A stretch of 59,207 bases of DNA from Candidatus Oscillibacter pullicola (GTDB lineage: Bacteria; Bacillota; Clostridia; Oscillospirales; Oscillospiraceae): assembly GCA_019118935.1 (NCBI GenBank), contig DWXY01000033.1, positions 1 through 59,207 of the forward strand, read 5' to 3'. This document shows positions 1 to 59,207 of this stretch, in pieces (position 1 is the first letter of the stretch; the number at the start of each line of letters is the position of its first letter). Made by a program: the position numbers and the translations under genes. Below the pieces are notes generated by a model, which was not told the DNA's origin, ran no database searches, and saw only the letters and a list, made by a program, of their open reading frames with translations.

Positions 1-82
1 ATCATTTGTAACCGGATCGTCATGGATTTCCCGGCGGAATGTGATATGATGCTTCAAAAAGGAAAGAAAGGAGGCGCTTCCC

Positions 83-1612
83 ATGAGGCGTTTTGGAATG
101 CTTCTGCTCCTGACCATCGCGCTGCTCGCCGGCTGCGGCGGACAGAATGCGGCGAAACCTGATCCGGCGGTTTCGGAGGAAATCCCGTCCGACACCCTGA
201 CAGAACTGGATGTACGGAACATATACACCGCCGCCGCGGCGGTCTACGACTGGTTTGACCTGACCACGCTGCCCCTGGACCGGACGGACTCCCGTACAGA
301 GGGGGACCGGACCTATTACCGGGTGGATGCAGAGGCTCTCTCCCTGCCCATCGCCGTCGTGCCGGAGCCCACGGACAGCTCACTTCCCTGGCAGCCGCAG
401 CCGGTCACGATCACGTCCCTGGCGGACCTGCGGGAGACGGCGGAGTCCTACTTCTCCCCGGAGATTGTGGACAACCTCTTTGCCCTGTCCCCGGATCACT
501 ACAAGGACTTCGACGGCGTTCTCTACGCCACCGACGGCGGCCGGGGCAGCAACCTGTACCTTCTGGACAAGTCCGTGGCGGCAGAGCAGGTGGACGAGGA
601 TCGCTGGGCAGTGACCGTGACCTTCTACGCCGACAGCTATGAATGGGAGCGGCCCAGCGCCACCGTCGGCTACTCCCGGGCGGTACTGGACCTGGAGCGC
701 ACGGCGGGCGGATGGAAATTCACTTCCTTTGTTCCCTCCGATGGGCTGGACCTGGAGGCGGAGACGGTGTTCACTTTTGATTACAGCTTTGATGGGTTTG
801 CCAAAGACGAGCAGGGAATGGACACATGGTCTGACTACAAACTCTCCTGCTGGTTGCTCCACGCCGATGCCCTGGGAGAGGGGGCTTCCACCATGCTGGC
901 GCTTCGCTTTCTGGAGGAGCCGGCCACATGGTTTGCTGATTTGTCCGTCTTCCCAGACAGCCCCTGGGAACACGCAGATGTTGTGATGGAGACCCCCGCC
1001 ACAGCTACTTACGCCTGGCTGGGGCAAGAGGAGCAGGCCGAGTTTGAAGGCATTTTGAACACCTATGTCCCTCGGAATGAACAGGAGCAGTTTCTTCTGG
1101 ACACGCTGCACTCCGCTCGAGAGGGCGCCATGGAGCGCGCAGTAGAGGATGCCACCGCCTCCTTCTGCCTGGTAACAGAGGGGCAGTTTCTCTCCCTGGG
1201 CAGCAAGGATGGCGGTTATCCCTGGGGCTATGCGGGTCTCCCGGAGACACCCCAGTCTGCCGGGAGGGGGGACAATGGGGAGGCAGTCTTCACAGTTTCC
1301 TTCGGCGGCGTGGACGTGGAATATTTTGAAGCGGATGAGACTGACTGCGTCTACCGCATGACCACCACGGCACCGGGGCCCCGTACCCTGGGAGGCATTC
1401 AGGTAGGGGACACAGAAGAAGCCGTAAAAGCCGTCTACACCGGTGCGGTGCAGATGGGGGCGGTGGGCGAGGACCAGTTCGGCGCGGACTACGCCCTGAT
1501 CCATGAGCCCGGCGGTCTGGCGGGTTGCAAGCACATCGCCTTTTATATCGCCGACGGCGCGGTGACCGCCATCCAGATGGAGGATCTGATGGACGGCCGT
1601 CTTCTGCGCTGA
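83..1612 (+). CDS. Predicted lipoprotein of unknown function
   Basis: This 509-residue protein has a basic N-terminus, a hydrophobic stretch and a lipobox (LLAG-C) that puts the lipidated cysteine at residue 18, so it is probably anchored to the outer face of the membrane. The mature part is acidic and rich in Tyr, Trp and Asp. I recognise no catalytic motif. It may contain a solute- or wall-binding fold, but I cannot name a family. The start is well supported by an AAAGGAGG ribosome site ending 7 bases before the ATG. A TATGAT hexamer at 45-50 may be the -10 box, but its -35 partner is poor. A hairpin directly follows the stop, so the gene appears to be monocistronic. Confidence 0.8.
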   Translation: MRRFGMLLLLTIALLAGCGGQNAAKPDPAVSEEIPSDTLTELDVRNIYTAAAAVYDWFDLTTLPLDRTDSRTEGDRTYYRVDAEALSLPIAVVPEPTDSSLPWQPQPVTITSLADLRETAESYFSPEIVDNLFALSPDHYKDFDGVLYATDGGRGSNLYLLDKSVAAEQVDEDRWAVTVTFYADSYEWERPSATVGYSRAVLDLERTAGGWKFTSFVPSDGLDLEAETVFTFDYSFDGFAKDEQGMDTWSDYKLSCWLLHADALGEGASTMLALRFLEEPATWFADLSVFPDSPWEHADVVMETPATATYAWLGQEEQAEFEGILNTYVPRNEQEQFLLDTLHSAREGAMERAVEDATASFCLVTEGQFLSLGSKDGGYPWGYAGLPETPQSAGRGDNGEAVFTVSFGGVDVEYFEADETDCVYRMTTTAPGPRTLGGIQVGDTEEAVKAVYTGAVQMGAVGEDQFGADYALIHEPGGLAGCKHIAFYIADGAVTAIQMEDLMDGRLLR

Positions 1613-1620
1613 AAATTCCC

Positions 1621-1653
1621 GCCCCAATCCGCCGAATTCCGGCGGATTGGGGC
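1621..1653 (+). terminator. Hairpin after the lipoprotein gene
   Basis: A perfect 13-bp stem (1621-1633 with 1641-1653) with a 7-base loop starts 8 bases after the lipoprotein stop codon. The sequence after it is only moderately T-rich, so termination may be partial. The pheS leader promoter begins right at its end. Confidence 0.6.
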
Positions 1654-1682
1654 TTGCATTTTCGGTTTTTCTGTGCTATAAG
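1654..1682 (+). promoter_or_regulatory. Promoter of the pheST T-box leader
   Basis: TTGCAT (1654-1659), a 17-base spacer and TATAAG (1677-1682), with an extended -10 TG. It lies about 10 bases before the first conserved T-box leader sequences. Confidence 0.6.
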
Positions 1683-1689
1683 TGTTAAT

Positions 1690-1926
1690 TGTTATCAGCG
1701 ATGAACGGGAAAATAACTGGAAACGCCGCCGAGAGAGGGTCGGTCACCGGCTGCAAGCCGACCTGCGGACGCCCGGTTTGGTTCGCCCGGGAGCCGCCGT
1801 GGAGACACGGCCGGTCCGCCCTCCGTTATCAGGGCCACGAGTGCGCGCCGCAGGCGGCGTGAATCCGGGTGGTACCGCGGAAGGATTCGCCTTTCGTCCC
1901 AGGGATGGGATGAGAGGCGTTTTTTT
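1690..1926 (+). ncRNA. T-box leader, phenylalanine specifier, upstream of pheST
   Basis: A T-box riboswitch that reads the charging state of tRNA-Phe. The T-box core GGGTGGTACCGCGG lies at 1867-1880. A 13-bp terminator stem (1888-1900 with 1907-1919) runs into seven T residues (1920-1926). An AGAGAGGG motif near 1731 marks Stem I. The likely specifier is TTC at 1782-1784, followed by a purine and the conserved CCGGGAGC side of Stem I. The same spacing from codon to GGAG is seen in the two other T-boxes in this window. A Phe codon agrees with the downstream pheS and pheT. When tRNA-Phe is uncharged, the antiterminator should form and transcription should continue. Confidence 0.92.
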
Positions 1927-1985
1927 GATGCCTTCCATCCCAAGAGCACTGCGTATGCAACATTATAATATAAGGAGCATGGACA

Positions 1986-3011
1986 ATGAAGGAACAACTG
2001 GAAGCCATTCGCGCCGGCGCGCTGGCAGCCATCGGCGCCGCCGGGAACACCGGAGAGCTGGAGGCCCTCCGGGTCCAGTACCTGGGCAAAAAGGGAGAAC
2101 TGACCGCCGTTCTGAAGCAGATGGGCAAGCTCTCCGCTGAGGAGCGGCCCGTCATGGGCCAGATGGCCAACGCCGTCCGGGCGGAGGTGGAGTCCGCCAT
2201 CGAGCGGCAGTCCGCCGTCCTGGCGGAAAAGGCCCTGGAGGAGCGGCTGGAGGCTGAGGCCCTGGACATCACCGTCCCCGGCCGGACCCACAAGCTGGGC
2301 CGCCGGCACCCCATGTACACCGCCCTGGACGAGATCAAGGAGATCTTCATCTCCATGGGCTTCACGGTCCTGGACGGCCCGGAGGTGGAGCTGGCCAGCT
2401 ACAACTTTGACAAGCTCAACGCCCCGGAGGGCCACCCCTCCCGGGACTGGAGCGACACCTTCTACTTTGACGAGGACAGCCGGGTGATGCTCCGCTCCCA
2501 GACCAGCCCCATGCAGGTCCGGGCCATGGAGACCATGGAGCTGCCCATCCGCATCATCGCCCCCGGCCGGGTGTACCGGAAGGATGAGGTGGACGCCACC
2601 CACTCCCCTATGTTCCATCAGGTGGAGGGCATGGTCATCGACAAGGGCGTCACCATGGCGGACCTGAAGGGCACGTTGAACACGGTGGTGGAGATGCTGT
2701 ACGGCAAGGGCACCAAGACCCGGTTCCGCCCCCACCACTTCCCCTTCACCGAGCCCTCCTGCGAGATGGACGTCCAGTGCCACAAGTGCGGCGGCGTGGG
2801 CTGCCCCACCTGCAAGGGTGAGGGCTGGATCGAGCTGCTGGGCGCCGGCATGATCCACCCCAAGGTGCTGAAGATGTCCGGCATCGACCCGGAGGTCTAC
2901 TCCGGCTGGGCCTTCGGCATCGGCCTGGAGCGCACCGCCATGCGCCGGTTCAAGATCGCTGACCTGCGGCTCATCTTTGAGAATGATGTCCGGTTCCTGG
3001 AACAGTTCTGA
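1986..3011 (+). CDS. pheS: Phenylalanyl-tRNA synthetase alpha subunit
   Basis: This is the catalytic subunit of the alpha2-beta2 enzyme that charges tRNA-Phe in the cytoplasm. At 341 residues it has the usual bacterial length. It has an N-terminal coiled-coil tRNA-binding arm (about 1-90) and then the class II synthetase core, with the typical motif 2 region around FRPHHFPFTEPSCE and a motif 3 arginine near GIGLERTAMRR at the C-terminus. A CxxC pair (CPTC) lies just before the GEGWIELLGAGM segment, as in many clostridial PheS proteins. The start follows an AAGGAG ribosome site. Expression is controlled by the Phe T-box leader, and pheT follows on the same strand. Confidence 0.97.
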   Translation: MKEQLEAIRAGALAAIGAAGNTGELEALRVQYLGKKGELTAVLKQMGKLSAEERPVMGQMANAVRAEVESAIERQSAVLAEKALEERLEAEALDITVPGRTHKLGRRHPMYTALDEIKEIFISMGFTVLDGPEVELASYNFDKLNAPEGHPSRDWSDTFYFDEDSRVMLRSQTSPMQVRAMETMELPIRIIAPGRVYRKDEVDATHSPMFHQVEGMVIDKGVTMADLKGTLNTVVEMLYGKGTKTRFRPHHFPFTEPSCEMDVQCHKCGGVGCPTCKGEGWIELLGAGMIHPKVLKMSGIDPEVYSGWAFGIGLERTAMRRFKIADLRLIFENDVRFLEQF

Positions 3012-3088
3012 CAGATAAGAGTGAAAAGATAAAAGATATGAGATATGCAAAGGAATATCTTTTATCTCTTATCCTTTATCTTTTATCT
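3012..3088 (+). repeat. AT-rich imperfect palindrome between pheS and pheT
   Basis: The 97-base pheS-pheT spacer is AT-rich in an otherwise GC-rich operon. Its left arm (3012-3039) and right arm (3054-3088) are imperfect inverted repeats made of iterated GATAAAAGATA-type units, and both outer ends read CAGATAA / TTATCTG. The transcript would fold into a long, weak hairpin ending about 20 bases before the pheT start. It has no T-run terminator. It may be a small palindromic repeat or an RNA processing or stability element. Its function is unknown. Confidence 0.6.
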
Positions 3089-3108
3089 GAAATAAAGGAG
3101 TTTTATAG

Positions 3109-5829
3109 ATGTTACTAAGCAGAAAGTGGCTGGACGAGTTCGTGCACGTCGATGCCAATGATAAAGATTTTGCTGAGGCCATGACCCTCTCCGGGTCCAA
3201 GGTGGAGACCACCGAGGACCGGGGAGCCGAGATCTCCAACATTGTGGTGGGCACCATCCTCACCATGGAGCGCCACCCGGATTCCGACCACATGTGGGTC
3301 TGCCAGCTGGACGTGGGGCAGAACGCGCCCATCCAGATCGTCACCGGCGCCTGGAATATCCACCCCGGCGACGTGGTGCCCGTGGCCCTGCACAAATCCA
3401 CCCTCCCCGGCGGGAAGAAGATCGAAAAGGGCAAGCTGCGGGGCGTGGAGTCCAACGGCATGATGTGCGGCCTCTATGAGCTGGGGCTGGACGAGCGGGA
3501 CTTCCCCTATGCCGCCATTGTCCCCGCCGCTATCCTGAACGACTATCACCCCCTGGACAAGAACAAGCCCTCCATCCCCGCCGATATCAAGGCCGGGGAC
3601 AAGGTGTTCGGGCCTGTGGTCTGCGCCCAGGTCACTGCTTTGGAGGTGACGGGCGTCAACCAGTTCTCCTGCGGCCTGACCATCGGCAGTGAGACCGTAT
3701 CCCTGGTCACCGCCTGCCCCAACCTCCATGTGGGGGATCTGGTGGCCTACAACACCAAGACCCATACCATCTGCACCCTGGAGGAGCTCCACGCCGACCA
3801 GAAGGAGTTCCCCCACTGCATCCCCGACGGCATCTTCATCCTCCACGAGGATGGGATCCAGAACGGCGACGACATCAAGCCGGTCATCGGCGCCGACGAC
3901 CACGTGGTGGAGTTTGAGATCACCCCCAACCGGCCCGACTGCCTCAGCGTCATCGGCCTGGCCCGGGAGGTGGCCGCCACCTACCAGCAGCCTCTGACCC
4001 TCCACGAGCCGGAGGTGAAGGGCGGCGCCGACGGCGTGCTGACGGACCTGCTGGACATCGAGACTCCCGCCGCCGATCTGGTGCCCCGGTACACCGCCCG
4101 GATGGTGCGGAACGTGAAGATCGCCCCCTCCCCCAAGTGGATGCGGGAGCGGCTGCGGAGCATGGGCGTCCGCCCCATCAACAACATCGTGGACATCACC
4201 AACTACGTGATGCTGGAGTACGGCCAGCCCATGCACGCCTTTGACTACCGCTACGTGAAGGGCGGCCACATCATCGTCCGCCGGGCGGAGGAGGGGGAGA
4301 CCCTCACCACCTTGGACGGCAACGTCCGCACCCTGAACGCCAATCACCTGGTCATTGCCGACGAGACCCGGGCCGTGGGTCTGGCGGGCATCATGGGCGG
4401 CGAGAACAGCGAGATCGTGGCGGACACCACCGACGTGGTGTTCGAGTCCGCCAACTTCGACGGCACCTGCATCCGCAAGGGCGCCCTGGCCCTGGGGATG
4501 CGGACCGAGGCCAGCGCCAAAAATGAAAAGGGTCTGGATCCCCTGAACACCCTGCCCGCCGTCCAGCGGGCCTGCGAGCTGGTGGAGCTGCTGGGCGCCG
4601 GCGAAGTGGTGGACGGCGTCATCGATATCCTCAACTACGTGCCCCAGCCCCACACCATCCGCATGGACCCGGAGCGTGTGAACGCTCTGCTGGGCACCGA
4701 CATCCCCGCGGTGGAGCAGTACCAGTATCTGGCCCGGGTGGACATCCGCACGGCGGACGGCAGCTGCCCCGACGGCCCCGCCGACGTGATCGTCCCTTCC
4801 TGGCGGGGCGACGTGGAGGGCATCGCGGACCTGGCGGAGGAAGTGGCCCGGTTCTACGGCTACAACAACATCCCCACCACCCTGATGCGGGGCCAGACTA
4901 CCCTGGGCGGCTATGGAGCGGAGGAGATCCTGGAGCGCCGGGTGTCCAGCGTGTGCCGGGCCTTCGGCTATGACGAGATCATCACCTACTCCTTCATCTC
5001 CCCCACCTGCTACGACAAGATCCGCTGGCCGGAGGATTACCAGCGGCGGAACTCCCTCAAGATCCTGAACCCCCTGGGGGAGGACACCTCCATCATGCGG
5101 ACCACCACCCTGCCCTCCATGCTGGAGATCCTGACCCGGAACTACAACTACCGCAATCAGGACGTGAAGCTCTACGAGGTGGGCCGGACCTATCTACCCG
5201 GCGGCGAGGACGGCCTGGCCATCGAGTCCAAGGTGCTGACCCTGGGCGCCTACGGCGGCGACATGGACTTCTACGCCATGAAGGGCGTCATCGAGGCGGT
5301 TCTCAAGGAGCTGCGGGTGAAGGACGTGACCTTCCGCACCGGCAGCGGCCTGCCGGAGGAGCTCTCCTACCATCCCGGCCGCTTCGCCGAGGTGTGGAGC
5401 GGCAGCGACTGCCTGGGCTGGTTCGGCCAGATCCATCCCCTGGTGGCCAAGAACTACGGCGTGGACGCGGAATTCTACTGCGCGGAGCTGGCCATGGACG
5501 AACTGGAGAACGCCAAGGGCGCCGATCCGGAGTACGCGCCCCTGCCCAAGTTCCCCGCCGTCACCCGGGACATCGCCGTGGTGTGCGACAAGGCCGTCAC
5601 CGTGGGAGCGCTGGAGGACTGCATCCGCCGGGGCGCCAAGGGGCTGCTGAAGGATGTCACCCTGTTCGACATCTACACCGGCACCGGCATCCCGGAGGGC
5701 AAGAAGAGCGTGGCCTTCAACCTGACGCTCCGCTCCGACGACCGCAGCCTCACCGCCCAGGAGGCCGACGAGGATGTGAAGAGCATTCTGGAGACGCTGA
5801 AGGCAGAGCTGAACGCCGTCCTGCGGTAA
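3109..5829 (+). CDS. pheT: Phenylalanyl-tRNA synthetase beta subunit with an inserted OB-like domain
   Basis: Beta subunit of PheRS, 906 residues, about 100 more than the usual 790-810. Visible parts in order are the EMAP/OB tRNA-binding domain (about 40-130), an insert (about 135-237), the B3/4 region after EITPNRPDCLSVIGLAREV (about 270), the B5 and synthetase-like core, and a C-terminal FDX-ACB anticodon-binding domain beginning near PKFPAVTRDIAVV. The insert resembles a degenerate second tRNA-binding OB fold: it repeats the pattern V-x-V-T-A-x-x-N-x-x-x-G-D seen in the first domain. An AAAGGAG site precedes the ATG at 3109. It is co-transcribed with pheS under the T-box. Confidence 0.96.
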   Translation: MLLSRKWLDEFVHVDANDKDFAEAMTLSGSKVETTEDRGAEISNIVVGTILTMERHPDSDHMWVCQLDVGQNAPIQIVTGAWNIHPGDVVPVALHKSTLPGGKKIEKGKLRGVESNGMMCGLYELGLDERDFPYAAIVPAAILNDYHPLDKNKPSIPADIKAGDKVFGPVVCAQVTALEVTGVNQFSCGLTIGSETVSLVTACPNLHVGDLVAYNTKTHTICTLEELHADQKEFPHCIPDGIFILHEDGIQNGDDIKPVIGADDHVVEFEITPNRPDCLSVIGLAREVAATYQQPLTLHEPEVKGGADGVLTDLLDIETPAADLVPRYTARMVRNVKIAPSPKWMRERLRSMGVRPINNIVDITNYVMLEYGQPMHAFDYRYVKGGHIIVRRAEEGETLTTLDGNVRTLNANHLVIADETRAVGLAGIMGGENSEIVADTTDVVFESANFDGTCIRKGALALGMRTEASAKNEKGLDPLNTLPAVQRACELVELLGAGEVVDGVIDILNYVPQPHTIRMDPERVNALLGTDIPAVEQYQYLARVDIRTADGSCPDGPADVIVPSWRGDVEGIADLAEEVARFYGYNNIPTTLMRGQTTLGGYGAEEILERRVSSVCRAFGYDEIITYSFISPTCYDKIRWPEDYQRRNSLKILNPLGEDTSIMRTTTLPSMLEILTRNYNYRNQDVKLYEVGRTYLPGGEDGLAIESKVLTLGAYGGDMDFYAMKGVIEAVLKELRVKDVTFRTGSGLPEELSYHPGRFAEVWSGSDCLGWFGQIHPLVAKNYGVDAEFYCAELAMDELENAKGADPEYAPLPKFPAVTRDIAVVCDKAVTVGALEDCIRRGAKGLLKDVTLFDIYTGTGIPEGKKSVAFNLTLRSDDRSLTAQEADEDVKSILETLKAELNAVLR

Positions 5830-5940
5830 CACGCGGCCGCCTGCGGACTGTACAGCGGGCCTGTGTGCCGCCGCGTCCAAGCGCTTTGGCGCAGACAGGA
5901 ACCTTGAGCCGGGCGGATGCGTTCCGCCCGGCTCAAATCC
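5830..5940 (+). repeat. Palindromic intergenic element after pheT (related to those at yjbQ and uppP)
   Basis: Directly after the pheT stop lies a GC-rich stretch. Its part 5858-5940 resembles, in gene-sense orientation, the elements after yjbQ and uppP: a GCGTC-AAGCG segment, a TGGCG-AG-CAG segment, ACCTTGAGC, and then a palindrome. The palindrome is perfect here: 13 bp (5904-5916 with 5924-5936) with a 7-base loop and no T-run. Unlike the other two loci, no duplicated gene tail is visible. The rest of the gap to the ireB promoter (5941-6098) shows nothing I can assign. Confidence 0.5.
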
Positions 5941-6098
5941 AATCCCCCAGCGGCGCCGATGCGGATGCCGCGTATCCCGGAGGCGCTGTGAGGCGGGACA
6001 AAAGCCGTTCTGCTGCACTGGGCCCCCCTGTCCTTTCAGTCCAGCGCCCTCCCGGCGATTATGGGGTCGTATTTTTTCAAATTTCATGCGGAAAACGC

Positions 6099-6127
6099 TT
6101 TACAGTTTTTCAAAAAACGAGTATACT
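6099..6127 (+). promoter_or_regulatory. Promoter of ireB
   Basis: TTTACA (6099-6104), 17 bases, TATACT (6122-6127), in a locally AT-rich patch 49 bases before the ireB start. Confidence 0.75.
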
Positions 6128-6175
6128 AGTTTTGTATTATGAAGTGGTGCTCCCTTTGGGAAAGGTGGTGTCTGT

Positions 6176-6421
6176 ATGGACGATTTTACCAGGAAATTCA
6201 ATATTGCCACGGAGAAGGACGCGGAGATCCATCAGATTCTCTCGACCGTCTATCGGGCATTGGAGGAAAAGGGCTATAACCCCATCAACCAGATCGTGGG
6301 TTATATTCTCTCCGAGGACCCCACCTACATCACCAACCACAACAACGCCCGGACCCTGATCCGCAAGATCGACCGGGACGAGCTGCTGCAGGTGCTGGTC
6401 CGCAGATATCTGGGACAGTAA
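6176..6421 (+). CDS. ireB: IreB family regulatory phosphoprotein
   Basis: An 81-residue cytoplasmic protein of the IreB/UPF0297 (YrzL) family. In Enterococcus, IreB is a substrate of the Ser/Thr kinase IreK and affects cephalosporin tolerance; that role is family knowledge and is not shown here. The family signature is clear in [20 protein letters not shown] and the C-terminal [16 protein letters not shown], and the length is normal. In many Firmicutes the gene sits beside alaS, a RuvX-type nuclease gene and a DUF1292 gene. Here it stands alone with its own promoter and terminator. A GGAAAGG-type ribosome site precedes the ATG. Confidence 0.93.
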
Positions 6422-6440
6422 CCGTTTTCCTCTGCATTCC

Positions 6441-6497
6441 CCCGCAGAGAGGGCATCGGCGCGAATGGCGCGGCGGCCTTCCCTGCGGGATTTTTTT
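6441..6497 (+). terminator. Intrinsic terminator of ireB
   Basis: CCCGCAG (6441-6447) pairs with CTGCGGG (6483-6489) around a long, partly paired loop, followed by A and seven T residues (6491-6497). Confidence 0.65.
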
Positions 6498-6560
6498 GCG
6501 CCCGGGGACCGAAACCAGGCCCCTTCCCAGGAATTGGCTGTAATTTCTTGTGACCAAACG

Positions 6561-6589
6561 TTGACAAAGCGGATAAAATCTGTTACAAT
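6561..6589 (+). promoter_or_regulatory. Promoter of the 101-residue orphan gene
   Basis: Consensus TTGACA (6561-6566), 17 bases, TACAAT (6584-6589). It ends 29 bases before the next start codon. Confidence 0.78.
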
Positions 6590-6618
6590 TCGGTTACAAC
6601 TTTTGAAGGAGTGTTTCC

Positions 6619-6924
6619 ATGGCAGAGAGCAAATCCAAGAAGGCAGAAGGTTTGACATACAAGGGCCATCCCCTTCGCCGGGTGGACAATCTGATCTACT
6701 ACGGCACGATGGCTGAGAAATATATCATCATGATGCAGATCCTCAACACCAAGAAGGAGCAGGACATGGAGGTGGCCACCAAGGTCTCCATCCAGCTGCA
6801 GCTGACGGACCCGGATCTGAAGTCCCGGGACCGTGTGGTCAAGAAGAGCGAGAAGGACAGCCTCTACGCGGCGATGGACATCGCCACCGTCTGGCTGGAC
6901 CGGGCTCTTGCCGGCAAGCTGTAA
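6619..6924 (+). CDS. Small conserved-looking cytoplasmic protein of unknown function
   Basis: A 101-residue soluble protein with a charged N-terminus (ESKSKKAEG), a central segment GHPLRRVDNLIYYGTMAEKYIIMMQIL and a Lys/Asp-rich C-terminal half. It has no membrane segment, signal peptide or cysteines. I do not recognise a named domain. It is very probably real: it has a near-consensus promoter, an AAGGAG ribosome site and a codon pattern like its neighbours. The predicted fold is mixed, with beta structure around VATKVSIQLQLTDPD and a helix at the C-terminus. It lies 54 bases upstream of the NlpC/P60 hydrolase gene on the same strand, so the two may share a transcript. Confidence 0.75.
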   Translation: MAESKSKKAEGLTYKGHPLRRVDNLIYYGTMAEKYIIMMQILNTKKEQDMEVATKVSIQLQLTDPDLKSRDRVVKKSEKDSLYAAMDIATVWLDRALAGKL

Positions 6925-6978
6925 GAAACAGGACCTCTTCCCCGCGCTACAAAAGACTGACGAAAGGAACGTACACCT

Positions 6979-7866
6979 ATGACGCACTTCGCAGGCAGAG
7001 CAGGCAAGGTCCTGTTCCTCTCCGTTCTCACCGCAATGCTGCTGGCGGCCACCGCCCTGGCGGCGGACATCGCCACCGGCGCTGGCTGCACCACGGGTTC
7101 TTCCCTGCGGCTGCGGGCCGAGCCCTCCACCTCCGCCTCCGTGGTCACCACGCTGGACAAGAGCGTGGCGGTGGCGATCCTGGACGACTCTGTGGACGGC
7201 TGGTACAAGATCGCCTACAACGGCAACACCGGCTATGTGTCCGCCGACTACCTGAACGTGGATCAGGACAACGTCTTCACTACATACGGCCGCGTCAATT
7301 CCGACGGCGTGAATGTCCGCTCCGGCGCCTCCACTGACAGCTCTGTGCTGGCCACCATTGAGGAGGACGCCATCGTCACGGTCAACGGCCTGGTGGACGG
7401 CTGGTACGACGTCACCTGCGAGTACGGCACCGAGGGTTACATCCGCAGCGACTTCCTGGACCTGACGGAGTCTTCCTCCTCCAACAGCGACATCGTGGCC
7501 ACTGCCAAGCAGTACCTGGGCACGGGTTACGTGTACGGCGGCGCCTCTCCCAGCGGCTTTGACTGCTCCGGCTACACCATGTACGTGTACAGCCAGCACG
7601 GCTACTCCCTGCCCCAGTCCGCCACCAGCCAGTGGCAGAGCGGCCTGGGCACCCGGGTGTACTCCATTTCCGAGCTGCAGCCCGGCGATCTGGTGTTCTT
7701 CAACGACCCCAGCCGCAACGCCGGCAAGGCCTGCTCCCACGTGGGCATTTATGTGGGGAACGGAAAGCACATCCATTCCTCCTCTTCCCGCAACGGCGGC
7801 GTCATCATCAGTGATCTGACCAGCGGATACTACAATACCTACTTTGTGGGCGGCATCCACGTGTAA
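6979..7866 (+). CDS. Secreted cell-wall hydrolase, SH3b-SH3b-NlpC/P60
   Basis: A 295-residue predicted peptidoglycan endopeptidase acting outside the cell. A signal peptide ends near ALAAD at residues 28-30. Two bacterial SH3 domains follow (about 38-95 and 103-163, each with an LR/NVR-S-G/A-E-P-type start and a GWYK/GWYD core), then a serine linker and a C-terminal NlpC/P60 domain (about 170-295). The catalytic Cys196 lies in FDCSG and His254 in SHVGIYVG, with a third polar residue likely at His264 or His266. Family members cut gamma-D-Glu-meso-Dap or related bonds; the exact bond is not known here. An AAAGGAA site precedes the ATG. A strong hairpin follows the stop. Confidence 0.93.
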   Translation: MTHFAGRAGKVLFLSVLTAMLLAATALAADIATGAGCTTGSSLRLRAEPSTSASVVTTLDKSVAVAILDDSVDGWYKIAYNGNTGYVSADYLNVDQDNVFTTYGRVNSDGVNVRSGASTDSSVLATIEEDAIVTVNGLVDGWYDVTCEYGTEGYIRSDFLDLTESSSSNSDIVATAKQYLGTGYVYGGASPSGFDCSGYTMYVYSQHGYSLPQSATSQWQSGLGTRVYSISELQPGDLVFFNDPSRNAGKACSHVGIYVGNGKHIHSSSSRNGGVIISDLTSGYYNTYFVGGIHV

Positions 7867-7884
7867 GTTTTCTCTTGAATAGTC

Positions 7885-7917
7885 AACCGGGCGGCACGCA
7901 TTGCGTGCCGCCCGGTT
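7885..7917 (+). terminator. Strong terminator hairpin between convergent genes
   Basis: A perfect 15-bp stem (7885-7899 with 7903-7917) with a 3-base loop and a short T-run. It lies between the hydrolase gene and the CatB-type gene that converges on it, so it probably serves both strands. Confidence 0.75.
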
Positions 7918-7927
7918 TTGGTGTGGA

Positions 7928-8575
7928 TCAGAGTTTCTCCGCGGCCCGCTCCAGCGCCGTGAGGTCGCCCCGGCGGAGCAGGGGCAGCAGCAGCCGGAGC
8001 TTCTCCCGGGGCCAGTCCCACCACCGGAGCCGCTCCAGCCGGTGGATGGTCTCCGGGTCGAACCGCTTCCGGATGGGCTTCGCCGGCACGCCGCCCACGA
8101 TGGTGTAGGGCTCCACGTCCCCCGTCACCACCGCCCGGGCGGCGACGATGGCGCCGTCACCGATCCGTACGCCGGAGAGGATGACGGCCTCATAGCCGAT
8201 CCAGACATCGCTGCCGATGACGATGTCTCCCCGGTTGTCCCAGGCCTCTGTGATCTGGCCGACGGGTGTGTCCCACGCCTCGTAGAAGATGGGAAAGGGG
8301 TAGGTGGACAGGGACTTCAGCGTGTGGTTGGCGCTGGTGAACAGGAATTTCGCGCCGCAGGCGATGGAGCAGAATTTTCCGATTACCAGCCGGTCGCCGT
8401 TGATGGGATAGTGATAGAGCACGTTGTTGCGCTCGAACTCCGTGGGGTCCCGGAGGAAATCGTTGTAGATCGTGCAATCCCCCACAGAAATGTTGGGGTC
8501 CGTCACCACCGCATTCAGGTAGACGGTCTCCCGGTCGCCTGTGCGGGGATAGATGGTATTCGCCGGAATCTGCAT
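7928..8575 (-). CDS. CatB/Vat-type xenobiotic O-acetyltransferase
   Basis: A 215-residue acyltransferase with a left-handed beta-helix (hexapeptide repeats, for example IGKFCSIACGAKF and IGSDVWIGYEAVI). It belongs to the group that includes CatB chloramphenicol acetyltransferases and Vat streptogramin A acetyltransferases. The catalytic histidine is expected at His84 in the SANHTL segment. The C-terminal VGGVPAKPIRKRF signature is typical of the family. The enzyme would transfer acetyl from acetyl-CoA to a drug hydroxyl, but many family members acetylate other substrates, so resistance is inference. The ribosome site AAAGGAG precedes the ATG. It lies 85 bases downstream of the CatA-type gene on the same strand. 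Confidence 0.9.
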   Translation of the reverse strand: MQIPANTIYPRTGDRETVYLNAVVTDPNISVGDCTIYNDFLRDPTEFERNNVLYHYPINGDRLVIGKFCSIACGAKFLFTSANHTLKSLSTYPFPIFYEAWDTPVGQITEAWDNRGDIVIGSDVWIGYEAVILSGVRIGDGAIVAARAVVTGDVEPYTIVGGVPAKPIRKRFDPETIHRLERLRWWDWPREKLRLLLPLLRRGDLTALERAAEKL

Positions 8576-8660
8576 GAGGAAATTCTCCTTTCAAATTTGA
8601 TTCATGCGATTCCGGCCACCACAATGCAGCGCCTCACCTGCCGCTCTCTCCTTTCCTGAT

Positions 8661-9311
8661 TCAGTCTTCTGTTTTCTCCCCGCCGCAGAGGGCGGCCAGC
8701 TCCCGGTCCAGGTTCTCATAGAACCGGGCGATGTGGATGCCGTCCACCAGGGCGTGGTTGGCCAGCAGCGTCATGGGCAGCAGGGTCCGGCCCTCCTGCC
8801 GGTGCCAGCGGCCCCAGGTGATGCGGGGATTGCTGTCCGCCGGCGTTGGGGTGGGCTGGGTCAGGGCCGTGTAGGACAGCCACGGGACACAGGAGACGAA
8901 GAACAGGCTCTCCCCGTCCTCACCGTCCTCCAGGGAGGGCGCCTCCTTCACCCGCTCCTGCTCCGCCGCCGCATAGGGCAGGAACTCCCGGAAGGGCCGG
9001 TCCGCCTCCAGCTGGCAGTAGCAGTAGGTCCCGTCCGGCAGGGCCACCGTATGGGAGGAGGGGCAGCGGTCGTACTCCACCACCTGGTCCCCCCGGATGC
9101 GCCGCCGCAGCTCCGGCACGCCGTTGGCCGCCCGGACAGCGGCGTACAGCACCGCCAGGAAGAAACTGCTGCCGGTCTCCCGGCACCAGGCCGCCAGCTC
9201 CGTCACATCCACCTGCACCGTCACCCCCACATAGGGATTGGCCAGGGTCTGAAAGTATGCGAATTGGTCCCGCCGGGGCTCCCGGGACATGTCCACCGTC
9301 CGCCAATTCAT
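8661..9311 (-). CDS. CatA-type chloramphenicol acetyltransferase family protein
   Basis: A 216-residue protein of the classical (type A) CAT fold. The N-terminus follows the family pattern (M-N-W-x-x-V-D, then FAYFQTLANPYVGVTVQVDVT). The C-terminal active-site motif is NHALVDGIH, with the catalytic His186 and structural Asp190 of the HxxxDG signature. Authentic CAT enzymes read HHAVxDG, so this is a divergent member and chloramphenicol need not be the substrate. A GAGGAGG site precedes the ATG. It is the first gene of a probable two-gene unit with the structurally unrelated CatB-type acetyltransferase. Confidence 0.87.
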   Translation of the reverse strand: MNWRTVDMSREPRRDQFAYFQTLANPYVGVTVQVDVTELAAWCRETGSSFFLAVLYAAVRAANGVPELRRRIRGDQVVEYDRCPSSHTVALPDGTYCYCQLEADRPFREFLPYAAAEQERVKEAPSLEDGEDGESLFFVSCVPWLSYTALTQPTPTPADSNPRITWGRWHRQEGRTLLPMTLLANHALVDGIHIARFYENLDRELAALCGGEKTED

Positions 9312-9398
9312 AGGTGCTCCTCCTCATTTTGATCTTTGCAGGTATGATAGCACATCCCAAAGGATTTTGCACCATTTTCCATTTTGAAAAATTTCCTC

Positions 9399-9442
9399 TT
9401 GCCAAGTTCTTCCGGTTGTGCTATGATTCACACTTGTGTGAA
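9399..9442 (+). promoter_or_regulatory. Promoter plus palindromic operator of the AbrB-type gene
   Basis: TTGCCA (9399-9404), 17 bases, TATGAT (9422-9427). A perfect palindrome TTCACAC-TT-GTGTGAA occupies 9427-9442, touching the -10 box and covering the likely transcription start. This is the expected position for a repressor site; autoregulation by the encoded AbrB-type protein is an inference. Confidence 0.65.
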
Positions 9443-9468
9443 AAGTATGATTTCAAGGAGGTAGCTCC

Positions 9469-9723
9469 ATGCCTGGAGGCAAACACATGCTGGGCATGTC
9501 CAAAAACCGGGTCTTCGGCACCGCCAAAGTGGGCGACCGGGGACAGATCGTCATCCCACAGGAGGCCCGCCGGTTCTTCGGCATCTCTCCCGGAGATACT
9601 CTGCTGATTTTGGGCAATGAGGTCAGCGGCCTGGTGGTGACAAAGCCTCAGGTCCTCAGCGACCTGGCGGACGAAATTTTGGGAACAACGGAGGAAAACC
9701 ATGGAAATCGAGACCATGTATGA
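9469..9723 (+). CDS. AbrB/SpoVT-type transcriptional regulator
   Basis: An 84-residue protein with one swapped-hairpin AbrB domain (about 16-60: GTAKVGDRGQIVIPQEARRFFGISPGDTLLILG), the DNA-binding fold of AbrB, MazE and SpoVT. A short C-terminal tail is rich in acidic residues. It overlaps the start of the next gene by 23 bases, indicating coupled translation with the PLP enzyme gene. The AAGGAGG ribosome site fits the ATG at 9469; a second in-frame ATG at residue 7 is also possible. A perfect palindrome over its own promoter is a candidate binding site. It probably controls the downstream enzyme and transporter genes. Confidence 0.9.
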   Translation: MPGGKHMLGMSKNRVFGTAKVGDRGQIVIPQEARRFFGISPGDTLLILGNEVSGLVVTKPQVLSDLADEILGTTEENHGNRDHV

Positions 9724-10993
9724 ACAGCTGGGCATCAGCCGGGCTGTGTATGAATACGGCGAGGCGGTGCTCCGGGACCTGCGGCCCCGGTTCGACGCCA
9801 TCGACCAGACAGCGGAGTACAACCAGGGCAAGGTGCTCCACGCCATGCAGAAAAACCGGGTGAACGCCACCCACTTTGCCGCCACCACCGGCTACGGATA
9901 CAACGACGACGGCCGGGACAACCTGGAGCGGGTGTACGCCGATGTGTTCCACACGGAGGCGGCCCTGGTGCGGCCCCAGATCACCTGCGGCACCCACGCG
10001 CTGACAGTGGCCCTCTCCGCCAACCTGCTGCCGGGGGACGAGCTGCTGTCTCCGGTGGGGGCCCCCTACGACACCCTGGAGGAGGTCATCGGCATCCGGC
10101 CCTCCCCCTGCTCCCTGGCGGAGTACGGCGTCACCTATGCCCAGGCGGATCTGAAGCCTGACGGGACGTTCGACTACGACGCCATCCGGGAGAAGATCAA
10201 CGACCGGACCAAGCTCATCACCATCCAGCGGTCCAAAGGCTATGCTACCCGGCCCTCCTTCTCGGTGGCGCAGATCGGGGAGCTGATCGCCTTCTGCAAG
10301 GGCATCAAGCCGGATGTGAAGATCATGGTGGACAACTGCTACGGCGAATTCGTGGAGACCATCGAGCCCTCGGACCTGGGGGCCGACATGGTGGTGGGCA
10401 GCCTCATCAAGAACCCCGGCGGCGGCCTGGCCCCCATCGGCGGCTACATCTGCGGGACCCAGGCGTGCGTGGACCGGTGCGCCTACCGGCTCTCCGCCCC
10501 GGGCCTGGGCCAGGAGGTGGGCGCCAACCTGGGGCTGATGCCCGCCCTGTACCAGGGGCTGTTCCTGTCTCCCACGGTGGTGTCCGGGGCCCTGAAGGGC
10601 GCCGTCTTTGCCGCCAACATCTATGAGAAGCTGGGCTTCGCCTGTGTCCCCAACGCCACGGAGAGCCGCCACGACATCATCCAAGCGGTGACCCTGGGCA
10701 GTGCCGAGGCCATGGTGGCCTTCTGCAAGGGCATCCAGGCCGCCGCCCCGGTGGACAGCTACGTGACCCCGGAGCCCTGGGCCATGCCGGGCTATGACTC
10801 CGATGTCATCATGGCCGCCGGCGCCTTCGTCCAGGGCAGCTCCATCGAGCTCTCCGCCGACGGGCCCATCCGTCCCCCCTACGCCGTCTACTTCCAGGGC
10901 GGCCTCACCTGGTACCACGCCAAGCTGGGCATCCTCATGAGCCTCCAGAAGCTGGTGGAGGCGGGTCTGGTGACCCTGCCGGAAGGCAAATAA
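9701..10993 (+). CDS. Methionine gamma-lyase family / 'aluminum resistance' PLP enzyme (YnbB-like)
   Basis: A 430-residue fold-type I PLP enzyme of the family annotated as aluminum resistance protein or methionine gamma-lyase family (Alum_res). The family hallmarks are an N-terminal DQTAEYNQGKVLHAMQ segment, TTGYGYNDDGR, the PLP phosphate-binding region around ITCGTHAL, the Asp of VDNCYGEF, and the probable Schiff-base lysine in IQRSKGY (near residue 180). The physiological substrate of this family is not settled; a C-S lyase activity is only suggested by similarity. The start overlaps the abrB-type gene, and the EamA transporter gene follows 35 bases downstream. All three look like one operon. 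Confidence 0.9.
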   Translation: MEIETMYEQLGISRAVYEYGEAVLRDLRPRFDAIDQTAEYNQGKVLHAMQKNRVNATHFAATTGYGYNDDGRDNLERVYADVFHTEAALVRPQITCGTHALTVALSANLLPGDELLSPVGAPYDTLEEVIGIRPSPCSLAEYGVTYAQADLKPDGTFDYDAIREKINDRTKLITIQRSKGYATRPSFSVAQIGELIAFCKGIKPDVKIMVDNCYGEFVETIEPSDLGADMVVGSLIKNPGGGLAPIGGYICGTQACVDRCAYRLSAPGLGQEVGANLGLMPALYQGLFLSPTVVSGALKGAVFAANIYEKLGFACVPNATESRHDIIQAVTLGSAEAMVAFCKGIQAAAPVDSYVTPEPWAMPGYDSDVIMAAGAFVQGSSIELSADGPIRPPYAVYFQGGLTWYHAKLGILMSLQKLVEAGLVTLPEGK

Positions 10994-11028
10994 CGCTTTG
11001 AATACAATGATTTAGGAGAAAACGTAAT

Positions 11029-11955
11029 ATGTGGTTTTGGCTCTCTCTGATCGCGCTGCTCTGCTGGAGCGGCTCCGACCTCTTTTCCAAAATCGGCTGC
11101 CGGGACGCCCGGGACAAGTACAGCCACCTGAAAATGGTGATGGCCGTGGGCGTCGTCATGGGCCTTCACGCGGCCTACGAGGTCTTTGTGGGCGGCACGG
11201 TCATCAATCTGGACATCATCCTGACATACCTGCCTGTGTCGATCCTGTACATTCTCTCCATGGCCATGGGCTATGTGGGCCTGCGGTACATCGAGCTGTC
11301 CATCTCCTCCCCCATCTGCAACTCCTCCGGCGCCCTGGTGGCCGTGCTGGCTATCCTCTTTGACGGCATCGCCGGATACTCTCCCCTGGCCCTGTTCGCC
11401 GTGGCGCTGGTGTGTGTGGGCGCCGTGGGCCTGGGCGTGGTGGAGGTCCGGGAGGATGACGAACTGCGCATCGAGCGGCAGAAGGCAAGCAATTACAAGT
11501 ACACCAAGAGCTTCATGGCCCTGGCCATGCCCGCGGCCTACTGCGTGCTGGACGCCGCCGGCACCTTTGCCGACAGCCGGGTGCTGGAGATCATCAGCCG
11601 CACCGTGGAGGACTACGAGGCCAGCGCCAACGTGGCCTATGAGCTGACGTTCCTGCTGGCCGGCATCCTCTCCTTTGTGTACGTGGTGCTCATCAAAAAG
11701 GACCGGCTGGTGCCGAAAATGGAGGCGCCCAAGTACGTGGGCGCCGTCTGTGAGACCGCCGGACAGTTCGCCTACATCTACGCCATCGCGGACACGGAGC
11801 ATCTGGCCATGTCCGCCCCCATCATCGCCTCCTACTGCGCGGCCTCCGTGCTGTGGAGCCGGATCTTCCTGAAGGAGAAGCTCTCCTGGAAGCACTACGC
11901 CATGATCGCGCTGATCGTGGCGGGCATCGCCATCATGGGCGTGTTCGATCTGTAA
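11029..11955 (+). CDS. EamA/DMT-type transporter
   Basis: A 308-residue integral membrane protein with about ten hydrophobic segments arranged as two EamA repeats (about 1-140 and 160-308), typical of the drug/metabolite transporter superfamily. The central cytoplasmic loop is charged (VREDDELRIERQKASNYKYTKS). The last helices (CAASVLWSRIFLKEKLSWKHYAMI) carry the usual EamA C-terminal pattern with E-K-L. It is the last gene of the AbrB/PLP-enzyme operon and ends in a strong terminator, so it may export a product or import a substrate of that enzyme. The substrate is unknown. Confidence 0.88.
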   Translation: MWFWLSLIALLCWSGSDLFSKIGCRDARDKYSHLKMVMAVGVVMGLHAAYEVFVGGTVINLDIILTYLPVSILYILSMAMGYVGLRYIELSISSPICNSSGALVAVLAILFDGIAGYSPLALFAVALVCVGAVGLGVVEVREDDELRIERQKASNYKYTKSFMALAMPAAYCVLDAAGTFADSRVLEIISRTVEDYEASANVAYELTFLLAGILSFVYVVLIKKDRLVPKMEAPKYVGAVCETAGQFAYIYAIADTEHLAMSAPIIASYCAASVLWSRIFLKEKLSWKHYAMIALIVAGIAIMGVFDL

Positions 11956-11957
11956 TG

Positions 11958-11998
11958 AAAAAGTCCCCCCTGTGCCGGAACACAGGGGGAACTTTTTT
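11958..11998 (+). terminator. Intrinsic terminator of the AbrB-lyase-EamA operon
   Basis: AAAAAGTCCCCCCTGTG (11958-11974) pairs with 11981-11998 around a 6-base loop and ends in six T residues. The A/T flanks make it bidirectional with the convergent popT-type gene. Confidence 0.88.
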
Positions 11999-12004
11999 CA
12001 TATT

Positions 12005-12856
12005 TCAAGCCCTGCCGTTCTCCTGGATCCGCTTATCCAGCCGGGCCATAAAGAAGGCCAGCAAGAAGCCGCCGATGCAGCAGACCGCCGACAGCACGAT
12101 CTCCCACGCGCCCACATAACTGGTGGGGATGATGACCAATGTGGAGGCCAGCACGATGCCGAAGATCCCGTGGAAGGCGATGGAGTAGTGCTTCCGGAAG
12201 AACCAGCTCACCAGCCTTGCCAGCAGCAGGATCGTCAGCACCATCCCCGGCAGGCAGGCGGAGAGCACCAGGAAGTCCAGCCGGGCCAGCCCCTCCAGCA
12301 TGGGCTGGTACAGCCCCAGGGCCATCATCACCGAGGAGGAGGTCATGCCCGGGATCACCAGGCTCATGCCCCACAGGGCGCCGCAGAAGTTATACCACCA
12401 GAAGTTGGGCTCCACAGTGACGCAGATCACTTTTCCTACGTAAAACAGGCTGAAAAAGATAGCGGCGGCGCACACCGCCATGCTGATCCAGGAGCCCAGG
12501 CTCCGTCCCTCCTTCCCCGCCTCCCGGAAGAGGGAGGGGACCGTGCCCACGATCAGGCCGATGAACAGCCAGGTGGTAACGGTGCTGGAGACGTCGATGG
12601 CGGCGGCGATCCCCTTGGCAAAGCCCAAAAAGCCGATGGCGCCCCCCAGGCCGATGGGCAGGAACCACCGCCAGTATTTGGGGATGGCCTCCCGGGGGTG
12701 GGTCAGCACCTCCATAAAGGGACGGTAGATGTCGAACACCACCGCCAGCACCCCGCCGGAGACCCCCGGCAGGATGGCGCCGGCCCCGATCAGGACGCCG
12801 CACAGCAGGTCCCGCAGCCAGCGTATGCCAAAATTCTGATCCCGCTTCCGCCTCAA
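12005..12856 (-). CDS. popT: DUF368 polyprenyl-phosphate transporter (PopT type)
   Basis: A 283-residue polytopic membrane protein of the DUF368 family, recently shown in other bacteria to recycle undecaprenyl phosphate across the membrane for wall synthesis. The two inverted signature motifs are visible: GAGAILPGVSGGVLAVVF (about 23-40) and LVIPGMTSSSVMMALGLY (about 165-183). Both are re-entrant-loop-like and Pro/Gly/Ser rich. The start is TTG, supported by a GGAGG site 8 bases upstream. An in-frame ATG is not available, and a five-codon ATG frame ending over the TTG is probably meaningless. A TTGCAA-17-TATCAT promoter lies at 12893-12921. The gene is monocistronic. Confidence 0.9.
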   Translation of the reverse strand: MRRKRDQNFGIRWLRDLLCGVLIGAGAILPGVSGGVLAVVFDIYRPFMEVLTHPREAIPKYWRWFLPIGLGGAIGFLGFAKGIAAAIDVSSTVTTWLFIGLIVGTVPSLFREAGKEGRSLGSWISMAVCAAAIFFSLFYVGKVICVTVEPNFWWYNFCGALWGMSLVIPGMTSSSVMMALGLYQPMLEGLARLDFLVLSACLPGMVLTILLLARLVSWFFRKHYSIAFHGIFGIVLASTLVIIPTSYVGAWEIVLSAVCCIGGFLLAFFMARLDKRIQENGRA

Positions 12857-12892
12857 CGCTGTTCCTCCATCCTCCTGGGTATTGTGGATTTT

Positions 12893-12921
12893 ATGATAGC
12901 AGTTTTGCCCAGCGGTTGCAA
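12893..12921 (-). promoter_or_regulatory. Promoter of the DUF368 gene
   Basis: On the minus strand, TTGCAA (12916-12921), 17 bases, TATCAT (12893-12898). The region between this promoter and the Met T-box promoter (12922-13037) shows nothing else I can assign. Confidence 0.6.
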
Positions 12922-13037
12922 TCCGATACTGCCTCTTCTTTTGAAAAAATTCCCGGTTTCGACAGCACCCGACGCCGCTTTGTGGAAACTCACAGAACCA
13001 CGTATCTTTTCCCCGGATTTCTGTGCAGGTTGCCCTG

Positions 13038-13066
13038 TTGACTTTTCCGGTGTTATCAGATAAACT
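13038..13066 (+). promoter_or_regulatory. Promoter of the Met T-box leader
   Basis: TTGACT (13038-13043), 17 bases, TAAACT (13061-13066), about 30 bases upstream of the T-box structure. Confidence 0.6.
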
Positions 13067-13093
13067 ATGAGACAGTTATTGAATAACTTGATA

Positions 13094-13362
13094 GCAAAAA
13101 GACGATGAAGAGAAGAGTACCCAGGCAGATACAGCGCAGAGAGCCTCGTGTGGTGAGAAGAGGTCTGGAAGGGCTTGGAGAACATGGTCTCGGAGTTGCG
13201 TGGCCGACCGCCGCCCCGGCATAGGTCACGACGTGGGCGCACGTCACAGCGCAGGGGTGTGTTGGCACTCCCAAAGGCCGCTTTTGTGAGGAAGCGTGCG
13301 AATCAAGGTGGTACCACGGCGAATTCCGTCGTCCTTGAGACCTGTGTCTCAAGGACTTTTTT
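13094..13362 (+). ncRNA. T-box leader, methionine specifier, upstream of metNIQ
   Basis: The leader begins with the typical GACGATGAAGAG sequence. It carries the T-box core AAGGTGGTACCACGG (13305-13319) and ends in a terminator: an 11-bp stem (13331-13341 with 13346-13356) plus six T residues (13357-13362). The likely specifier is ATG at 13184-13186, followed by a purine and the TCTCGGAG strand of Stem I, with the same codon-to-GGAG spacing as in the Phe and Ala T-boxes here. Uncharged tRNA-Met should therefore switch on the methionine importer genes. This matches the identity of the downstream operon. Confidence 0.93.
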
Positions 13363-13396
13363 GTTGCTAAAATTCACTGGAAAGGAGCGTTGTCCC

Positions 13397-14407
13397 GTGT
13401 CTATCATTCAAATTCAGCACCTGTACAAGACCTTCGGAACGGGTGAAAACGCCGTCCATGCCCTGGAGGACATCAGCCTGGATATTCAGGAGGGAGAGAT
13501 CTTCGGAATCATCGGCCTCTCCGGTGCCGGCAAGAGCACCCTGGTGCGGTGCATGAACCTGCTGGAGCGCCCCACCTCCGGCACCGTGATCGTGGACGGG
13601 AAGGATATGACGGCCCTCAGCGAAAAAGAGCTGCGGCTGGCCCGTCGGAACGTCACCATGATCTTCCAGAGCTTCAACCTGCTGATGCAGCGGACGGTGC
13701 TGAAAAACGTCTGCTTCCCCATGGAGCTCAGCGGCACCCCCGCCGCCCAGGCCAGAAAGCGGGCCCTGGAGCTGCTGGACCTGGTGGGCCTGCGGGAGAA
13801 GGCGGACGCCTATCCCTCCCAGCTCTCCGGCGGGCAGAAGCAGCGGGTGGCCATCGCCCGGGCCCTGGCAACGGACCCCAAGGTCCTGCTGTGCGACGAG
13901 GCCACCTCCGCCCTGGACCCCACCACCACCGCCTCCATCCTGGCCTTGCTGAAGGACCTGAATGAAAAGCTGGGGGTCACCGTGGTGGTCATCACCCACC
14001 AGATGAGCGTCATCGAGGAGATCTGCTCCCGGGTGGCGATCCTGGACGGCGGCGTGATGGCTGAACAGGGCAAGGTGGAGGACATCTTCTCCAATCCCCA
14101 CACGGACGCGGCCCGGCGGCTGGTGTACCCCGGCGGCGTCAGCCTGGAACAGTATCCGGCGGGCACTCACGCCGTCCGCGTGGCCTTCAACGGCGGCACG
14201 GCATACCAGCCCCTGATCGCGTCTCTCGCCATCGACCTGGGGGTCAAGGTCAATATTCTGGGCGCCGACACCCGCAACATCGAGGGCAGGGCCTTCGGCA
14301 CCATGCTGCTGGGGCTGCCGGACGACCCCAACGAGGCAGCCAAAGCTCTCAGCTATATCCGGGCGCAGCCCAATGTCTCTGCGGAGGAGGTGGAGTACCA
14401 TGTTTGA
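13397..14407 (+). CDS. metN: Methionine ABC importer, ATP-binding protein
   Basis: A 336-residue ATPase of the MetNIQ D/L-methionine importer on the cytoplasmic face. It has Walker A GLSGAGKST, signature LSGGQKQRVAIARAL, Walker B LLCDEATSALD and a C-terminal NIL regulatory domain (about 255-336), which in the E. coli homologue binds methionine and inhibits uptake. The start is taken as GTG at 13397, because AAAGGAG lies 9 bases upstream and the conserved protein begins at SIIQIQHLYKTF. A longer open frame to the left runs through the T-box and is not credible. It overlaps metI by 8 bases. Confidence 0.95.
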   Translation: MSIIQIQHLYKTFGTGENAVHALEDISLDIQEGEIFGIIGLSGAGKSTLVRCMNLLERPTSGTVIVDGKDMTALSEKELRLARRNVTMIFQSFNLLMQRTVLKNVCFPMELSGTPAAQARKRALELLDLVGLREKADAYPSQLSGGQKQRVAIARALATDPKVLLCDEATSALDPTTTASILALLKDLNEKLGVTVVVITHQMSVIEEICSRVAILDGGVMAEQGKVEDIFSNPHTDAARRLVYPGGVSLEQYPAGTHAVRVAFNGGTAYQPLIASLAIDLGVKVNILGADTRNIEGRAFGTMLLGLPDDPNEAAKALSYIRAQPNVSAEEVEYHV

Positions 14408-15143
14408 GTCCATCGCGGCCTTCTGGGCCGAATACGGCAATGTGCTGACAGACGGTGTCTGGGACACCCTGGTGATGGTGGTGATTTCCACCGCATTCGC
14501 CTATCTGATCGGCCTCCCTCTGGGGGTGGCCCTGATCCTGACCCAGCCCCACGGCATCCGGCCCCACCGGGGCGTCTACCGGGTGCTGGACTGGATTGTC
14601 AACATCGGCCGGTCCGTCCCCTTCATCATCCTGATGGTGGCCATCATGCCCTTCACCCGCCTGGTGGTGGGGACCACCATCGGCGTCAAGGGCGCCATCG
14701 TGCCTCTGGTGGTGTCCGCCGCCCCCTTCATCGCCCGAATGGTGGAGACCTCCCTGAATGAGGTGGACGCCGGTGTGGTCGAGGCCGCCCAGTCCATGGG
14801 CGCCTCCACCCTCCAGATCGTCTGGAAGGTGTACCTGCCGGAGGCGAAGCCCTCTCTGATCCTGGGGGGCGCCATCTCCCTGGTGACGATTCTGGCCTAT
14901 ACCGCCATCGCCGGCACCGTGGGCGCCGGCGGCCTGGGCGACATCGCCGTCCGGTACGGCCACCAGCGGGGCATCACCTCCGTCATGTGGGTGACGGTGG
15001 TATTCCTGATCATTCTGGTGCAGGTGGTCCAGCTGATTTTCAACTGGCTGTCCCGGCGCATCGACAAGCGGCTGGACCAGACGTCCGGTGCCAAAAAATC
15101 CGGCCCCCTCGATCTGCTGGCCCGCTTTGCCCATACCAAGTGA
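14400..15143 (+). CDS. metI: Methionine ABC importer, permease
   Basis: A 247-residue inner-membrane permease of MetNIQ with five or six membrane helices. The EAA loop (EAAQSMGASTLQIVWKVYLPEAKPSL) contacts the MetN ATPase. The C-terminal SRRIDKRLDQ segment is the usual cytoplasmic end. The ATG at 14400 lies inside the last codons of metN and is preceded by GGAGGTGGAG, so translation is coupled. An upstream in-frame ATG would extend it by nine residues without a ribosome site. Confidence 0.95.
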   Translation: MFESIAAFWAEYGNVLTDGVWDTLVMVVISTAFAYLIGLPLGVALILTQPHGIRPHRGVYRVLDWIVNIGRSVPFIILMVAIMPFTRLVVGTTIGVKGAIVPLVVSAAPFIARMVETSLNEVDAGVVEAAQSMGASTLQIVWKVYLPEAKPSLILGGAISLVTILAYTAIAGTVGAGGLGDIAVRYGHQRGITSVMWVTVVFLIILVQVVQLIFNWLSRRIDKRLDQTSGAKKSGPLDLLARFAHTK

Positions 15144-15230
15144 CCCCCGGCGTTTTCATCGTTTGTCTCTTGGAAATCCGGCAAGCGTTTGAAATACATC
15201 ATAAATGATATTTTATTGGAGGAACGAAAC

Positions 15231-16082
15231 ATGAAAAAGAAGCTGCTGGCCCTGCTGCTGGGCCTGACCCTGTGCCTGTCCCTGGCCGCCTGCGGCGGCT
15301 CCGCCGATGACAGCAGTTCCGCTGATGACGGCGCCGCCGAGGAGAGCGGCGATGCCGCTGAGACCGTCACCCTGACGGTGGCCGCCTCCCCCACCCCCCA
15401 CGCCGAGATTCTGAACCAGTGCGTGCCCATCCTGGCGGAGCAGGGCATCGAGCTGGTGGTCAATGAGTACAGCGACTATGTGGTGCCCAACACTGCCGTG
15501 GAGGACGGCGACGAGGACGCCAACTACTTTCAGCACATCCCCTATCTGGAGGAGTTCAATGAGACCCGCGGCACCCATCTGGTAGACGTAGCCTCCGTCC
15601 ATATCGAGCCCATGGGCGTCTATGCCGGCAAGACGGCCTCTCTGGAGGAGCTGGCCGACGGCGCCGTCATCGCCATCCCCAACGACGCCACCAACGAGGG
15701 CCGCGCCCTTCTGCTGCTGGAGGCCCAGGGCCTGATCACCCTGGATGACAGCTCCAACCTGACCGCCACCCCCAACAACATCGTGGACAATCCCAAGAAT
15801 CTGGAGTTTCAGGAGCTGGAGGCTGCCACCATCCCCAGCGTGCTGGCGGACGTGGATCTGGCCGTCATCAACTCCAACTACGCCCTGGGCGCCGGCCTGA
15901 ACCCCACCACGGACGCCCTGGCCATCGAGTCCAGCGACTCTCCCTATGTCAACGTGCTGGTGGTGAAGGAGGGCAATGAGAACAACGAGGCTATCCAGGC
16001 CCTGGTGGAGGCTCTCCACTCCGACACCATCCGGGACTACATCACCGAGACCTTCGACGGCGCTGTGGTACCTGCTTTCTAA
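15231..16082 (+). CDS. metQ: Methionine-binding lipoprotein
   Basis: A 283-residue NlpA/MetQ-family substrate-binding lipoprotein. The signal peptide MKKKLLALLLGLTLCLSLAAC ends in a lipobox with the lipidated Cys near residue 21. It is followed by an acidic Ser-rich linker and the binding domain (VAASPTPHAEILNQCVPILAE..., with conserved YVxPNxAVExGDxDANYFQHIPYLE). The start at 15231 has GGAGG 9 bases upstream; an earlier in-frame ATG at 15189 has none. It is the third gene of the Met T-box operon and is followed by a strong terminator. Confidence 0.95.
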   Translation: MKKKLLALLLGLTLCLSLAACGGSADDSSSADDGAAEESGDAAETVTLTVAASPTPHAEILNQCVPILAEQGIELVVNEYSDYVVPNTAVEDGDEDANYFQHIPYLEEFNETRGTHLVDVASVHIEPMGVYAGKTASLEELADGAVIAIPNDATNEGRALLLLEAQGLITLDDSSNLTATPNNIVDNPKNLEFQELEAATIPSVLADVDLAVINSNYALGAGLNPTTDALAIESSDSPYVNVLVVKEGNENNEAIQALVEALHSDTIRDYITETFDGAVVPAF

Positions 16083-16104
16083 GGTGATCCCCCTTGAATC
16101 CGCT

Positions 16105-16142
16105 TGTGCCGGAGAGGCTTTGTCTCTCCGGCACAGCTTTTT
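16105..16142 (+). terminator. Intrinsic terminator of metNIQ
   Basis: A 12-bp perfect stem (16105-16116 with 16124-16135) followed by GCTTTTT. Confidence 0.88.
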
Positions 16143-16270
16143 GAGGATTTCCAATGTTAAAATCGTGTAAAATTTTTCGCGGAAACCAGTAGCATTTCCA
16201 GATTCTCCGTGCTAGAATATGGCTTGCGTCATACGGCGCAAATTCTGGGATATGTACGAGGTTTTCTGAC

Positions 16271-17701
16271 ATGGCAGGCAAGCAGCGGACTCATTATGAG
16301 ATCGACATGTGCAACGGCCCCATTCTCTCCAAGATGCTGCGGTTCTCCATCCCGCTGATGTGCTCCAGCGTACTGCAGCTGCTGTTCAACGCGGCGGATA
16401 TCGTGGTGGTGGGCCGCTGGGCCGGGGACAACTCCCTTGCGGCAGTGGGATCCAACTCCGCGCTGATCGGCCTGCTGACCAACCTGTTTGTGGGCCTGGC
16501 CGTGGGTGCCAACACCCTGGCGGCCAAATACTACGGCGCCCGGGACAGAGATGAGCTCCACCGGGTGGTCCACACCTCCATCCTGCTGAGCATCATCAGC
16601 GGCCTGCTGCTGACAGTGGTGGGCGTTTTCGGCGCCCGGACCATCCTGGTGTGGATGCAAACCCCGGAGAACGTGTTGGATCTGGCCACGCTGTATCTGC
16701 GGATCTACTTCCTGGGCATGACCGCCACCATGGTCTACAACTTCGGCGCCGCCCTGCTGCGGGCGGAGGGCGACACCCAGCGGCCGCTGTACTTCCTCTC
16801 CCTGGCTGGGGTCGTCAACATCGTGCTGAATCTCTTCTTCGTCATCGTCTGCAAGCTGGACGTGGCGGGCGTGGCCATCGCCACCGTGATCTCCCAGTGC
16901 ATCTCCGCCTCCCTGGTGCTCCGCTGCATGGTGAAGGACACCGGCCCGCTGCACCTGGATCTCAAGAAGATGCGGCTCCACCCCCAGACCATGCGGCAGA
17001 TCCTCCGCATCGGCCTGCCCGCCGGATTCCAGGGGATTCTCTTCTCCCTGTCCAATGTGGTGATCCAGTCCTCCGTCAATACCTTCGGTGAGGTCATCAT
17101 GGCCGGCAACTCCGCCGCCGCCAACATCGAGCAGTTCGTGTACGTGTCCATGAACGCCATGTATCAGGCCACCATTTCCTTCACCAGCCAGAACTACGGC
17201 GCCGGCAACTACCACCGCATCCGCAAGATCATGATCCGCGCCCAGGGCTGCGTGCTGGTGGTGGGGCTGGTGCTGGGCAACGCCGCCACGCTGGCAGGCC
17301 GGGTGCTGCTCTCCATCTACACCACCAGCCCCCCGGTCATCGAGGCCGGACTGGTGCGGATGGGCATCGTCTGCACCACTTATGCCCTCTGCGGCATGAT
17401 GGACGTGATGGTGGGCGGCCTGCGCGGCATCGGCTATTCCGTCATGCCCATGCTGGTATCCCTGGTGGGCGCCTGCGGCCTGCGGCTGCTGTGGATCGCC
17501 ACCATTTTCCAGCTGCCCCAGTTCCACACCATCCAGATGATCTACTGGTCCTATCCCATCAGCTGGGTCATCACCTTCGGCGTCCACGTGGTCTGCTTCC
17601 TGTGGGCCATGAAAAAGGTCAAGCGCCAGCTGCTGCCGGAGGGCGGAGCCGCGCCGGTGGAAGCGCCTCCCGCTCTGGAAGAGGAGACCGTTTCAGAATA
17701 A
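16271..17701 (+). CDS. MATE family efflux transporter
   Basis: A 476-residue membrane protein with 12 hydrophobic segments in two six-helix halves, typical of MatE Na+- or H+-driven multidrug exporters. The N-terminal MCNGPILSKMLRFSIPLMCSSVLQLLFNAADIVVVGRW and the repeated pattern at about 250 onwards (LRIGLPAGFQGILFSLSNVVIQSS) are diagnostic. The C-terminus carries a short acidic/Pro tail. No regulator is adjacent, and the substrate cannot be told from sequence. Its promoter is not clear: a TAGAAT at 16213-16218 may be the -10. It is not closely similar to the second MATE gene at 23.5 kb. Confidence 0.92.
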   Translation: MAGKQRTHYEIDMCNGPILSKMLRFSIPLMCSSVLQLLFNAADIVVVGRWAGDNSLAAVGSNSALIGLLTNLFVGLAVGANTLAAKYYGARDRDELHRVVHTSILLSIISGLLLTVVGVFGARTILVWMQTPENVLDLATLYLRIYFLGMTATMVYNFGAALLRAEGDTQRPLYFLSLAGVVNIVLNLFFVIVCKLDVAGVAIATVISQCISASLVLRCMVKDTGPLHLDLKKMRLHPQTMRQILRIGLPAGFQGILFSLSNVVIQSSVNTFGEVIMAGNSAAANIEQFVYVSMNAMYQATISFTSQNYGAGNYHRIRKIMIRAQGCVLVVGLVLGNAATLAGRVLLSIYTTSPPVIEAGLVRMGIVCTTYALCGMMDVMVGGLRGIGYSVMPMLVSLVGACGLRLLWIATIFQLPQFHTIQMIYWSYPISWVITFGVHVVCFLWAMKKVKRQLLPEGGAAPVEAPPALEEETVSE

Positions 17702-17704
17702 GAA

Positions 17705-17741
17705 AAAAGCGGCGGGAATCCGATGGATTCCCGCCGCTTTT
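17705..17741 (+). terminator. Bidirectional terminator
   Basis: A perfect 17-bp stem (17705-17721 with 17725-17741) with A-rich and T-rich flanks, between the convergent MATE gene and the small membrane protein gene. Confidence 0.88.
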
Positions 17742-17745
17742 CCTT

Positions 17746-18048
17746 TTACAGCCCCAGCCGCTGCTTGACGGCCAACACCGCGCAGGCCACCAGGAAGATG
17801 GTCAGCGCCAGCTGCCCCCACAGCAGATTGTAGGAGATGTCCTCCTTGTCCTTGCGCCGCCCCTCCAGCACGGAGAGGGAGTTGAAAATCCCCACCACGC
17901 TGAAGGCAATGGCCACCAGATCTGCCGGCAGCTCCAGCCCCAGCACCAGCAGGACCAGGTACAGCCCGAATCCCAGTCCCGTGGCGATGGCTCCGTTGTT
18001 CATCTGTTTCTTGGTCTGGAACAGCAGACCCTTTTTCTTGTCGTTCAT
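17746..18048 (-). CDS. Small three-helix membrane protein (DUF6442-like)
   Basis: A 100-residue protein with a Lys-rich cytoplasmic N-terminus (MNDKKKGLLFQTKKQMNNG), two closely spaced hydrophobic helices (about 19-38 and 41-57), a charged loop (EGRRKDKEDIS) and a third helix (about 74-95). Similar short proteins annotated DUF6442 occur in clostridia; I recognise this by pattern only. It is the last gene of the FHA-SEDS / PBP unit, 18 bases after the PBP stop, so a cell-envelope role is possible. A bidirectional terminator follows. Confidence 0.7.
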   Translation of the reverse strand: MNDKKKGLLFQTKKQMNNGAIATGLGFGLYLVLLVLGLELPADLVAIAFSVVGIFNSLSVLEGRRKDKEDISYNLLWGQLALTIFLVACAVLAVKQRLGL

Positions 18049-18066
18049 CTTGCTCCCGCTTTCGTA

Positions 18067-19434
18067 TCAATATCCGTTGACGATCACATCCAGCACCTTG
18101 GCGGCCACGCTGCCCGCCACAGAGGACCCGCCGCCGCCGTTTTCCACCAGCACCACGAAGGCATAGGGCGTCTCCTCCCCCCGCAGAAAACCGGCAAACC
18201 AGGCGTGGGGCGTCTGCCCCTCTCCCACCTCGGCGGTGCCGGACTTGGCGCAGATGTCCATATTGGGGAAGCGGCTGGCGCCGTAGGTCCGCTCCACGTT
18301 GCCCGCCATCAGGTCCGCCAGGGTGGCCGCCGTGTCGGCGGAGATCAGCGTGCCGGTCCTGGTGGTGAAGTGGGGCAGGGACGGCAGCCCCAGGGCGCTC
18401 TCGGTCCGGAGGATCAGGTACGGCTCCGCCGCCTTGCCGCCGTTTGCGATGGCGCCCATATAGATCATCAGCGCCGCCGGGTTCACCTGGTCGTGGTACT
18501 GGCCCACGGCGGCCCAGCCCAGCTGGCCGTCGGTGATGTTGTCAAAGTCAAAGGAGCCCTTTGCCGTGGGCAGGCCGCTGATGGAATAGCTGTCGGTCAG
18601 GCCCGCCTGCTTCGTGTACTTCTCCAGGGTGTCCGCCCCCAGCTCCTGGGCGATCTGGGCAAAGGCCACGTTGCAACTGTTGGCGAAGGCGGAGGCGATG
18701 TCCTGCTCCCCGTGGGTGCCGGAGCAGATGATGGTCTCGTCCCCCATCTGGACGCTGCCGGAGCAGGTCCAGGTCCGCTCCGCCAGGTCTGGGATCTCCT
18801 CCAGAGCCGCCGCCAGGGTGACGGTCTTGTAGACGGACCCCGGCGTGAAGGTAGAGGACAGGAAGCGGTTCAGATAGGCGCCCTCGTACCGGTCATTGGT
18901 GGCGATGTCCTCCGGCACGTTCAGGGGGTCGTAGCTGGGGGCGGAGACCATGCACAGAATCTCTCCGGTCTCGTAGTTGTAGACTGCCACGGTGCCGGAC
19001 TTGCCGCCAAGCGCCTCGTAGGCGGTGTAGTTATACCGGGCGTCGATGGTCAGATACAGGTCGTTCCCCCGCTGGGCGCCGAAGGCGCCGTTCAGCAGGC
19101 TGTACCCCGTCAGCTTGTCGGCAAAGGCGTTCAGGGCCCCGGTGCCGATGTTGCCCTGCAGGTCCCCCACCGCGTGGAGGGTGGCCTTGCGGACGGTGGC
19201 GTTGTCGTAATAGGTGCGCCGTCCGTCCACCACTTCGGAGAGCACGTCCCCGTCCCGGTCCAGCACCGTGCCGCTGGCAAGCTGGCCGCTGCTGTTGTAC
19301 AGGTGGCGGTTGAAGGCGGAGGACGCCCAGCTGCCACCGTCCAGGAAGTATTTCACCAGGAAGAATCCCAGCCCCGCCGCCAGCAGCAGCGCCAGGGCCA
19401 GACAGACAAAGGCCCGCCGCTCAATTTTCTTCAT
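18067..19434 (-). CDS. Class B penicillin-binding protein (PbpA/FtsI type transpeptidase)
   Basis: A 455-residue D,D-transpeptidase with an N-terminal membrane anchor (about 8-30), a short pedestal region beginning near SGTVLDRDGDVL, and a transpeptidase domain (about 145-455). All three active-site motifs are present: S200-V-Y-K203, S253-C-N255 and K397-S-G-T400. It is shorter than division PBPs and resembles actinobacterial PbpA, a RodA partner. Its start overlaps the end of the FHA-SEDS gene by 14 bases. The two products should therefore work as a glycosyltransferase/transpeptidase pair in wall elongation, division or sporulation; which of these is not clear. Confidence 0.92.
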   Translation of the reverse strand: MKKIERRAFVCLALALLLAAGLGFFLVKYFLDGGSWASSAFNRHLYNSSGQLASGTVLDRDGDVLSEVVDGRRTYYDNATVRKATLHAVGDLQGNIGTGALNAFADKLTGYSLLNGAFGAQRGNDLYLTIDARYNYTAYEALGGKSGTVAVYNYETGEILCMVSAPSYDPLNVPEDIATNDRYEGAYLNRFLSSTFTPGSVYKTVTLAAALEEIPDLAERTWTCSGSVQMGDETIICSGTHGEQDIASAFANSCNVAFAQIAQELGADTLEKYTKQAGLTDSYSISGLPTAKGSFDFDNITDGQLGWAAVGQYHDQVNPAALMIYMGAIANGGKAAEPYLILRTESALGLPSLPHFTTRTGTLISADTAATLADLMAGNVERTYGASRFPNMDICAKSGTAEVGEGQTPHAWFAGFLRGEETPYAFVVLVENGGGGSSVAGSVAAKVLDVIVNGY

Positions 19435-21229
19435 GGCGTTCCTCCTTTTCCGTGCCGAAGGGGTCCCTTATCGGCTCCGCCCGCCGGCGGGCCGCCTGGG
19501 TCAGACGCCTCTGGTGCTTCCGGGCGATGGCGAAGCTGGCGTTCTCCCGGGTATCCGTGGCCTTCAGATAGGCTAGGAGCCCCCAGGCGGACATCATGGC
19601 GGAGCCGCCGTTGGAAACGAAGGGGAACGTGACGCCGGTGAGAGGCAGCAGGTCCACGGAGCCGAACACGTTCAGGCAGGTCTGGAACACCAGCAGGGAC
19701 GATGCCGCGCAGGCGGCGATGGTGTAGAAGCTGGACCGGCCCACCCGGCAGGCCCGGGCAGCGAAAAAGGCCAATGTGATGATGGCCCCGACGGCCAGCA
19801 CGGCGATCAGCAGCCCCCACTCCTCGCACAGCATGCCGAACACCAGATCCGTGTCTGCCGCCGCCACGTTGTGGAGCCAGCCGTTGCCGGCCCCCATGCC
19901 CAAAAGGCCCCCGGAGGCGGCGGCGGACATGGTGCGGGTCTGCTGGTAACCGGTGGTGGAGGCGGCCTCCCAGGCGTGGCCCCAGGAGGCGAAGCGGCTG
20001 AGGATATAGGGCTTGAACTTCAAAATGATGCCCGCCCCGAACACCGCGCCGCCGCAGATCAGGGACAGCGTGGCGAAGTCCCCGGACCGCATGTAGGCGA
20101 TCACCAGGAAGGTGACGAAGAAGATGGCCGCGGTGCCGAAGTCGCTCATCAGGCCCAGCAGGCCGATGCAGAGGCCGGTCAGCACGATGAAGAGGGTCAG
20201 GTTCCGCTTGTGGAACAGCCGCTCCAGCGTGGCGGCGCCGGCGAAGATATAGCAGATTTTGGCGATCTCCGACGGCTGGAAAGACATGCCGCCGATGGAG
20301 ATCCAGTTGACGGCGCCGTATTTGGAGTTGCCGATCACCAGGGTGATGCCCAGCAGGCCGATGGCGGCGGCCGCCATGAGCCAGCGGTTCTTCTGCACCC
20401 TGGAGAGATCCCGCAGGAACAGCCCCAGCACCAGAAACAGCGCCAGCCCCAGCAAAATGGCCAGAAACTGCTTGAAGAGACTGCTCTGGGCACTGGAGGC
20501 AGTGATGGACAACGACAGCGTGGAGAGGAAGAAGGCGATGGTCTCCATCTCAAAGCCCACGCAGCGGGTGGCCCGCAGGGCCGCGTAATAGAGCCACATC
20601 AGAACCGTCAGCCCCAGGAAGGCCAGGGGGATGGCAATGGTGGCCTCCGTCCCGGCGGCCACGATCAGCTGCAAACAGGCCAGCACCTGAAACACCGTCA
20701 GCCACAGGAAGGAGGGCCAGATGGCGGCGGGGCGCTCCGCCCGGCGCTTCGCCTCCTGCTCCTCCCGCTCCGCCACGGTCTGGGGCAGGAAGATCAGCGG
20801 CACGCCCCCCAGGGTGATGGTGTCCCCCAGCTTCACGGGAACGGAGGACTCCACCTTCTCCCTGTTCACCGCCGTGCCGCCCTTGGACCCCAGGTCGTAC
20901 AGCGTCCAGTTCTCATCCTCGCCCCGGCAGAGGGCGGCGTGCTGCCGGGAGATGCTGGGATAGTTCAGATAGATGTCCGCCGTCTTGCTCCGGCCCAGGA
21001 TGTTCTCCCAGTGGGTCAGGGGCAGGGACGTGCCGTTTGGCAGGCTCAGCTGGCCCCAGTTCTCCGGCGTGTGGGGGATCCGCAGCAGGGAGCGGACCGC
21101 CCGGTACAGGATCAGCACGGCCAGAGCCGGAAACAGAAAGCGCACGAAGGCCATATACCACTCCCCCGCCAGCGGATGTGCCGCCAGCAGGGCCGTCAGG
21201 TTGTCCAGCAGCCCCTGCAGGATCTCCAT
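19421..21229 (-). CDS. SEDS peptidoglycan glycosyltransferase (FtsW/RodA/SpoVE) with N-terminal FHA domain
   Basis: A 602-residue fusion. It has an N-terminal membrane helix (about 25-48), an FHA phosphothreonine-binding domain (about 56-148; GRSKTADIYLNYPSISRQHA at 79-98, LGSKGGTAVNREKV) and a SEDS domain (about 172-565). SEDS landmarks are SFQPSEIAK (316-324), the TRTMSAAASGGLLGMG segment, the probable catalytic Asp461 in ADTDLVFGMLCEEWG, and FPFVSNGGSAM near the end. The ATG at 21229 has a GGAGG site 7 bases away; a longer start adding 11 residues has none. A TGTACA-17-TATAAT promoter lies at 21271-21299. The FHA part suggests control by a Ser/Thr kinase. Confidence 0.93.
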   Translation of the reverse strand: MEILQGLLDNLTALLAAHPLAGEWYMAFVRFLFPALAVLILYRAVRSLLRIPHTPENWGQLSLPNGTSLPLTHWENILGRSKTADIYLNYPSISRQHAALCRGEDENWTLYDLGSKGGTAVNREKVESSVPVKLGDTITLGGVPLIFLPQTVAEREEQEAKRRAERPAAIWPSFLWLTVFQVLACLQLIVAAGTEATIAIPLAFLGLTVLMWLYYAALRATRCVGFEMETIAFFLSTLSLSITASSAQSSLFKQFLAILLGLALFLVLGLFLRDLSRVQKNRWLMAAAAIGLLGITLVIGNSKYGAVNWISIGGMSFQPSEIAKICYIFAGAATLERLFHKRNLTLFIVLTGLCIGLLGLMSDFGTAAIFFVTFLVIAYMRSGDFATLSLICGGAVFGAGIILKFKPYILSRFASWGHAWEAASTTGYQQTRTMSAAASGGLLGMGAGNGWLHNVAAADTDLVFGMLCEEWGLLIAVLAVGAIITLAFFAARACRVGRSSFYTIAACAASSLLVFQTCLNVFGSVDLLPLTGVTFPFVSNGGSAMMSAWGLLAYLKATDTRENASFAIARKHQRRLTQAARRRAEPIRDPFGTEKEERHEEN

Positions 21230-21270
21230 GGGTCCGCCTCCTCTCTTGAAACAGAATTGCATAGTTTGTT

Positions 21271-21299
21271 ATTATAGCATTTTCTCCGGGAAATGTACA
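21271..21299 (-). promoter_or_regulatory. Promoter of the FHA-SEDS / PBP operon
   Basis: Minus strand: TGTACA (21294-21299), 17 bases, a perfect extended -10 TGCTATAAT with TATAAT at 21271-21276. Confidence 0.65.
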
Positions 21300-21426
21300 G
21301 CCCCGCCTTCGCCGGCGTCTTTCCGCCGGTTGATGCTGTAGGCGGGATTTGTGCAGGTTTTCCAGAAGTCCCAGCGTTTTTTTCGGAGTTTCCCACGGGG
21401 AATTTCCCTTTTACTCTTGACCTCTG

Positions 21427-22419
21427 TTGAAAAATCCTTTAAAATATAATACTGTCTGCAAGACCTTCAACGCGGTTTTTGGAGACCATTTTTTCACGGA
21501 TTTTCCATTTTACTCTGAAAGGCCGGTCGATATGAAACATCCCTACAAGACGCGGGAGGGCGGCGCCACGGTGACGATCTTCGTCCCCTACGACTGCAAG
21601 AACCACTGCCCCTTCTGCATCAATAAAGGCGAGTACGCGGATATGACAGGGTTTTCCCTGGAGAAGATCTGCCGGAGCATCGAGCGGATGGACGCCATCA
21701 CGCCCTACTGCGACTTCGTCTTCACCGGGGGTGAGCCCTTCGCCAACCTGGAGTCCCTCCAGGTGATGCTGGACAAAATCCCCACCACCCACAAGGTGTA
21801 TATCAACACCACCCTTCCCGTCTCTGAGCACCAGTCCGAGGCGGACATCCTGGCGTTTGCGGAGCGGAACAAACACAAGATCACCTGCATCAACGTCTCC
21901 CGCCACATGCAGCACTATGTGGTGGAATCCAACGACGGCCTGCTTGCCAAGCTGCCGGTGCCCTTCCGGGTGAACTGCGTGCTGTACAAGAACTATCCCG
22001 CCGAGCAGCTGGTGCCCTATATGGAGCGGTTCCGCAAGCTCCCCGGCGCCTCCATCCAGTTCCGGTTCGACTACACCGCCACCACGCCGGAGAACCTCTA
22101 TGAGGAGGAGGGTGACAAAATCCTCCAGGACCTGAAGAAGGTGGCCCGGTACACGGGGCTGGACGGCTGCCGGATGCGCTGCGGCTTCCACTTCGACTAC
22201 AAGGGCATGGAGCTGACATACCACAAGACCCTGCCCTACTCCACCATCGTGGAGACGGACCCGGTGAGCGGCGTCACCTACGACATCCTCTACGACATTC
22301 TCATCAAGCAGAACGGCGACATCCACTCCGACTGGGACGGCACTCCCTTGGACGTGGACGCCTATGAAAAGGTCGTGTTTGAGCCCTACGATCTGCGGTG
22401 GCTGGCTCGGATCGCGTAA
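21427..22419 (+). CDS. Radical SAM protein
   Basis: A 330-residue radical SAM enzyme. The cluster motif is C57-x3-C61-x2-C64 (YDCKNHCPFC), and the SAM-binding GGEPF lies near residue 98. Late cysteines in GCRMRCGF may be structural; no complete SPASM cluster motif is visible. The product and substrate are unknown. The start is uncertain. TTG at 21427 keeps an N-terminus that reads like protein but has no good ribosome site. ATG at 21532 (MKHPYKTREGG) lies just before the conserved domain. A TTGACC-17-TAAAAT promoter at 21417-21445 overlaps the TTG and would favour the ATG. A terminator follows. Confidence 0.85.
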   Translation: MKNPLKYNTVCKTFNAVFGDHFFTDFPFYSERPVDMKHPYKTREGGATVTIFVPYDCKNHCPFCINKGEYADMTGFSLEKICRSIERMDAITPYCDFVFTGGEPFANLESLQVMLDKIPTTHKVYINTTLPVSEHQSEADILAFAERNKHKITCINVSRHMQHYVVESNDGLLAKLPVPFRVNCVLYKNYPAEQLVPYMERFRKLPGASIQFRFDYTATTPENLYEEEGDKILQDLKKVARYTGLDGCRMRCGFHFDYKGMELTYHKTLPYSTIVETDPVSGVTYDILYDILIKQNGDIHSDWDGTPLDVDAYEKVVFEPYDLRWLARIA

Positions 22420-22421
22420 AC

Positions 22422-22454
22422 AACAGGGGCGGCGGAGCATTCCGCCGCCCTGTT
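22422..22454 (+). terminator. Terminator after the radical SAM gene
   Basis: AACAGG plus GGCGGCGGA pairs with TCCGCCGCC plus CTGTT around GCAT, followed by a short T-run. It lies just before the ribosome site of the next gene, so read-through is possible. Confidence 0.7.
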
Positions 22455-22477
22455 TTGATGAACAGGAGGAATGATTG

Positions 22478-23395
22478 ATGAAACCCATTCAAACGGCCGG
22501 CGTCATCGGCCTGGGTTCCCTGGGCGTCCTGTACGCCACGCTCTTCACACGGGCGCTCGGCAAGGAGCGAGTCCCCGTTCTGGCGGACGGCGCACGGATC
22601 GCCCGCTACCGGGAGCAGGGCTTTTGGTACAACGGCGAACCCTGTGACTTCAATTACACCGATGCCGCCGCCCGCACGGAGCCGGTGGACCTGCTGCTGT
22701 TCGCCGTCAAGTTCGGCGGTCTGCAGGATGCCATCGAGACCTGCCGCCACCTGGTGGGACCGGACACGCTCGTGATCTCCGTCCTCAACGGCATCTCCAG
22801 CGAGGAGATCCTGGGAGAGGCCTTCGGTCCGGAACATGTGGTCTGGTGCGTAGCAGAGCGGATGGCCGCCAAGAAGGAGGGCAACCGCGTCATCTGCGAC
22901 CCCATCGGGGAGCTGGCGGTGGGCGTCCCCGCCGGGGAGGACACCGGCCGCCTCCAGCGGCTCACCGCGTTTTTTGACAGCATCGGCTTCCCCTATGTCG
23001 TGCCTGCGGACATCCGCACCCACATGTGGAGCAAGCTGCTGTGCAACACCGGCTGCAACCAGGCCGCCCTGGTGTTCCAGTGCGATTACGGCCCGCTGCA
23101 GGTGCCCGGAAAGCCCCGGGACACCATGATCGGCGCCATGCGGGAGGTGGCCGCCGTGGCCAATGCGGAGGGCGTCCCGCTCTCTGAGAAGGACGTGGCC
23201 GCATGGGTGGACATCATCGACCACCTACCCTCCGACGGCGAGACCTCCATGCGGCAGGACGGCAAGAACCACCGGAAGAGCGAGGTGGAGCTGTTTGCAG
23301 GCACCATCCGCCGACTGGCCGCCAAGCACGGCATTCCCGTCCCCGTCAACGACTGGTTGTACCAGCAGATCCAGGAGATGGAGCGGAACTACTGA
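22478..23395 (+). CDS. panE: Ketopantoate reductase family protein (PanE/ApbA)
   Basis: A 305-residue NADPH-dependent reductase of the PanE/ApbA family, which converts 2-dehydropantoate to pantoate in coenzyme A synthesis. The N-terminal Rossmann motif GLGSLG is near residue 12, the conserved Lys sits in MWSKLLCNTGCNQAAL (about 180-195), and the C-terminal domain carries SMRQDGKNHRKSEVELFAGTI, matching the family pattern S-x-x-x-D-x-x-x-x-x-x-E-x-x-x-x-x-G. The family is broad and no other pantothenate gene is adjacent, so a related reductase function is possible. The ATG at 22478 is placed by AGGAGGA 7 bases upstream. Confidence 0.85.
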   Translation: MKPIQTAGVIGLGSLGVLYATLFTRALGKERVPVLADGARIARYREQGFWYNGEPCDFNYTDAAARTEPVDLLLFAVKFGGLQDAIETCRHLVGPDTLVISVLNGISSEEILGEAFGPEHVVWCVAERMAAKKEGNRVICDPIGELAVGVPAGEDTGRLQRLTAFFDSIGFPYVVPADIRTHMWSKLLCNTGCNQAALVFQCDYGPLQVPGKPRDTMIGAMREVAAVANAEGVPLSEKDVAAWVDIIDHLPSDGETSMRQDGKNHRKSEVELFAGTIRRLAAKHGIPVPVNDWLYQQIQEMERNY

Positions 23396-23482
23396 GCCTG
23401 CCCGGCAAAGGGACAAGTGCAGGTCTTCTGTCCTGCACTCCAATGATTCCGTCCCGCTGCCTGCGGACAGGCACGCTGGAAA

Positions 23483-23518
23483 GCCCCGGCACGAAGGTGC
23501 CGGGGCATCTTTTTATTT
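23483..23518 (+). terminator. Terminator of panE
   Basis: A 10-bp stem GCCCCGGCAC / GTGCCGGGGC (23483-23492 with 23497-23506), then ATCTTTTTATTT. It overlaps the end of the convergent MATE gene. Confidence 0.85.
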
Positions 23519-24868
23519 CCGTATCAGCCCCAGCCGGTTCAGCCGGTGGGAGCGCCGCAGGTACCAGATTCCACACAGGAAAATCTGCACCACCGTGGAG
23601 GCAGGGATGGCCAGCCCCAGATGGAACAGAGAGCTGTCCGCCGCCCGGCTCACCAGCAGCGCCACCGGCAGCCGGCCCCCCAGGGCCCCGACCATTCCTT
23701 GCGCCATGACGAACAGCGTCTGCCCGCAGCCGTTGAAAAAGCCCACAAAGCAGAACAGGAAACTGGTGAGCAGACAGTCGATGGCGTAGGCCTTGAGATA
23801 CTCCCAGGCGGCGGCGATCACCGCCGGGTCGTCCGCGAAAATACCCGCCAGCACATCCCCGTGAAAGAAGGCCGCCCAGCCCATGAGGAGGCCCGCCATC
23901 AGGGAGGACAGCACGCCGTACAGCAGCGCCCGCCGGGCCCTGGTCTCCAGTCCGGCGCCGATGTTCTGCGCCACGAAGGCGGACATGGACTGCATATAGG
24001 CGGAGGGCACCAGCATGACGAAGGCGCACAGCTTCTCCGCCACGCCCACCCCGGCGGAGGGAATGGTGCCCATGGAATTTGCGATGGCGATGATTACCAG
24101 GAAGGTGATATTCACCAGCAGGTCCTGAAGCGCCACCGGGCTGCCCAGCTTCAAAATCCGTCCAATGATGGCACCGTTGAACCGGATGTCCTGCCGCCGG
24201 AGCGTGAAGGCCAGACGCTTTCGCCGGATCAGCAGCAGGGACAGCGCCACGCTCATGGCCTGGGCAAAGACTGTGGCGATGGCTGCGCCGGCCACATTCA
24301 GGCCGAAGCCTCCCACCAGCAGCAGGTCGCCGCCGATATTCAGAATACAGGCGATCAGCACGGTAATCAGCGGCACCCGGGAATCTCCGATCCCCCGGAA
24401 GATGCTGCCCAAAAGGTTGTAGGCCACGATGAACACCGCGCCGCCGGAGCAGATCCGCACATATTCCACCGTGCCGTCAAAGGCGTCCGCCGGGGCGTGC
24501 ATCAGCATTGCCAGCTGAGGTGCCGCCAGCTCCAGCGCCACTGTGGCAACCACTGCCACCGCCAGGAACAGGCAGATGCCGCTGCCCACAGCCGCCCCCG
24601 CCTCCTCCGGCTTGTCCTCGCCGATCTTCTGTCCCAGCAAGACCGTGATGCCCATGGCCAGGCCCGTGATGACGATGGTCACGGTCTGCATGATCTGGCT
24701 GCCGGTGGAGACGGCCGAGATGTCCGCCGCGGTGCCGAATTTGCCCACCACCTGCAGGTCCACTGCACCGTACATGGCCTGCAGCAGCAGGGCCAGCAGC
24801 ACCGGCAGGGCGAATTTCAGCAGGGTCGACAGGATCGGCCCCCGTGTAAAGGTCTGTTCTGTTTCCAT
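23513..24868 (-). CDS. MATE family efflux transporter with attenuator-like leader
   Basis: A 451-residue MATE transporter with 12 hydrophobic segments, starting METEQTFTRGPILSTLLKFALPVLLALLLQAMYGAVDLQVVGKF. The second half repeats the pattern (LGSPVALQDLLVNITFLVIIAIANSMG). The ATG at 24868 follows GAGGAGGGG. The frame stays open upstream through the leader terminator, so longer starts are not credible. A consensus promoter lies 110-140 bases upstream with a strong intrinsic terminator between it and the gene. Expression is therefore probably controlled by antitermination in the leader, perhaps by the exported compound or by ribosome stalling. Confidence 0.92.
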   Translation of the reverse strand: METEQTFTRGPILSTLLKFALPVLLALLLQAMYGAVDLQVVGKFGTAADISAVSTGSQIMQTVTIVITGLAMGITVLLGQKIGEDKPEEAGAAVGSGICLFLAVAVVATVALELAAPQLAMLMHAPADAFDGTVEYVRICSGGAVFIVAYNLLGSIFRGIGDSRVPLITVLIACILNIGGDLLLVGGFGLNVAGAAIATVFAQAMSVALSLLLIRRKRLAFTLRRQDIRFNGAIIGRILKLGSPVALQDLLVNITFLVIIAIANSMGTIPSAGVGVAEKLCAFVMLVPSAYMQSMSAFVAQNIGAGLETRARRALLYGVLSSLMAGLLMGWAAFFHGDVLAGIFADDPAVIAAAWEYLKAYAIDCLLTSFLFCFVGFFNGCGQTLFVMAQGMVGALGGRLPVALLVSRAADSSLFHLGLAIPASTVVQIFLCGIWYLRRSHRLNRLGLIRK

Positions 24869-24897
24869 ATGCCCCTCCTCAACTCCGGGAGGGCGCG

Positions 24898-24968
24898 AAA
24901 AAAAAGCCGGACAAGAAACCGGGCGCCCCCAGCATCTTATCCGGCTTTGTGACTGCGGCCACAAGCCC
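24898..24968 (-). promoter_or_regulatory. Leader terminator/antiterminator upstream of the MATE gene
   Basis: Read on the minus strand, GCCGGATAAG pairs with CTTGTCCGGC (24936-24945 with 24906-24915) over an inner GGGCGCCC fold and is followed by eight U residues (24898-24905). Just upstream, GGCTTGTG pairs with CACAAAGCC (24968 down to about 24943). This alternative stem uses the AAAGCC that also starts the terminator stem, so the two folds are mutually exclusive. No other gene on this strand feeds into it. The layout is that of a transcription attenuator. I do not recognise a known riboswitch class. Confidence 0.65.
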
Positions 24969-24985
24969 TCCGATGAACAGGCAAT

Positions 24986-25014
24986 ACTTTACCATGCGCC
25001 GCAGGGGTTGTCAA
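24986..25014 (-). promoter_or_regulatory. Promoter of the MATE gene leader
   Basis: Minus strand: consensus TTGACA (25009-25014), 17 bases, TAAAGT (24986-24991) with an extended -10 TGG. Confidence 0.75.
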
Positions 25015-25160
25015 GTCCTGTTTTCTCCGCCTGCGCAGAGGTTTTACCCCCGCTTTACCATTTCAAGGTGGCAGGCCGTCGGCCAAAGGACTACACTGAC
25101 AGCAGAGTCCCGCCCCGGCCGTGTCCGGGCGGAGAATATCCGAGTTCGGAGTGATGTCCC

Positions 25161-25355
25161 ATGCTGCCCTGCCAAACCGGCTGTCCGTCCTACCGGGAGG
25201 GCTGCCACAAGACCTGTCCCCAGTGGCGGCTGTTTCAGGAGAAGCAGCGCGCCCAGCGCCAGGCCAAGAAGCAGTATCTCCAATTTTACAACGATCTCTG
25301 TGCCCAAGTGGTCCGCCAGTGCCGGGCCATCGAGTACCGCCGCATAGCCTGGTGA
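25161..25355 (+). CDS. Small Cys-rich protein of unknown function
   Basis: A 64-residue basic protein that begins MLPCQTGCPSYREGCHKTCP, with cysteines at 4, 8, 15 and 19 (C-x3-C-x6-C-x3-C) that could bind zinc. A Lys/Arg/Gln-rich helix follows (about 24-45), then a second helix with two more cysteines. The composition is that of a protein rather than a random frame, and the spacing of the cysteines and the GGAGTGA site before the ATG support it, but support is modest. It lies alone between two minus-strand genes. A small metal-binding or nucleic-acid-binding protein is the best guess. Confidence 0.45.
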   Translation: MLPCQTGCPSYREGCHKTCPQWRLFQEKQRAQRQAKKQYLQFYNDLCAQVVRQCRAIEYRRIAW

Positions 25356-25377
25356 GGACCGGCCCGCGCCCGGTGCC

Positions 25378-26067
25378 TCAGTCCGCTCCGTGCGTCCCGC
25401 GGGGGACGACCGCCGGGCAAGGCTCGCTGCGCCTCTTCACGGCCTCAAAATAATCCACGCAGTCCTCCGCGTCCCTGTACTCGATCATGTTGCACTCCAG
25501 CGCCGGAAGCGGCGGGATCAGCAGCGACAGCCAGGCTGTGCGCCGCCCGCTTTGATCCGTGCAGAGGATCAGCTGTTCGCGCATCTCCGTGTGAAAATAC
25601 CTGACGAGGACTCTGCCCGGCTCCGCTCTCTGCTGCCCGGCCTTTTCCGCGGCGTCCCGCCGGATAGCCTCCAGCAGCTTCAGGGTCTCCCCGACCTCCT
25701 CGGAGATGGAGTCCGCCCCTCTGCCCTCGATCTCCGCCGCGTCTTTCATATAGGCGGTTCCGGGCTGCGCCAGCAGATATTCCACTGTCCCGCCCCTGGC
25801 CACGCAGTCGGTCAGGATGCGTCTGTACGCATGGGTGAACCCATAGCCGGACAATGTCAGAAGCTGGATCGCCCGCGCCTCTGCCAGCTGCTTTTTCAGC
25901 GCCCGGCTGTGCTCCCCCGGGGCATAGACCCGCTTGATCCCGTTGTTCCGGTGGTCGATCCGGATCTGCAGCCGTGTCACAAGCGCGGACAGGAAGCCCA
26001 CGGTCATCACGCTGGAGATCACCGCCGACAGGACCGTTCCCACCAGCCACTGCATCCCATCATCCAT
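25378..26067 (-). CDS. Membrane-anchored cytoplasmic protein of unknown function
   Basis: A 229-residue protein with one N-terminal membrane helix (about 6-30: WLVGTVLSAVISSVMTVGFLSALV) followed by a soluble domain. The segment ARAIQLLTLSGYGFTHAYRRI and the following G-G-T-V-E-Y-L-L-A-Q-P resemble the first strand-helix-strand unit of phospholipase D-like sensor domains, but I see no HKD motif, so enzyme activity is not supported. The start is set at MDDGMQWLVG because AGGAGAG precedes it. It lies 46 bases downstream of the zinc dehydrogenase gene on the same strand and may be co-transcribed. The function is unknown. Confidence 0.6.
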   Translation of the reverse strand: MDDGMQWLVGTVLSAVISSVMTVGFLSALVTRLQIRIDHRNNGIKRVYAPGEHSRALKKQLAEARAIQLLTLSGYGFTHAYRRILTDCVARGGTVEYLLAQPGTAYMKDAAEIEGRGADSISEEVGETLKLLEAIRRDAAEKAGQQRAEPGRVLVRYFHTEMREQLILCTDQSGRRTAWLSLLIPPLPALECNMIEYRDAEDCVDYFEAVKRRSEPCPAVVPRGTHGAD

Positions 26068-26113
26068 CTGCCTCTCTCCTCTCTGTCTCTTCGGAGCTGT
26101 TGTCCTGCTGTCC

Positions 26114-27157
26114 TCACGCCATGCTGCAGTCCACCGCCACCTTGATGACGCCGTCCCGCCGGTGCTCGAACAGGTCATAGGCCGCCGCGATATCCCGCAG
26201 AGGCACGGTGTGGGTGATGAGGGGCGTGGTGTCCAGCTTTCCCGCCGCGATCAGGTCCAGAATCTCCCGGCCGTCGCAGCCGTCCACGCCGCCGGTTTTG
26301 AAAGTGAGATTCTTCCCGTACATCTCCGGCAGGGGCAGGATCTGGGGCCCGTCGTAAAGAGCCACCACTGTCACCACCGCATTGGGGCGGGCACATTGCC
26401 AGGCCAGGCGGAAGGTCTCCTCCGCCCCGGCCACCTCCAGCACCCGGTCCGCGCCGCCGTGGCCGCTGTGGGCCTGTGTGAAGGCCAGCACCTCCTCCGG
26501 CCCCACCGTCAGTACCTGGGGATAGTGCTCCCGGACAAACTGGAGACGCGCCGGGTCCTTTTCGCAGACGATGACCTGCTTAGGCTCTTTCAGCAGCACG
26601 CACAGCAGTGTGCAGATGCCTGTGGGGCCCGCTCCCAGAATCAGCACCGTGTCCTCCGGCCCGATCTCCGCGATGCGGGCCGCCCAGAAGCCGGTGGCCA
26701 GGATGTCGCCGGCGAACAGCGCCTGCCGGTCCGTAACGCTCTCCGGGATTTTCGTCAGGCCCTGGTCCGCGTAGGGCACCCGGACGTATTCCGCCTGTCC
26801 CCCGTCGATCCGGCAGCCCAGGGCCCAGCCGCCGCTGGGGTCCGTGCAGTTGTTCACATACCCGTGGCGGCAGAAGAAGCACTCACCGCAGAACGTCTCC
26901 ACATTCACGCTCACCCGGTCGCCGGGACGGACTGTCCGGACGCCAGATCCCACTGATTCCACCACACCCACCATCTCATGGCCCACGGTGATGCCGGGCA
27001 CCGCCCGGGGCACGGAGCCGTGCTTGATGTGCAGGTCGCTGGTGCAGATGCTGGACAGCGTCACCCGGACCAGCGCGTCTCCGGGGTCCCGCAGCACAGG
27101 CTTCGGCTTGTCCGTCAGCCGGAAGGTTCCTTTTTCTAAATAGGTATAAGCCAGCAT
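26114..27157 (-). CDS. Zinc-dependent medium-chain alcohol dehydrogenase
   Basis: A 347-residue NAD(P)-dependent dehydrogenase of the zinc MDR family. Catalytic zinc ligands are Cys38 (in SICTSDLHIKHG) and His60-Glu61 (VGHEMVGVV). Structural zinc cysteines are Cys90, 93, 96 and 104 (CGECFFC...NNC). The Rossmann motif GAGPTG is near residue 175. The N-terminal half resembles sorbitol/threonine dehydrogenase-like enzymes acting on secondary alcohols. The substrate is not identifiable. The 5' region has an AGAGGAGAGA ribosome site. The unknown membrane-anchored protein gene follows. Confidence 0.93.
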   Translation of the reverse strand: MLAYTYLEKGTFRLTDKPKPVLRDPGDALVRVTLSSICTSDLHIKHGSVPRAVPGITVGHEMVGVVESVGSGVRTVRPGDRVSVNVETFCGECFFCRHGYVNNCTDPSGGWALGCRIDGGQAEYVRVPYADQGLTKIPESVTDRQALFAGDILATGFWAARIAEIGPEDTVLILGAGPTGICTLLCVLLKEPKQVIVCEKDPARLQFVREHYPQVLTVGPEEVLAFTQAHSGHGGADRVLEVAGAEETFRLAWQCARPNAVVTVVALYDGPQILPLPEMYGKNLTFKTGGVDGCDGREILDLIAAGKLDTTPLITHTVPLRDIAAAYDLFEHRRDGVIKVAVDCSMA

Positions 27158-27231
27158 ACCATCTCTCCTCTCTGACCCCTATGATACGGCGGAAGCGTGC
27201 CCCTGTCAAAGGCTTCTCCGCCGTTTCGCAT

Positions 27232-27269
27232 AAAAAAGCCGGGGCTGCGGCATCCGCCGCAGCCCCGGC
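27232..27269 (-). terminator. Terminator of the zinc-binding lipoprotein gene
   Basis: A 13-bp perfect stem (27238-27250 with 27257-27269). On the minus strand it is followed by six U residues (27232-27237). Confidence 0.9.
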
Positions 27270-27281
27270 ACTCTTTTCAGA

Positions 27282-28247
27282 TCACAGATTCTCCCGCAGG
27301 GTCTTCAGGTTCTGCTCCATCAGGGACACGTAAGTGACCCCCGCCTCCAGCTCATCCGCGGATACGTTGTGGCAGGTGTGGAACAGGGCCGTCTTGACGC
27401 CTGCTGCCTCCGCAATGCTGTCCGCCACCAGATGGTTGGAGAACTCGATGTACCAGACCGTGGGGATCCCCTCTTCCCGCACCTTGTCCGTCAGGAAGGC
27501 GATGGTGGCCGCCGAGGGTTCCGTCTGGGTGCTGCACCCGGGGAAGGCGGCGTAGTAGTCGATGTCGAACTCCTCCGCGAAGTACCGCAGGGGGAAGCGG
27601 TCCCCGAACACCATGGTCCGGTCCTCCACTCCGGCGAAGAAGTCCGCGAATTCCCGGTCCAGGGCCTCGATCCGGGCGGCGTAGTCCTCCGTGTTGGCGG
27701 CGTAAGTCCCGGCGTTGGCCGGGTCCAACTCCGCCAGCTTGTCCCCCACTGCCCGGGTGATGGCGGCGGCATTTTTCGGAGAGGTCCACACGTGCTCGTC
27801 GTAGCCCACCACTTCTCCCAGGCCGGGCCCCTCCTCATGATCATGGTCATGGTCCTCGTGGTCTTCCATGCCCTCCACCGTCTCCTCCTCCAGCAGGTCC
27901 ACGCAGTCCACCATCCGCAGAGCCTCGCCCTGCATGTCCACGGACTCCAGGATCGTCTCCACCCAGGCGTCGGATTCTCCGCCCAGATAGAGGAAGAGAT
28001 CGCACTCCTGCACTGCCAGAATGTCCGCCGGGGTGGGCTCATAGGAGTGGCTCTCCGCCCCCGGCGGCAGCAGGAGCCGCACCTCTGCCAGCTCTCCCCC
28101 GGCGGCCCGGGCGAAGTCATAGGCGGGGAATACCGTGGCCACCACTGTCAGCCGCTCTTCCCCCCCATGCTCCGCCGGAGCCTGTCCGCAGGCGGTCAGC
28201 AGAAACACCAGCGCCAGCGCGGCACACAACCGAATACGCTTTTTCAC
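27282..28247 (-). CDS. znuA: Zinc ABC importer substrate-binding lipoprotein (ZnuA/AdcA type)
   Basis: A 321-residue cluster A-I metal-binding lipoprotein. The signal peptide ends at lipobox LTAC (Cys20). Zinc ligands are expected at His67 (PPGAESHSYEP), His152 (YDEHVWTSP) and a later His/Asp pair. A histidine-rich loop DHEDHDHDHEEG (about 129-140) is typical of zinc rather than manganese proteins. The start is GTG at 28247, with AAAGGAG 8 bases upstream; a longer frame has no site. A Fur-family box overlaps the start of transcription. The permease and ATPase genes are not adjacent, so the importer is completed from elsewhere or the gene is an orphan. Confidence 0.93.
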   Translation of the reverse strand: MKKRIRLCAALALVFLLTACGQAPAEHGGEERLTVVATVFPAYDFARAAGGELAEVRLLLPPGAESHSYEPTPADILAVQECDLFLYLGGESDAWVETILESVDMQGEALRMVDCVDLLEEETVEGMEDHEDHDHDHEEGPGLGEVVGYDEHVWTSPKNAAAITRAVGDKLAELDPANAGTYAANTEDYAARIEALDREFADFFAGVEDRTMVFGDRFPLRYFAEEFDIDYYAAFPGCSTQTEPSAATIAFLTDKVREEGIPTVWYIEFSNHLVADSIAEAAGVKTALFHTCHNVSADELEAGVTYVSLMEQNLKTLRENL

Positions 28248-28262
28248 AGTCTGATCTCCTTT

Positions 28263-28319
28263 GAAAATGAGAATTGTTTTCAGATTATGCAGTATAGCAC
28301 ACCTCGCCCCCAAATGCAA
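28263..28319 (-). promoter_or_regulatory. znuA promoter with Fur/Zur-type operator
   Basis: Minus strand: TTGCAT (28314-28319), 17 bases, TATACT (28291-28296) with extended TG. Just downstream, 28263-28281 (GAAAATGAGAATTGTTTTC) matches 14 of 19 positions of the classical Fur box and is partly palindromic. Its position over the transcription start fits repression by a zinc-sensing Zur. Confidence 0.68.
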
Positions 28320-28354
28320 GGTCCGGTTTACGGACCTCGTGCATTGAATTAGTC

Positions 28355-28383
28355 TTGGCAAACTTGCAAAACTCTGGTAGAGT
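28355..28383 (+). promoter_or_regulatory. Promoter of the 142-residue gene
   Basis: TTGGCA (28355-28360), 17 bases, TAGAGT (28378-28383), divergent from znuA. Confidence 0.55.
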
Positions 28384-28417
28384 TAAGAAAACGCTAAGAT
28401 TTCAGAGGAGGCGCACC

Positions 28418-28846
28418 ATGAGAAAGGCACTGGAGTTTCCCCGAATCGACGAAGGCAAACTGGACGCAGTGGAGGCCCTGATCGCGGCCATTGCGGACAA
28501 GGAACCCGGCACCGCCGGCGCGGAGCTGGAGGACCTGGCCGCTCTCACCGGCAAAGCCCACACCGAGGTGGAATTTGCGGAATACTGGAGCTGGACGGAC
28601 CTGGACACGCTGGCCCGGCTCACGCTGGCACCGGAGCCGCCCTGCGTCCCCGACCTGTCCCGGGAGGAACTGGTGGAGCTGGTGGAAATCATCCAGCACT
28701 GCTCCGTCACCGGCCGGGAATGGGCGATGCGCTACTACACGGCGCTGCTGCGCCGCTCCCTCTCCCTGCCCAATGTCATGGACTTTGTGGCCTCCGGCGA
28801 AGATGTGGAGGTCATTGCGGAAAAGCTGCTCCAGGCGGCCCGGTAA
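28418..28846 (+). CDS. Protein of unknown function
   Basis: A 142-residue acidic, helix-rich soluble protein (MRKALEFPRIDEGKLDAVEALIAAIADKEPGTAG...). No signal peptide or membrane segment is visible. I recognise no named domain. The repeated pattern of acidic helices and the central YWSWTDLDTLARLTLAP segment suggest a globular alpha protein. The start is placed at the ATG with GAGGAGG 7 bases upstream; an upstream ATG lies within the predicted promoter and is rejected. It is monocistronic, with its own promoter and terminator hairpin, and divergent from the zinc lipoprotein gene. Confidence 0.75.
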   Translation: MRKALEFPRIDEGKLDAVEALIAAIADKEPGTAGAELEDLAALTGKAHTEVEFAEYWSWTDLDTLARLTLAPEPPCVPDLSREELVELVEIIQHCSVTGREWAMRYYTALLRRSLSLPNVMDFVASGEDVEVIAEKLLQAAR

Positions 28847-28867
28847 ACAGATTCCAAGTACATCCCG

Positions 28868-28901
28868 CGGCTCCCGGCGCCCACAGCGGTGCCGGGAGCC
28901 G
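28868..28901 (+). terminator. Hairpin after the 142-residue gene
   Basis: A perfect 11-bp GC stem (28868-28878 with 28891-28901) followed by TTCTT. The rest of the gap to the operator (28902-29043) holds no gene I can support. Confidence 0.6.
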
Positions 28902-29043
28902 TTCTTCGCCCGCCCTGCGGCCGCCCGGTCGGGCGGTCAGACTGGCGTCTGCCTGTTGCAGCAAGCAAAGCGCCGAAAAAACAGCTCCTTTTTTGTGCAA
29001 AAAAGCAGGAATGCAGAATGCGGCGCTCATCCCTTTGCGCACT

Positions 29044-29133
29044 TATAACAAAAAGATGCCACTGGCATTCACAGATTTCTATACTGCCTAATTTGTTATA
29101 GAATTGACATACCTCGCAGAAAAGGACTATACT
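29044..29133 (+). promoter_or_regulatory. Promoter and inverted repeat upstream of the oxidoreductase operon
   Basis: TTGACA (29104-29109), 18 bases, TATACT (29128-29133). Upstream lies a perfect 9-bp inverted repeat, TATAACAAA (29044-29052) and TTTGTTATA (29092-29100), separated by 39 bases and ending three bases before the -35 box. The repeat could be a regulator site or a loop-forming pair; its factor is unknown. Confidence 0.6.
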
Positions 29134-29213
29134 ATACATGCTGACAAGCACTCAAAACGGCAAATTTCGAGACGGCCCCCACCTGGGGCCAAACCGAACG
29201 AGGAGGATCAAGC

Positions 29214-29792
29214 ATGAAAGACATTGTAGAGATCCGATGGCACGGCCGTGGCGGCCAGGGCGCCAAGACGGCGTCCCTGCTGCTGGCGGACGCGGCGTTC
29301 AACACGGGCAAGTATGTCCAGGGCTTCCCGGAGTACGGTCCGGAGCGCATGGGCGCGCCCATCACCGCCTACAACCGGATCAGCTCGGAACGGAGCACCG
29401 TCCACTCCAACATCTACTTCCCGGACTACGTGGTGGTCGTGGATGAGACCCTACTCTCCGCCGTGGACGTGACCGCCGGCCTGAAAAAGGAAGGCGCCAT
29501 CGTCATCAACTCCAGCAAGTCCCCCGCCGAGCTGCGGCCCCTGCTGAAGGGCTACGAGGGCCGGGTCTGCACCATCGACGCCGGCAAGATTTCCGAAGAG
29601 GAGCTGGGCAAGAACTTCCCCAACACTCCCATGCTGGCCGCCATCGTCAAGGTGTCCGGCGTCATCGGCGAGGAGGAGTTCATCAAGGACATGGAGGGTT
29701 CCTTCAAGCACAAGTTCGCCAGCAAGCCCCAGGTCATCGAGGGCAACATGCGGGCGCTGAAGAGATCTCTGGAGGAGGTGCAGGTAGGATGA
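29214..29792 (+). CDS. porC: 2-oxoacid:ferredoxin oxidoreductase, gamma subunit
   Basis: A 192-residue gamma (domain III) subunit of a four-subunit 2-oxoacid:ferredoxin oxidoreductase. The family start EIRWHGRGGQGAKTASLLLADAA and the FPEYGPERMGAPITAYNRI motif are clear. This subunit takes part in coenzyme A binding. It is the first gene of a gamma-delta-alpha-beta operon, the order known from pyruvate and 2-ketoisovalerate oxidoreductases in Thermotoga and archaea. The substrate is most likely pyruvate, but a branched-chain 2-oxoacid is not excluded. The stop overlaps the next start by 4 bases. Confidence 0.93.
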   Translation: MKDIVEIRWHGRGGQGAKTASLLLADAAFNTGKYVQGFPEYGPERMGAPITAYNRISSERSTVHSNIYFPDYVVVVDETLLSAVDVTAGLKKEGAIVINSSKSPAELRPLLKGYEGRVCTIDAGKISEEELGKNFPNTPMLAAIVKVSGVIGEEEFIKDMEGSFKHKFASKPQVIEGNMRALKRSLEEVQVG

Positions 29793-30097
29793 GCCATCTG
29801 GCGAAGGATATGACCCCGGACGTGACCTGGAAGGACATCACCCCGGGCTGCAACATTTATGAGGGCGGCACGTCCAGCGTGGTGGAGACCGGCGACTGGC
29901 GGACCATGAAGCCCGTGATCGACTGGGACAAGTGCAAACAGTGCCTGCTGTGCGCGCCGGTGTGCCCGGATATGTCCATCCCGGTGAACCAGGAGGGCAA
30001 GCGGGAGGACTTCGACTACTTCTTCTGCAAGGGCTGCGGCATCTGCGCCAACACCTGCCCCTTCGGGGCCATCACCATGGTCAAGGACGAGAAATAA
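29789..30097 (+). CDS. porD: 2-oxoacid:ferredoxin oxidoreductase, delta (ferredoxin-like) subunit
   Basis: A 102-residue subunit carrying two [4Fe-4S] clusters. The motifs are CKQCLLCAPVCP and CKGCGICANTCP, each of the C-x2-C-x2-C-x3-C type. It passes electrons from the TPP site to external ferredoxin. The N-terminal half (about 1-45) is the typical cap of PorD/VorD. Translation is coupled to porC by the ATGA overlap, and porA follows after 15 bases with its own GGAGGGGAAGG site. Confidence 0.93.
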   Translation: MSHLAKDMTPDVTWKDITPGCNIYEGGTSSVVETGDWRTMKPVIDWDKCKQCLLCAPVCPDMSIPVNQEGKREDFDYFFCKGCGICANTCPFGAITMVKDEK

Positions 30098-30112
30098 GGA
30101 GGGGAAGGAACA

Positions 30113-31291
30113 ATGGGAATCAGAGAAAGACTTTCCGGCAATGAGGCAGTGGCCTATGCCATGAAGCAGATCAACCCGGATGTGATGGGCGCGTATCCCA
30201 TCACGCCGTCCACGGAGATCCCCCAGTACTTCTCTACATACGTGGACAACGGGGAAGTGGACACGCTGTTCATCGCGGTGGAGAGCGAGCACAGCGCCAT
30301 GTCCACCTGCATCGGCGCGGAGGCCGCCGGCTGCCGTGCGATTTCCGCCACCTCCTCCTGCGGCCTGTGCTACATGACGGAGATGCTGTATGTGGCGGCC
30401 TCCGACCGGCTGCCCATCACCCTGGCGGTGAGCTGCCGTGCCCTGAGCGGCCCCATCAACATCAACAACGACCACTCCGACGCCATGGGCGTGCGGGACG
30501 CCGGCTGGCTGATGCTGTTCGCGGAGACGAACCAGGAGGCCTACGACAACTACCTGCAGGCTATGCGGATCGCGGAGGCGGTGAGCCTGCCCATCATGGT
30601 GTGCCAGGACGGCTTCATCACCTCCCACGCCATCGAGAACATCGAGCTGGTGGAGACGGAGAAGGTCCGTGAGTTCGTGGGCGAGTACAAGCCGGACCAT
30701 TATTTGCTGAACAAGGACGAGAAGATGGCCGTGGGCGCCTACGCCACTCCCGTCTATTACATGGAGGCCAAGCGGCAGCAGGCCCAGGCCATGCTGGACG
30801 CCAAGGACGTCATCCGCAAGGTGGGCAAGGAGTTCGGCGAGATGACCGGCCGGACCTACGGCCTGATCGAGACCTATATGATGGACGACGCCGAGGAGGC
30901 CATCGTCATCATCGGCTCCTCCGCCGGCACCGCCAAGGAGGCCATCAACGAGCTGCGGGCCCAGGGCAAGAAGGTGGGCCAGATCAAGGTCCGCTCCTTC
31001 CGTCCCTTCCCCAGCGAGGACATCTGCGAGGCCCTGAAGAACGTGAAGGCCTTCGCCGTGATGGACAAGGACGACAGCTTCAACGCCCACTGCGGCCCCA
31101 TGTTCGCGGAAGTCACGGCCAGCCTGTACGCGGCGGGCATCAGCGGCCCCAAGGGCATCAACTACATCTACGGCCTGGGCGGCCGCGACGTGCGGGTGGA
31201 GAGCATCCAGCACGTGTTCGCGGAGCTGGAGAAGATCGCGGCCACCGGCCAGGTGGGCGAGACCTATCGCTACCTGGACGTCCGGGAATAA
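30113..31291 (+). CDS. porA: 2-oxoacid:ferredoxin oxidoreductase, alpha subunit
   Basis: A 392-residue alpha subunit containing the pyrimidine-binding domain and the transketolase-C-like domain. The signature GNEAVAYAMKQINPDVMGAYPITPSTEIP lies near the N-terminus, followed by EHSAMSTCIGAEAAGCRAISATSS. The C-terminal domain starts near EAIVIIGSSAGTAKEAINELR. It works with the beta subunit in oxidative decarboxylation of a 2-oxoacid to acyl-CoA in the cytoplasm. It is the third gene of the operon and has the usual length. Confidence 0.94.
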   Translation: MGIRERLSGNEAVAYAMKQINPDVMGAYPITPSTEIPQYFSTYVDNGEVDTLFIAVESEHSAMSTCIGAEAAGCRAISATSSCGLCYMTEMLYVAASDRLPITLAVSCRALSGPININNDHSDAMGVRDAGWLMLFAETNQEAYDNYLQAMRIAEAVSLPIMVCQDGFITSHAIENIELVETEKVREFVGEYKPDHYLLNKDEKMAVGAYATPVYYMEAKRQQAQAMLDAKDVIRKVGKEFGEMTGRTYGLIETYMMDDAEEAIVIIGSSAGTAKEAINELRAQGKKVGQIKVRSFRPFPSEDICEALKNVKAFAVMDKDDSFNAHCGPMFAEVTASLYAAGISGPKGINYIYGLGGRDVRVESIQHVFAELEKIAATGQVGETYRYLDVRE

Positions 31292-31306
31292 GGAGGGAAA
31301 ACAGTC

Positions 31307-32239
31307 ATGGCATATAGTCTGAAAGAAAATCTGATGAAAGAGGACCGCCTGTCCGGCGGCCACAGAATGTGCGCGGGCTGCGGCTCTCCCATCGCGGTGC
31401 GGACGGTGCTGCGTGCCCTGAACCCGGAGGACAAGGCGGTGGTGTGCTCCGCTACCAGCTGCCTGGAGGTCTCCACCTTCATGTATCCCTACACGGCGTG
31501 GAAGGACAGCTTCATCCACAACGCCTTCGAGAACGCGGCGGCCACCCTGTCCGGCGTGGAGACGGCGTACCGGGCCATGAAGAAGCGCGGCAAGCTGGAT
31601 GACACGTACAAGTTCATCGCCTTCGGCGGCGACGGCGGCACGTACGACATCGGCTTCCAGAGCCTGTCCGGCGCCATGGAGCGCGGCCACGACATGGTGT
31701 ATGTCTGCTACGACAACGAGGCGTACATGAACACCGGCATCCAGCGTTCCTCCTCCACTCCCCACTTTGCCGATACCACCACGACCCCCCAGGGCACGGT
31801 GATCCCCGGCAAGATGCAGCAGAAGAAGAACCTGACGAAGATCATGGTGGCCCACGGCATCCCCTATGTGGCCCAGACCACGTTCATCGGGAACTTCAAG
31901 GACATCACGGAGAAGGCCCACAAGGCCATCTACACCCCCGGCGCGGCGTTTCTGAACGTGATGGCCCCCTGCCCCCGCGGCTGGCGGTATCCCAGCGAGA
32001 AGCTGATGGAAGTCACCAAGATGGCGGTGGAGACCTGCGTGTGGCCGCTGTATGAGGTGGTCGAGGGCAAGTACATCCTCAGCTACAAGCCGAAGAACAA
32101 GCTGCCGGTGGAGGAGTACCTGAAGATGCAGGGCCGTTTTGCCCACATGTTCAAGCCCGGCAACGAGTGGATGATCGAGGAGGTCCAGAAGGAAGTGGAC
32201 AGAAACTGGGAGGAGCTCCTCAAGCTCTGCGAGCTGTAA
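31307..32239 (+). CDS. porB: 2-oxoacid:ferredoxin oxidoreductase, beta (TPP) subunit
   Basis: A 310-residue beta subunit binding thiamine diphosphate and one [4Fe-4S] cluster. Cluster cysteines are in MCAGCGSP (Cys22 and Cys25), with further ones in CSATSC (47, 52). The TPP/Mg motif GDGGTYDIGFQSLSGAMERGHD matches the GDG...N family pattern, with CYDNEAYMNTGIQRS following. The C-terminal part agrees with PorB/VorB. It ends the operon and is followed by a hairpin. The enzyme complex supplies acetyl-CoA (or branched acyl-CoA) and reduced ferredoxin in an anaerobe. Confidence 0.95.
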   Translation: MAYSLKENLMKEDRLSGGHRMCAGCGSPIAVRTVLRALNPEDKAVVCSATSCLEVSTFMYPYTAWKDSFIHNAFENAAATLSGVETAYRAMKKRGKLDDTYKFIAFGGDGGTYDIGFQSLSGAMERGHDMVYVCYDNEAYMNTGIQRSSSTPHFADTTTTPQGTVIPGKMQQKKNLTKIMVAHGIPYVAQTTFIGNFKDITEKAHKAIYTPGAAFLNVMAPCPRGWRYPSEKLMEVTKMAVETCVWPLYEVVEGKYILSYKPKNKLPVEEYLKMQGRFAHMFKPGNEWMIEEVQKEVDRNWEELLKLCEL

Positions 32240-32269
32240 GTGGTCCTTCTGCACTTTCCATATCAGTAC

Positions 32270-32302
32270 GAAGGGTTGGCCCAAAGGCCAACCCTTCTGC
32301 TG
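32270..32302 (+). terminator. Terminator of the oxidoreductase operon
   Basis: An 11-bp stem GAAGGGTTGGC / GCCAACCCTTC (32270-32280 with 32287-32297) followed by TGCTGTTTT. Confidence 0.7.
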
Positions 32303-32345
32303 TTTTCAGCATGTTTTTTGGACGGTTTTGCCCGCTGCTCCGGAA

Positions 32346-32373
32346 TTGACAGGCGTCCTCCAGGGGGTATAAT
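32346..32373 (+). promoter_or_regulatory. Promoter of the aldolase gene
   Basis: Consensus TTGACA (32346-32351), 16 bases, consensus TATAAT (32368-32373). Confidence 0.78.
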
Positions 32374-32406
32374 AGAATCAATCGATTTTCAGGAGGATCG
32401 GATGCT

Positions 32407-33180
32407 ATGGAAAATACCGTTTTAGAAAAATTTCGCCAGGGCCGCCAGAGCCTGGGGACCTTCTCCGCCATCGGCAGCCCCCTGGCCGTGGAGAGCCTGC
32501 GCTATACCGGACTGGACTATGTGATCGTGGACACGGAGCACTCCCCCGCCGGGATCGAATCCGCCGCCGCCCAGATCGCCGCCGCCCAGGGCGCGGGCCT
32601 GACGGCCCTGGCCCGGGCCAATGAAATCTCCCGCACGGCGGTGCTGCGGCTGCTGGACGTGGGTGCCCAGGGCGTGGTGGTCCCCTGCGTGGAGACCGTG
32701 GAGGAAGTCCGGGAACTGGTCCGGTACGCCAAGTTCGCCCCTCTGGGGAACCGGGGCTTCTGCCCCACCCGGGACGGCGGCTGGGGCTACGCCGCCCATG
32801 CGGCCTCCATTTCGGGCTATATGGAGACCAGCAACCGGGAGACGCTGCTGCTGCCCCAGTGCGAGACCGTGGGCTGCCTGGAGCACATTGAGGAGATCAC
32901 CGCCATGGACGGCGTGGACGGCATCTTTGTGGGGCCCTTTGACCTGTCCATTGCCCTGGGCCATCCCGGCGAGTTCGACGCGCCGGTGGTCCATGACGCC
33001 ATTCTGCGGGTCCAGGCGGCCTGCAGGCGCAGCGGCAAGCTGTCCATCATCTTTACCGGCAGTGCAGCGGCCAGCCGCCAGCGGTTTGCGGAGGGCTTCG
33101 ACAGCGTCACCATGGGCATGGACTCCCTGTTTTATGTGGAGATGTACAAAAATCTGGTAGCGGACGTCTGGGGGAAGTAA
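32407..33180 (+). CDS. HpcH/HpaI family aldolase
   Basis: A 257-residue class II metal-dependent aldolase of the HpcH/HpaI group, TIM-barrel fold. Typical marks are YVIVDTEHSP (conserved acid and His), GAQGVVVPCVETVEE, the metal-binding Glu and Asp in LLPQCETVGCLEHIEEI and IFVGPFDLSIALG, and MGMDSLFYVEMYKN near the end. The family cleaves or forms 4-hydroxy-2-oxoacids with pyruvate or oxaloacetate as donor; the natural substrate here is unknown. AGGAGG precedes the ATG. It is monocistronic with a near-perfect promoter and a terminator. Confidence 0.92.
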   Translation: MENTVLEKFRQGRQSLGTFSAIGSPLAVESLRYTGLDYVIVDTEHSPAGIESAAAQIAAAQGAGLTALARANEISRTAVLRLLDVGAQGVVVPCVETVEEVRELVRYAKFAPLGNRGFCPTRDGGWGYAAHAASISGYMETSNRETLLLPQCETVGCLEHIEEITAMDGVDGIFVGPFDLSIALGHPGEFDAPVVHDAILRVQAACRRSGKLSIIFTGSAAASRQRFAEGFDSVTMGMDSLFYVEMYKNLVADVWGK

Positions 33181-33197
33181 GTCCCCGGGACAAAGAA

Positions 33198-33232
33198 ACC
33201 CGGCGCGGAAATCCGCGCCGGGTCCTCTTTTT
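33198..33232 (+). terminator. Terminator of the aldolase gene
   Basis: A 12-bp stem ACCCGGCGCGGA / TCCGCGCCGGGT (33198-33209 with 33212-33223), then CCTCTTTTT. Confidence 0.88.
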
Positions 33233-34403
33233 ATTCCGTCTCTTCCGGCTTCTGCTCTGCCGCGAACTCCCCCAGGCCGAAGTCCTTTTCCACACTGGCG
33301 GTATCCCGCTCCAGCATGGTCTCCATCACCCGGATGTCGCTGTCCACATCCATGGCATCGGCCTTGTACAGCTCGTCCAGCTGGTGCTCAAAGCCCTTGA
33401 CGATCAGGTCCATGGTGGACTCGATCCGGGCCTTGGCCTGGCGGAGGTTCTCTCCCTCCACCCCGGCGGCCTCAAACTCCGCATAGGAGTCCAGCAGTTT
33501 CTGGGTGGTGGGCAGATAGTAGTTCAGGAAGGTGTCGATCCGGCCCCGCTTCTTCGGGTCCTCCTCCACCGCCCGGAAGATCTTGGCGGTGATGGTCTCC
33601 AGCCGGTCGATCTTGGCCGAGAGGCCCGGGTCTGCGATGGCGTCGTTGGCCCGGCGGATCCTCCGCAGAATGCCGGAGTAGCCCTCCTCCGTCTCCTTGG
33701 AGGGCGGCGCCGCGGCCGCCTCCTCCTGCCGGCGCTTCTGTTTCAGGTCCGCGTCCGCCTGGCCGCTGCGGAAGAGATACCCCAGCTCCATGTTCAGATA
33801 CGCCTCGTCCCCGAAGTAGCCCTTGTCGATCATCTTCTGCAGGTCCTTCTCCACCCGGTCCCTGGAATAGCCCAGGGTGCGGCACAGCTGCTCCACGGCC
33901 ATGGCCTCGTAATTCCCCACTACGGCCAGATACTTGTTGTACCGCTTCAGGCTGCGGTCGATGGATACCCCGCTGCAGAACATGGCCCCACCGGCGGCAG
34001 TGATGGCCAGGGCCCACAGCAGCTCCTCGATATACCAGACCTCCACGCGGCCCAGCCAGATCATCATGTCGATGGGGGACCAGCAGGCCGCCAGGCCGCA
34101 GACCGCCAGCACCGCGCCGATGATCTTCAGCCACTTGGCGTTGGACTTCTTCACCGCCGGGGACTTCATGGCGCTGCGCACGGCTTTTTTGGTCCTGCCG
34201 GCGGCCCCGGCGGAAGCGGCGGCCGCCGGCTCCGGCACCGCCGTCTGCAGCGGGGGCGGGGCCTGCCGCCGCTTCTGCCCGTCGTTTCCGAAGAGCTTGA
34301 CCAGCAGCATCACCAGGGCGATGGGCCACAGGCCGACGGCGAAGAGGATCACGATGGCCACCCAGGCACCAACGCCCTCCTGCTTCTGTTTCTTTCCGGC
34401 CAC
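33231..34403 (-). CDS. XpaC-like membrane protein (5-bromo-4-chloroindolyl phosphate hydrolysis family)
   Basis: A 390-residue protein. It has an N-terminal membrane segment (about 11-37), a Pro/Ala/Lys-rich linker, a second hydrophobic pair (about 93-111 and 125-145), then a winged-helix-like segment (YNKYLAVVGNYEAMAVEQLCRTLGYSRDRVEKDLQKMIDKGYF) and a C-terminal helical XpaC domain (about 250-385). XpaC proteins are often linked with TelA-type toxic-anion resistance proteins, but none is next to it here. The start is GTG at 34403 with AAGGAGG 9 bases upstream. It follows the DUF896 gene closely on the same strand. Confidence 0.82.
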   Translation of the reverse strand: MAGKKQKQEGVGAWVAIVILFAVGLWPIALVMLLVKLFGNDGQKRRQAPPPLQTAVPEPAAAASAGAAGRTKKAVRSAMKSPAVKKSNAKWLKIIGAVLAVCGLAACWSPIDMMIWLGRVEVWYIEELLWALAITAAGGAMFCSGVSIDRSLKRYNKYLAVVGNYEAMAVEQLCRTLGYSRDRVEKDLQKMIDKGYFGDEAYLNMELGYLFRSGQADADLKQKRRQEEAAAAPPSKETEEGYSGILRRIRRANDAIADPGLSAKIDRLETITAKIFRAVEEDPKKRGRIDTFLNYYLPTTQKLLDSYAEFEAAGVEGENLRQAKARIESTMDLIVKGFEHQLDELYKADAMDVDSDIRVMETMLERDTASVEKDFGLGEFAAEQKPEETE

Positions 34404-34408
34404 GGCAC

Positions 34409-34618
34409 TCAGTCCTCCTTCTGCTTCAGCTTCCGCTTGTTGCCCTGGTCATCCACCACATAGGTGTGGTCCAGCTGGCTCTTCAGGTTCCCCAGCACGG
34501 AGTCGATGTACTCCCGCCGCAATGCCGCCTGCTCCATCCGCTCCCACTCCGTCAGGCCCTCCGGCGTCTTGGCCTTCCGGGCCAACTCGTTGATGCGGTC
34601 GATCTGCTTTTGCTCCAT
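34409..34618 (-). CDS. DUF896 family small protein (YnzC type)
   Basis: A 69-residue soluble protein of the DUF896/UPF0291 family: MEQKQIDRINELARKAKTPEGLTEWERMEQAALRREYIDSVLGNLK... forms the usual two-helix hairpin with the conserved IDRINELA, L-T-x-x-E and R-x-x-Y-I-x patterns. The role is unknown; the B. subtilis homologue YnzC is linked to the SOS operon. CAGGAGG precedes the ATG. It belongs to a tight run of minus-strand genes from the ABC exporter to XpaC. Confidence 0.9.
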   Translation of the reverse strand: MEQKQIDRINELARKAKTPEGLTEWERMEQAALRREYIDSVLGNLKSQLDHTYVVDDQGNKRKLKQKED

Positions 34619-34633
34619 GTTTCGATCCTCCTG

Positions 34634-34840
34634 TCAGGTCTCAGGCCGCTGGCGCTCGAATACCAGGTCGATGCTCTCGATAAAGCCGTAAGGGCGGCGC
34701 TGACTTTTGGGAATGCATCCCACATACCGCCAGCCATCCGCCGCCCGGCGGAGGATGACCTTCTGATGGGCGGCGGTCTCCCGCATGTAGAACCCGCAGA
34801 CCTCGTCACAGACGACCTCTTCAAACTCGTATTCCAGCAT
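34634..34840 (-). CDS. DUF4177 family small protein
   Basis: A 68-residue protein, MLEYEFEEVVCDEV..., with a central KVILRRAADGWRYVGCIPKSQ and C-terminal IESIDLVFERQ. This is the DUF4177 pattern (a small beta-alpha-beta protein whose members read E-x-A-x-x-G-W-x-x-V-x-x-x-P and end in x-x-L-x-F-E-R). The function is unknown. GAGAGGAGG precedes the ATG. It sits 14 bases after the YlmH gene stop, so it is probably in the same transcript. Confidence 0.78.
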   Translation of the reverse strand: MLEYEFEEVVCDEVCGFYMRETAAHQKVILRRAADGWRYVGCIPKSQRRPYGFIESIDLVFERQRPET

Positions 34841-34854
34841 CCAGCATCCTCCTC

Positions 34855-35646
34855 TCAGACGTATCGCTTCACCACGATGGCGGTGCGGCCCTTTTTCGTG
34901 ACGCCGCCCACCTCCGCCAGCTGAAATTTTCCAAAGCCCCGGGCGGAGACCGTGTCCCCCGCCGTGAGCAGCTTGTCCGCTTTTGTGCACGGCCGCCAGT
35001 TCACCTGCACCCGGCCCGAGGCAACCAGCTCCGCCGCCTTGCCCCTGGCCATGCGGAAGCCGGTGGCGCACACTGCATCCAGCCGCAGGGAGCTGACCGT
35101 GTCCCGCACCTCCTCGCACCGCACCTCGGGGATGTGGAGATGGGCGGCGGGGATCTCCGTCACCGTCAGCTTCGCCCGGCCGGCGCTGTTCCAGCTGGAG
35201 AGCAGGAACTCCGCCACCGTGTCCAGCACGATCAGGTCTGCGCTCTCCGGGGAGACGAGAATGTCCCCCACCTTCTCCCGGACGATGCCCATGCCCATGA
35301 GGCTGCCCAGGATGTCCCGGTGGGTCAGCCGGTCCTCCGGCCGGAAGGCGGCCCGCAGGCACTGGAGGGGGCTCTCCGCCGTCTCCGGCTCCATCCAGTC
35401 TGGCAGGAACAGCAGGATGTTCCGCTCCGCCCCCTGGTAGCCCCCCTGGAGAAGCCAGGCGGTCTCGGAGATCCCGGCCATGCGCAGCAGATCCTGGGCC
35501 TGGGCCTGCTGCTGGGGGGAGAGAAAGTCCGTCCAGGCGGGGATATTGCGGCTCTCCGCCTGCTCCGCCCGGTCCAGGACCTTGGCCAGCAGCAGCCGGT
35601 CCTCCCCTTCGGCCCCGCAGCGGTCCAGCAGCTTACTCTTTTCCAT
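34855..35646 (-). CDS. ylmH: YlmH family S4-domain RNA-binding protein
   Basis: A 263-residue protein with the YlmH/YlmHI N-terminal domain (about 1-80), a middle domain (AFRPEDRLTHRDILGSLMGMGIVREKVGDIL) and a C-terminal S4 RNA-binding domain (about 185-263: LRLDAVCATGFRMARGKAAELVASGRVQVNW, AGDTVSARGFGKFQL). In B. subtilis YlmH binds stalled 50S subunits and helps ribosome-associated quality control. The gene commonly lies with division genes, but here it overlaps the ABC exporter gene by 14 bases. Confidence 0.92.
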   Translation of the reverse strand: MEKSKLLDRCGAEGEDRLLLAKVLDRAEQAESRNIPAWTDFLSPQQQAQAQDLLRMAGISETAWLLQGGYQGAERNILLFLPDWMEPETAESPLQCLRAAFRPEDRLTHRDILGSLMGMGIVREKVGDILVSPESADLIVLDTVAEFLLSSWNSAGRAKLTVTEIPAAHLHIPEVRCEEVRDTVSSLRLDAVCATGFRMARGKAAELVASGRVQVNWRPCTKADKLLTAGDTVSARGFGKFQLAEVGGVTKKGRTAIVVKRYV

Positions 35647-37393
35647 GGCCGATCAGCTCCTGGGTCCGCACCAGCTCCGCATAGGCGCCGTTTTTCCCCA
35701 TCAGCTCGTCGTGGCTGCCCAGCTCCGTGATGCGGCCGTCCTCGATGACGGCGATGCGGTCCGCGTTGCGGACGGTGGAAAGCCTGTGGGCGATGATGAT
35801 GGTGGTGCGGCCGTGGGCCAGCTTCTCAAAGGTCTCCTGGAGCTTGGCCTCCGTCACGCTGTCCAGAGCGGAGGTGGCCTCGTCCAGAATCAGCACCGGC
35901 GGGTCCTTCAGGAAGATCCGGGCGATGCAGATGCGCTGCTTCTGCCCGCCGGAGAGCAGGGTGCCCCGCTCGCCCACATAGGTGTTGAACCCCTCCGGCA
36001 ATGCCACGATGTCGTCATAGATCTCCGCTAGCTTCGCCGCCCGGGCCACCTCCTCCTCCGAGGCGCCGGGCTTGCCGTAGCGGATGTTCTCCAAAATGCT
36101 GGCAGCGAACAGGAACACGTCCTGCTGCACCACGCCCACGTTCTGCCGCAGGGACTCCTGGGTCACCTGCCGGACGTCGTGGCCGTCGATGCGGACCGCG
36201 CCGTCCGTCACGTCGTAGAACCGGGGGATCAGCTGGCACAGGGTGGATTTGCCGCCGCCGGAGGGCCCCACCACGGCGATGGTCTCGCCGGGGCGAATGT
36301 GGAGGTCCACGTCGTGGAGCACCGCCATGTCGTCCTGATAGGCGAAGGACACATGGTCCACGTCGATGCGCCCCTCCACCCGGGAGAGGGTGATGGCATC
36401 GGGGGCATCCTGCATGGCAGGCTCCTCCCGCATCAGCTCCACGAACCGGGCAAAGCCGGCGGTGCCGTTGGCAAACAGCTCCGCAAAGGTGGAGAGCTTG
36501 CGCACCGGGTTCACGAAGGTGGTGATATACAGGCTGAAGGTGATGAGGTCCACCGTGTCCATCCGGCCCTGCATAATCAGGTAGCCGCCCACGGAAATCA
36601 CCGCCACGGAGAGGATGCACAGGAAGAACTCCATCACCGCGTTGAACCGGCCCATGGCCCGGTGGAACGCCCGCTTGGAGGTCTTGAAGCTGTCGTTGGA
36701 CACGTCGAACTTCTCCAACTCCGCCTCCTCATTGGCAAAGGCCTTGGCGGTCTTGATGCCGGAGAGGCCGGACTCGATGTCGGCGTTGATGGTGGCCGTC
36801 CGCTGCTTCACCTTGATAGAGGCGTCCTGCATGGACTTGCGGCACTTCCACACCACCAGGAAGAACACCGGGATGATGCAGGCGATCACCAGGGCCAGCT
36901 GCCACTGGATGGTGAACATGATGACCAGCGCGCCCACAATGGTGACGCCGGAGATGAAGATGTCCTCCGGTCCGTGGTGGGCCAGCTCCGTGATGTCGAA
37001 CAGGTCCGCTGTCAGGCGGCTCATCAGCTGGCCGGTGCGGTTGCGGTCATAGTAGTCGAAGCTCAGCTCCTGCATGTGGCGGAACAGGTCCCGCCGGATG
37101 TCCGCCTCCACCAGGATGCCGAAGGTGTGGCCGTAATAGCAGATGATGTAGGTGAACACGGACCGCAGGATGTACGCGCAGAACACCACCGCCATCACGG
37201 CGAAGAAGGTCCGGTAGGCGCTCTCAGGCAGCAGCTGGTACATGCACCACCGGGAGACGTAGGGAAACGCCAGATCGATCACGGCGATCATCAGGGCGCA
37301 GCACATATCCAGGAAAAACAGCTTCCGGTGGGGCTTGAAGTAGGACAGGAAGATCCGCAGAGCGGAGCTCTCCTGAAACTGTCGGGTCGTCAT
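35633..37393 (-). CDS. ABC exporter, fused permease-ATPase
   Basis: A 586-residue type I (IV-fold) ABC exporter half-transporter. Six membrane helices lie in residues about 25-310. The nucleotide-binding domain (about 335-580) has Walker A VGPSGGGKST, Q-loop NVGVVQQDVF, signature LSGGQKQRICIARIF and Walker B LILDEATSALD. It should work as a dimer exporting drugs, lipids or peptides. No partner half is adjacent, so a homodimer is likely. The ATG follows AAAGGAGAG. Its 3' end overlaps ylmH. Confidence 0.94.
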   Translation of the reverse strand: MTTRQFQESSALRIFLSYFKPHRKLFFLDMCCALMIAVIDLAFPYVSRWCMYQLLPESAYRTFFAVMAVVFCAYILRSVFTYIICYYGHTFGILVEADIRRDLFRHMQELSFDYYDRNRTGQLMSRLTADLFDITELAHHGPEDIFISGVTIVGALVIMFTIQWQLALVIACIIPVFFLVVWKCRKSMQDASIKVKQRTATINADIESGLSGIKTAKAFANEEAELEKFDVSNDSFKTSKRAFHRAMGRFNAVMEFFLCILSVAVISVGGYLIMQGRMDTVDLITFSLYITTFVNPVRKLSTFAELFANGTAGFARFVELMREEPAMQDAPDAITLSRVEGRIDVDHVSFAYQDDMAVLHDVDLHIRPGETIAVVGPSGGGKSTLCQLIPRFYDVTDGAVRIDGHDVRQVTQESLRQNVGVVQQDVFLFAASILENIRYGKPGASEEEVARAAKLAEIYDDIVALPEGFNTYVGERGTLLSGGQKQRICIARIFLKDPPVLILDEATSALDSVTEAKLQETFEKLAHGRTTIIIAHRLSTVRNADRIAVIEDGRITELGSHDELMGKNGAYAELVRTQELIGHGKE

Positions 37394-37463
37394 GGTACTC
37401 TCCTTTTTCTTTTCAATTCATATCTTAAAAATGATAGCACACTTTTCCCCCGCGCGCAATGAA

Positions 37464-37497
37464 ATATCCCCGAATGTCCTCCAACATCCGGGGATAT
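37464..37497 (-). terminator. Hairpin after the zinc-ribbon gene
   Basis: A 14-bp stem with one mismatch (37464-37477 with 37484-37497) lies 15 bases after the zinc-ribbon gene stop. The U-rich tail on the minus strand is weak. Confidence 0.5.
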
Positions 37498-37512
37498 CGC
37501 CATGCCGTTTTT

Positions 37513-38472
37513 TCAGGAATTGGACAAATATTCGCCCATCATGTAGCCGGTGGTAGTCACACCGCCGGAGGCCACAAAGCTGATCTGATACCAGCCGTTC
37601 CCGGCGCCCTGCACCACCCGGACGGAGTCGCCGTTGGAGAGGGTCGCCAGAATCTCGCTGCTGGTGTTGGCCTGAGCGCGGACCCGCACACCGTTCCCGG
37701 CGTTGACCACCACCGCGGCCCCCGCCGTCAGCGTGCCGCCGGACGTGGTGCTGCCGCCGCTGGTAGACGCGGACGTGCCGGTGCTGCCGCCCCGGACCCG
37801 CACCAGGCAGGTGCCCTTGCCGGAACCGTCCGTCACCGTCAGGGTGGCCTGTCCGGAGGAGACGGCCGTCACTTTGCCGCTGGCATCCACAGAGGCGATG
37901 CCGTCGTCGCTGCTGCTCCAGGTATAGGTGCCGCTGCCGCCGGAGGCGGTCAGGGGAATGGGCTCATCGCCCACGGACATGGTGAACTCCGTCCGGGGAG
38001 AGCCCAGGTAGGCGATGGTCAGCGTCTCCGGCAGGGTGGCGGGATCCGTCTGGACGGGCGTGGTGGCGCCGCCGTCATTCGGGTCCTCCGTCTCCCCGGT
38101 GCCGCCGCTCTCCGGCATGGTCACGTCGTCTCCCGTCTCCGGGTCCGCCGTGTCAGGATCCGGCTGCTGGGGCGTCACATCCTCTGTGGGGGTGTCCTGG
38201 GTCTCCTCTCCGCCGGAGAGGCGCTCGGCGATCCGGTCGCCGACGAGCAGGTAGACCAGCAGCGCCGCCATAATGACGATCAGCACGATCAGAATGGGAC
38301 TCAGCAGATTGGGCTGACGGTTCCGGGCCGCCGTCCGCTTGCCGCCCCGTCCGGGAGCGGTCCTGCGGATCTGTGCGCCGCTCTGCAGCGCCTCTTCCTC
38401 CTCGCAGAAGGGGCAGCTCTTATATGTATCGGAATACTTTTCCCCGCAGACGGGGCAGCGTTTCATGGCCAT
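37513..38472 (-). CDS. Zinc-ribbon membrane protein with Ig-like and SH3 domains
   Basis: A 319-residue protein. An N-terminal zinc ribbon (CPVCGEKYSDTYKSCPFC, about 6-23) faces the cytoplasm. It is followed by a basic linker, one membrane helix (about 57-77), an acidic Thr/Pro-rich linker, a BIG2-type Ig-like domain (about 148-228: SVGDEPIPLTASGGSGTYTW, DASGKVTAVSSGQATLTV), a Ser/Gly/Thr linker and a C-terminal bacterial SH3 domain (about 255-319). It joins a cytosolic sensor-like zinc ribbon to an external wall-binding part. The first ATG follows GGGAGGA. Its role is unknown. Confidence 0.85.
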   Translation of the reverse strand: MAMKRCPVCGEKYSDTYKSCPFCEEEEALQSGAQIRRTAPGRGGKRTAARNRQPNLLSPILIVLIVIMAALLVYLLVGDRIAERLSGGEETQDTPTEDVTPQQPDPDTADPETGDDVTMPESGGTGETEDPNDGGATTPVQTDPATLPETLTIAYLGSPRTEFTMSVGDEPIPLTASGGSGTYTWSSSDDGIASVDASGKVTAVSSGQATLTVTDGSGKGTCLVRVRGGSTGTSASTSGGSTTSGGTLTAGAAVVVNAGNGVRVRAQANTSSEILATLSNGDSVRVVQGAGNGWYQISFVASGGVTTTGYMMGEYLSNS

Positions 38473-38509
38473 GGGTCATCCTCCCGCGCAACAACTTTTC
38501 ACAATTTAC

Positions 38510-38538
38510 ATAATATCGGCTTTTCCCGGTGCCGTCAA
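38510..38538 (-). promoter_or_regulatory. Promoter of the zinc-ribbon protein gene
   Basis: Minus strand: TTGACG (38533-38538), 17 bases, TATTAT (38510-38515). Confidence 0.65.
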
Positions 38539-38589
38539 GACCGGAAGCGTCGATTCCCCGGGAAATTTGCGCTTTTCCCGCGGTTCCGC

Positions 38590-38618
38590 TTGCTTTTGGG
38601 GAGCGCCTCTTCTATAAT
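38590..38618 (+). promoter_or_regulatory. Promoter of udk
   Basis: TTGCTT (38590-38595), 17 bases, TATAAT (38613-38618). Confidence 0.7.
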
Positions 38619-38679
38619 GGACGCAAAAGAACGCGGTTTTGTTTCACAGAACTGGGAGATTTTAGGGGGAAACGGGAAC

Positions 38680-39297
38680 ATGAACACCATCCTGATCGGG
38701 ATCGCGGGGGGCACCGGCTCCGGAAAGACCACTCTGACCCGGCATTTGAAGGAGCACTTCGGCAAGGACGTGACCGTCATCGGCCACGACAGCTATTACA
38801 AGCGCCAGGTGGGCAGGACGTATGAGGAGCGGGCCAAGGTGAACTACGACCACCCCAACGCCTTTGACACGGACCTGCTGATCCGCCATCTGCAGGAGCT
38901 GAAGGCCGGACGCTCCATCCAGTGCCCGGTCTACTCCTTTGTGGAGCACAACCGCACCGACCAGACCGTGGAGATCCAGCCCGCCAAGGTCATCATTGTG
39001 GAGGGCATTCTGATCTTTCAGAACCCCACTCTGCGGGATATGTTCGACATCAAGATCTTCGTGGAGACGGACGCGGACGAGCGGATCCTCCGCCGGGCCC
39101 TGCGGGATGTGGAGGAGCGGGGCCGGACGCTCCAGTCTGTGGTCTCCCAGTACCTCACCACCGTGAAGCCCATGCATGAGCAGTATGTGGAGCCCTCCCG
39201 GAAGTACGCGGACATCGTGGTGCTGGAGGGCGGCCACAATCTGGTGGCCCTGGACATGATCATGCAGCGGATCCAGCACCACATCGACGGAAAGTGA
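38680..39297 (+). CDS. udk: Uridine kinase
   Basis: A 205-residue cytoplasmic kinase that phosphorylates uridine and cytidine in pyrimidine salvage. The P-loop GGTGSGKTTL is near residue 10, the nucleoside-binding region reads YDHPNAFDTDLLIRHLQ, and VEGILIFQNPTLRDMFDIKIFVETDADERILRR matches the family lid and Walker-B-like parts. The length is normal. The ATG at 38680 lies 60 bases after a good promoter. A much longer open frame on the left runs across a divergent gene and is not coding. Confidence 0.95.
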   Translation: MNTILIGIAGGTGSGKTTLTRHLKEHFGKDVTVIGHDSYYKRQVGRTYEERAKVNYDHPNAFDTDLLIRHLQELKAGRSIQCPVYSFVEHNRTDQTVEIQPAKVIIVEGILIFQNPTLRDMFDIKIFVETDADERILRRALRDVEERGRTLQSVVSQYLTTVKPMHEQYVEPSRKYADIVVLEGGHNLVALDMIMQRIQHHIDGK

Positions 39298-39309
39298 CGG
39301 CCCGAATAA

Positions 39310-39343
39310 GCCGCCCGCCGGGGAATCCCGGCGGGCGGCTTTT
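39310..39343 (+). terminator. Bidirectional terminator
   Basis: A perfect 13-bp stem (39310-39322 with 39327-39339), then TTTT, between udk and the convergent editing-protein gene. Confidence 0.82.
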
Positions 39344-39348
39344 GCGTA

Positions 39349-39837
39349 TTACAGCGGACACCAGATCACCGGCACGCCGTGGTCCTCCAGCAGCGCGGCC
39401 AGATCGTCCAGATTCAGGAACATGGTGGCGGTGTTCTCCAGCGGATGGACGCCCACGGTCCGGCCCCGCAAAGACGCATCCAGCACCACAGTGACCGTGC
39501 CGGCCGGCGCCCGGAGGGCGCCCAGCGGCGTCACCTGTCCCGGCAGCAGGCCCAGCAGCCGCTCCAGGTCCGCGGCGCCTGCAAAGCTCAGGGGGCGGCT
39601 GTCCAGTGTCCGGCGCAGGGCCTTCAGGTCCGCCGTCCGGCCGCCGTCCATGGCCACCAGATAGTACCGCCGCCTCTTGTCGTCCCGCAGGAAGAGGTTT
39701 TTCAGAATCCGCTCCTCCCCCGGCAGATGGAGGGCGTGGAGCTCCTCCATATTCCATACCGCCGGGTGCGCTGTCTCCTCATAGGGGATGTTCCGCGCCC
39801 GCAGCAGGGCATACAGGTCCTGGCGGTCCATCCTCAC
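39349..39837 (-). CDS. Prolyl-tRNA editing protein (ProX/PrdX, YbaK family)
   Basis: A 162-residue free-standing trans-editing enzyme of the YbaK/ProX family. Members hydrolyse mischarged Ala-tRNA-Pro or Cys-tRNA-Pro. The family pattern is visible in ILKNLFLRDDKRRRYYLVAMDG (with the key lysine) and PGQVTPLGALRAPAGTVTVVLDASL, ending in HPLENTATMFLNLDDLAALLE. The length fits PrdX. The start is GTG at 39837, overlapping the transporter stop as GTGA; ATG two codons later is also possible. It is the last gene of the birA - chromate transporter unit. Confidence 0.9.
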   Translation of the reverse strand: MRMDRQDLYALLRARNIPYEETAHPAVWNMEELHALHLPGEERILKNLFLRDDKRRRYYLVAMDGGRTADLKALRRTLDSRPLSFAGAADLERLLGLLPGQVTPLGALRAPAGTVTVVLDASLRGRTVGVHPLENTATMFLNLDDLAALLEDHGVPVIWCPL

Positions 39838-40451
39838 ACCCCCGCGAAGCGGAACACCACGCCCACCACGGCAGAGGCGGCGATGAACACGATGGGATGG
39901 AGATTCTTCGTGGGCTTCACCCAGTTGGTCAGTGCCAGCAGCACCGCCGCCAGGATCAGGCCCGGCCAGCTGATGAGGCCCGCCAGGCCGCCGTCCCCCA
40001 GCTGGAACTGGTTGAACAGCCCCGTCTCCGGCGACGTCACCACGATGTTGGTGAGCACCTCAAATACCACCGATACACAGGCCGCGCCGATCAGGCCCGT
40101 GGAGGCGGGCCGCAGGCCGTAGAAAGCCCGGTCCACATACCGGTTCTCCCGGAAGTTCCGCAGCAGGGCGGCGATGATCAGGATCACGATGATGGAGGGC
40201 GTCACCTCTCCCAGCGTGGCGATCACCGCGCCGGGGACGCCCGCGATGGTGAAGCCCACGTAGGTGGCCATGTTGATGCCGATGGGGCCGGGGGTGGACT
40301 CGGACACCGCCAGCATGTTCATCAGCTGAGTCTGGGTGAACCAGCCGGTGGCCTCCCCCATGTCGTGGAGGAAGGGCAGGGTGGCCATGCCGCCGCCGAT
40401 GGCAAAGAGACCGGTCTTGAAAAACTCCCAGAACAGGCGCAGATAGATCAT
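39834..40451 (-). CDS. Chromate transporter (ChrA half, second copy)
   Basis: A 205-residue membrane protein with one CHR domain (about six helices). Motifs GLFAIGGGMATLPFL near residue 12 and SESTPGPIGINMATYVGF near 50 are diagnostic. Together with the upstream half it makes a two-gene split ChrA. The family exports chromate in some bacteria, but many members in anaerobes have unknown substrates. ATG at 40451 overlaps the upstream stop by 4 bases. Confidence 0.92.
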   Translation of the reverse strand: MIYLRLFWEFFKTGLFAIGGGMATLPFLHDMGEATGWFTQTQLMNMLAVSESTPGPIGINMATYVGFTIAGVPGAVIATLGEVTPSIIVILIIAALLRNFRENRYVDRAFYGLRPASTGLIGAACVSVVFEVLTNIVVTSPETGLFNQFQLGDGGLAGLISWPGLILAAVLLALTNWVKPTKNLHPIVFIAASAVVGVVFRFAGV

Positions 40452-40990
40452 GCCCCCTTCACCTCCCAGTTCTTCAGCAGGATGCCCAGCACTGCGGCCA
40501 CCAGGATGAACCACACCGGGGACACATCCATCACCGTGCTGCCCACCAGCACCGCCAGGAAAATCGCCGCCGTCGGCTTATCCACCACGGACTTCTTCAG
40601 CAGCTTCACCGTGGCGTTGAAGATCAGCACGCACACGCACACCTGAATGCCCGCAAAGGCGTTCTGGACCCAGGCCAGGTCCGCGAAGTTGTTGATGAGC
40701 CCCGCCAGGATGGAGATAATGACCAGAGACGGGAACACCACCCCCAAGGTGGCCACGATGCCCCCGGCGATGCCCTTGTACTTCTGGCCGATGAACGTGG
40801 CCGTGTTGACGGCGATAATGCCCGGCGTGCACTGCCCGATGGCGTAGTAGTCCGTCAGCTCCTCCTCCGTGGCCCAGTGCTTGTTCTCCACCACTTCCCG
40901 CTGGAGAATGGGCAGCATGGCCATGCCGCCGCCGAAGGTCATGACCCCCATCTTCGCGAAGGTCCAAAACAATGTCCAAAGCTCTTTCAA
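40448..40990 (-). CDS. Chromate transporter (ChrA half, first copy)
   Basis: A 180-residue CHR-domain membrane protein with the pair FAKMGVMTFGGGMAMLPIL and GQCTPGIIAVNTATFIG. It is the upstream half of a split ChrA pair, with 4-base overlap to the second half. The start is taken as TTG at 40990, 19 bases after the birA stop and preceded by a purine-rich AGGGGGAGA. The conserved protein begins at this point, and the longer frame to the left runs into birA. Confidence 0.9.
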   Translation of the reverse strand: MKELWTLFWTFAKMGVMTFGGGMAMLPILQREVVENKHWATEEELTDYYAIGQCTPGIIAVNTATFIGQKYKGIAGGIVATLGVVFPSLVIISILAGLINNFADLAWVQNAFAGIQVCVCVLIFNATVKLLKKSVVDKPTAAIFLAVLVGSTVMDVSPVWFILVAAVLGILLKNWEVKGA

Positions 40991-41009
40991 CCCTGTCTCC
41001 CCCTGTCTC

Positions 41010-42014
41010 TCACTCTGTATATCCGTACAGGCCCCGGACGGACACCTCACCGGACCGCACGGTCTTCACCGTACCGTCCGGCTTCCGCACCACCAGGCCG
41101 AATTCCTCGTCGATGTCCAATGCCTCCGCCGTCTCGCCGCCTCCGTCCGGGCCCAGCAGCCGCACGGTCCGGCCCAGATTCACGCACCGCCGCCGGTACT
41201 CGGCCAGATAAGGGCCGGTCTCCCCCGCCGCCAGGGCGGCGCAGAGACGGTCCACCTCCCGGATGATCTCCGCCGCCAGGGCGGGCCTGGACACAGGGCG
41301 CCCCAGCGCCTGGGCCAAGGAGGTGGCGATCACCCGCACCTCGGGGGTGAAGTCCTCCGGCCGCTGGGAGACGTTGATGCCGATGCCCAGCACCAGCTCC
41401 TGCACCCGGGCCGTCTCTCCCTCCAGGGAGAGCTCGGTCAAAATGCCGCAGAGCTTTTTCCCGTCCAGCACCGGGTCGTTGGGCCACTTCAGGCCGGGAC
41501 TGACGCCGCACAGCCGCTCCACGGCCCGGCACACCGCCACTCCGGCCATGGCCGTCACCGGCGACAGCCGCTCCGGCGGCAGATCCGGCCGCAGCAGGGC
41601 CGTCAGGTAGATCCCCTGGCCGCCGGGGGACTGAAAGCTCCGGCCCAGCCGGCCCCGGCCAGCCGTCTGGCAGTCCGCCACCACCACGGTGCCGTCCGCC
41701 GCGCCCTCCGCCGCCAGCTGCCTGGCCCGGAGGTTGGTGGAGTCCACCTCTTCCAGGCACACCAAGGTCCGGCCTACCCGGGCCGTCTCCCCCAGGAAGC
41801 GCCGGATCTCCGGCTCCGTCAGCACGTCCGGCGCGTCCAGCAGGCGGTAGCCCCGGCCGGTGCGGGCCTCCACAGTGTAGCCCTCCCGCCGCAGCGCATC
41901 CACCGCCTTCCAGATGGCCGCGCGGCTCAGTCCCAGCCGGCGGCTGATCTCCTCGCCGGAGACGAACGCTCCCTCCTGTTCCCGCAGCAGGGCCAGGACA
42001 TCCTGTCGGCTCAT
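41010..42014 (-). CDS. birA: Biotin-protein ligase / biotin repressor
   Basis: A 334-residue bifunctional BirA. The N-terminal winged-helix domain (about 1-62: SGEEISRRLGLSRAAIWKAVDALRREGYTVEA) binds DNA. The ligase domain (about 78-270) has GRGRLGRSFQSP (the biotinyl-AMP loop) and KWPND. A C-terminal SH3-like domain (about 285-334) follows. It attaches biotin to acetyl-CoA carboxylase and similar carboxylases and may repress biotin genes. The start has an AGGAGAGAG site. The chromate transporter genes follow closely in the same direction. Confidence 0.95.
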   Translation of the reverse strand: MSRQDVLALLREQEGAFVSGEEISRRLGLSRAAIWKAVDALRREGYTVEARTGRGYRLLDAPDVLTEPEIRRFLGETARVGRTLVCLEEVDSTNLRARQLAAEGAADGTVVVADCQTAGRGRLGRSFQSPGGQGIYLTALLRPDLPPERLSPVTAMAGVAVCRAVERLCGVSPGLKWPNDPVLDGKKLCGILTELSLEGETARVQELVLGIGINVSQRPEDFTPEVRVIATSLAQALGRPVSRPALAAEIIREVDRLCAALAAGETGPYLAEYRRRCVNLGRTVRLLGPDGGGETAEALDIDEEFGLVVRKPDGTVKTVRSGEVSVRGLYGYTE

Positions 42015-42090
42015 GTTTCTCTCTCCTCTCCCGTATTCATGGCTTCGAGTCTACCACGTTTTCCCCGGGTTGTAAACCGTGCCGGGGCGG

Positions 42091-42131
42091 AAAAAGAACG
42101 GCGCCGCCCCGCTCTCCGGGCGCCGCGCCGT
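42091..42131 (-). terminator. Terminator of the DUF523 operon
   Basis: On the minus strand, a GC-rich stem (42098-42110 with 42118-42131, one bulge) is followed by TTCTTTTT (down to 42091). Confidence 0.72.
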
Positions 42132-42150
42132 CCGTGGCCGTCTGGCCTGT

Positions 42151-42588
42151 TCAGATGTGGTCCGCCAGCTCCGCCGCCCGGGACTCCCCGTACACCGGGA
42201 TGCCCTGGGCGCGCAGCAGCTCCGCAGTGACGCCGTCTCCCGCCGTCAGCGTACCGGTAAAGGTGCCGTCGTAGACCATCCCGATGCCGCAGGAGGGACT
42301 GCGCTCTTTCAGCAGCGCCGCCTCGCATCCCAGCAGGCGGCAGAGGTGCAGGGCCTCTTCCGCGCCCCGGCGGTACTGGGCGGTGACATCGCCGCCGTCC
42401 CGGGTCAACACCCGGTCTCCCCGCCGCTCCGCCGGCGGGCGGGGCGTGGGCAGGCCCCCCAGCTGCTCCGGGCAGACGGGGACCAGGGTGTGCCGCTCCG
42501 CCAGGGCGGCGATCCAGGGCTGGGGCTTGGAGGCCCCGTCGTACCGGCAGCGGGCCCCCAGCAGACAGGCAGAGATCAGGATCCGCAT
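42151..42588 (-). CDS. DUF523 protein (TudS-like thiouracil desulfurase family)
   Basis: A 145-residue protein of the DUF523 family, of which TudS is a [4Fe-4S] enzyme that removes sulfur from 2-thiouracil. Candidate cluster cysteines are Cys8 (SACLLGARCRYDG) and Cys14, Cys39 (VPVCPEQLGGLPTPRPP) and the late SPSCGIGMVYDG. These conserved motifs fit the family well. It is the last gene of a four-gene run (Nudix, GNAT, DUF3783, DUF523), 4 bases after the DUF3783 stop. The activity in this organism is inferred from the family only. Confidence 0.9.
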   Translation of the reverse strand: MRILISACLLGARCRYDGASKPQPWIAALAERHTLVPVCPEQLGGLPTPRPPAERRGDRVLTRDGGDVTAQYRRGAEEALHLCRLLGCEAALLKERSPSCGIGMVYDGTFTGTLTAGDGVTAELLRAQGIPVYGESRAAELADHI

Positions 42589-42592
42589 CTTC

Positions 42593-42967
42593 TCACCGCC
42601 CGTTCATGGCCTGGTGCTCCCGCAGCAGCTCCTGGTGGAGCTTCACAGCGGTCCAGGTCCGGTTGTGGGGCGTCAGCACCGCCTTCAGGCAGTCCCGCCC
42701 GATCCCCGCCTGACTCAGCGCCGGCAGAAGGCGGTCCACCTGGTCCTCCAGGCCGCACAGCACCACCATCCGCCCGCCCAGAGGGCCGCCGTTGAACGGC
42801 AGCACCGTGCCGGGGTCGTCATCCAGCCCCGCCAGCACCGCCAGGGGCTTGTTGTAGTCCTGCCGGGCCACCGGAACCACCTCCGCCCCGAAGGGCCCGG
42901 CGGCGGCCGCGGCAGCCAGGATGGTGGGCAGCTCCTCAAAGCCGAACAGCAGCAGTTTTCCGCTCAT
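42593..42967 (-). CDS. DUF3783 family protein
   Basis: A 124-residue soluble protein. The MVVLCGLEDQVDRLLPALSQAGIGRDCLKAVLTPHNRTWTAVKLHQELLREH part is the DUF3783 pattern. The N-terminal part MSGKLLLFGFEELPTILAAAAAAGPFGAEVVPV is a small alpha/beta unit. The function is unknown. Start ATG at 42967 is preferred because TGAGGA lies 6 bases upstream; another ATG two codons earlier sits right on that site. It lies between the GNAT and DUF523 genes. Confidence 0.8.
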   Translation of the reverse strand: MSGKLLLFGFEELPTILAAAAAAGPFGAEVVPVARQDYNKPLAVLAGLDDDPGTVLPFNGGPLGGRMVVLCGLEDQVDRLLPALSQAGIGRDCLKAVLTPHNRTWTAVKLHQELLREHQAMNGR

Positions 42968-43008
42968 GAACATTCCTCATTTCTCCATGTTGCGCGGGGC
43001 CGTCCCGG

Positions 43009-43533
43009 TCAGACGGTCTCCGCCGGACCAGCCCAGCGGCGGGCGTAGTCCCAGATATCCAGCATCCGCCCCGCCCAGCAGAAGGCGCCGTGGCGGACGG
43101 CGGTGCGGACAAAGCCCAGCCGCTCCAGAATGCGGACGCTGGCGGTGTTCTCCGCCACCGTGTCTGCCAGCACCAGGGCCGGTGCCAGCCGCTCCAGGCG
43201 CCGCAGCGCCTCCGCCGCGGCCGCAAGGCCCATGCCCCGGCCCCAGCAGGCAGGCAGCAGCTGGTAGAACAGTCCGTAGGTCCCGGCGGCCGTATCCACC
43301 GGCGGGCAGCCGGCCAGCCCCCGGAACGCCGCCCCCTCCCGGAGGGCAAAGACCGTGGGGGACGGCAGGCCCCGCTGGCAGTCCAACAGGCGTTCCAGCC
43401 GGTCTGCCGCCTCCGCCGCCGTGCAGGGGGCGGCGATGTTGGTCCATCGGATCACCGCCGAGTCGGCCCACAGGGCCGCCGCCTCCGGGAGATCATCCCG
43501 GGACAGCGGCTCCAGTGTCAGAAGCGGCGTCAT
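43009..43533 (-). CDS. GNAT family N-acetyltransferase
   Basis: A 174-residue acetyltransferase of the RimJ/RimL-like GNAT group. It has an LEPLSRDDLPEAAALW start, a beta-strand core ending in GLFYQLLPACWGRGMGLAAAAEALRRL (the acetyl-CoA-binding Q/R-x-x-G-x-G/A turn) and VADTVAENTASVRILERLGFV, the usual family ending. The substrate is unknown. The ATG at 43533 overlaps the Nudix stop by 4 bases, indicating coupled translation. Confidence 0.88.
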   Translation of the reverse strand: MTPLLTLEPLSRDDLPEAAALWADSAVIRWTNIAAPCTAAEAADRLERLLDCQRGLPSPTVFALREGAAFRGLAGCPPVDTAAGTYGLFYQLLPACWGRGMGLAAAAEALRRLERLAPALVLADTVAENTASVRILERLGFVRTAVRHGAFCWAGRMLDIWDYARRWAGPAETV

Positions 43534-43997
43534 ACGATCCGCCTCCCGTTCAGCACCGCCCTGGCCAGCCGGTCTCCCTGGTATTGGAGCTTCAGGGAGA
43601 AGAAGGGGGCGTCCTCCTCCAGCAGGCGGAGGAAAATTTTGTCCCCCTCCCACATGGGGAGGCCCCGCAGCTCCGCCTTTTTTATCCAGGCCAGCTCCCC
43701 CTCATCGCAGGGGTGGGGCGTGCCGGTCCAGCCGGTGGCGGTGAAGAGGTGCATATACTCGGTGGGCGCCTCATCGGACACAAAGGTCACCAGGCCCCGG
43801 TAGCGGTAGTCCGTCAGCGTCAGGCCCGTCTCCTCCCAGGTCTCCCGGAGGATGCAGTCCTCGGGGCTCTCCCCCTCCTCGAACTTGCCGCCCACGCCGA
43901 TCCATTTGTCGTGGTTCAGATCACCCTTCTTTTTCACCCGGTGGAGCATCAGGTAATCGTCTGCCCGCTCCAGATAGCAGAGGGTGGAATTGATCAT
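43530..43997 (-). CDS. Nudix hydrolase (8-oxo-dGTP diphosphatase type)
   Basis: A 155-residue Nudix protein. The Nudix box G-x5-E-x7-R-E-x-x-E-E-x-G is complete in GKFEEGESPEDCILRETWEETGL (residues about 36-58). The surrounding sequence (DKWIGVGGK, a C-terminal FFSLKLQYQGD) matches clostridial MutT/YtkD-type 8-oxo-dGTP diphosphatases. The start MINSTLCYLERADDYLMLHRVKK is the usual family N-terminus, with AAAGGGGG upstream. A TATAAT at 44040-44045 may be the -10 of this four-gene unit, divergent from merR. Confidence 0.88.
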   Translation of the reverse strand: MINSTLCYLERADDYLMLHRVKKKGDLNHDKWIGVGGKFEEGESPEDCILRETWEETGLTLTDYRYRGLVTFVSDEAPTEYMHLFTATGWTGTPHPCDEGELAWIKKAELRGLPMWEGDKIFLRLLEEDAPFFSLKLQYQGDRLARAVLNGRRIV

Positions 43998-44092
43998 GGG
44001 CGGCGCCCCCTTTCGAATCCTGGGAAATGGTGTTATCCTATTATAGTCCATTGCCGCGGAAAAAGAAAGTCCGGTTTTTTTCGTGAAACCCC

Positions 44093-44123
44093 TTGACCTT
44101 GCCGCAGCGTCAACTGTTATACT
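44093..44123 (+). promoter_or_regulatory. MerR-type promoter with 19-base spacer and dyad
   Basis: TTGACC (44093-44098), a 19-base spacer and TATACT (44118-44123). This over-long spacer is the hallmark of MerR-activated promoters. A dyad TTGAC(N)2TGC-N-GCA(N)2GTCAA fills 44093-44113, covering the -35 box and most of the spacer, so the regulator very likely controls its own gene. Confidence 0.8.
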
Positions 44124-44146
44124 CCCAATCGACAGGAGGGATCCCC

Positions 44147-44908
44147 ATGGAATACACCGTCAAGGCGCTGGCAGAGCTGGCCGGCGTCACGCCCAGGACC
44201 CTGCGCTGGTATGACCGGATGGGCCTGCTGAAGCCCCTGCGGACCACGGAGGCCGGGTACCGCCTCTACGGCCCCCCGCAGCTGGACCGGCTGCAGGACA
44301 TCCTGTTCTACCGGGAGCTGGGACTGGACCTGGCCTCCATCCGGACCATTCTGGATGACCCGGCCTTTGACCGCCAGGCGGCGCTGCAGAGCCATCTGGC
44401 AGAGCTGAAGGCCCGCCGGGTCCGGCTGGACGCGCTGATCCTGACTGTCCAGAGGACCATCGACGATGCCAAAGGAGGAACGAAAATGACCGATCATGAG
44501 AAATTTGAAGCGTTCAAACGCAATGCCGTGGCCGCCAATGAGGCCGCCTACGGCGCCGAAATCCGGCAGAAATACGGAGACGCGGAGGTGGACCGGGCCA
44601 ATGCCTGCGTCCTGGCCCTCACCCAGGAGGAGTATGCCCAGTGGAAGTCCCTGGGGGACGCGCTCCTCCAGGCCCTGTCCGCCGCTGTGAAAGCGGGCGC
44701 AGACCCCGCCGGGCCGGAGGGCCAGCGGATCGCGGCGCTCCATCGGCGGTGGCTGTCCTACTCCTGGGAGGCGTACACGCCCCAGGCCCATGCAGGTCTT
44801 GCAGAGCTGTATGTGGCAGATCCCAGATTCACCGCCTACTATGACCGGGAGGTCCCCGGCTGCGCCGCTTTTCTGCGGGATGCCGTCCGGGTCTATACCA
44901 AGGCATAA
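44147..44908 (+). CDS. MerR family regulator with TipAS drug-binding domain
   Basis: A 253-residue regulator. The N-terminal MerR winged helix (about 1-70: YTVKALAELAGVTPRTLRWYDRMGLL...YGPPQLDRLQDILFYRELG) is followed by a dimerising coiled coil (about 80-115) and a C-terminal TipAS/antibiotic-recognition domain (about 125-253), as in TipAL, Mta and SkgA. Such proteins activate genes for thiopeptide or multidrug response when a drug binds. The ATG follows ACAGGAGG. No exporter gene is downstream on the same strand, so besides itself its target is unknown. A terminator follows. Confidence 0.93.
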   Translation: MEYTVKALAELAGVTPRTLRWYDRMGLLKPLRTTEAGYRLYGPPQLDRLQDILFYRELGLDLASIRTILDDPAFDRQAALQSHLAELKARRVRLDALILTVQRTIDDAKGGTKMTDHEKFEAFKRNAVAANEAAYGAEIRQKYGDAEVDRANACVLALTQEEYAQWKSLGDALLQALSAAVKAGADPAGPEGQRIAALHRRWLSYSWEAYTPQAHAGLAELYVADPRFTAYYDREVPGCAAFLRDAVRVYTKA

Positions 44909-44919
44909 TCCGCACAAAA

Positions 44920-44956
44920 GCAGGGCCACCCCGTGGGGGCGGCCCTGCCGCTTTTT
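44920..44956 (+). terminator. Terminator of the MerR-type gene
   Basis: GCAGGGCC (44920-44927) pairs with GGCCCTGC (44941-44948), enclosing a second CCCC/GGGG pair, then GCTTTTT. Confidence 0.85.
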
Positions 44957-44963
44957 CTTGTTT

Positions 44964-47552
44964 TTATCGCTTGCCCATGCTGCGGATGGCCTTCAGGCTC
45001 TGGATGACCACCATGGAGCCGAAGGCCAGCCCCACGATTGCCGCCACCAGACCGGCAGACAGCTCCGCCACCTGGAACAGGGGCTCCAGCGGCGGGATCA
45101 GCAGCACCGCCGCCAGCAGCAGCGCGCCGACGGCGAAGGCGCCCAGCAGGAACTTGTTGTTCCAGAAAGCCCTGGTGAAGATCACCGGACGGCCGGACTT
45201 GCAGTTGAAGCCGTGGAACAGGCGGCTCAGGCACAGGGTGGCAAAGGCCATGGTGCTGGCCACAGCCGCGCCGCCGCTGGCCAGGCCGATATGGAAGGCG
45301 ATGATGGTGGCCAGGGCGATCACCAGGCCCTCCGTGCCCACGCTCAGCAGGAAGGGCTTTGTCAGGATGCCCTCGCTGCGGGGACGGGGCTTTTCCTGCA
45401 TCACCGCGTCGCTGTGGGGCTCCAGCCCCAAGGCGATGGCAGGCAGGGAGTCCGTCAGCAGGTTGATGAACAGCAGATGCACCGCCGCGAAGGGCACCGG
45501 CAGCCCCGCCAGAGAGGCATACAGCACCGTCAGAATGCCCGCCGTGTTGCCGGAGAGCAGGAACTGGATGGCCTTCTTGATGTTGGCGTAGACGTTCCGG
45601 CCGTTCTTGACGGCCTGGACGATGGTGGCGAAGTTGTCGTCCGTCAGCACCATGCCGGCGGCGTCCTTGGCCACCTCGGTGCCGGTGATGCCCATGGCCA
45701 CGCCGATGTCCGCCTGCTTCAGGGCCGGGGCGTCGTTGACGCCGTCGCCGGTCATGGCCACCAGATTGCCCCGCTCCTGCCAGGCCCGGACGATGCGGAT
45801 CTTGTGCTCCGGGGACACCCGGGCGTATACGCTGACCCTGGGCACGAACTCCCGCAGCTCCTCATCGCTCATGGACTCGATGGTGGCGCCCTCCACAGCC
45901 TCGGTGCCGGGGGTGAGGATGCCGATCTCCCTGGCGATGGCGGATGCGGTGACCTTGTGGTCGCCGGTGATCATAATGGGCCGGATGCCGGCGGCGATGC
46001 ACTCGCTGACTGCTGCCTTGGACTCCTCCCGGGGCGGGTCCATCATGGCGATGAGGCCCAGGAACTGGAGGTCGTTCTCATCCTCCAGGCCGATGGCAGG
46101 GGCGGTCAGCATCCGCTTGCCGAAGGCCAGCACCCGCAGGCCCTGCTGGGACAGCTCGGCGTTCACCCGCTCGATCTCCGCCTTCTCCTCCGGGGAGAGG
46201 CGGGTGCGGTCCAGCATCACGTCCACAGCGCCCTTGGTCAGCATGGTCAAACCGTCGGACAGCTGGTGGACCGTGCTCATCAGCTTCCGGTCCGAGTCAA
46301 AGGGCAGCTCCGCCAGCCGGGGATACTTGCCCCGCACGTCCGCCTCGTCGAAGCCGTAGCCCTCGCCTAGGCGCACCAGGGCGGTCTCCGTGGGATCGCC
46401 CACCTCGCCGGACTCATTTACCGTGGCGTCGCTGCACAGCAGGGCGGCACGCAGCAGCTCCCGCTGGTCCGGGCGGGAGAAGTCCGCCCCGTCCGCCGGG
46501 ATGATCTGGCCCCCGGCGTAGAGCTTCTTCACGGTCATCTTGTTCTGGGTCAGGGTGCCGGTCTTGTCGGAGCAGATGACGGACACGCTGCCCAGGCCCT
46601 CCACCGCCTGGAGCTTGCGGATGATAGCGTGCTCCCTGGCCATCTTCTGGGTGCCGAAGGACAGCACGATGGTGACAATGGAGCTGAGGGCCTCCGGAAT
46701 GGCGGCCACTGCCAGGGCCACGGCGAAGAGGAAGGCGTTCATCACATTCTCCCCCCGCAGGAACACGCTGACGGCGAAGAGGATGGCGCAGATGATCAAA
46801 ATGCCGATGGAGAGCTTGCGGCCGAACTGGTCCAGGCTCACCTGGAGGGGGGTCTTCTTCTCCTCCGTGCTCTTCAGCAGGGCGGCGATCTTGCCCATCT
46901 CCGTATGCATACCGGTGGATGTCACCAGGAACCGGGCCCGGCCGTAGGTGACGAAGCAGCCGGAGAACACCATGTTCTTCCGGTCCCCCAGGGGCACGTC
47001 GCCGTCGATGTCCGCCAGGTCCTTCTCCACCGGCAGACTCTCGCCGGTGAGGGCGCTCTCGGCGCACTTCAGGCTGGCGCACTCCAGCAGGCGGCCGTCG
47101 GCGCAGATGGAGTCTCCCGCCTCCAGCACCACCACGTCGCCCACGGTGACCTCCCGGCCGGGGATCTGGATCACCTGGCCGTCCCGCACCACCTTGGCGG
47201 TGGGGGCGGACATCTGCTTCAGGCTGTCCAGGGACGCGGCGGCCTTCACCGTCTGCACCGTGCCCAATATGGCGTTCATGGTGATGACCGCCAGGATGAC
47301 CACCATGCTCTCCACATCCCCCAGGATGGCGGAGACGACGGCGGCCAGGATCAGGATGATCACCAGAAAGTCCGCGAACTGCTCCAGAAAAATCCGCAGG
47401 ACGCTCTTCCTCCCGCCCTCCTGCAATTCATTGGGGCCATACTGTTCCAGGCGGCGGGCGGCATCCGCGCCGGACAGGCCCGCGGGCGTGCTGTCCAGCT
47501 CCTGGAACAGCGTTTCCCGGCTCTTCTGCCAGATGGTCTTTTCCGTCTTCAT
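44964..47552 (-). CDS. P2-type cation-transporting ATPase, probable Mn2+/Ca2+ exporter
   Basis: An 862-residue P-type ATPase with the SERCA-like layout. It has a cation-ATPase N-domain (about 1-75), an actuator with TGES (169-172), membrane motif IPEALSSIVT (about 285-294), the phosphorylated Asp329 in DKTGTLT, a hinge GDGVNDAPALK and a C-terminal six-helix cation-ATPase-C domain. Sequence alone suggests a Ca2+ pump. The leader is a yybP-ykoY Mn2+ riboswitch, so Mn2+ export is the more likely main role, as for related riboswitch-controlled ATPases. The ATG at 47552 follows AAGGAG. The gene is monocistronic. Confidence 0.94.
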   Translation of the reverse strand: MKTEKTIWQKSRETLFQELDSTPAGLSGADAARRLEQYGPNELQEGGRKSVLRIFLEQFADFLVIILILAAVVSAILGDVESMVVILAVITMNAILGTVQTVKAAASLDSLKQMSAPTAKVVRDGQVIQIPGREVTVGDVVVLEAGDSICADGRLLECASLKCAESALTGESLPVEKDLADIDGDVPLGDRKNMVFSGCFVTYGRARFLVTSTGMHTEMGKIAALLKSTEEKKTPLQVSLDQFGRKLSIGILIICAILFAVSVFLRGENVMNAFLFAVALAVAAIPEALSSIVTIVLSFGTQKMAREHAIIRKLQAVEGLGSVSVICSDKTGTLTQNKMTVKKLYAGGQIIPADGADFSRPDQRELLRAALLCSDATVNESGEVGDPTETALVRLGEGYGFDEADVRGKYPRLAELPFDSDRKLMSTVHQLSDGLTMLTKGAVDVMLDRTRLSPEEKAEIERVNAELSQQGLRVLAFGKRMLTAPAIGLEDENDLQFLGLIAMMDPPREESKAAVSECIAAGIRPIMITGDHKVTASAIAREIGILTPGTEAVEGATIESMSDEELREFVPRVSVYARVSPEHKIRIVRAWQERGNLVAMTGDGVNDAPALKQADIGVAMGITGTEVAKDAAGMVLTDDNFATIVQAVKNGRNVYANIKKAIQFLLSGNTAGILTVLYASLAGLPVPFAAVHLLFINLLTDSLPAIALGLEPHSDAVMQEKPRPRSEGILTKPFLLSVGTEGLVIALATIIAFHIGLASGGAAVASTMAFATLCLSRLFHGFNCKSGRPVIFTRAFWNNKFLLGAFAVGALLLAAVLLIPPLEPLFQVAELSAGLVAAIVGLAFGSMVVIQSLKAIRSMGKR

Positions 47553-47578
47553 AAAACTCCTTCTTTCCGGCAAGACGC

Positions 47579-47715
47579 AAAAAAACGAGACTTTTGCGTC
47601 AATGCCTCTGCATTGATACAAAAGTCTCGCCATTTCAACCCGAAGCGGGGCCGAAGCCCGTACTGACGCCGTTGGGTACACAATCAAATGTGCCAGCTAC
47701 TCCCTTTTGGTACTG
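47579..47715 (-). ncRNA. yybP-ykoY (Mn2+-sensing) riboswitch
   Basis: Read on the minus strand, the leader has the class signature AAAAGGGAGTAGC (about 47715-47700), then GTCAGTACGGGCTTCGGCCC and GGTTGAAATGGCGAGAC. It ends in an 11-bp terminator stem CGAGACTTTTG / CAAAAGTCTCG (47586-47596 with 47619-47629, with further pairing inside) and seven U residues (47579-47585). The two conserved L1/L3 metal-binding elements and the terminator overlap leave little doubt. Mn2+ binding should prevent terminator formation and turn the ATPase on. Confidence 0.92.
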
Positions 47716-47720
47716 AAGGC

Positions 47721-47749
47721 ACTATACTCCATTTTCCCCAAGTTGTCAA
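47721..47749 (-). promoter_or_regulatory. Promoter of the riboswitch-ATPase transcript
   Basis: Minus strand: consensus TTGACA (47744-47749), 17 bases, TATAGT (47721-47726). Confidence 0.8.
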
Positions 47750-47769
47750 TCCCTAATCTGCCACTTTTT

Positions 47770-49107
47770 TCATTTTTTCTGCCGGTCAAACAGCCGGCCG
47801 ATACCCATGACCACGGCGTACACCACCAGATAATACAGCACCGTCACCCCGTACCCGGCAAAGGCGGCATACACCATGAAGCCGCAGCTGCACAGAGCCA
47901 GAGCCGGCATGACGAACCGCCGGAAGGGGTTCAGGTCCGTGCTCTTGCGCATGAATTGAATGAACATGGGCACGTACATGCCGTACAGCGTGATGATGGG
48001 CAGTTCCGAGGAGTCGAAGCTGAAGGGGCCGAACCAGGGGCCGCCCACGTTGGCGCCGTAGAAATACACCAGCCACACCGCGGAGAGGCCCAGGCTGGCC
48101 AGGGCGGAGTTGCCCGCCATGTTGGTCACCGGGTCCACCTGGCGGAACAACTCCGGCGCCGGCCCTTCGTTCCGGACCGCCAGAGCGTACATCCCCCGGC
48201 AGCAGGAGAGCGTCAGGCCGTTCAGCGTCCCCAGGCAGGAGATGACGATCAGCACGAACACCACCGTGCCCGCCACGTCGCCGAACACCCGCTGGAAGGC
48301 CATCTTGGCCGCCGCCTCACCGCTGGCCATCAGCTCCTCCGTCGTCACTGCGCCGGTGAGGCCGATGTAGTAGAGGATATAGGTGAGCACCACGATAAAG
48401 GATCCCACCACCAGGGCCCGGGGCAGGGTCCGCTTGGCATCCCGCAGCTCCGCGTTGATGGAGGTGGCCAGGATCCACCCCTCATAGGCGAAGGCCACCG
48501 CCACGGTAGAGGCCATCAGCCCCTCGCCGGTGGAGATGGCGCCGGTGCTCATGGTGGCGAAGTTCTCCGCCATGCGGCCGTTCATCATGCCCACCGCCGC
48601 GCCGCAGACGGCCATCAGCGCCAGGGGGACCATCTTGATGACGGTGGTGGACACCTGGAACCTGCCTGCCAGCCGGGGCGCCAGGGCGTTGAGCACGTGG
48701 TCCAGGCACAGCATCGCCCCGGCGATGGTCATGCAGGCGCCGCCGGTGATGTCCCATCCCAGCAGCACACAGAAGTACCGGGCGGAGATCCAGGCCAGAG
48801 CGGACACCAGACAGGGCGTATACAGCACTGCCATGAACCAGCCCACGTAATAGGCATACCGCCGGCCCATGGTGGCCTCGGCGTAGTCCACCAGGCCGCT
48901 GACCTTCTCATAGCGGGTGGCCATCGTGGCAAACACGTAGGAGCAGATGATCATGATGGCGCCTACGATCCCCCACGCCAGGATGCCCAGGGGCATGTTG
49001 CCATTGGTGGCCTGGAGCACCTTTTCCGCCTTGAAAAACACACCGGAGCCAATGACGATTCCCACCACCATGCAGATGGCGGTGGGCAGGCCGTACCGCT
49101 TTTCCAT
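47770..49107 (-). CDS. APC family amino-acid permease
   Basis: A 445-residue transporter with 12 hydrophobic segments, beginning MEKRYGLPTAICMVVGIVIGSGVFFKAEKVL. The GIVIGSGVFF stretch is the unwound helix 1 substrate site of LeuT-fold amino-acid/polyamine/organocation permeases. AFAYEGWILATSINAELRDAKRTLPRAL is the helix 6 counterpart. The substrate is not known. The ATG at 49107 follows AAAGGGGAGG. A promoter (TTGCAA-17-TATTCT) lies at 49169-49197, with a 12-bp CCCTTTAAAGGG palindrome in the leader (49147-49158). Confidence 0.92.
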   Translation of the reverse strand: MEKRYGLPTAICMVVGIVIGSGVFFKAEKVLQATNGNMPLGILAWGIVGAIMIICSYVFATMATRYEKVSGLVDYAEATMGRRYAYYVGWFMAVLYTPCLVSALAWISARYFCVLLGWDITGGACMTIAGAMLCLDHVLNALAPRLAGRFQVSTTVIKMVPLALMAVCGAAVGMMNGRMAENFATMSTGAISTGEGLMASTVAVAFAYEGWILATSINAELRDAKRTLPRALVVGSFIVVLTYILYYIGLTGAVTTEELMASGEAAAKMAFQRVFGDVAGTVVFVLIVISCLGTLNGLTLSCCRGMYALAVRNEGPAPELFRQVDPVTNMAGNSALASLGLSAVWLVYFYGANVGGPWFGPFSFDSSELPIITLYGMYVPMFIQFMRKSTDLNPFRRFVMPALALCSCGFMVYAAFAGYGVTVLYYLVVYAVVMGIGRLFDRQKK

Positions 49108-49168
49108 GGCCCTCCCCTTTCTCTGTTTAAAGCTTTCCTGTGACATCCCTTTAAAGGGCAGCAGAAGA

Positions 49169-49197
49169 AGAATATCACAACTCTGCACAAATTGCAA
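49169..49197 (-). promoter_or_regulatory. Promoter of the amino-acid permease gene
   Basis: Minus strand: TTGCAA (49192-49197), 17 bases, TATTCT (49169-49174). Confidence 0.55.
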
Positions 49198-49229
49198 TCT
49201 ATTTTCTGCGCTTTTCGACAGCAGTATGC

Positions 49230-49257
49230 AAAAAACGCCCCCATTCCGGGGAGCGTT
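49230..49257 (-). terminator. Terminator downstream of yjbQ and its duplicated tail
   Basis: On the minus strand, ACGCTCCCC pairs with GGGGGCGT around GGAAT, followed by six U residues (49230-49235). yjbQ transcripts must cross the repeat element to reach it. Confidence 0.75.
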
Positions 49258-49298
49258 TCTCTGGTCATGCTGTGATCTTTTTTGTAAGCGCCGAGCCG

Positions 49299-49534
49299 CT
49301 CACTCCCCATCACCTGGAACACGATGTCCCGCACCCGGTCCCGGGTGTCGCATCCCCCAGCCGCTTGGCGCGGCCGGGGACCCCGCATCTCACTGGAGCG
49401 GACAGGCAAAGCCCGCCCGCTCCAAGGTCCCGGCTCCGCCGGGACGCTTGAACGCCGGACTCCCGGCGCCCACGCCGCACTCACTCCCCCATCACCTGGA
49501 ACACGATGTCCCGCACCCGGTCCCGGGTGTCGCA
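49299..49534 (-). repeat. Palindromic element flanked by a direct repeat of the yjbQ 3' end
   Basis: The last 55 bases of yjbQ with its stop (49480-49534) are repeated at 49299-49352 (54 bases, one C missing, otherwise identical). Between them is a 127-base insert (49353-49479). Read in yjbQ sense, the insert contains GGCGTTCAAGCGTC, GGCGGAG, ACCTTGGAGCGGGC, a GGCTTTGCC hairpin core, CCGCTC, CGGGGTCCC and a final GC hairpin. These parts occur in the same order in the uppP element. The distal copy of the tail is out of frame and non-functional. No transposase is present. Confidence 0.75.
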
Positions 49535-49933
49535 CTCAATGAGGGTCAGGTTCTGCCAGGGCCCCACGGTGATTTTGCCGTTCACAAAGGGCACCGTGAT
49601 GAAGGGGGACAGCAGCGCCGCCTTGATGTGGGAGGAACCGTTGTCGTCATGCCAGGTCTCATGGTGCCAGTAGGGCACCACCCGGCCCTTCTCATCCAGA
49701 TAGGGGGAGAACACATCCAGCGCCTCCTTCAGGTCGTGGTTCACGATGCCCGGCTCGAACTCCAGGGTCGTCAGGCCCGCCACGCCGCCGGTGGTGAAGC
49801 CGGTGACCGTCCCGGCGGAGATGCCGTGCTGCCGGCAGGCCTCCTCCACCGCGTGCTGAAAGTCCTCCGTCACGTCGATCATGCCCATGTGGGCCTTGGT
49901 GTGGTACGTCTTTCTCTCCGTGTAAACTGCCAT
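49481..49933 (-). CDS. yjbQ: YjbQ family protein (UPF0047, thiamine-phosphate-synthase-like fold)
   Basis: A 150-residue protein of the YjbQ/UPF0047 family. Conserved parts are the VTGFTTGGVAGLTTLEFEPG strand region, PYWHHETWHDDNGSSHIKAALLSP (the His/Asp-rich probable active site), and GTWQ-like VGPWQNLTLIECD near the end. Members can replace thiamine-phosphate synthase weakly, but the true role is unclear. The start MAVYTERKT follows GAGGAGG by 8 bases. The 3' end is duplicated beyond a palindromic element. Confidence 0.9.
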   Translation of the reverse strand: MAVYTERKTYHTKAHMGMIDVTEDFQHAVEEACRQHGISAGTVTGFTTGGVAGLTTLEFEPGIVNHDLKEALDVFSPYLDEKGRVVPYWHHETWHDDNGSSHIKAALLSPFITVPFVNGKITVGPWQNLTLIECDTRDRVRDIVFQVMGE

Positions 49934-49959
49934 CTTCCATGCCTCCTCTGTTTTTTGCA

Positions 49960-49988
49960 TTGTAACACAGTTCCGCCCATGTTACAAT
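49960..49988 (+). promoter_or_regulatory. Promoter of the smr-amidase-mgmt operon
   Basis: TTGTAA (49960-49965), 17 bases, TACAAT (49983-49988), divergent from yjbQ. Confidence 0.6.
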
Positions 49989-50038
49989 GGGAGATGAGCA
50001 TTCCCCGCCCTCCGGCGGGAGAGAGGAGGCCGCCGCCC

Positions 50039-50290
50039 ATGGAGCGCGGAATCGTCACCGTGGACCTCCACGGCAGGAACACCTATCAGGCCAAGGTCAC
50101 GGTGGACGCCCTGCTCCGCCGGGCCGGGGCCGGGACGTACCGCCTCCGCCTGATCCACGGCTGTCATCAGGGCACGGCCCTGCGGGACTTTCTCCAGGCG
50201 GAATACGGGCACTACCCGCGGGTGAAGCGCCTGCTCCGCTCCCCCGACGGGGGCGCCACGGATCTGGTGCTGCGGGAAATGACGGAATGA
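50039..50290 (+). CDS. Small Smr (MutS2 C-terminal type) domain protein
   Basis: An 83-residue protein that is almost entirely one Smr domain: VDLHGRNTYQAKVTVDALLRRAG, then YRLRLIHGCHQGTALRDFLQAEY, matching the conserved LDLHG and HGxGxGxLR motifs (here HGCHQGTALR, so the middle Gly is replaced by His). Smr domains in MutS2 and related proteins have nuclease or nucleic-acid-binding activity. The ATG lies 10 bases after AGGAGG. It is the first gene of an operon with the amidase and the MGMT-like gene. Confidence 0.85.
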   Translation: MERGIVTVDLHGRNTYQAKVTVDALLRRAGAGTYRLRLIHGCHQGTALRDFLQAEYGHYPRVKRLLRSPDGGATDLVLREMTE

Positions 50291-50306
50291 TTGAGGAGGT
50301 GCGCCT

Positions 50307-51122
50307 ATGCGCGTCGCGCTGATCCAGATGCCGGTGCTTCCGGACAAAGGGAAAAACATCCAGACCGCCTGCGGCAAAATCCGGGAGGCGGCCAAGAACG
50401 GGGCGGACTTCGCCGTGCTGCCGGAGATGTTCTGCTGCCCCTATGACAACAGCTGCTTCGGCGCCTACGGTGAGCCGGAGGGCGGCGAGGCCCAGACGGC
50501 CCTGTCCCGCCTGGCGGCGGAGCTGGGGCTCTATCTCGTGGGCGGGACTGTCCCGGAGCTGGCGGAGGGCCGGATCTACAACACCAGCTACGTCTACGGC
50601 CCCGACGGCCGCCAGCTGGCCAAGCACCGGAAGGCCCACCTGTTTGACATCGACGTCCAGGGCGGGCAGCGGTTTCGGGAGTCGGACACCCTCTCCCCGG
50701 GAAATGCCGTCACCACCTTCGAGACGGCCTTCGGCACCATGGGGCTGTGCGTCTGCTTCGACCTGCGGTTCGAGGAGTTGGCCCGGTGCATGTGCCTGCG
50801 GGGGGCAAAGGTGATCTTCGTGCCGGCGGCCTTCAACATGACCACTGGGCCCGCCCACTGGGAACTGCTCTTCCGCCAGCGGGCGGTGGACAACCAGTGC
50901 TTCACCGTGGGGGTCTCCCCCGCCCGGGACGAACAGGGTTCCTACGTGGCCTACGGCAACTCCATCGCCGTGGATCCCTGGGGCGCCGTGCTCTGCCGGG
51001 CCGGGGCGGAGGAGACGACCCTGTACGCGGACCTGGACATGGATCGTCTGGAGGCGGTGCGGGCCCAGCTGCCCATCCTCTCCGCCCGGCGGACGGATCT
51101 GTATGAGGTGCGTGAGAAGTGA
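50307..51122 (+). CDS. Carbon-nitrogen hydrolase, omega-amidase (Nit2) like
   Basis: A 271-residue nitrilase-superfamily enzyme. The catalytic triad is Glu40 (VLPEMF), Lys109 (KHRKAHLFDIDVQG) and Cys150 (LCVCFDLRF). The HLFDIDV...F-x-E-S-D-T-L-S-P-G segment matches Nit2/omega-amidases, which hydrolyse 2-oxoglutaramate and 2-oxosuccinamate to the dicarboxylic acid and ammonia. Function is inferred from these motifs. It has GAGGAGG upstream and overlaps the next gene by 4 bases. Confidence 0.92.
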   Translation: MRVALIQMPVLPDKGKNIQTACGKIREAAKNGADFAVLPEMFCCPYDNSCFGAYGEPEGGEAQTALSRLAAELGLYLVGGTVPELAEGRIYNTSYVYGPDGRQLAKHRKAHLFDIDVQGGQRFRESDTLSPGNAVTTFETAFGTMGLCVCFDLRFEELARCMCLRGAKVIFVPAAFNMTTGPAHWELLFRQRAVDNQCFTVGVSPARDEQGSYVAYGNSIAVDPWGAVLCRAGAEETTLYADLDMDRLEAVRAQLPILSARRTDLYEVREK

Positions 51123-51430
51123 GCGGCACAGTCTTTGGCGCATTCTATGACGTGGTCCGGCGGATCCCCGCCGGGAAGGCGGCCACCTACGGCCAGGTCG
51201 CCCGGCTGGCAGGCATGCCCCGGTGTGCGCGGCTGGTGGGATATGCCATGGCGTCCTGTCAGGACCCAACCGTGCCCTGCCACCGGGTGGTGGACCGCTT
51301 CGGCGGTACCAAGGCGGCCTTCGACACCTTCGCCCCCGGCACCCAGCGGGCCCTGCTGGAGGCGGAGGGCGTGTCCTTCCGCCTGGACGGCACGGTGGAT
51401 CTGGAACAGTGCCTCTGGACACCGGAATGA
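51119..51430 (+). CDS. MGMT-family DNA alkyltransferase-like protein
   Basis: A 103-residue protein corresponding to the C-terminal domain of O6-methylguanine-DNA methyltransferases. The helix-turn-helix (GKAATYGQVARLAGMPRCARLVGYAM) and the acceptor-cysteine motif PCHRVVDRFG are present. The cysteine is kept, unlike in the alkyltransferase-like proteins that carry Trp. It lacks the N-terminal domain of full enzymes. GTG at 51119 overlaps the amidase stop, so it is the third gene of the operon. Repair activity is likely but unproven. Confidence 0.9.
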   Translation: MSGTVFGAFYDVVRRIPAGKAATYGQVARLAGMPRCARLVGYAMASCQDPTVPCHRVVDRFGGTKAAFDTFAPGTQRALLEAEGVSFRLDGTVDLEQCLWTPE

Positions 51431-51439
51431 TGAAAACAT

Positions 51440-51467
51440 GAGGAGAGCGGCAAAAGCCGCTCTCCTC
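51440..51467 (+). terminator. Hairpin between convergent genes
   Basis: A perfect 12-bp stem GAGGAGAGCGGC / GCCGCTCTCCTC (51440-51451 with 51456-51467) with an AAAA loop. Tails are only weakly T-rich on either strand. Confidence 0.65.
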
Positions 51468-51477
51468 TGCTCGTTTC

Positions 51478-52674
51478 TCACAGCTTCCGGCTGTTGTAGG
51501 CCGCGATGCCGTGGGCCAGGACCTCCATGGCCCGCCGCAGGTCCTCCTGCTTCAGGATGTAGGCCAGCCGGACCTCGTCCCGGCCCTTGCCGGGGGTGCC
51601 GTAGAAGCCCTCGCCGGGGGCGAACATGACGGTCTCCCCGTTGTCCTCGAACTCCTCCAGCAGCCAGGTCTGGAACTTGTCGGTGTCGTCCACCGGCAGC
51701 TTCGCCATGATGTAGAAGGCGCCCTTGGGGCACTCGCACACCACGCCGGGGATCTTGGCCAGCCCCTCCATGCAGGTGTCCCGCCGCTTGTGGTACTCCT
51801 CCCGCACGGCGGAGAAATAGTCGGAGCCCACGCCGTACAGGGCGGCAGCGCCCAGCTGGTCCAGGGTGGCGGCACACAGGCGGCCCTGGCAGATCTTCAG
51901 GGCCTGGGCCATCAGCTCCCGATTCCGGGACACCAGGATGCCCACCCGGGCGCCGCAGGCGGAGAACCGCTTGGAGATGGAGTCCACCACCACCACGTTC
52001 TCGGCCGCGTCGTCAAACTGGGCCATGGAGGCCAGGGGCTCGCCGCCGTAGACGAACTCCCGGTACACCTCGTCGCTGACGAGGAACAGGCCGTGCTCCT
52101 TGGCGATGTCCGCCATCAGGCGCATCTCCTCCGGGGAGAGGACCACGCCGGTGGGGTTGCCGGGGTTGGTCACCAGGATGGCCCGGGTGTGCTCGTTGAT
52201 CAGGGGCTCGATCCGCGCCCGGTCGGCGTAGCGGTAGCCCTCCTCCGGGGTGGTGGGGATGGGTCGGATCACGCCGCCGGTGACGCTGACAAATGTGTTG
52301 TAGTTGGGATAGAAGGGCTCCGGGATCAGGATCTCGTCTCCCTCGTCCAGAATGCAGGTCAGGGCCATCTGCAGCGCCTCGCTGCCGCCGGCGGTGGCGT
52401 AGATGTCCGACTGCTCCAGGTGGATGCCCAGGTTGGCGTAGTAGCCCTGCACCGCCGTCAGAAACTCGGACACGCCGGGAGCCGCCGCGTAGGCCAGCAC
52501 CGGGTCCTGGAAGTTCTTCACCGCGTCAAAGAAGGCCTTGGGCGTCTCAATGTCCGGCTGGCCGATATTCAGATGATAGATCTTGCGGCCCTTGGCCTCC
52601 GCCGCCAGCTCGTAGGGCAGGAACTTCCGCATGGGAGAGAGCTCACACCGCTGGATCTTGCTGGAAAATTTCAT
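51478..52674 (-). CDS. Class I aminotransferase, probable alanine aminotransferase
   Basis: A 398-residue PLP aminotransferase of the AAT superfamily. Landmarks are NIGQPDIETPKAFFDAV, ATAGGSEALQMAL (phosphate-binding region), NPGNPTGVVLSPEEM, the Asp/Tyr of LVSDEVYREFVYGG and the Schiff-base lysine in SISKRFSACGARVG. Sequence alone would leave the substrate open. The leader is a T-box whose specifier reads GCC, so the gene is induced when tRNA-Ala is uncharged; pyruvate-to-alanine transamination is therefore the best proposal. ATG at 52674 follows AAGGAGG. Confidence 0.9.
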   Translation of the reverse strand: MKFSSKIQRCELSPMRKFLPYELAAEAKGRKIYHLNIGQPDIETPKAFFDAVKNFQDPVLAYAAAPGVSEFLTAVQGYYANLGIHLEQSDIYATAGGSEALQMALTCILDEGDEILIPEPFYPNYNTFVSVTGGVIRPIPTTPEEGYRYADRARIEPLINEHTRAILVTNPGNPTGVVLSPEEMRLMADIAKEHGLFLVSDEVYREFVYGGEPLASMAQFDDAAENVVVVDSISKRFSACGARVGILVSRNRELMAQALKICQGRLCAATLDQLGAAALYGVGSDYFSAVREEYHKRRDTCMEGLAKIPGVVCECPKGAFYIMAKLPVDDTDKFQTWLLEEFEDNGETVMFAPGEGFYGTPGKGRDEVRLAYILKQEDLRRAMEVLAHGIAAYNSRKL

Positions 52675-52727
52675 AGAAAAGACCTCCTTGGTCGGATTTT
52701 GTAATCTCATTCACGGCGGCCGGCAAT

Positions 52728-52960
52728 AAAAAACGCCCCTGACATCTCTGTCAGGGGCGAACATTCCATTCCGCGGTACCACCCTGATCTGCCTCCGGAT
52801 GGGAGGCATCTCATGTCATCTGCTAACGGGGATGGGCCGTTCCGCTCCTCGCGGACTGCTCCAGAGTGGCTGCCGTGCGGCGTGGGCTGGGGGCTTGCAC
52901 CGTCTCCCCCTCGCTTCTAAGCCGGTTTCGCAGGGCTGGCTCTGTCATCGCGTTTATGAT
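52728..52960 (-). ncRNA. T-box leader, alanine specifier, upstream of the aminotransferase
   Basis: Minus-strand T-box with core AGGGTGGTACCGCGG (52771-52785). The terminator is an 11-bp stem (52749-52759 with 52734-52744) and six U residues (52728-52733). The probable specifier is GCC (52868-52870 on the minus strand), followed by ACTCTGGAGC, which has the same spacing as the TTC and ATG specifiers of the Phe and Met T-boxes in this window. The GCAAGCCCCC and AGAAGCGAGGG parts of Stem I are also recognisable. Confidence 0.9.
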
Positions 52961-52966
52961 AGTCCC

Positions 52967-52994
52967 ATTATACGTCTTTGCGGGGATTTGTCAA
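52967..52994 (-). promoter_or_regulatory. Promoter of the Ala T-box leader
   Basis: Minus strand: consensus TTGACA (52989-52994), 16 bases, consensus TATAAT (52967-52972). Confidence 0.78.
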
Positions 52995-53034
52995 GCAGAG
53001 GTTTTCAGAAATCTCCGCTGAAGGCCCGCATCCG

Positions 53035-55593
53035 TCAGGTCTCCTCTTCCGTGGGGAAGGGGGGCTCGTCCGCCTCCGGGGCTGGCGCGCCGCCCATCTG
53101 CATCTCCTGCCACTGGGCACGGGTGATCAGCAGCTGCCTGGGCTTGGAGCCCTCGAAGGGCCCCACGATGCCCCGTTCCTCCATCTGGTCCACCAGGCGG
53201 GCGGCCCGGGAGTAGCCCAGCTTCAGCCGGCGCTGGAGCATGGAGACAGAGGCCTGTCCGGTCTCCAGCACCACCTCCACGGCGGCGGGGAGCAGCTCGT
53301 CCCCCTCGTCCTCTCCGGCCTCCGGCGCCGCGGCAGCGGCGCCCTTGCCGCCCTTCTCCTTCTCCTGCATGGACTCCTCGATCTTGGCCATGACCTCGTC
53401 GGAGTAATGGGCCTCGCCGGACTGCTTCACAAACTCCACCACCCGCTCGATCTCCTCCGGGGAGATGAAGCAGCCCTGGACGCGGGTGGGCTTGCCCTGG
53501 CCCAGGGGGGCATAGAGCATGTCGCCCTTGCCCACCAGCTTCTCCGCGCCGGTGTTGTCCAGGATGATCCGGGACTCCAGAGAGGAGGCCACAGCAAAGG
53601 CGATGCGGCTGGGGATATTGGCCTTCATGAGGCCGGTGATCACGTCTGCGGAGGGCCGCTGGGTGGCGATCACCAGATGCACGCCGGCGGCGCGGCCCAT
53701 CTGGGCCACCCGGCAGATGGACTCCTCCACCTCCTTGGCAGCCACCAGCATCAGATCGGCCAGCTCGTCGATGACCACCACCACGCTGGGCAGGGTCTCC
53801 AGGTCCTCGCTGGCCCGGGCCAGGCGGTTGAACTCCTCCAGCTTCTTCACGCCGTGCTCGGAGAAGGTCTTGTACCGCTTCATCATCTCGAACACCGCCC
53901 ACTGGAGGGCGCCGGCGGCCTTCTTGGGATCCGTCACCACCGGGATCAGCAGGTGGGGGATGCCGTTGTAGGGGGCCAGCTCCACCATCTTGGGGTCCAC
54001 CATGATGAAGCGGACCTCATCCGGGGTGGACTTGTACAGCAGCGACACAATCAGGGAGTTGGTGCACACGGACTTGCCGGAGCCGGTGGTGCCGGCGATC
54101 AGCACGTGGGGCAGACGCTCGATGTCCCCCACGATGTTCCGGCCGCCGATGTCCCGGCCCAGGGCGAAGGCCACCTTGGACTTGTGCTCCGTGAACTCCC
54201 GGGACTCGATCACGTCCCGGATCAGCACCGGTGTCACCTGCTTGTTGGGCACCTCGATACCCACCACGGAGATCTTGTCCGGGATGGGGGCGATCCGCAC
54301 GCCGGAGGCACCCAGGGCCAGGGCGATGTCATCCGACAGGTTGGTGATCTTGCTGAGCTTCACACCCTGGTCCAGCACGAACTCATACCGGGTGACGGAG
54401 GGGCCGTGGACCACGTCCCCGGCGGTGGCGTCCACACCGAAGCTGGTGAGGGTCTCCGCCAGGCGGCGGGAGTTGTTCCGCAGCTCCGCGCCGGTCTCGG
54501 CGTAGTTTTCCTCCCGGCTCTCCTGCAGCAGGGTGATGGGGGGGAACTGATAGGTGTCCGCATCCTCCGTCAGCTTCTGCTCGATCTCCGCGGTCACCGC
54601 CGCCGTGGCGGCGGCTACCTCCTGGGCCACAGCCTTCTTCCCCGCCGCCGGGACAGGCGGGACGGCAGGCGCCGCAGGGGCGGGCTCCGGAGCGGACTCC
54701 TCTTCCGCCACGGGCTCCAGGGCGGGAGCGGCCTTGGTGCGGGCCGGAGACGGCGCAGATTCCAGCGCCGCCTGCTCCGCCTCCTTGTCGGAGAGCACCT
54801 GGTCCGGCGTCTTCATCTTGTCGGACTTATGCCGGAAGAAGCCCGTGAACCGGCCGGGCTCTTCCTCCGGCTGGGCGGACGGCTCCTCGCCGTCCAGGGG
54901 AATGTCGATGGCGGGCCTGCTCTGGCGCTCTCCCCGCCGCCGGGGCGGCTCCGCAGGGGCGATGTGGATGGCGGGCGCGGGCTCCGGCTCCTCCTCGTAC
55001 TCCGGCCGGTTCCGCACCATCTCCAGGATGGCGGAGGGCGTCACATGCAGGGCCGCCAGCAGCAGCACCGCCAGCAGCAGGCCGAAGAGGAAGAGAGACA
55101 CCACCTTGGAGACCGCCAGCACCGCCGCCTCCGCCAGCAGGCCGGAGACGGCGCCGCCCGCCTTCAGGGCAAGGCCCGCCGTCCAGAGATTCTTCAGGAC
55201 TCCCTGGCCGCTCAGCGCATAGTCTCCCCCTGCGAAAATGGTGTGAAACAGCGCCCCTGCCAGCAGCGGCAGCAGCAGGGCGCAGGTGGTCCGCAGGGCG
55301 ACCGGGCGGCCCCGGTGCAGCAGCAGGATCCCTCCCGCCAGCAGCATGGCAGGGCCGGCCAGCCAGTAGCCATAGCCGAACAGCCCCTTCAGGAGCTTGG
55401 CCAGCAGGTCGATGAGGATCGCCTGCACGCCGCAGTAGCTCACCAGCACACACAGCGCCAGCACCAGCAGCACCACACCCCCCACCTCCCGGCGGATGGG
55501 ACGCTTCTGAGGCTGCTTGCCCTTGGCCGTGCGGGAGCCGGAGCGGCTGCCGCTCTTTTTCGTTGTCGTCTTCTTCTGCGTTGAGGATGCCAT
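53035..55593 (-). CDS. ftsK: DNA translocase FtsK/SpoIIIE
   Basis: An 852-residue DNA pump acting at the septum. A basic N-terminus is followed by four membrane helices (about 38-190), a long Pro/Ala/Glu-rich linker (about 205-330), the FtsK alpha domain (about 350-450), the motor (about 460-720; Walker A GTTGSGKS, Walker B VVVVIDELADLMLV, then ATQRPSADVITGLMKANIPSRIAF) and a C-terminal gamma winged helix (about 790-850: SVSMLQRRLKLGYSRAARLVDQMEERGIVGP). It clears chromosomes from the division or spore septum. GAAGGAGAG precedes the ATG. Confidence 0.96.
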   Translation of the reverse strand: MASSTQKKTTTKKSGSRSGSRTAKGKQPQKRPIRREVGGVVLLVLALCVLVSYCGVQAILIDLLAKLLKGLFGYGYWLAGPAMLLAGGILLLHRGRPVALRTTCALLLPLLAGALFHTIFAGGDYALSGQGVLKNLWTAGLALKAGGAVSGLLAEAAVLAVSKVVSLFLFGLLLAVLLLAALHVTPSAILEMVRNRPEYEEEPEPAPAIHIAPAEPPRRRGERQSRPAIDIPLDGEEPSAQPEEEPGRFTGFFRHKSDKMKTPDQVLSDKEAEQAALESAPSPARTKAAPALEPVAEEESAPEPAPAAPAVPPVPAAGKKAVAQEVAAATAAVTAEIEQKLTEDADTYQFPPITLLQESREENYAETGAELRNNSRRLAETLTSFGVDATAGDVVHGPSVTRYEFVLDQGVKLSKITNLSDDIALALGASGVRIAPIPDKISVVGIEVPNKQVTPVLIRDVIESREFTEHKSKVAFALGRDIGGRNIVGDIERLPHVLIAGTTGSGKSVCTNSLIVSLLYKSTPDEVRFIMVDPKMVELAPYNGIPHLLIPVVTDPKKAAGALQWAVFEMMKRYKTFSEHGVKKLEEFNRLARASEDLETLPSVVVVIDELADLMLVAAKEVEESICRVAQMGRAAGVHLVIATQRPSADVITGLMKANIPSRIAFAVASSLESRIILDNTGAEKLVGKGDMLYAPLGQGKPTRVQGCFISPEEIERVVEFVKQSGEAHYSDEVMAKIEESMQEKEKGGKGAAAAAPEAGEDEGDELLPAAVEVVLETGQASVSMLQRRLKLGYSRAARLVDQMEERGIVGPFEGSKPRQLLITRAQWQEMQMGGAPAPEADEPPFPTEEET

Positions 55594-55707
55594 GCTTCTC
55601 TCCTTCGAGGTTCCAATCTCCTTTGTTTACCGCCGATGCGGCGCAGCGGAGTTGCGCTGTAAAATCTTCGGTTTTGCAGAGGCCCTTTTCTTTCGTGAGT
55701 GGTCCGG

Positions 55708-56059
55708 CTCCGCCAGACGCTTGACGTCGCTTCCGCGGCGGGCGTGCTCTGCGCGCCAAAGGCAAGTTACTTCAGCACCAGCGTCAGCGCCAGCACAATC
55801 AGGCCCATTGCCCAGCAGTAATACGCGAACCAGCCGAACTTCGCCCAGCAAAATCTTTGATTTTGCTGGGACCCCGTGATTTCACCTGAGCGGTCAGGCT
55901 GAGCCTGCCCGCTCCAAGGTCTGCCTCCGCCAGACGCTTGACGCCGCTTCCGCGGCGGGCGTGCTCTGCGCGCCAAGGGCAAGTTACTTCAGCACCAGCG
56001 TCAGCGCCAGCACAATCAGGCCCATTGCCCAGCAATAATACGCAAACCAGCCGAACTTG
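55708..56059 (-). repeat. Tandem duplication of the uppP 3' end with a palindromic element
   Basis: A 135-base segment holding the last 24 codons of uppP, the stop and about 60 bases of downstream sequence (55925-56059) is repeated at 55708-55842 with about four mismatches. The 82 bases between (55843-55924) contain, in uppP sense, ACCTTGGAGCGGGC, a GGCTCAGCC core, CCGCTC, CGGGGTCCC and a perfect hairpin CCCAGCAAAATC / GATTTTGCTGGG (55844-55870). The same order of parts is found after yjbQ. The distal tail copy has no gene in front of it. The remainder of the gap to ftsK (55594-55707) carries a weaker T/A-rich hairpin only. Confidence 0.8.
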
Positions 56060-56844
56060 CCTTTGTCGGCGATCATCTTCAGCAGGCGGATACAGGCGTA
56101 ACCCACCACGGCGGCCACCGCCACGCCCACCAGGTACACGGGGATATCCGATACGATGATGGAATCCTCCTGGATGGCGTCCTTCAAGGTCAGGATGTTG
56201 GCCCCCAGGATGGCGGGGATGGACATCAGGAAGGAAAAGCGCACTGCGAATTTCCGGTCAAATCCCACAAAGCAGCCGGCGGTGATGGTGGTGCCGGAGC
56301 GGGAGATACCGGGGCAGGTGGCGATGGCCTGGGCAATGCCCACCAGCAGCACATCCAGCAGTCTGGCGCTCCGCTCCGTCTTGCGGCCTTTTTTCACCCG
56401 GTCGCTGGCGAACAGCAGAAAGCCCGTCACGATCAGGGCCCCCGCCACGAAATAGATATTGTTGGACAGACCCTCCACCAGATCCTTCACCGGCAGCACC
56501 ACAAACAGGGGCAGCGTTCCCACGATGATCAGCAGGATCATCCGCCGTGCCGGCGGGATGGGGTTGGGCGTGGTGCCGCGAACCAAATCGCGGACGCCGT
56601 CGATCAGCTCCACGATCATGTCCCGGATATCCTGCCAGTAGGCCACGAACACCGCCACCAGGGTGCCCAGGTGCAGCAGCACGTCAAAAAAGTCCGGCGT
56701 CGCCGGAACGCCCGCCTGGCCCAGGAAGTGCTCCGCAATGGCCAGATGGCCGGAGCTGGAGATGGGCAGGAACTCCGCCAGGCCCTGAATCAGGCCCAGC
56801 AGGATGGATGACAGCAAAGACAATGGATTCAATCCCCCAGTCAT
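55984..56844 (-). CDS. uppP: Undecaprenyl-diphosphatase
   Basis: A 286-residue polytopic membrane phosphatase (BacA/UppP) that dephosphorylates undecaprenyl diphosphate for the lipid carrier cycle and gives bacitracin tolerance. Signature motifs are QGLAEFLPISSSGHLAIAEHF (about 20-40) and the PGISRSGTTITAGCFVGFDR segment (about 172-191), with the conserved Glu, Ser and Arg. The length is normal. Its last 24 codons are copied in a tandem repeat downstream. It acts in the same pathway as the DUF368 protein at 12 kb. Confidence 0.95.
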   Translation of the reverse strand: MTGGLNPLSLLSSILLGLIQGLAEFLPISSSGHLAIAEHFLGQAGVPATPDFFDVLLHLGTLVAVFVAYWQDIRDMIVELIDGVRDLVRGTTPNPIPPARRMILLIIVGTLPLFVVLPVKDLVEGLSNNIYFVAGALIVTGFLLFASDRVKKGRKTERSARLLDVLLVGIAQAIATCPGISRSGTTITAGCFVGFDRKFAVRFSFLMSIPAILGANILTLKDAIQEDSIIVSDIPVYLVGVAVAAVVGYACIRLLKMIADKGKFGWFAYYCWAMGLIVLALTLVLK

Positions 56845-56986
56845 TTAAAATCGCACATACATGATTGAGTATATCACGGCCAGGCTGAAAATTCCAGTCA
56901 TATTTCCGGGAAGCCCGGAGAAAAGCAAAAACAGGCCGGCCGTTCAGGACCGGTCTGCTCTTTTACATGCAGCGGCCGAAGGAGGC

Positions 56987-57670
56987 TCACGTCTCCTCCA
57001 GCGTCTCCAGCGCGGCCTTGGCCGCCGCCTGCTCGGCCTCTTTCTTGCTGTGGCCGGAACCGGCGCCGATGGGCAGTCCGTTGAGCTGCACCTCCGCCTG
57101 GAAGGTCTTGTCGTGGTCCGGCCCCGCCTCGCCGGTCATGTGGTAGGTGAGCACCTGATCCGCCTGGCGCTGGACCAGCTCCTGCAGAGCCGTCTTGTAG
57201 TCCCGGCGGCGCTCCTCCACCACCTCTTCCTTCTCCGCGTCCAGCAGGCAGCGGTGGATCAGGGCAGAGGCCGCCTCGATCCCCCCGTCCAGATACACGG
57301 CGGCAAACACCGCCTCCGTGGCGTCCGCCAGGATGGAGATCCGCTCCCGGCCGCCGCCGGCCTCCTCGCCCCGGCCCAGCTTCAGATACTGGCCCAGGCC
57401 CAGCTTCTGCGCCACTTCATACAGGCTCTGCTCACACACCAGGGCCGCCCGGATGCGGGTCAGGTCCCCCTCCGGAAGGTCCGGGTGCTGGCAGAAGAGA
57501 AACTCCGCCGTCACAAAGCCCAGCACGGAGTCCCCCAGGAACTCCAGCCGCTCGTTGCTGCGCAGCCCGGCGGCCCGGTGCTCGTTGGCGTAGGAGCTGT
57601 GGTTCAGCGCCTCCTCCAGCAGAGCCTGGTTGCGGAAGGTGTAATTCAGTTTTTTCTCCAGATCCCGCAT
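56987..57670 (-). CDS. rnc: Ribonuclease III
   Basis: A 227-residue double-strand-specific RNase. The signature NERLEFLGDSVLGFV (catalytic Glu and Asp) is near residue 40, with a second acid pair in DATEAVFAAVYLDGG. The C-terminal dsRNA-binding domain (about 155-225) ends in GHSKKEAEQAAAKAALETL. The start is taken at ATG 57670 (MRDLEKKLNYTF), with GGGAG upstream; a TTG five codons earlier is less likely. It follows acpP with a short GC hairpin between them. Confidence 0.95.
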   Translation of the reverse strand: MRDLEKKLNYTFRNQALLEEALNHSSYANEHRAAGLRSNERLEFLGDSVLGFVTAEFLFCQHPDLPEGDLTRIRAALVCEQSLYEVAQKLGLGQYLKLGRGEEAGGGRERISILADATEAVFAAVYLDGGIEAASALIHRCLLDAEKEEVVEERRRDYKTALQELVQRQADQVLTYHMTGEAGPDHDKTFQAEVQLNGLPIGAGSGHSKKEAEQAAAKAALETLEET

Positions 57671-57721
57671 ATCGTCCACTCCCAAAAGGAAGCCCCGCTC
57701 TCCGCGGGGCGTTCCTGCAAG

Positions 57722-57970
57722 TTATCCGTTCAGCTTGCCTGCCACGTAATTCACCGCGTCGCCCACGGTCTTGATGGCCTTGACCTCGTCCTCCGCCGTC
57801 TGTCCCAGCTCGAACTCCTCCTCCATGGCCATCACCAACTCCACCAGGTCCACAGAGTCGGCGCCCAGGTCATCTTCGAAGGAGGTCTCCAGCGTCACCT
57901 CGTCCGGCTCCATGCCAAACTGCTCGGACACCAAATCCTTCATGGTCTGAAAAATTTCCTCATTCGACAT
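57722..57970 (-). CDS. acpP: Acyl carrier protein
   Basis: An 82-residue acidic four-helix carrier protein. The phosphopantetheine-bearing serine is in GADSVDLVELVMAMEEEF (residue about 40). It carries growing chains in fatty acid synthesis and donates acyl groups to PlsX. ATG at 57970 (MSNEEIFQTM) is preceded by GAGGGG at 8 bases; a GTG three codons earlier is possible. It lies 82 bases after plsX in the usual plsX-acpP-rnc order. Confidence 0.95.
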   Translation of the reverse strand: MSNEEIFQTMKDLVSEQFGMEPDEVTLETSFEDDLGADSVDLVELVMAMEEEFELGQTAEDEVKAIKTVGDAVNYVAGKLNG

Positions 57971-58052
57971 GTCGTTCACCCCTCAAGGAAAAATGGTTCT
58001 GTGTCTCGTTGGGGACATCATACGGCATCCCCCTGGCGGTGTCAATAGGAAA

Positions 58053-59087
58053 TCAATTTTTTTCCACAGACGGCTGGACCCGCATGTGCTCGATGTTGGC
58101 CTGGATGTCCGCGATGAAACCGCTTTCCGCATACTCCTTGGCCCGCAGCACCGCATTTTCGATGGCCCGGGCGTTGGAGCCGCCGTGGGCCTTGATCACC
58201 GGCTTCTGGATCCCCAGGAAGGGCGTGCCGCCCACCTCGCTGGGATCCAGCAGCTTTTTCATCTGCCCCAGATCCCCCTTCACCAGACCGGCGGCCAGCT
58301 TGGTCTTGGTGCTGGAGAGAAACATCTCCTTCAGGGACTTGAGCAGGAACTTGCCCACGCCCTCCATGGTCTTCAGCATCACGTTGCCGGTGAACCCGTC
58401 GGTGACGATCACGTCGGCGGCGCCCATCATGGCCTCGTTGGCCTCCACATTGCCGATGAAGTGGATGCGGCCGGCCTCCCCGGCCTCCTTCAGCAGGGCG
58501 TAGGCCTCAAGGCGCAGGGTGTCGCCCTTCTCCTCCTCCGCGCCGATGTTCAAAAGGCCCACCCGGGGCTGCTCGATGCCCATGACCCGCTGGGCGTAGT
58601 AGCTGCCCAGGTACGCAAACTGGAGCAGGTACTCCGGCGTGCACTCCGCGTTGGCGCCGCAGTCGCAGAGGACCGCCCGTCCCCCGGCGGTGGGAATCTG
58701 GGGCCCCATGGCGGCCCGGCGGATGCCCCGGATGCGCTTGACCACCAGCGTGGCGCCGGAGAGCAGCGCCCCGGTGGACCCGGCGGAGACAAAGGCGTCT
58801 CCCGTGCCGTCCTTCAGCAGGTTCAATCCCACGGTCAGGGAGGAGTCGGGCTTCAGCTTGAAGGCCATGGCGGGGTCGTCCGCGATCTCCACCACCTCTT
58901 TGGCGTCCTTGATCTCAACCCCTGCGGGCAGGCTCTTCTGGCCGCAGGCCTCCACGGCCTTCAGCACCTCCGCCGTCCGGCCCACCAGGATGATCTCCAC
59001 CCCGTGGTTCCGGTTGGCGTCCAGAGCGCCCCGGACGATCTCCAGCGGCGCGTTGTCTCCGCCCATTGCGTCTACGATGATCTTCAT
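58053..59087 (-). CDS. plsX: Phosphate acyltransferase PlsX
   Basis: A 344-residue enzyme making acyl-phosphate from acyl-ACP for phospholipid synthesis. It starts MKIIVDAMGGDNAP, the family hallmark. Further marks are DAFVSAGSTGALLSGAT, NIGAEEEKGD and DVIVTDGFTGNVMLKTMEG. The length is typical. Its ATG overlaps the stop of the upstream gene (ATGA), and acpP follows, as in most Firmicutes. No FapR site was noticed. Confidence 0.97.
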   Translation of the reverse strand: MKIIVDAMGGDNAPLEIVRGALDANRNHGVEIILVGRTAEVLKAVEACGQKSLPAGVEIKDAKEVVEIADDPAMAFKLKPDSSLTVGLNLLKDGTGDAFVSAGSTGALLSGATLVVKRIRGIRRAAMGPQIPTAGGRAVLCDCGANAECTPEYLLQFAYLGSYYAQRVMGIEQPRVGLLNIGAEEEKGDTLRLEAYALLKEAGEAGRIHFIGNVEANEAMMGAADVIVTDGFTGNVMLKTMEGVGKFLLKSLKEMFLSSTKTKLAAGLVKGDLGQMKKLLDPSEVGGTPFLGIQKPVIKAHGGSNARAIENAVLRAKEYAESGFIADIQANIEHMRVQPSVEKN

Positions 59088-59207
59088 GCTTCCCGCACCT
59101 CCTGCTTGATTTGGTCGATGATGGCCAGCGAACGGGCCGACAGCTCCGCGTTCTTGTTCCGCTTCCCCTTCACCCGGTGGTCCAGGGGCGGCATGATGCC
59201 GAAGTTG
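59084..59207 (-). CDS. trmFO: C-terminal end of TrmFO-like tRNA methyltransferase (cut by window edge)
   Basis: The last 40 codons of a gene that continues beyond the window. The translation NFGIMPPLDHRVKGKRNKNAELSARSLAIIDQIKQEVREA matches the C-terminal pattern of TrmFO, the folate-dependent enzyme that makes ribothymidine at tRNA position 54 (family pattern NFG-x-x-P-P-L...K-x-x-K-x-x-R...A-x-R-A-L-x-x-I). The stop overlaps the plsX start by four bases. The call rests on this short segment only. Confidence 0.65.
   Translation of the reverse strand, partial: NFGIMPPLDHRVKGKRNKNAELSARSLAIIDQIKQEVREA

Follow-up and report, generated by a model that had tools for sequence, protein, structure and literature searches.

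Bacterial genomes harbour dispersed non-coding repeats such as REP/BIME, ERIC and similar families, which are small and hairpin-rich, occur in tens of copies and lie mostly beside genes. We know of neither a long target-derived direct copy nor a target-derived inverted copy in REP/BIME or ERIC. The element described here, located behind the uppP gene of Candidatus Oscillibacter pullicola, resembles these repeats in its small size, its non-coding and hairpin-rich sequence, its tens of copies and its mostly gene-adjacent position. It differs from REP elements, which are moved by RAYT, in that a Y1 transposase does not track its copies; REP elements are the subject of PMC2817692 and PMC8266576.

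Layout and fold of the element behind uppP

The window, which is the whole analysed stretch of 59,207 nucleotides (contig DWXY01000033.1), contains one element behind uppP, a second behind yjbQ and a probable third, decayed copy. The host gene is taken to be uppP, a name adopted from a preliminary description of the same DNA and consistent with the translated sequence. Copies were scored with R1, a covariance model built from 14 aligned copies; the uppP and yjbQ copies are both among these training copies and the copies from other genomes are not. On the minus strand, the uppP locus is composed of the uppP body, s, tail1 with its stop, s', hp1, the CAAG-hp2-CTTG helix, hp3, GGGGU-hp4, tail2 with its stop and a truncated second element, in this order. 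The features are:

55984..56844, minus strand: uppP (undecaprenyl-diphosphatase), host gene; ORF of 286 aa, the last 24 codons being the copied tail
56054..56068, minus strand: s, start point of the copied tail within uppP, complementary to s'
55984..56058, minus strand: tail1, the uppP end through the stop, copied segment
55971..55985, minus strand: s', reverse complement of s at the 5' end of the element; AACTTGCCCTTGGCG, imperfect against s
55842..55965, minus strand: scaffold (element E), modelled by R1; best R1 match 55844-55965, E 5.8e-17
55942..55957, minus strand: hp1, CGCCGC-GGAA-GCGGCG
55915..55940, minus strand: CAAG-hp2-CTTG helix
55888..55914, minus strand: hp3, GAGCGGGC..GCTC
55844..55875, minus strand: GGGG-U block and closing hairpin hp4 with a perfect 12-bp stem, element 3' end
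55767..55841, minus strand: tail2, repeat of the uppP tail including the stop, immediately following hp4
55701..55766, minus strand: truncated second element (s', hp1 and hp2 only) after tail2; weak R1 match 55655-55748, E 0.44
53035..55593, minus strand: downstream gene, ftsK-like by eye; follows uppP without an element in 8 relatives with flank read
49481..49960, minus strand: yjbQ, host gene of the second element of the window
49487..49534, minus strand: yjbQ tail1, 48 nt, 100% identical to tail2
49355..49476, minus strand: element copy behind yjbQ, R1 E 1.3e-15
49305..49352, minus strand: yjbQ tail2; site empty in the relative G018
5858..5964, plus strand: probable third, decayed element copy behind the stop of another gene, R1 E 6.4e-4

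The uppP tail forms part of a direct repeat of 141 nt (55701-55841 and 55918-56058, 96% identity, spacing 217), which comprises the last 24 uppP codons, the stop and 66 downstream bases and whose two copies are separated by a spacer of 76 bases (55842-55917). The preliminary description had correctly recognised a tandem uppP tail at this spacing; its unit of 135 bases at roughly 97% identity, its 60 downstream bases and its spacer of 82 bases are replaced by the values measured here. The perfect 12-bp closing stem that it reported was found at 55844-55855 and 55859-55870 (CCCAGCAAAATC/GATTTTGCTGGG). An inverted repeat of 15 nt (93%) had been overlooked; its arms lie in uppP where the copied tail begins (56054-56068) and past the copied stop (55754-55768), and it is a feature common in the element family. 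The proposed common design with the yjbQ insert is borne out by a 57-nt block of spacer and adjacent bases (55865-55921) that is 77% identical to positions 49373-49429 of the yjbQ insert, and the yjbQ tail is repeated as well (48 nt, 100%). Scored in their own genome, the uppP copy reached 103.4 bits (E 5.8e-17) and the yjbQ copy 96.5 bits (E 1.3e-15). In the decayed copy at 5858-5964, hp2 and hp3 are present, the GGGG-hp4 end is unrecognisable and no tail copy was found. A second element type, perhaps a sister family, was observed at locus L009 (G000:C33, near 11848), where a GGGGTCCCC-hairpin is followed by AAAGGAGGAGCAAGGGAGCG...; it is flanked by a 65-nt tail copy (98%) and, by eye, by a 10-nt complement of the junction.

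The scaffold of about 120 nt consists of hp1, CAAG-hp2-CTTG, hp3 and GGGGU-hp4 and has a well-defined 3' end. A first alignment of 14 copies, which was not fitted to a model, contained 37 consensus pairs, 24 of them with double compensatory changes. When 97 distinct copies were aligned, 95.0% of the cells were paired and double changes were present at 33 of the 37 pairs, figures that lean towards structure because this alignment was fitted to R1 and includes the training copies. Resolved by part, double changes in the 97 copies were found at 0 of 3 pairs in hp1, 10 of 11 in the hp2 helix with CAAG/CTTG, 12 of 12 in the central hairpin hp3 and 11 of 11 in the closing hairpin hp4, and the earlier suggestion that structure rather than sequence is conserved is thereby supported. 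The covariation score in the same model-fitted alignment was 0.521, compared with 0.166 after shuffling and no more than 0.114 with slid partners. Cells with G-U or U-G numbered 151 against 23 with A-C or C-A, or 51 against 22 without two mostly G-U pairs, an excess that is expected if the plus strand of the element is the folded strand. Selection appears to act on the fold of a single strand of the element, RNA being its most likely form. No credible Rfam match was obtained for eight loci searched at E<=1 or for the window element searched at E<=10, the latter yielding two chance-level matches. A weak T-box leader match (47.9 bits, gathering score 93) was recorded beside an element copy at locus L035 (1669-1883).

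Copies, tail duplication and the inverted copy

In its own genome (G000, 161 contigs), the element yielded at least 31 R1 matches at E<=1e-5, some of them at contig ends, where one locus may be split. Together with the copies in other genomes, they confirm that a shared element with further copies exists, as had been predicted from the window. When the spacer was searched against this genome as DNA, 13 matches were obtained, some of which represent the same hairpin on both strands, with two pairs lying 160 and 224 bp apart. The core pattern CAAGCG..CCTTGGAGCG occurred in 7 copies and 0 times in the reversed control; the GGGGTCCCC-hairpin pattern, with 19 matches versus 13 in the reversed control, is weak alone. 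Reading of 14 loci from the pattern and sequence searches revealed that the upstream flank is repeated immediately behind the hairpin in 12, with a repeat judged diverged by eye in one and no element in one (L039). Locus L026, also among these 14, has a different scaffold type. Some copies form arrays of the order tail-E-tail-E-tail. Simple local tandem duplication without a shared element, which the preliminary description had raised as the outcome that would speak against its proposal, is contradicted; plain duplication alone does not suffice as an account, given that many different genes have the scaffold in common.

At E<=0.001, R1 matches were obtained in 15 of the 40 genomes searched, the own genome included, and in 14 of the 25 genomes of this genus. 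The genome collections compared contain one genome per species, and copy number within the genus was patchy, ranging from 0 to at least 37 matches per genome. The hp2-core matches listed came from records titled Flavonifractor, Pseudoflavonifractor, Oscillibacter, Intestinimonas and Dysosmobacter, and further ones from unnamed Oscillospiraceae, Clostridiales and a few others, isolates as well as MAGs, with taxa assigned by record title only. At the same R1 threshold, at least 53 matches were counted in F. plautii ATCC 29863, 57 in Pseudoflavonifractor An184, 51 in Flavonifractor An10, 23 in P. phocaeensis An507, 19 in Oscillibacter valericigenes An860, 17 in CCNA10 (titled complete genome), 14 in Flavonifractor An82, 12 in the MAG Lab288P1bin3, 7 in Flavonifractor An92 and 2 in Pseudoflavonifractor MSJ-37, all of these being lower bounds, since scoring covered up to 150 candidates per genome here and in G000 and up to 89 in the search of 40 genomes. 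An IMG/VR viral contig (L323) carries two element copies (4894-5020 and 8595-8721) that are 3.7 kb apart, have no tail copy and each lie directly before AAAGGAG and a start codon. An autonomous version of the element in this contig was considered and rejected, as the genes between the copies look by eye like phage structural genes.

Tail copies were counted in three sets. Set 1 comprises 96 of 108 R1 hits, from which 10 overlapping loci at the same place and 2 hits at contig ends were dropped. Set 2 was obtained from an hp2-core scan of named bacterial genomes (80 of 117 listed stretches) and two viral contigs; of its 98 R1 matches, 93 were analysed after omission of short or cut ones and 89 were long enough. 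Set 3 consists of 33 of 38 matches from further records and contributed 24 new copies. A flank copy adjoining the modelled 3' end was present in 87/96, 74/89 and 18/24 copies of the respective sets, 179/209 in total, and within set 3 in 18 of the 22 new copies from isolate records. The aligned direct copy measures about 28-168 nt (32-168 in set 2, with a similar spread in set 1) and the spacing of the copies in set 2 is 162-316.

The inverted copy s', the reverse complement of the start of the tail copy over about 9-20 nt, was called at a complementarity score of at least 18, and the shuffled-locus control used s and s' from different loci. The idea of s' arose by eye in set 1, where 50 of 87 copies were positive compared with 5.0% in the control. 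Set 2, which played no part in forming it, gave 60 of 74 compared with 6.1%, and its perfect stretches reached 20 nt; set 3 gave 11 of 17 as a count without control. Array members and orthologs were left unmerged in the tail-copy and s' counts of sets 1 and 2, and duplicate junctions were omitted in the later locus tests. Across the three sets, 57 of 178 tail-bearing copies (32%) had no s' at score 18. In 65 loci chosen for strong pairing, the s:s' pairing is centred on positions -6 to +8 around the first copied base, and the junctions of 155 loci display a weak GGAGG-like preference that resembles a Shine-Dalgarno sequence.

Apparent age of the loci and likeness of the copied segments

Orthologs of uppP were found in 20 of the 26 genomes searched, and the 3' flank was read in 11 of these 20. 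The element is present in G000 and in G018, whose s' at the same uppP site is CTTGCCTTTGG, and the interval between uppP and the next gene lacks it in G006, G007, G008, G011, G014, G016, G017 and G023. In G024 (L166), a shorter and different insert occupies the same position, with hp1, another closing hairpin, an own tail copy and complement, and almost identical tails; we take it for a degenerate ortholog. The yjbQ gene was found in 11 of 20 genomes and its flank was read in 8: the site is filled in G000 and G004, empty in G018, carries an hp1-like remnant in G013 and has no element in G005, G008, G015 and G021.

The high identity of the uppP repeat had been interpreted as the sign of a recent event, a view that is at odds with the element at the same uppP site of G018, where UppP is 92% identical. 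Tail1 and tail2 were on average 95.6% identical within a locus versus 85.2% between species around the junction, and identity within the locus was higher in 105 of 111 orthologous pairs, with the reservations that the two figures do not cover the same stretch, that local alignment favours the first and that the pairs are not independent. As G018 and, in a putatively degenerate form, G024 share the site and tails are more alike within loci, the uppP locus looks old and its tails renewed or kept alike. Judged from such sequence comparisons, many loci look old, and their tail repeats look young or kept alike. In 23 of 111 orthologous pairs, the junctions of the two species are more than 3 nt apart. 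At a gene that we take to be mutS (for genes besides uppP and yjbQ, names are our reading of the translations), related scaffolds are found in four species; in one of them the junction is displaced by about 13 nt and s' matches the displaced position.

Scaffolds that are 80-90% identical and belong to different locus clusters (28 pairs, at least two of which are array members of one gene split by clustering) had targets that matched on average at 8.3 of 18 bases, against a background of about 8.0 (7.9-8.1) for less related scaffolds. The four scaffold pairs above 90% identity are neighbours in one array. Since the targets of related scaffolds are unrelated when the genes differ, s' is not carried along but is made or remade locally. 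Among 58 orthologous same-site pairs, 70 positions of s differed, and s' had changed to match at 36, was unchanged at 19 and behaved otherwise at 15; only positions inside aligned s:s' spans entered this count, a choice that favours paired positions, and the pairs are not independent. That s' tracks s was also seen in loci classed as antisense (L102/L268 and L217/L238/L267). Neutral decay of s' after insertion was rejected, as the fall with tail divergence that it predicts is absent: over 154 loci, s:s' pairing did not fall (Spearman -0.06 to -0.15), and the proportion of flanking pairs kept was 0.80, 0.82 and 0.71 at mean tail identities of 0.977, 0.926 and 0.854 (35, 26 and 14 loci), the value being slightly lower only for the most diverged loci. 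This steady pairing argues that s' is not simply a scar that was made once and then decays. In a tree read by eye and with several weak supports, scaffolds tend to group by gene across species, which suggests that many loci are old and that movement to new genes may be rare.

Comparison of the two tails in 83 sense loci revealed 141 synonymous and 54 non-synonymous codon changes and 0 stops, whereas the neutral expectation is 29/68/3% (frame and orientation were assigned on the basis of either the length of the open frame or GC3, which left 58 of 157 loci unassigned in this test and 43 of 157 in the antisense test). This bias initially pointed to translation of tail2. The coding part of 12 antisense loci gave 23 synonymous and 15 non-synonymous changes; an earlier antisense count that included non-coding bases displayed no bias, which appeared once the count was restricted to coding sequence. 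Polarised with orthologs (63 loci), tail1 had 52 synonymous and 13 non-synonymous changes and tail2 had 33 synonymous, 30 non-synonymous and 1 stop, and tail1 is thus the more constrained of the two copies family-wide. In 88 of 112 loci, joining the body to tail2 leaves the stop unchanged. Because the codon bias is also present in antisense loci and tail1 is constrained while tail2 is relaxed, splicing is not claimed. The spacing of the tails modulo 3 is mixed (32/30/21 of 83) and in-frame read-through of the element was rejected on these grounds; a test for programmed translational bypass met the same mixed spacing and the relaxed tail2.

Candidate enzymes were searched in 26 genomes, reverse transcriptase being sought as PF00078 only. 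RVT_1 (PF00078) was absent from the search results of G000, G004 and G018 and present in 9/26 genomes, including the copy-rich G007, G008 and G013; the six genomes named are 76-96% complete (G000 91%, G004 76%). Y1_Tnp (PF01797) was detected in 5/26 genomes, among them G000, G004 (fragments) and G007, and not in the copy-rich G008, G013 and G018. RtcB was detected in 4/26 genomes, none of which has element matches, and was not found in G000. TnpB (PF07282) was detected in 7/26 genomes, G007 being the only copy-rich one, and was not found in G000, G004, G008, G013 and G018. None of these four candidate partners correlates with element copy number.

Candidate explanations and relation to known systems

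The reading that we favour, at a probability of roughly 0.45, is a non-coding mobile element of about 120 nt that copies target sequence on both sides upon insertion. The scaffold would come in single-stranded at a site with a weak likeness to GGAGG, and its 3' end would be joined to one broken strand. A polymerase that fills the gap would then make two copies of the adjacent target, an inverted one (s') and a direct one (tail2), with template switching around a single-stranded intermediate as the probable route. Insertions would be tolerated because the copied tail includes a stop, so that the host gene mostly keeps its own end, and deletion or re-duplication between the tails could account for losses, arrays and tails that are kept alike. 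In favour of this reading stand the covarying scaffold, the strand preference, the tail copy adjoining the 3' end, the s' complementarity, the related scaffolds with unrelated targets, the filled and empty sites and the patchy copy number. Counting against it are the candidate enzymes that do not track the copies, the by-eye grouping of scaffolds by gene, the s:s' pairing that stays level with tail divergence and the 57 of 178 tail-bearing copies in which s' fell short of the threshold; nor did any insertion between strains of a single species appear in the collections, which contain one genome per species.

Several observations would suit a more static picture, the main rival, in which old, locus-bound structured RNA elements are reshaped by replication errors with little or no active transposition; slipped mispairing of the tails would cause loss, arrays and homogenisation, and template switching between s and s' would keep them complementary. 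We consider this possible but unlikely. It agrees with the by-eye grouping of scaffolds by gene across species, with tails whose identity within a locus exceeds that between species (105/111 pairs), with an s' that tracks s (36 compensated among 70 differing positions, antisense loci included), with the tail-E-tail-E-tail arrays and with the finding that no enzyme tracks the copies. However, it leaves the spread of one scaffold to dozens of genes and the adjacency of 3' end and tail in 179/209 copies unexplained, and it is countered by 80-90% identical scaffolds that sit at different genes, by junctions more than 3 nt away in 23/111 pairs and by the shift of about 13 nt with a fitting s' at the putative mutS. 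That the whole arrangement is an assembly artefact or a simple local tandem duplication can practically be dismissed: the window does stem from a draft genome of 161 contigs, but the same architecture recurs in isolate records (tail copy in 18/22 new copies) and CCNA10, titled a complete genome, has at least 17 matches.

The complementarity of s' to what would be the ligated sequence (-6 to +8, in the 65 loci chosen for strong pairing) brings intron-like (self-)splicing into consideration, with s' as internal guide, excision of s-tail1-scaffold and joining of the body to tail2, which would give the same protein either way. The tail codon changes of the 83 sense loci (141 synonymous, 54 non-synonymous, 0 stops) and the same stop after body and tail2 in 88/112 fit this proposal, whereas a constrained tail1 beside a relaxed tail2 (63 polarised loci), a codon bias that extends to antisense loci, where splicing of the gene cannot act, the lack of an Rfam intron match and copies that miss tail2 render it improbable. 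Very unlikely is RNA-guided retrohoming, for which s' would be a guide in the element RNA that leads it to a matching site. The guide-like 5' position of s' beside a structured scaffold, the pairing of s across the junction and same-site insertions in several species are compatible with such a guide, but it is not inherited with the scaffold, and RVT_1 and TnpB were not found in G000, G004 and G018. A further reading, likewise rather improbable, would make the element a folded RNA of about 120 nt that founds a new class of catalytic RNAs or intron-like elements in bacteria: selfish, without a protein enzyme of its own, and re-established at gene ends with a locally renewed guide s'. If it were real, excision, non-excision and re-insertion would all leave the protein intact, with host sequence copied on both sides.

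To our knowledge, no described mobile element bears the insertion signature seen here, in which a folded scaffold is combined with both direct and inverted copies of its target. No description of the element was encountered in the parts of the literature that the search covered, most subscription journals lying outside its scope. Tens of copies are present in gut bacteria (F. plautii, Flavonifractor An10 and Pseudoflavonifractor An184), and the 3' ends of housekeeping genes (uppP and the putative mutS) are changed. Should the inverted copy serve as a guide, the element would be a naturally occurring system able to rewrite that guide from its target; either way, it provides a testable case of structured RNA or single-stranded DNA shaping bacterial genes.

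Retrozymes (PMC4918200) are likewise non-coding, structured and non-autonomous; the present element differs in having no known ribozyme match and in the gene-tail duplication beside it. A MITE or other cut-and-paste derivative was rejected, as the target duplication is neither short nor fixed (32-168 nt in set 2, similar in set 1) and there are no element-owned terminal inverted repeats, s' pairing with the target and varying by gene. A diversity-generating retroelement was rejected in view of RVT_1, which was not found in G000, and of tail differences mainly at third codon positions, and an OMEGA/TnpB system in view of TnpB, which was not found in the copy-rich G000, G004, G008, G013 and G018 and is present in G007.

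Group I and group II introns are similar in that a short guide complementary across a junction lies beside a folded RNA. As a guide-type likeness, circularly permuted group II RNAs were compared (PMC8637638). The introns differ from the present element, which has a scaffold of about 120 nt without a credible Rfam match and a relaxed second tail, and for which splicing is a candidate process only. A group I intron core gave no match in eight loci at E<=1 or in the window element at E<=10, and group II introns gave no Rfam match in the eight loci and the window element, nor was RVT_1 found in G000, G004 and G018. With SINE-like elements and retroelements that use TPRT, the element shares a well-defined 3' end and a long, variable direct duplication (179/209 copies here); in contrast to them it is bacterial, its s' is made locally and RVT_1 was not found in the three genomes just named, although it is present in the copy-rich G007, G008 and G013. 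Introner elements, and intron gain via duplication of an exon segment, are eukaryotic and spliceosomal, unlike the element described here, and have in common with it a coding duplication that leaves the protein intact.
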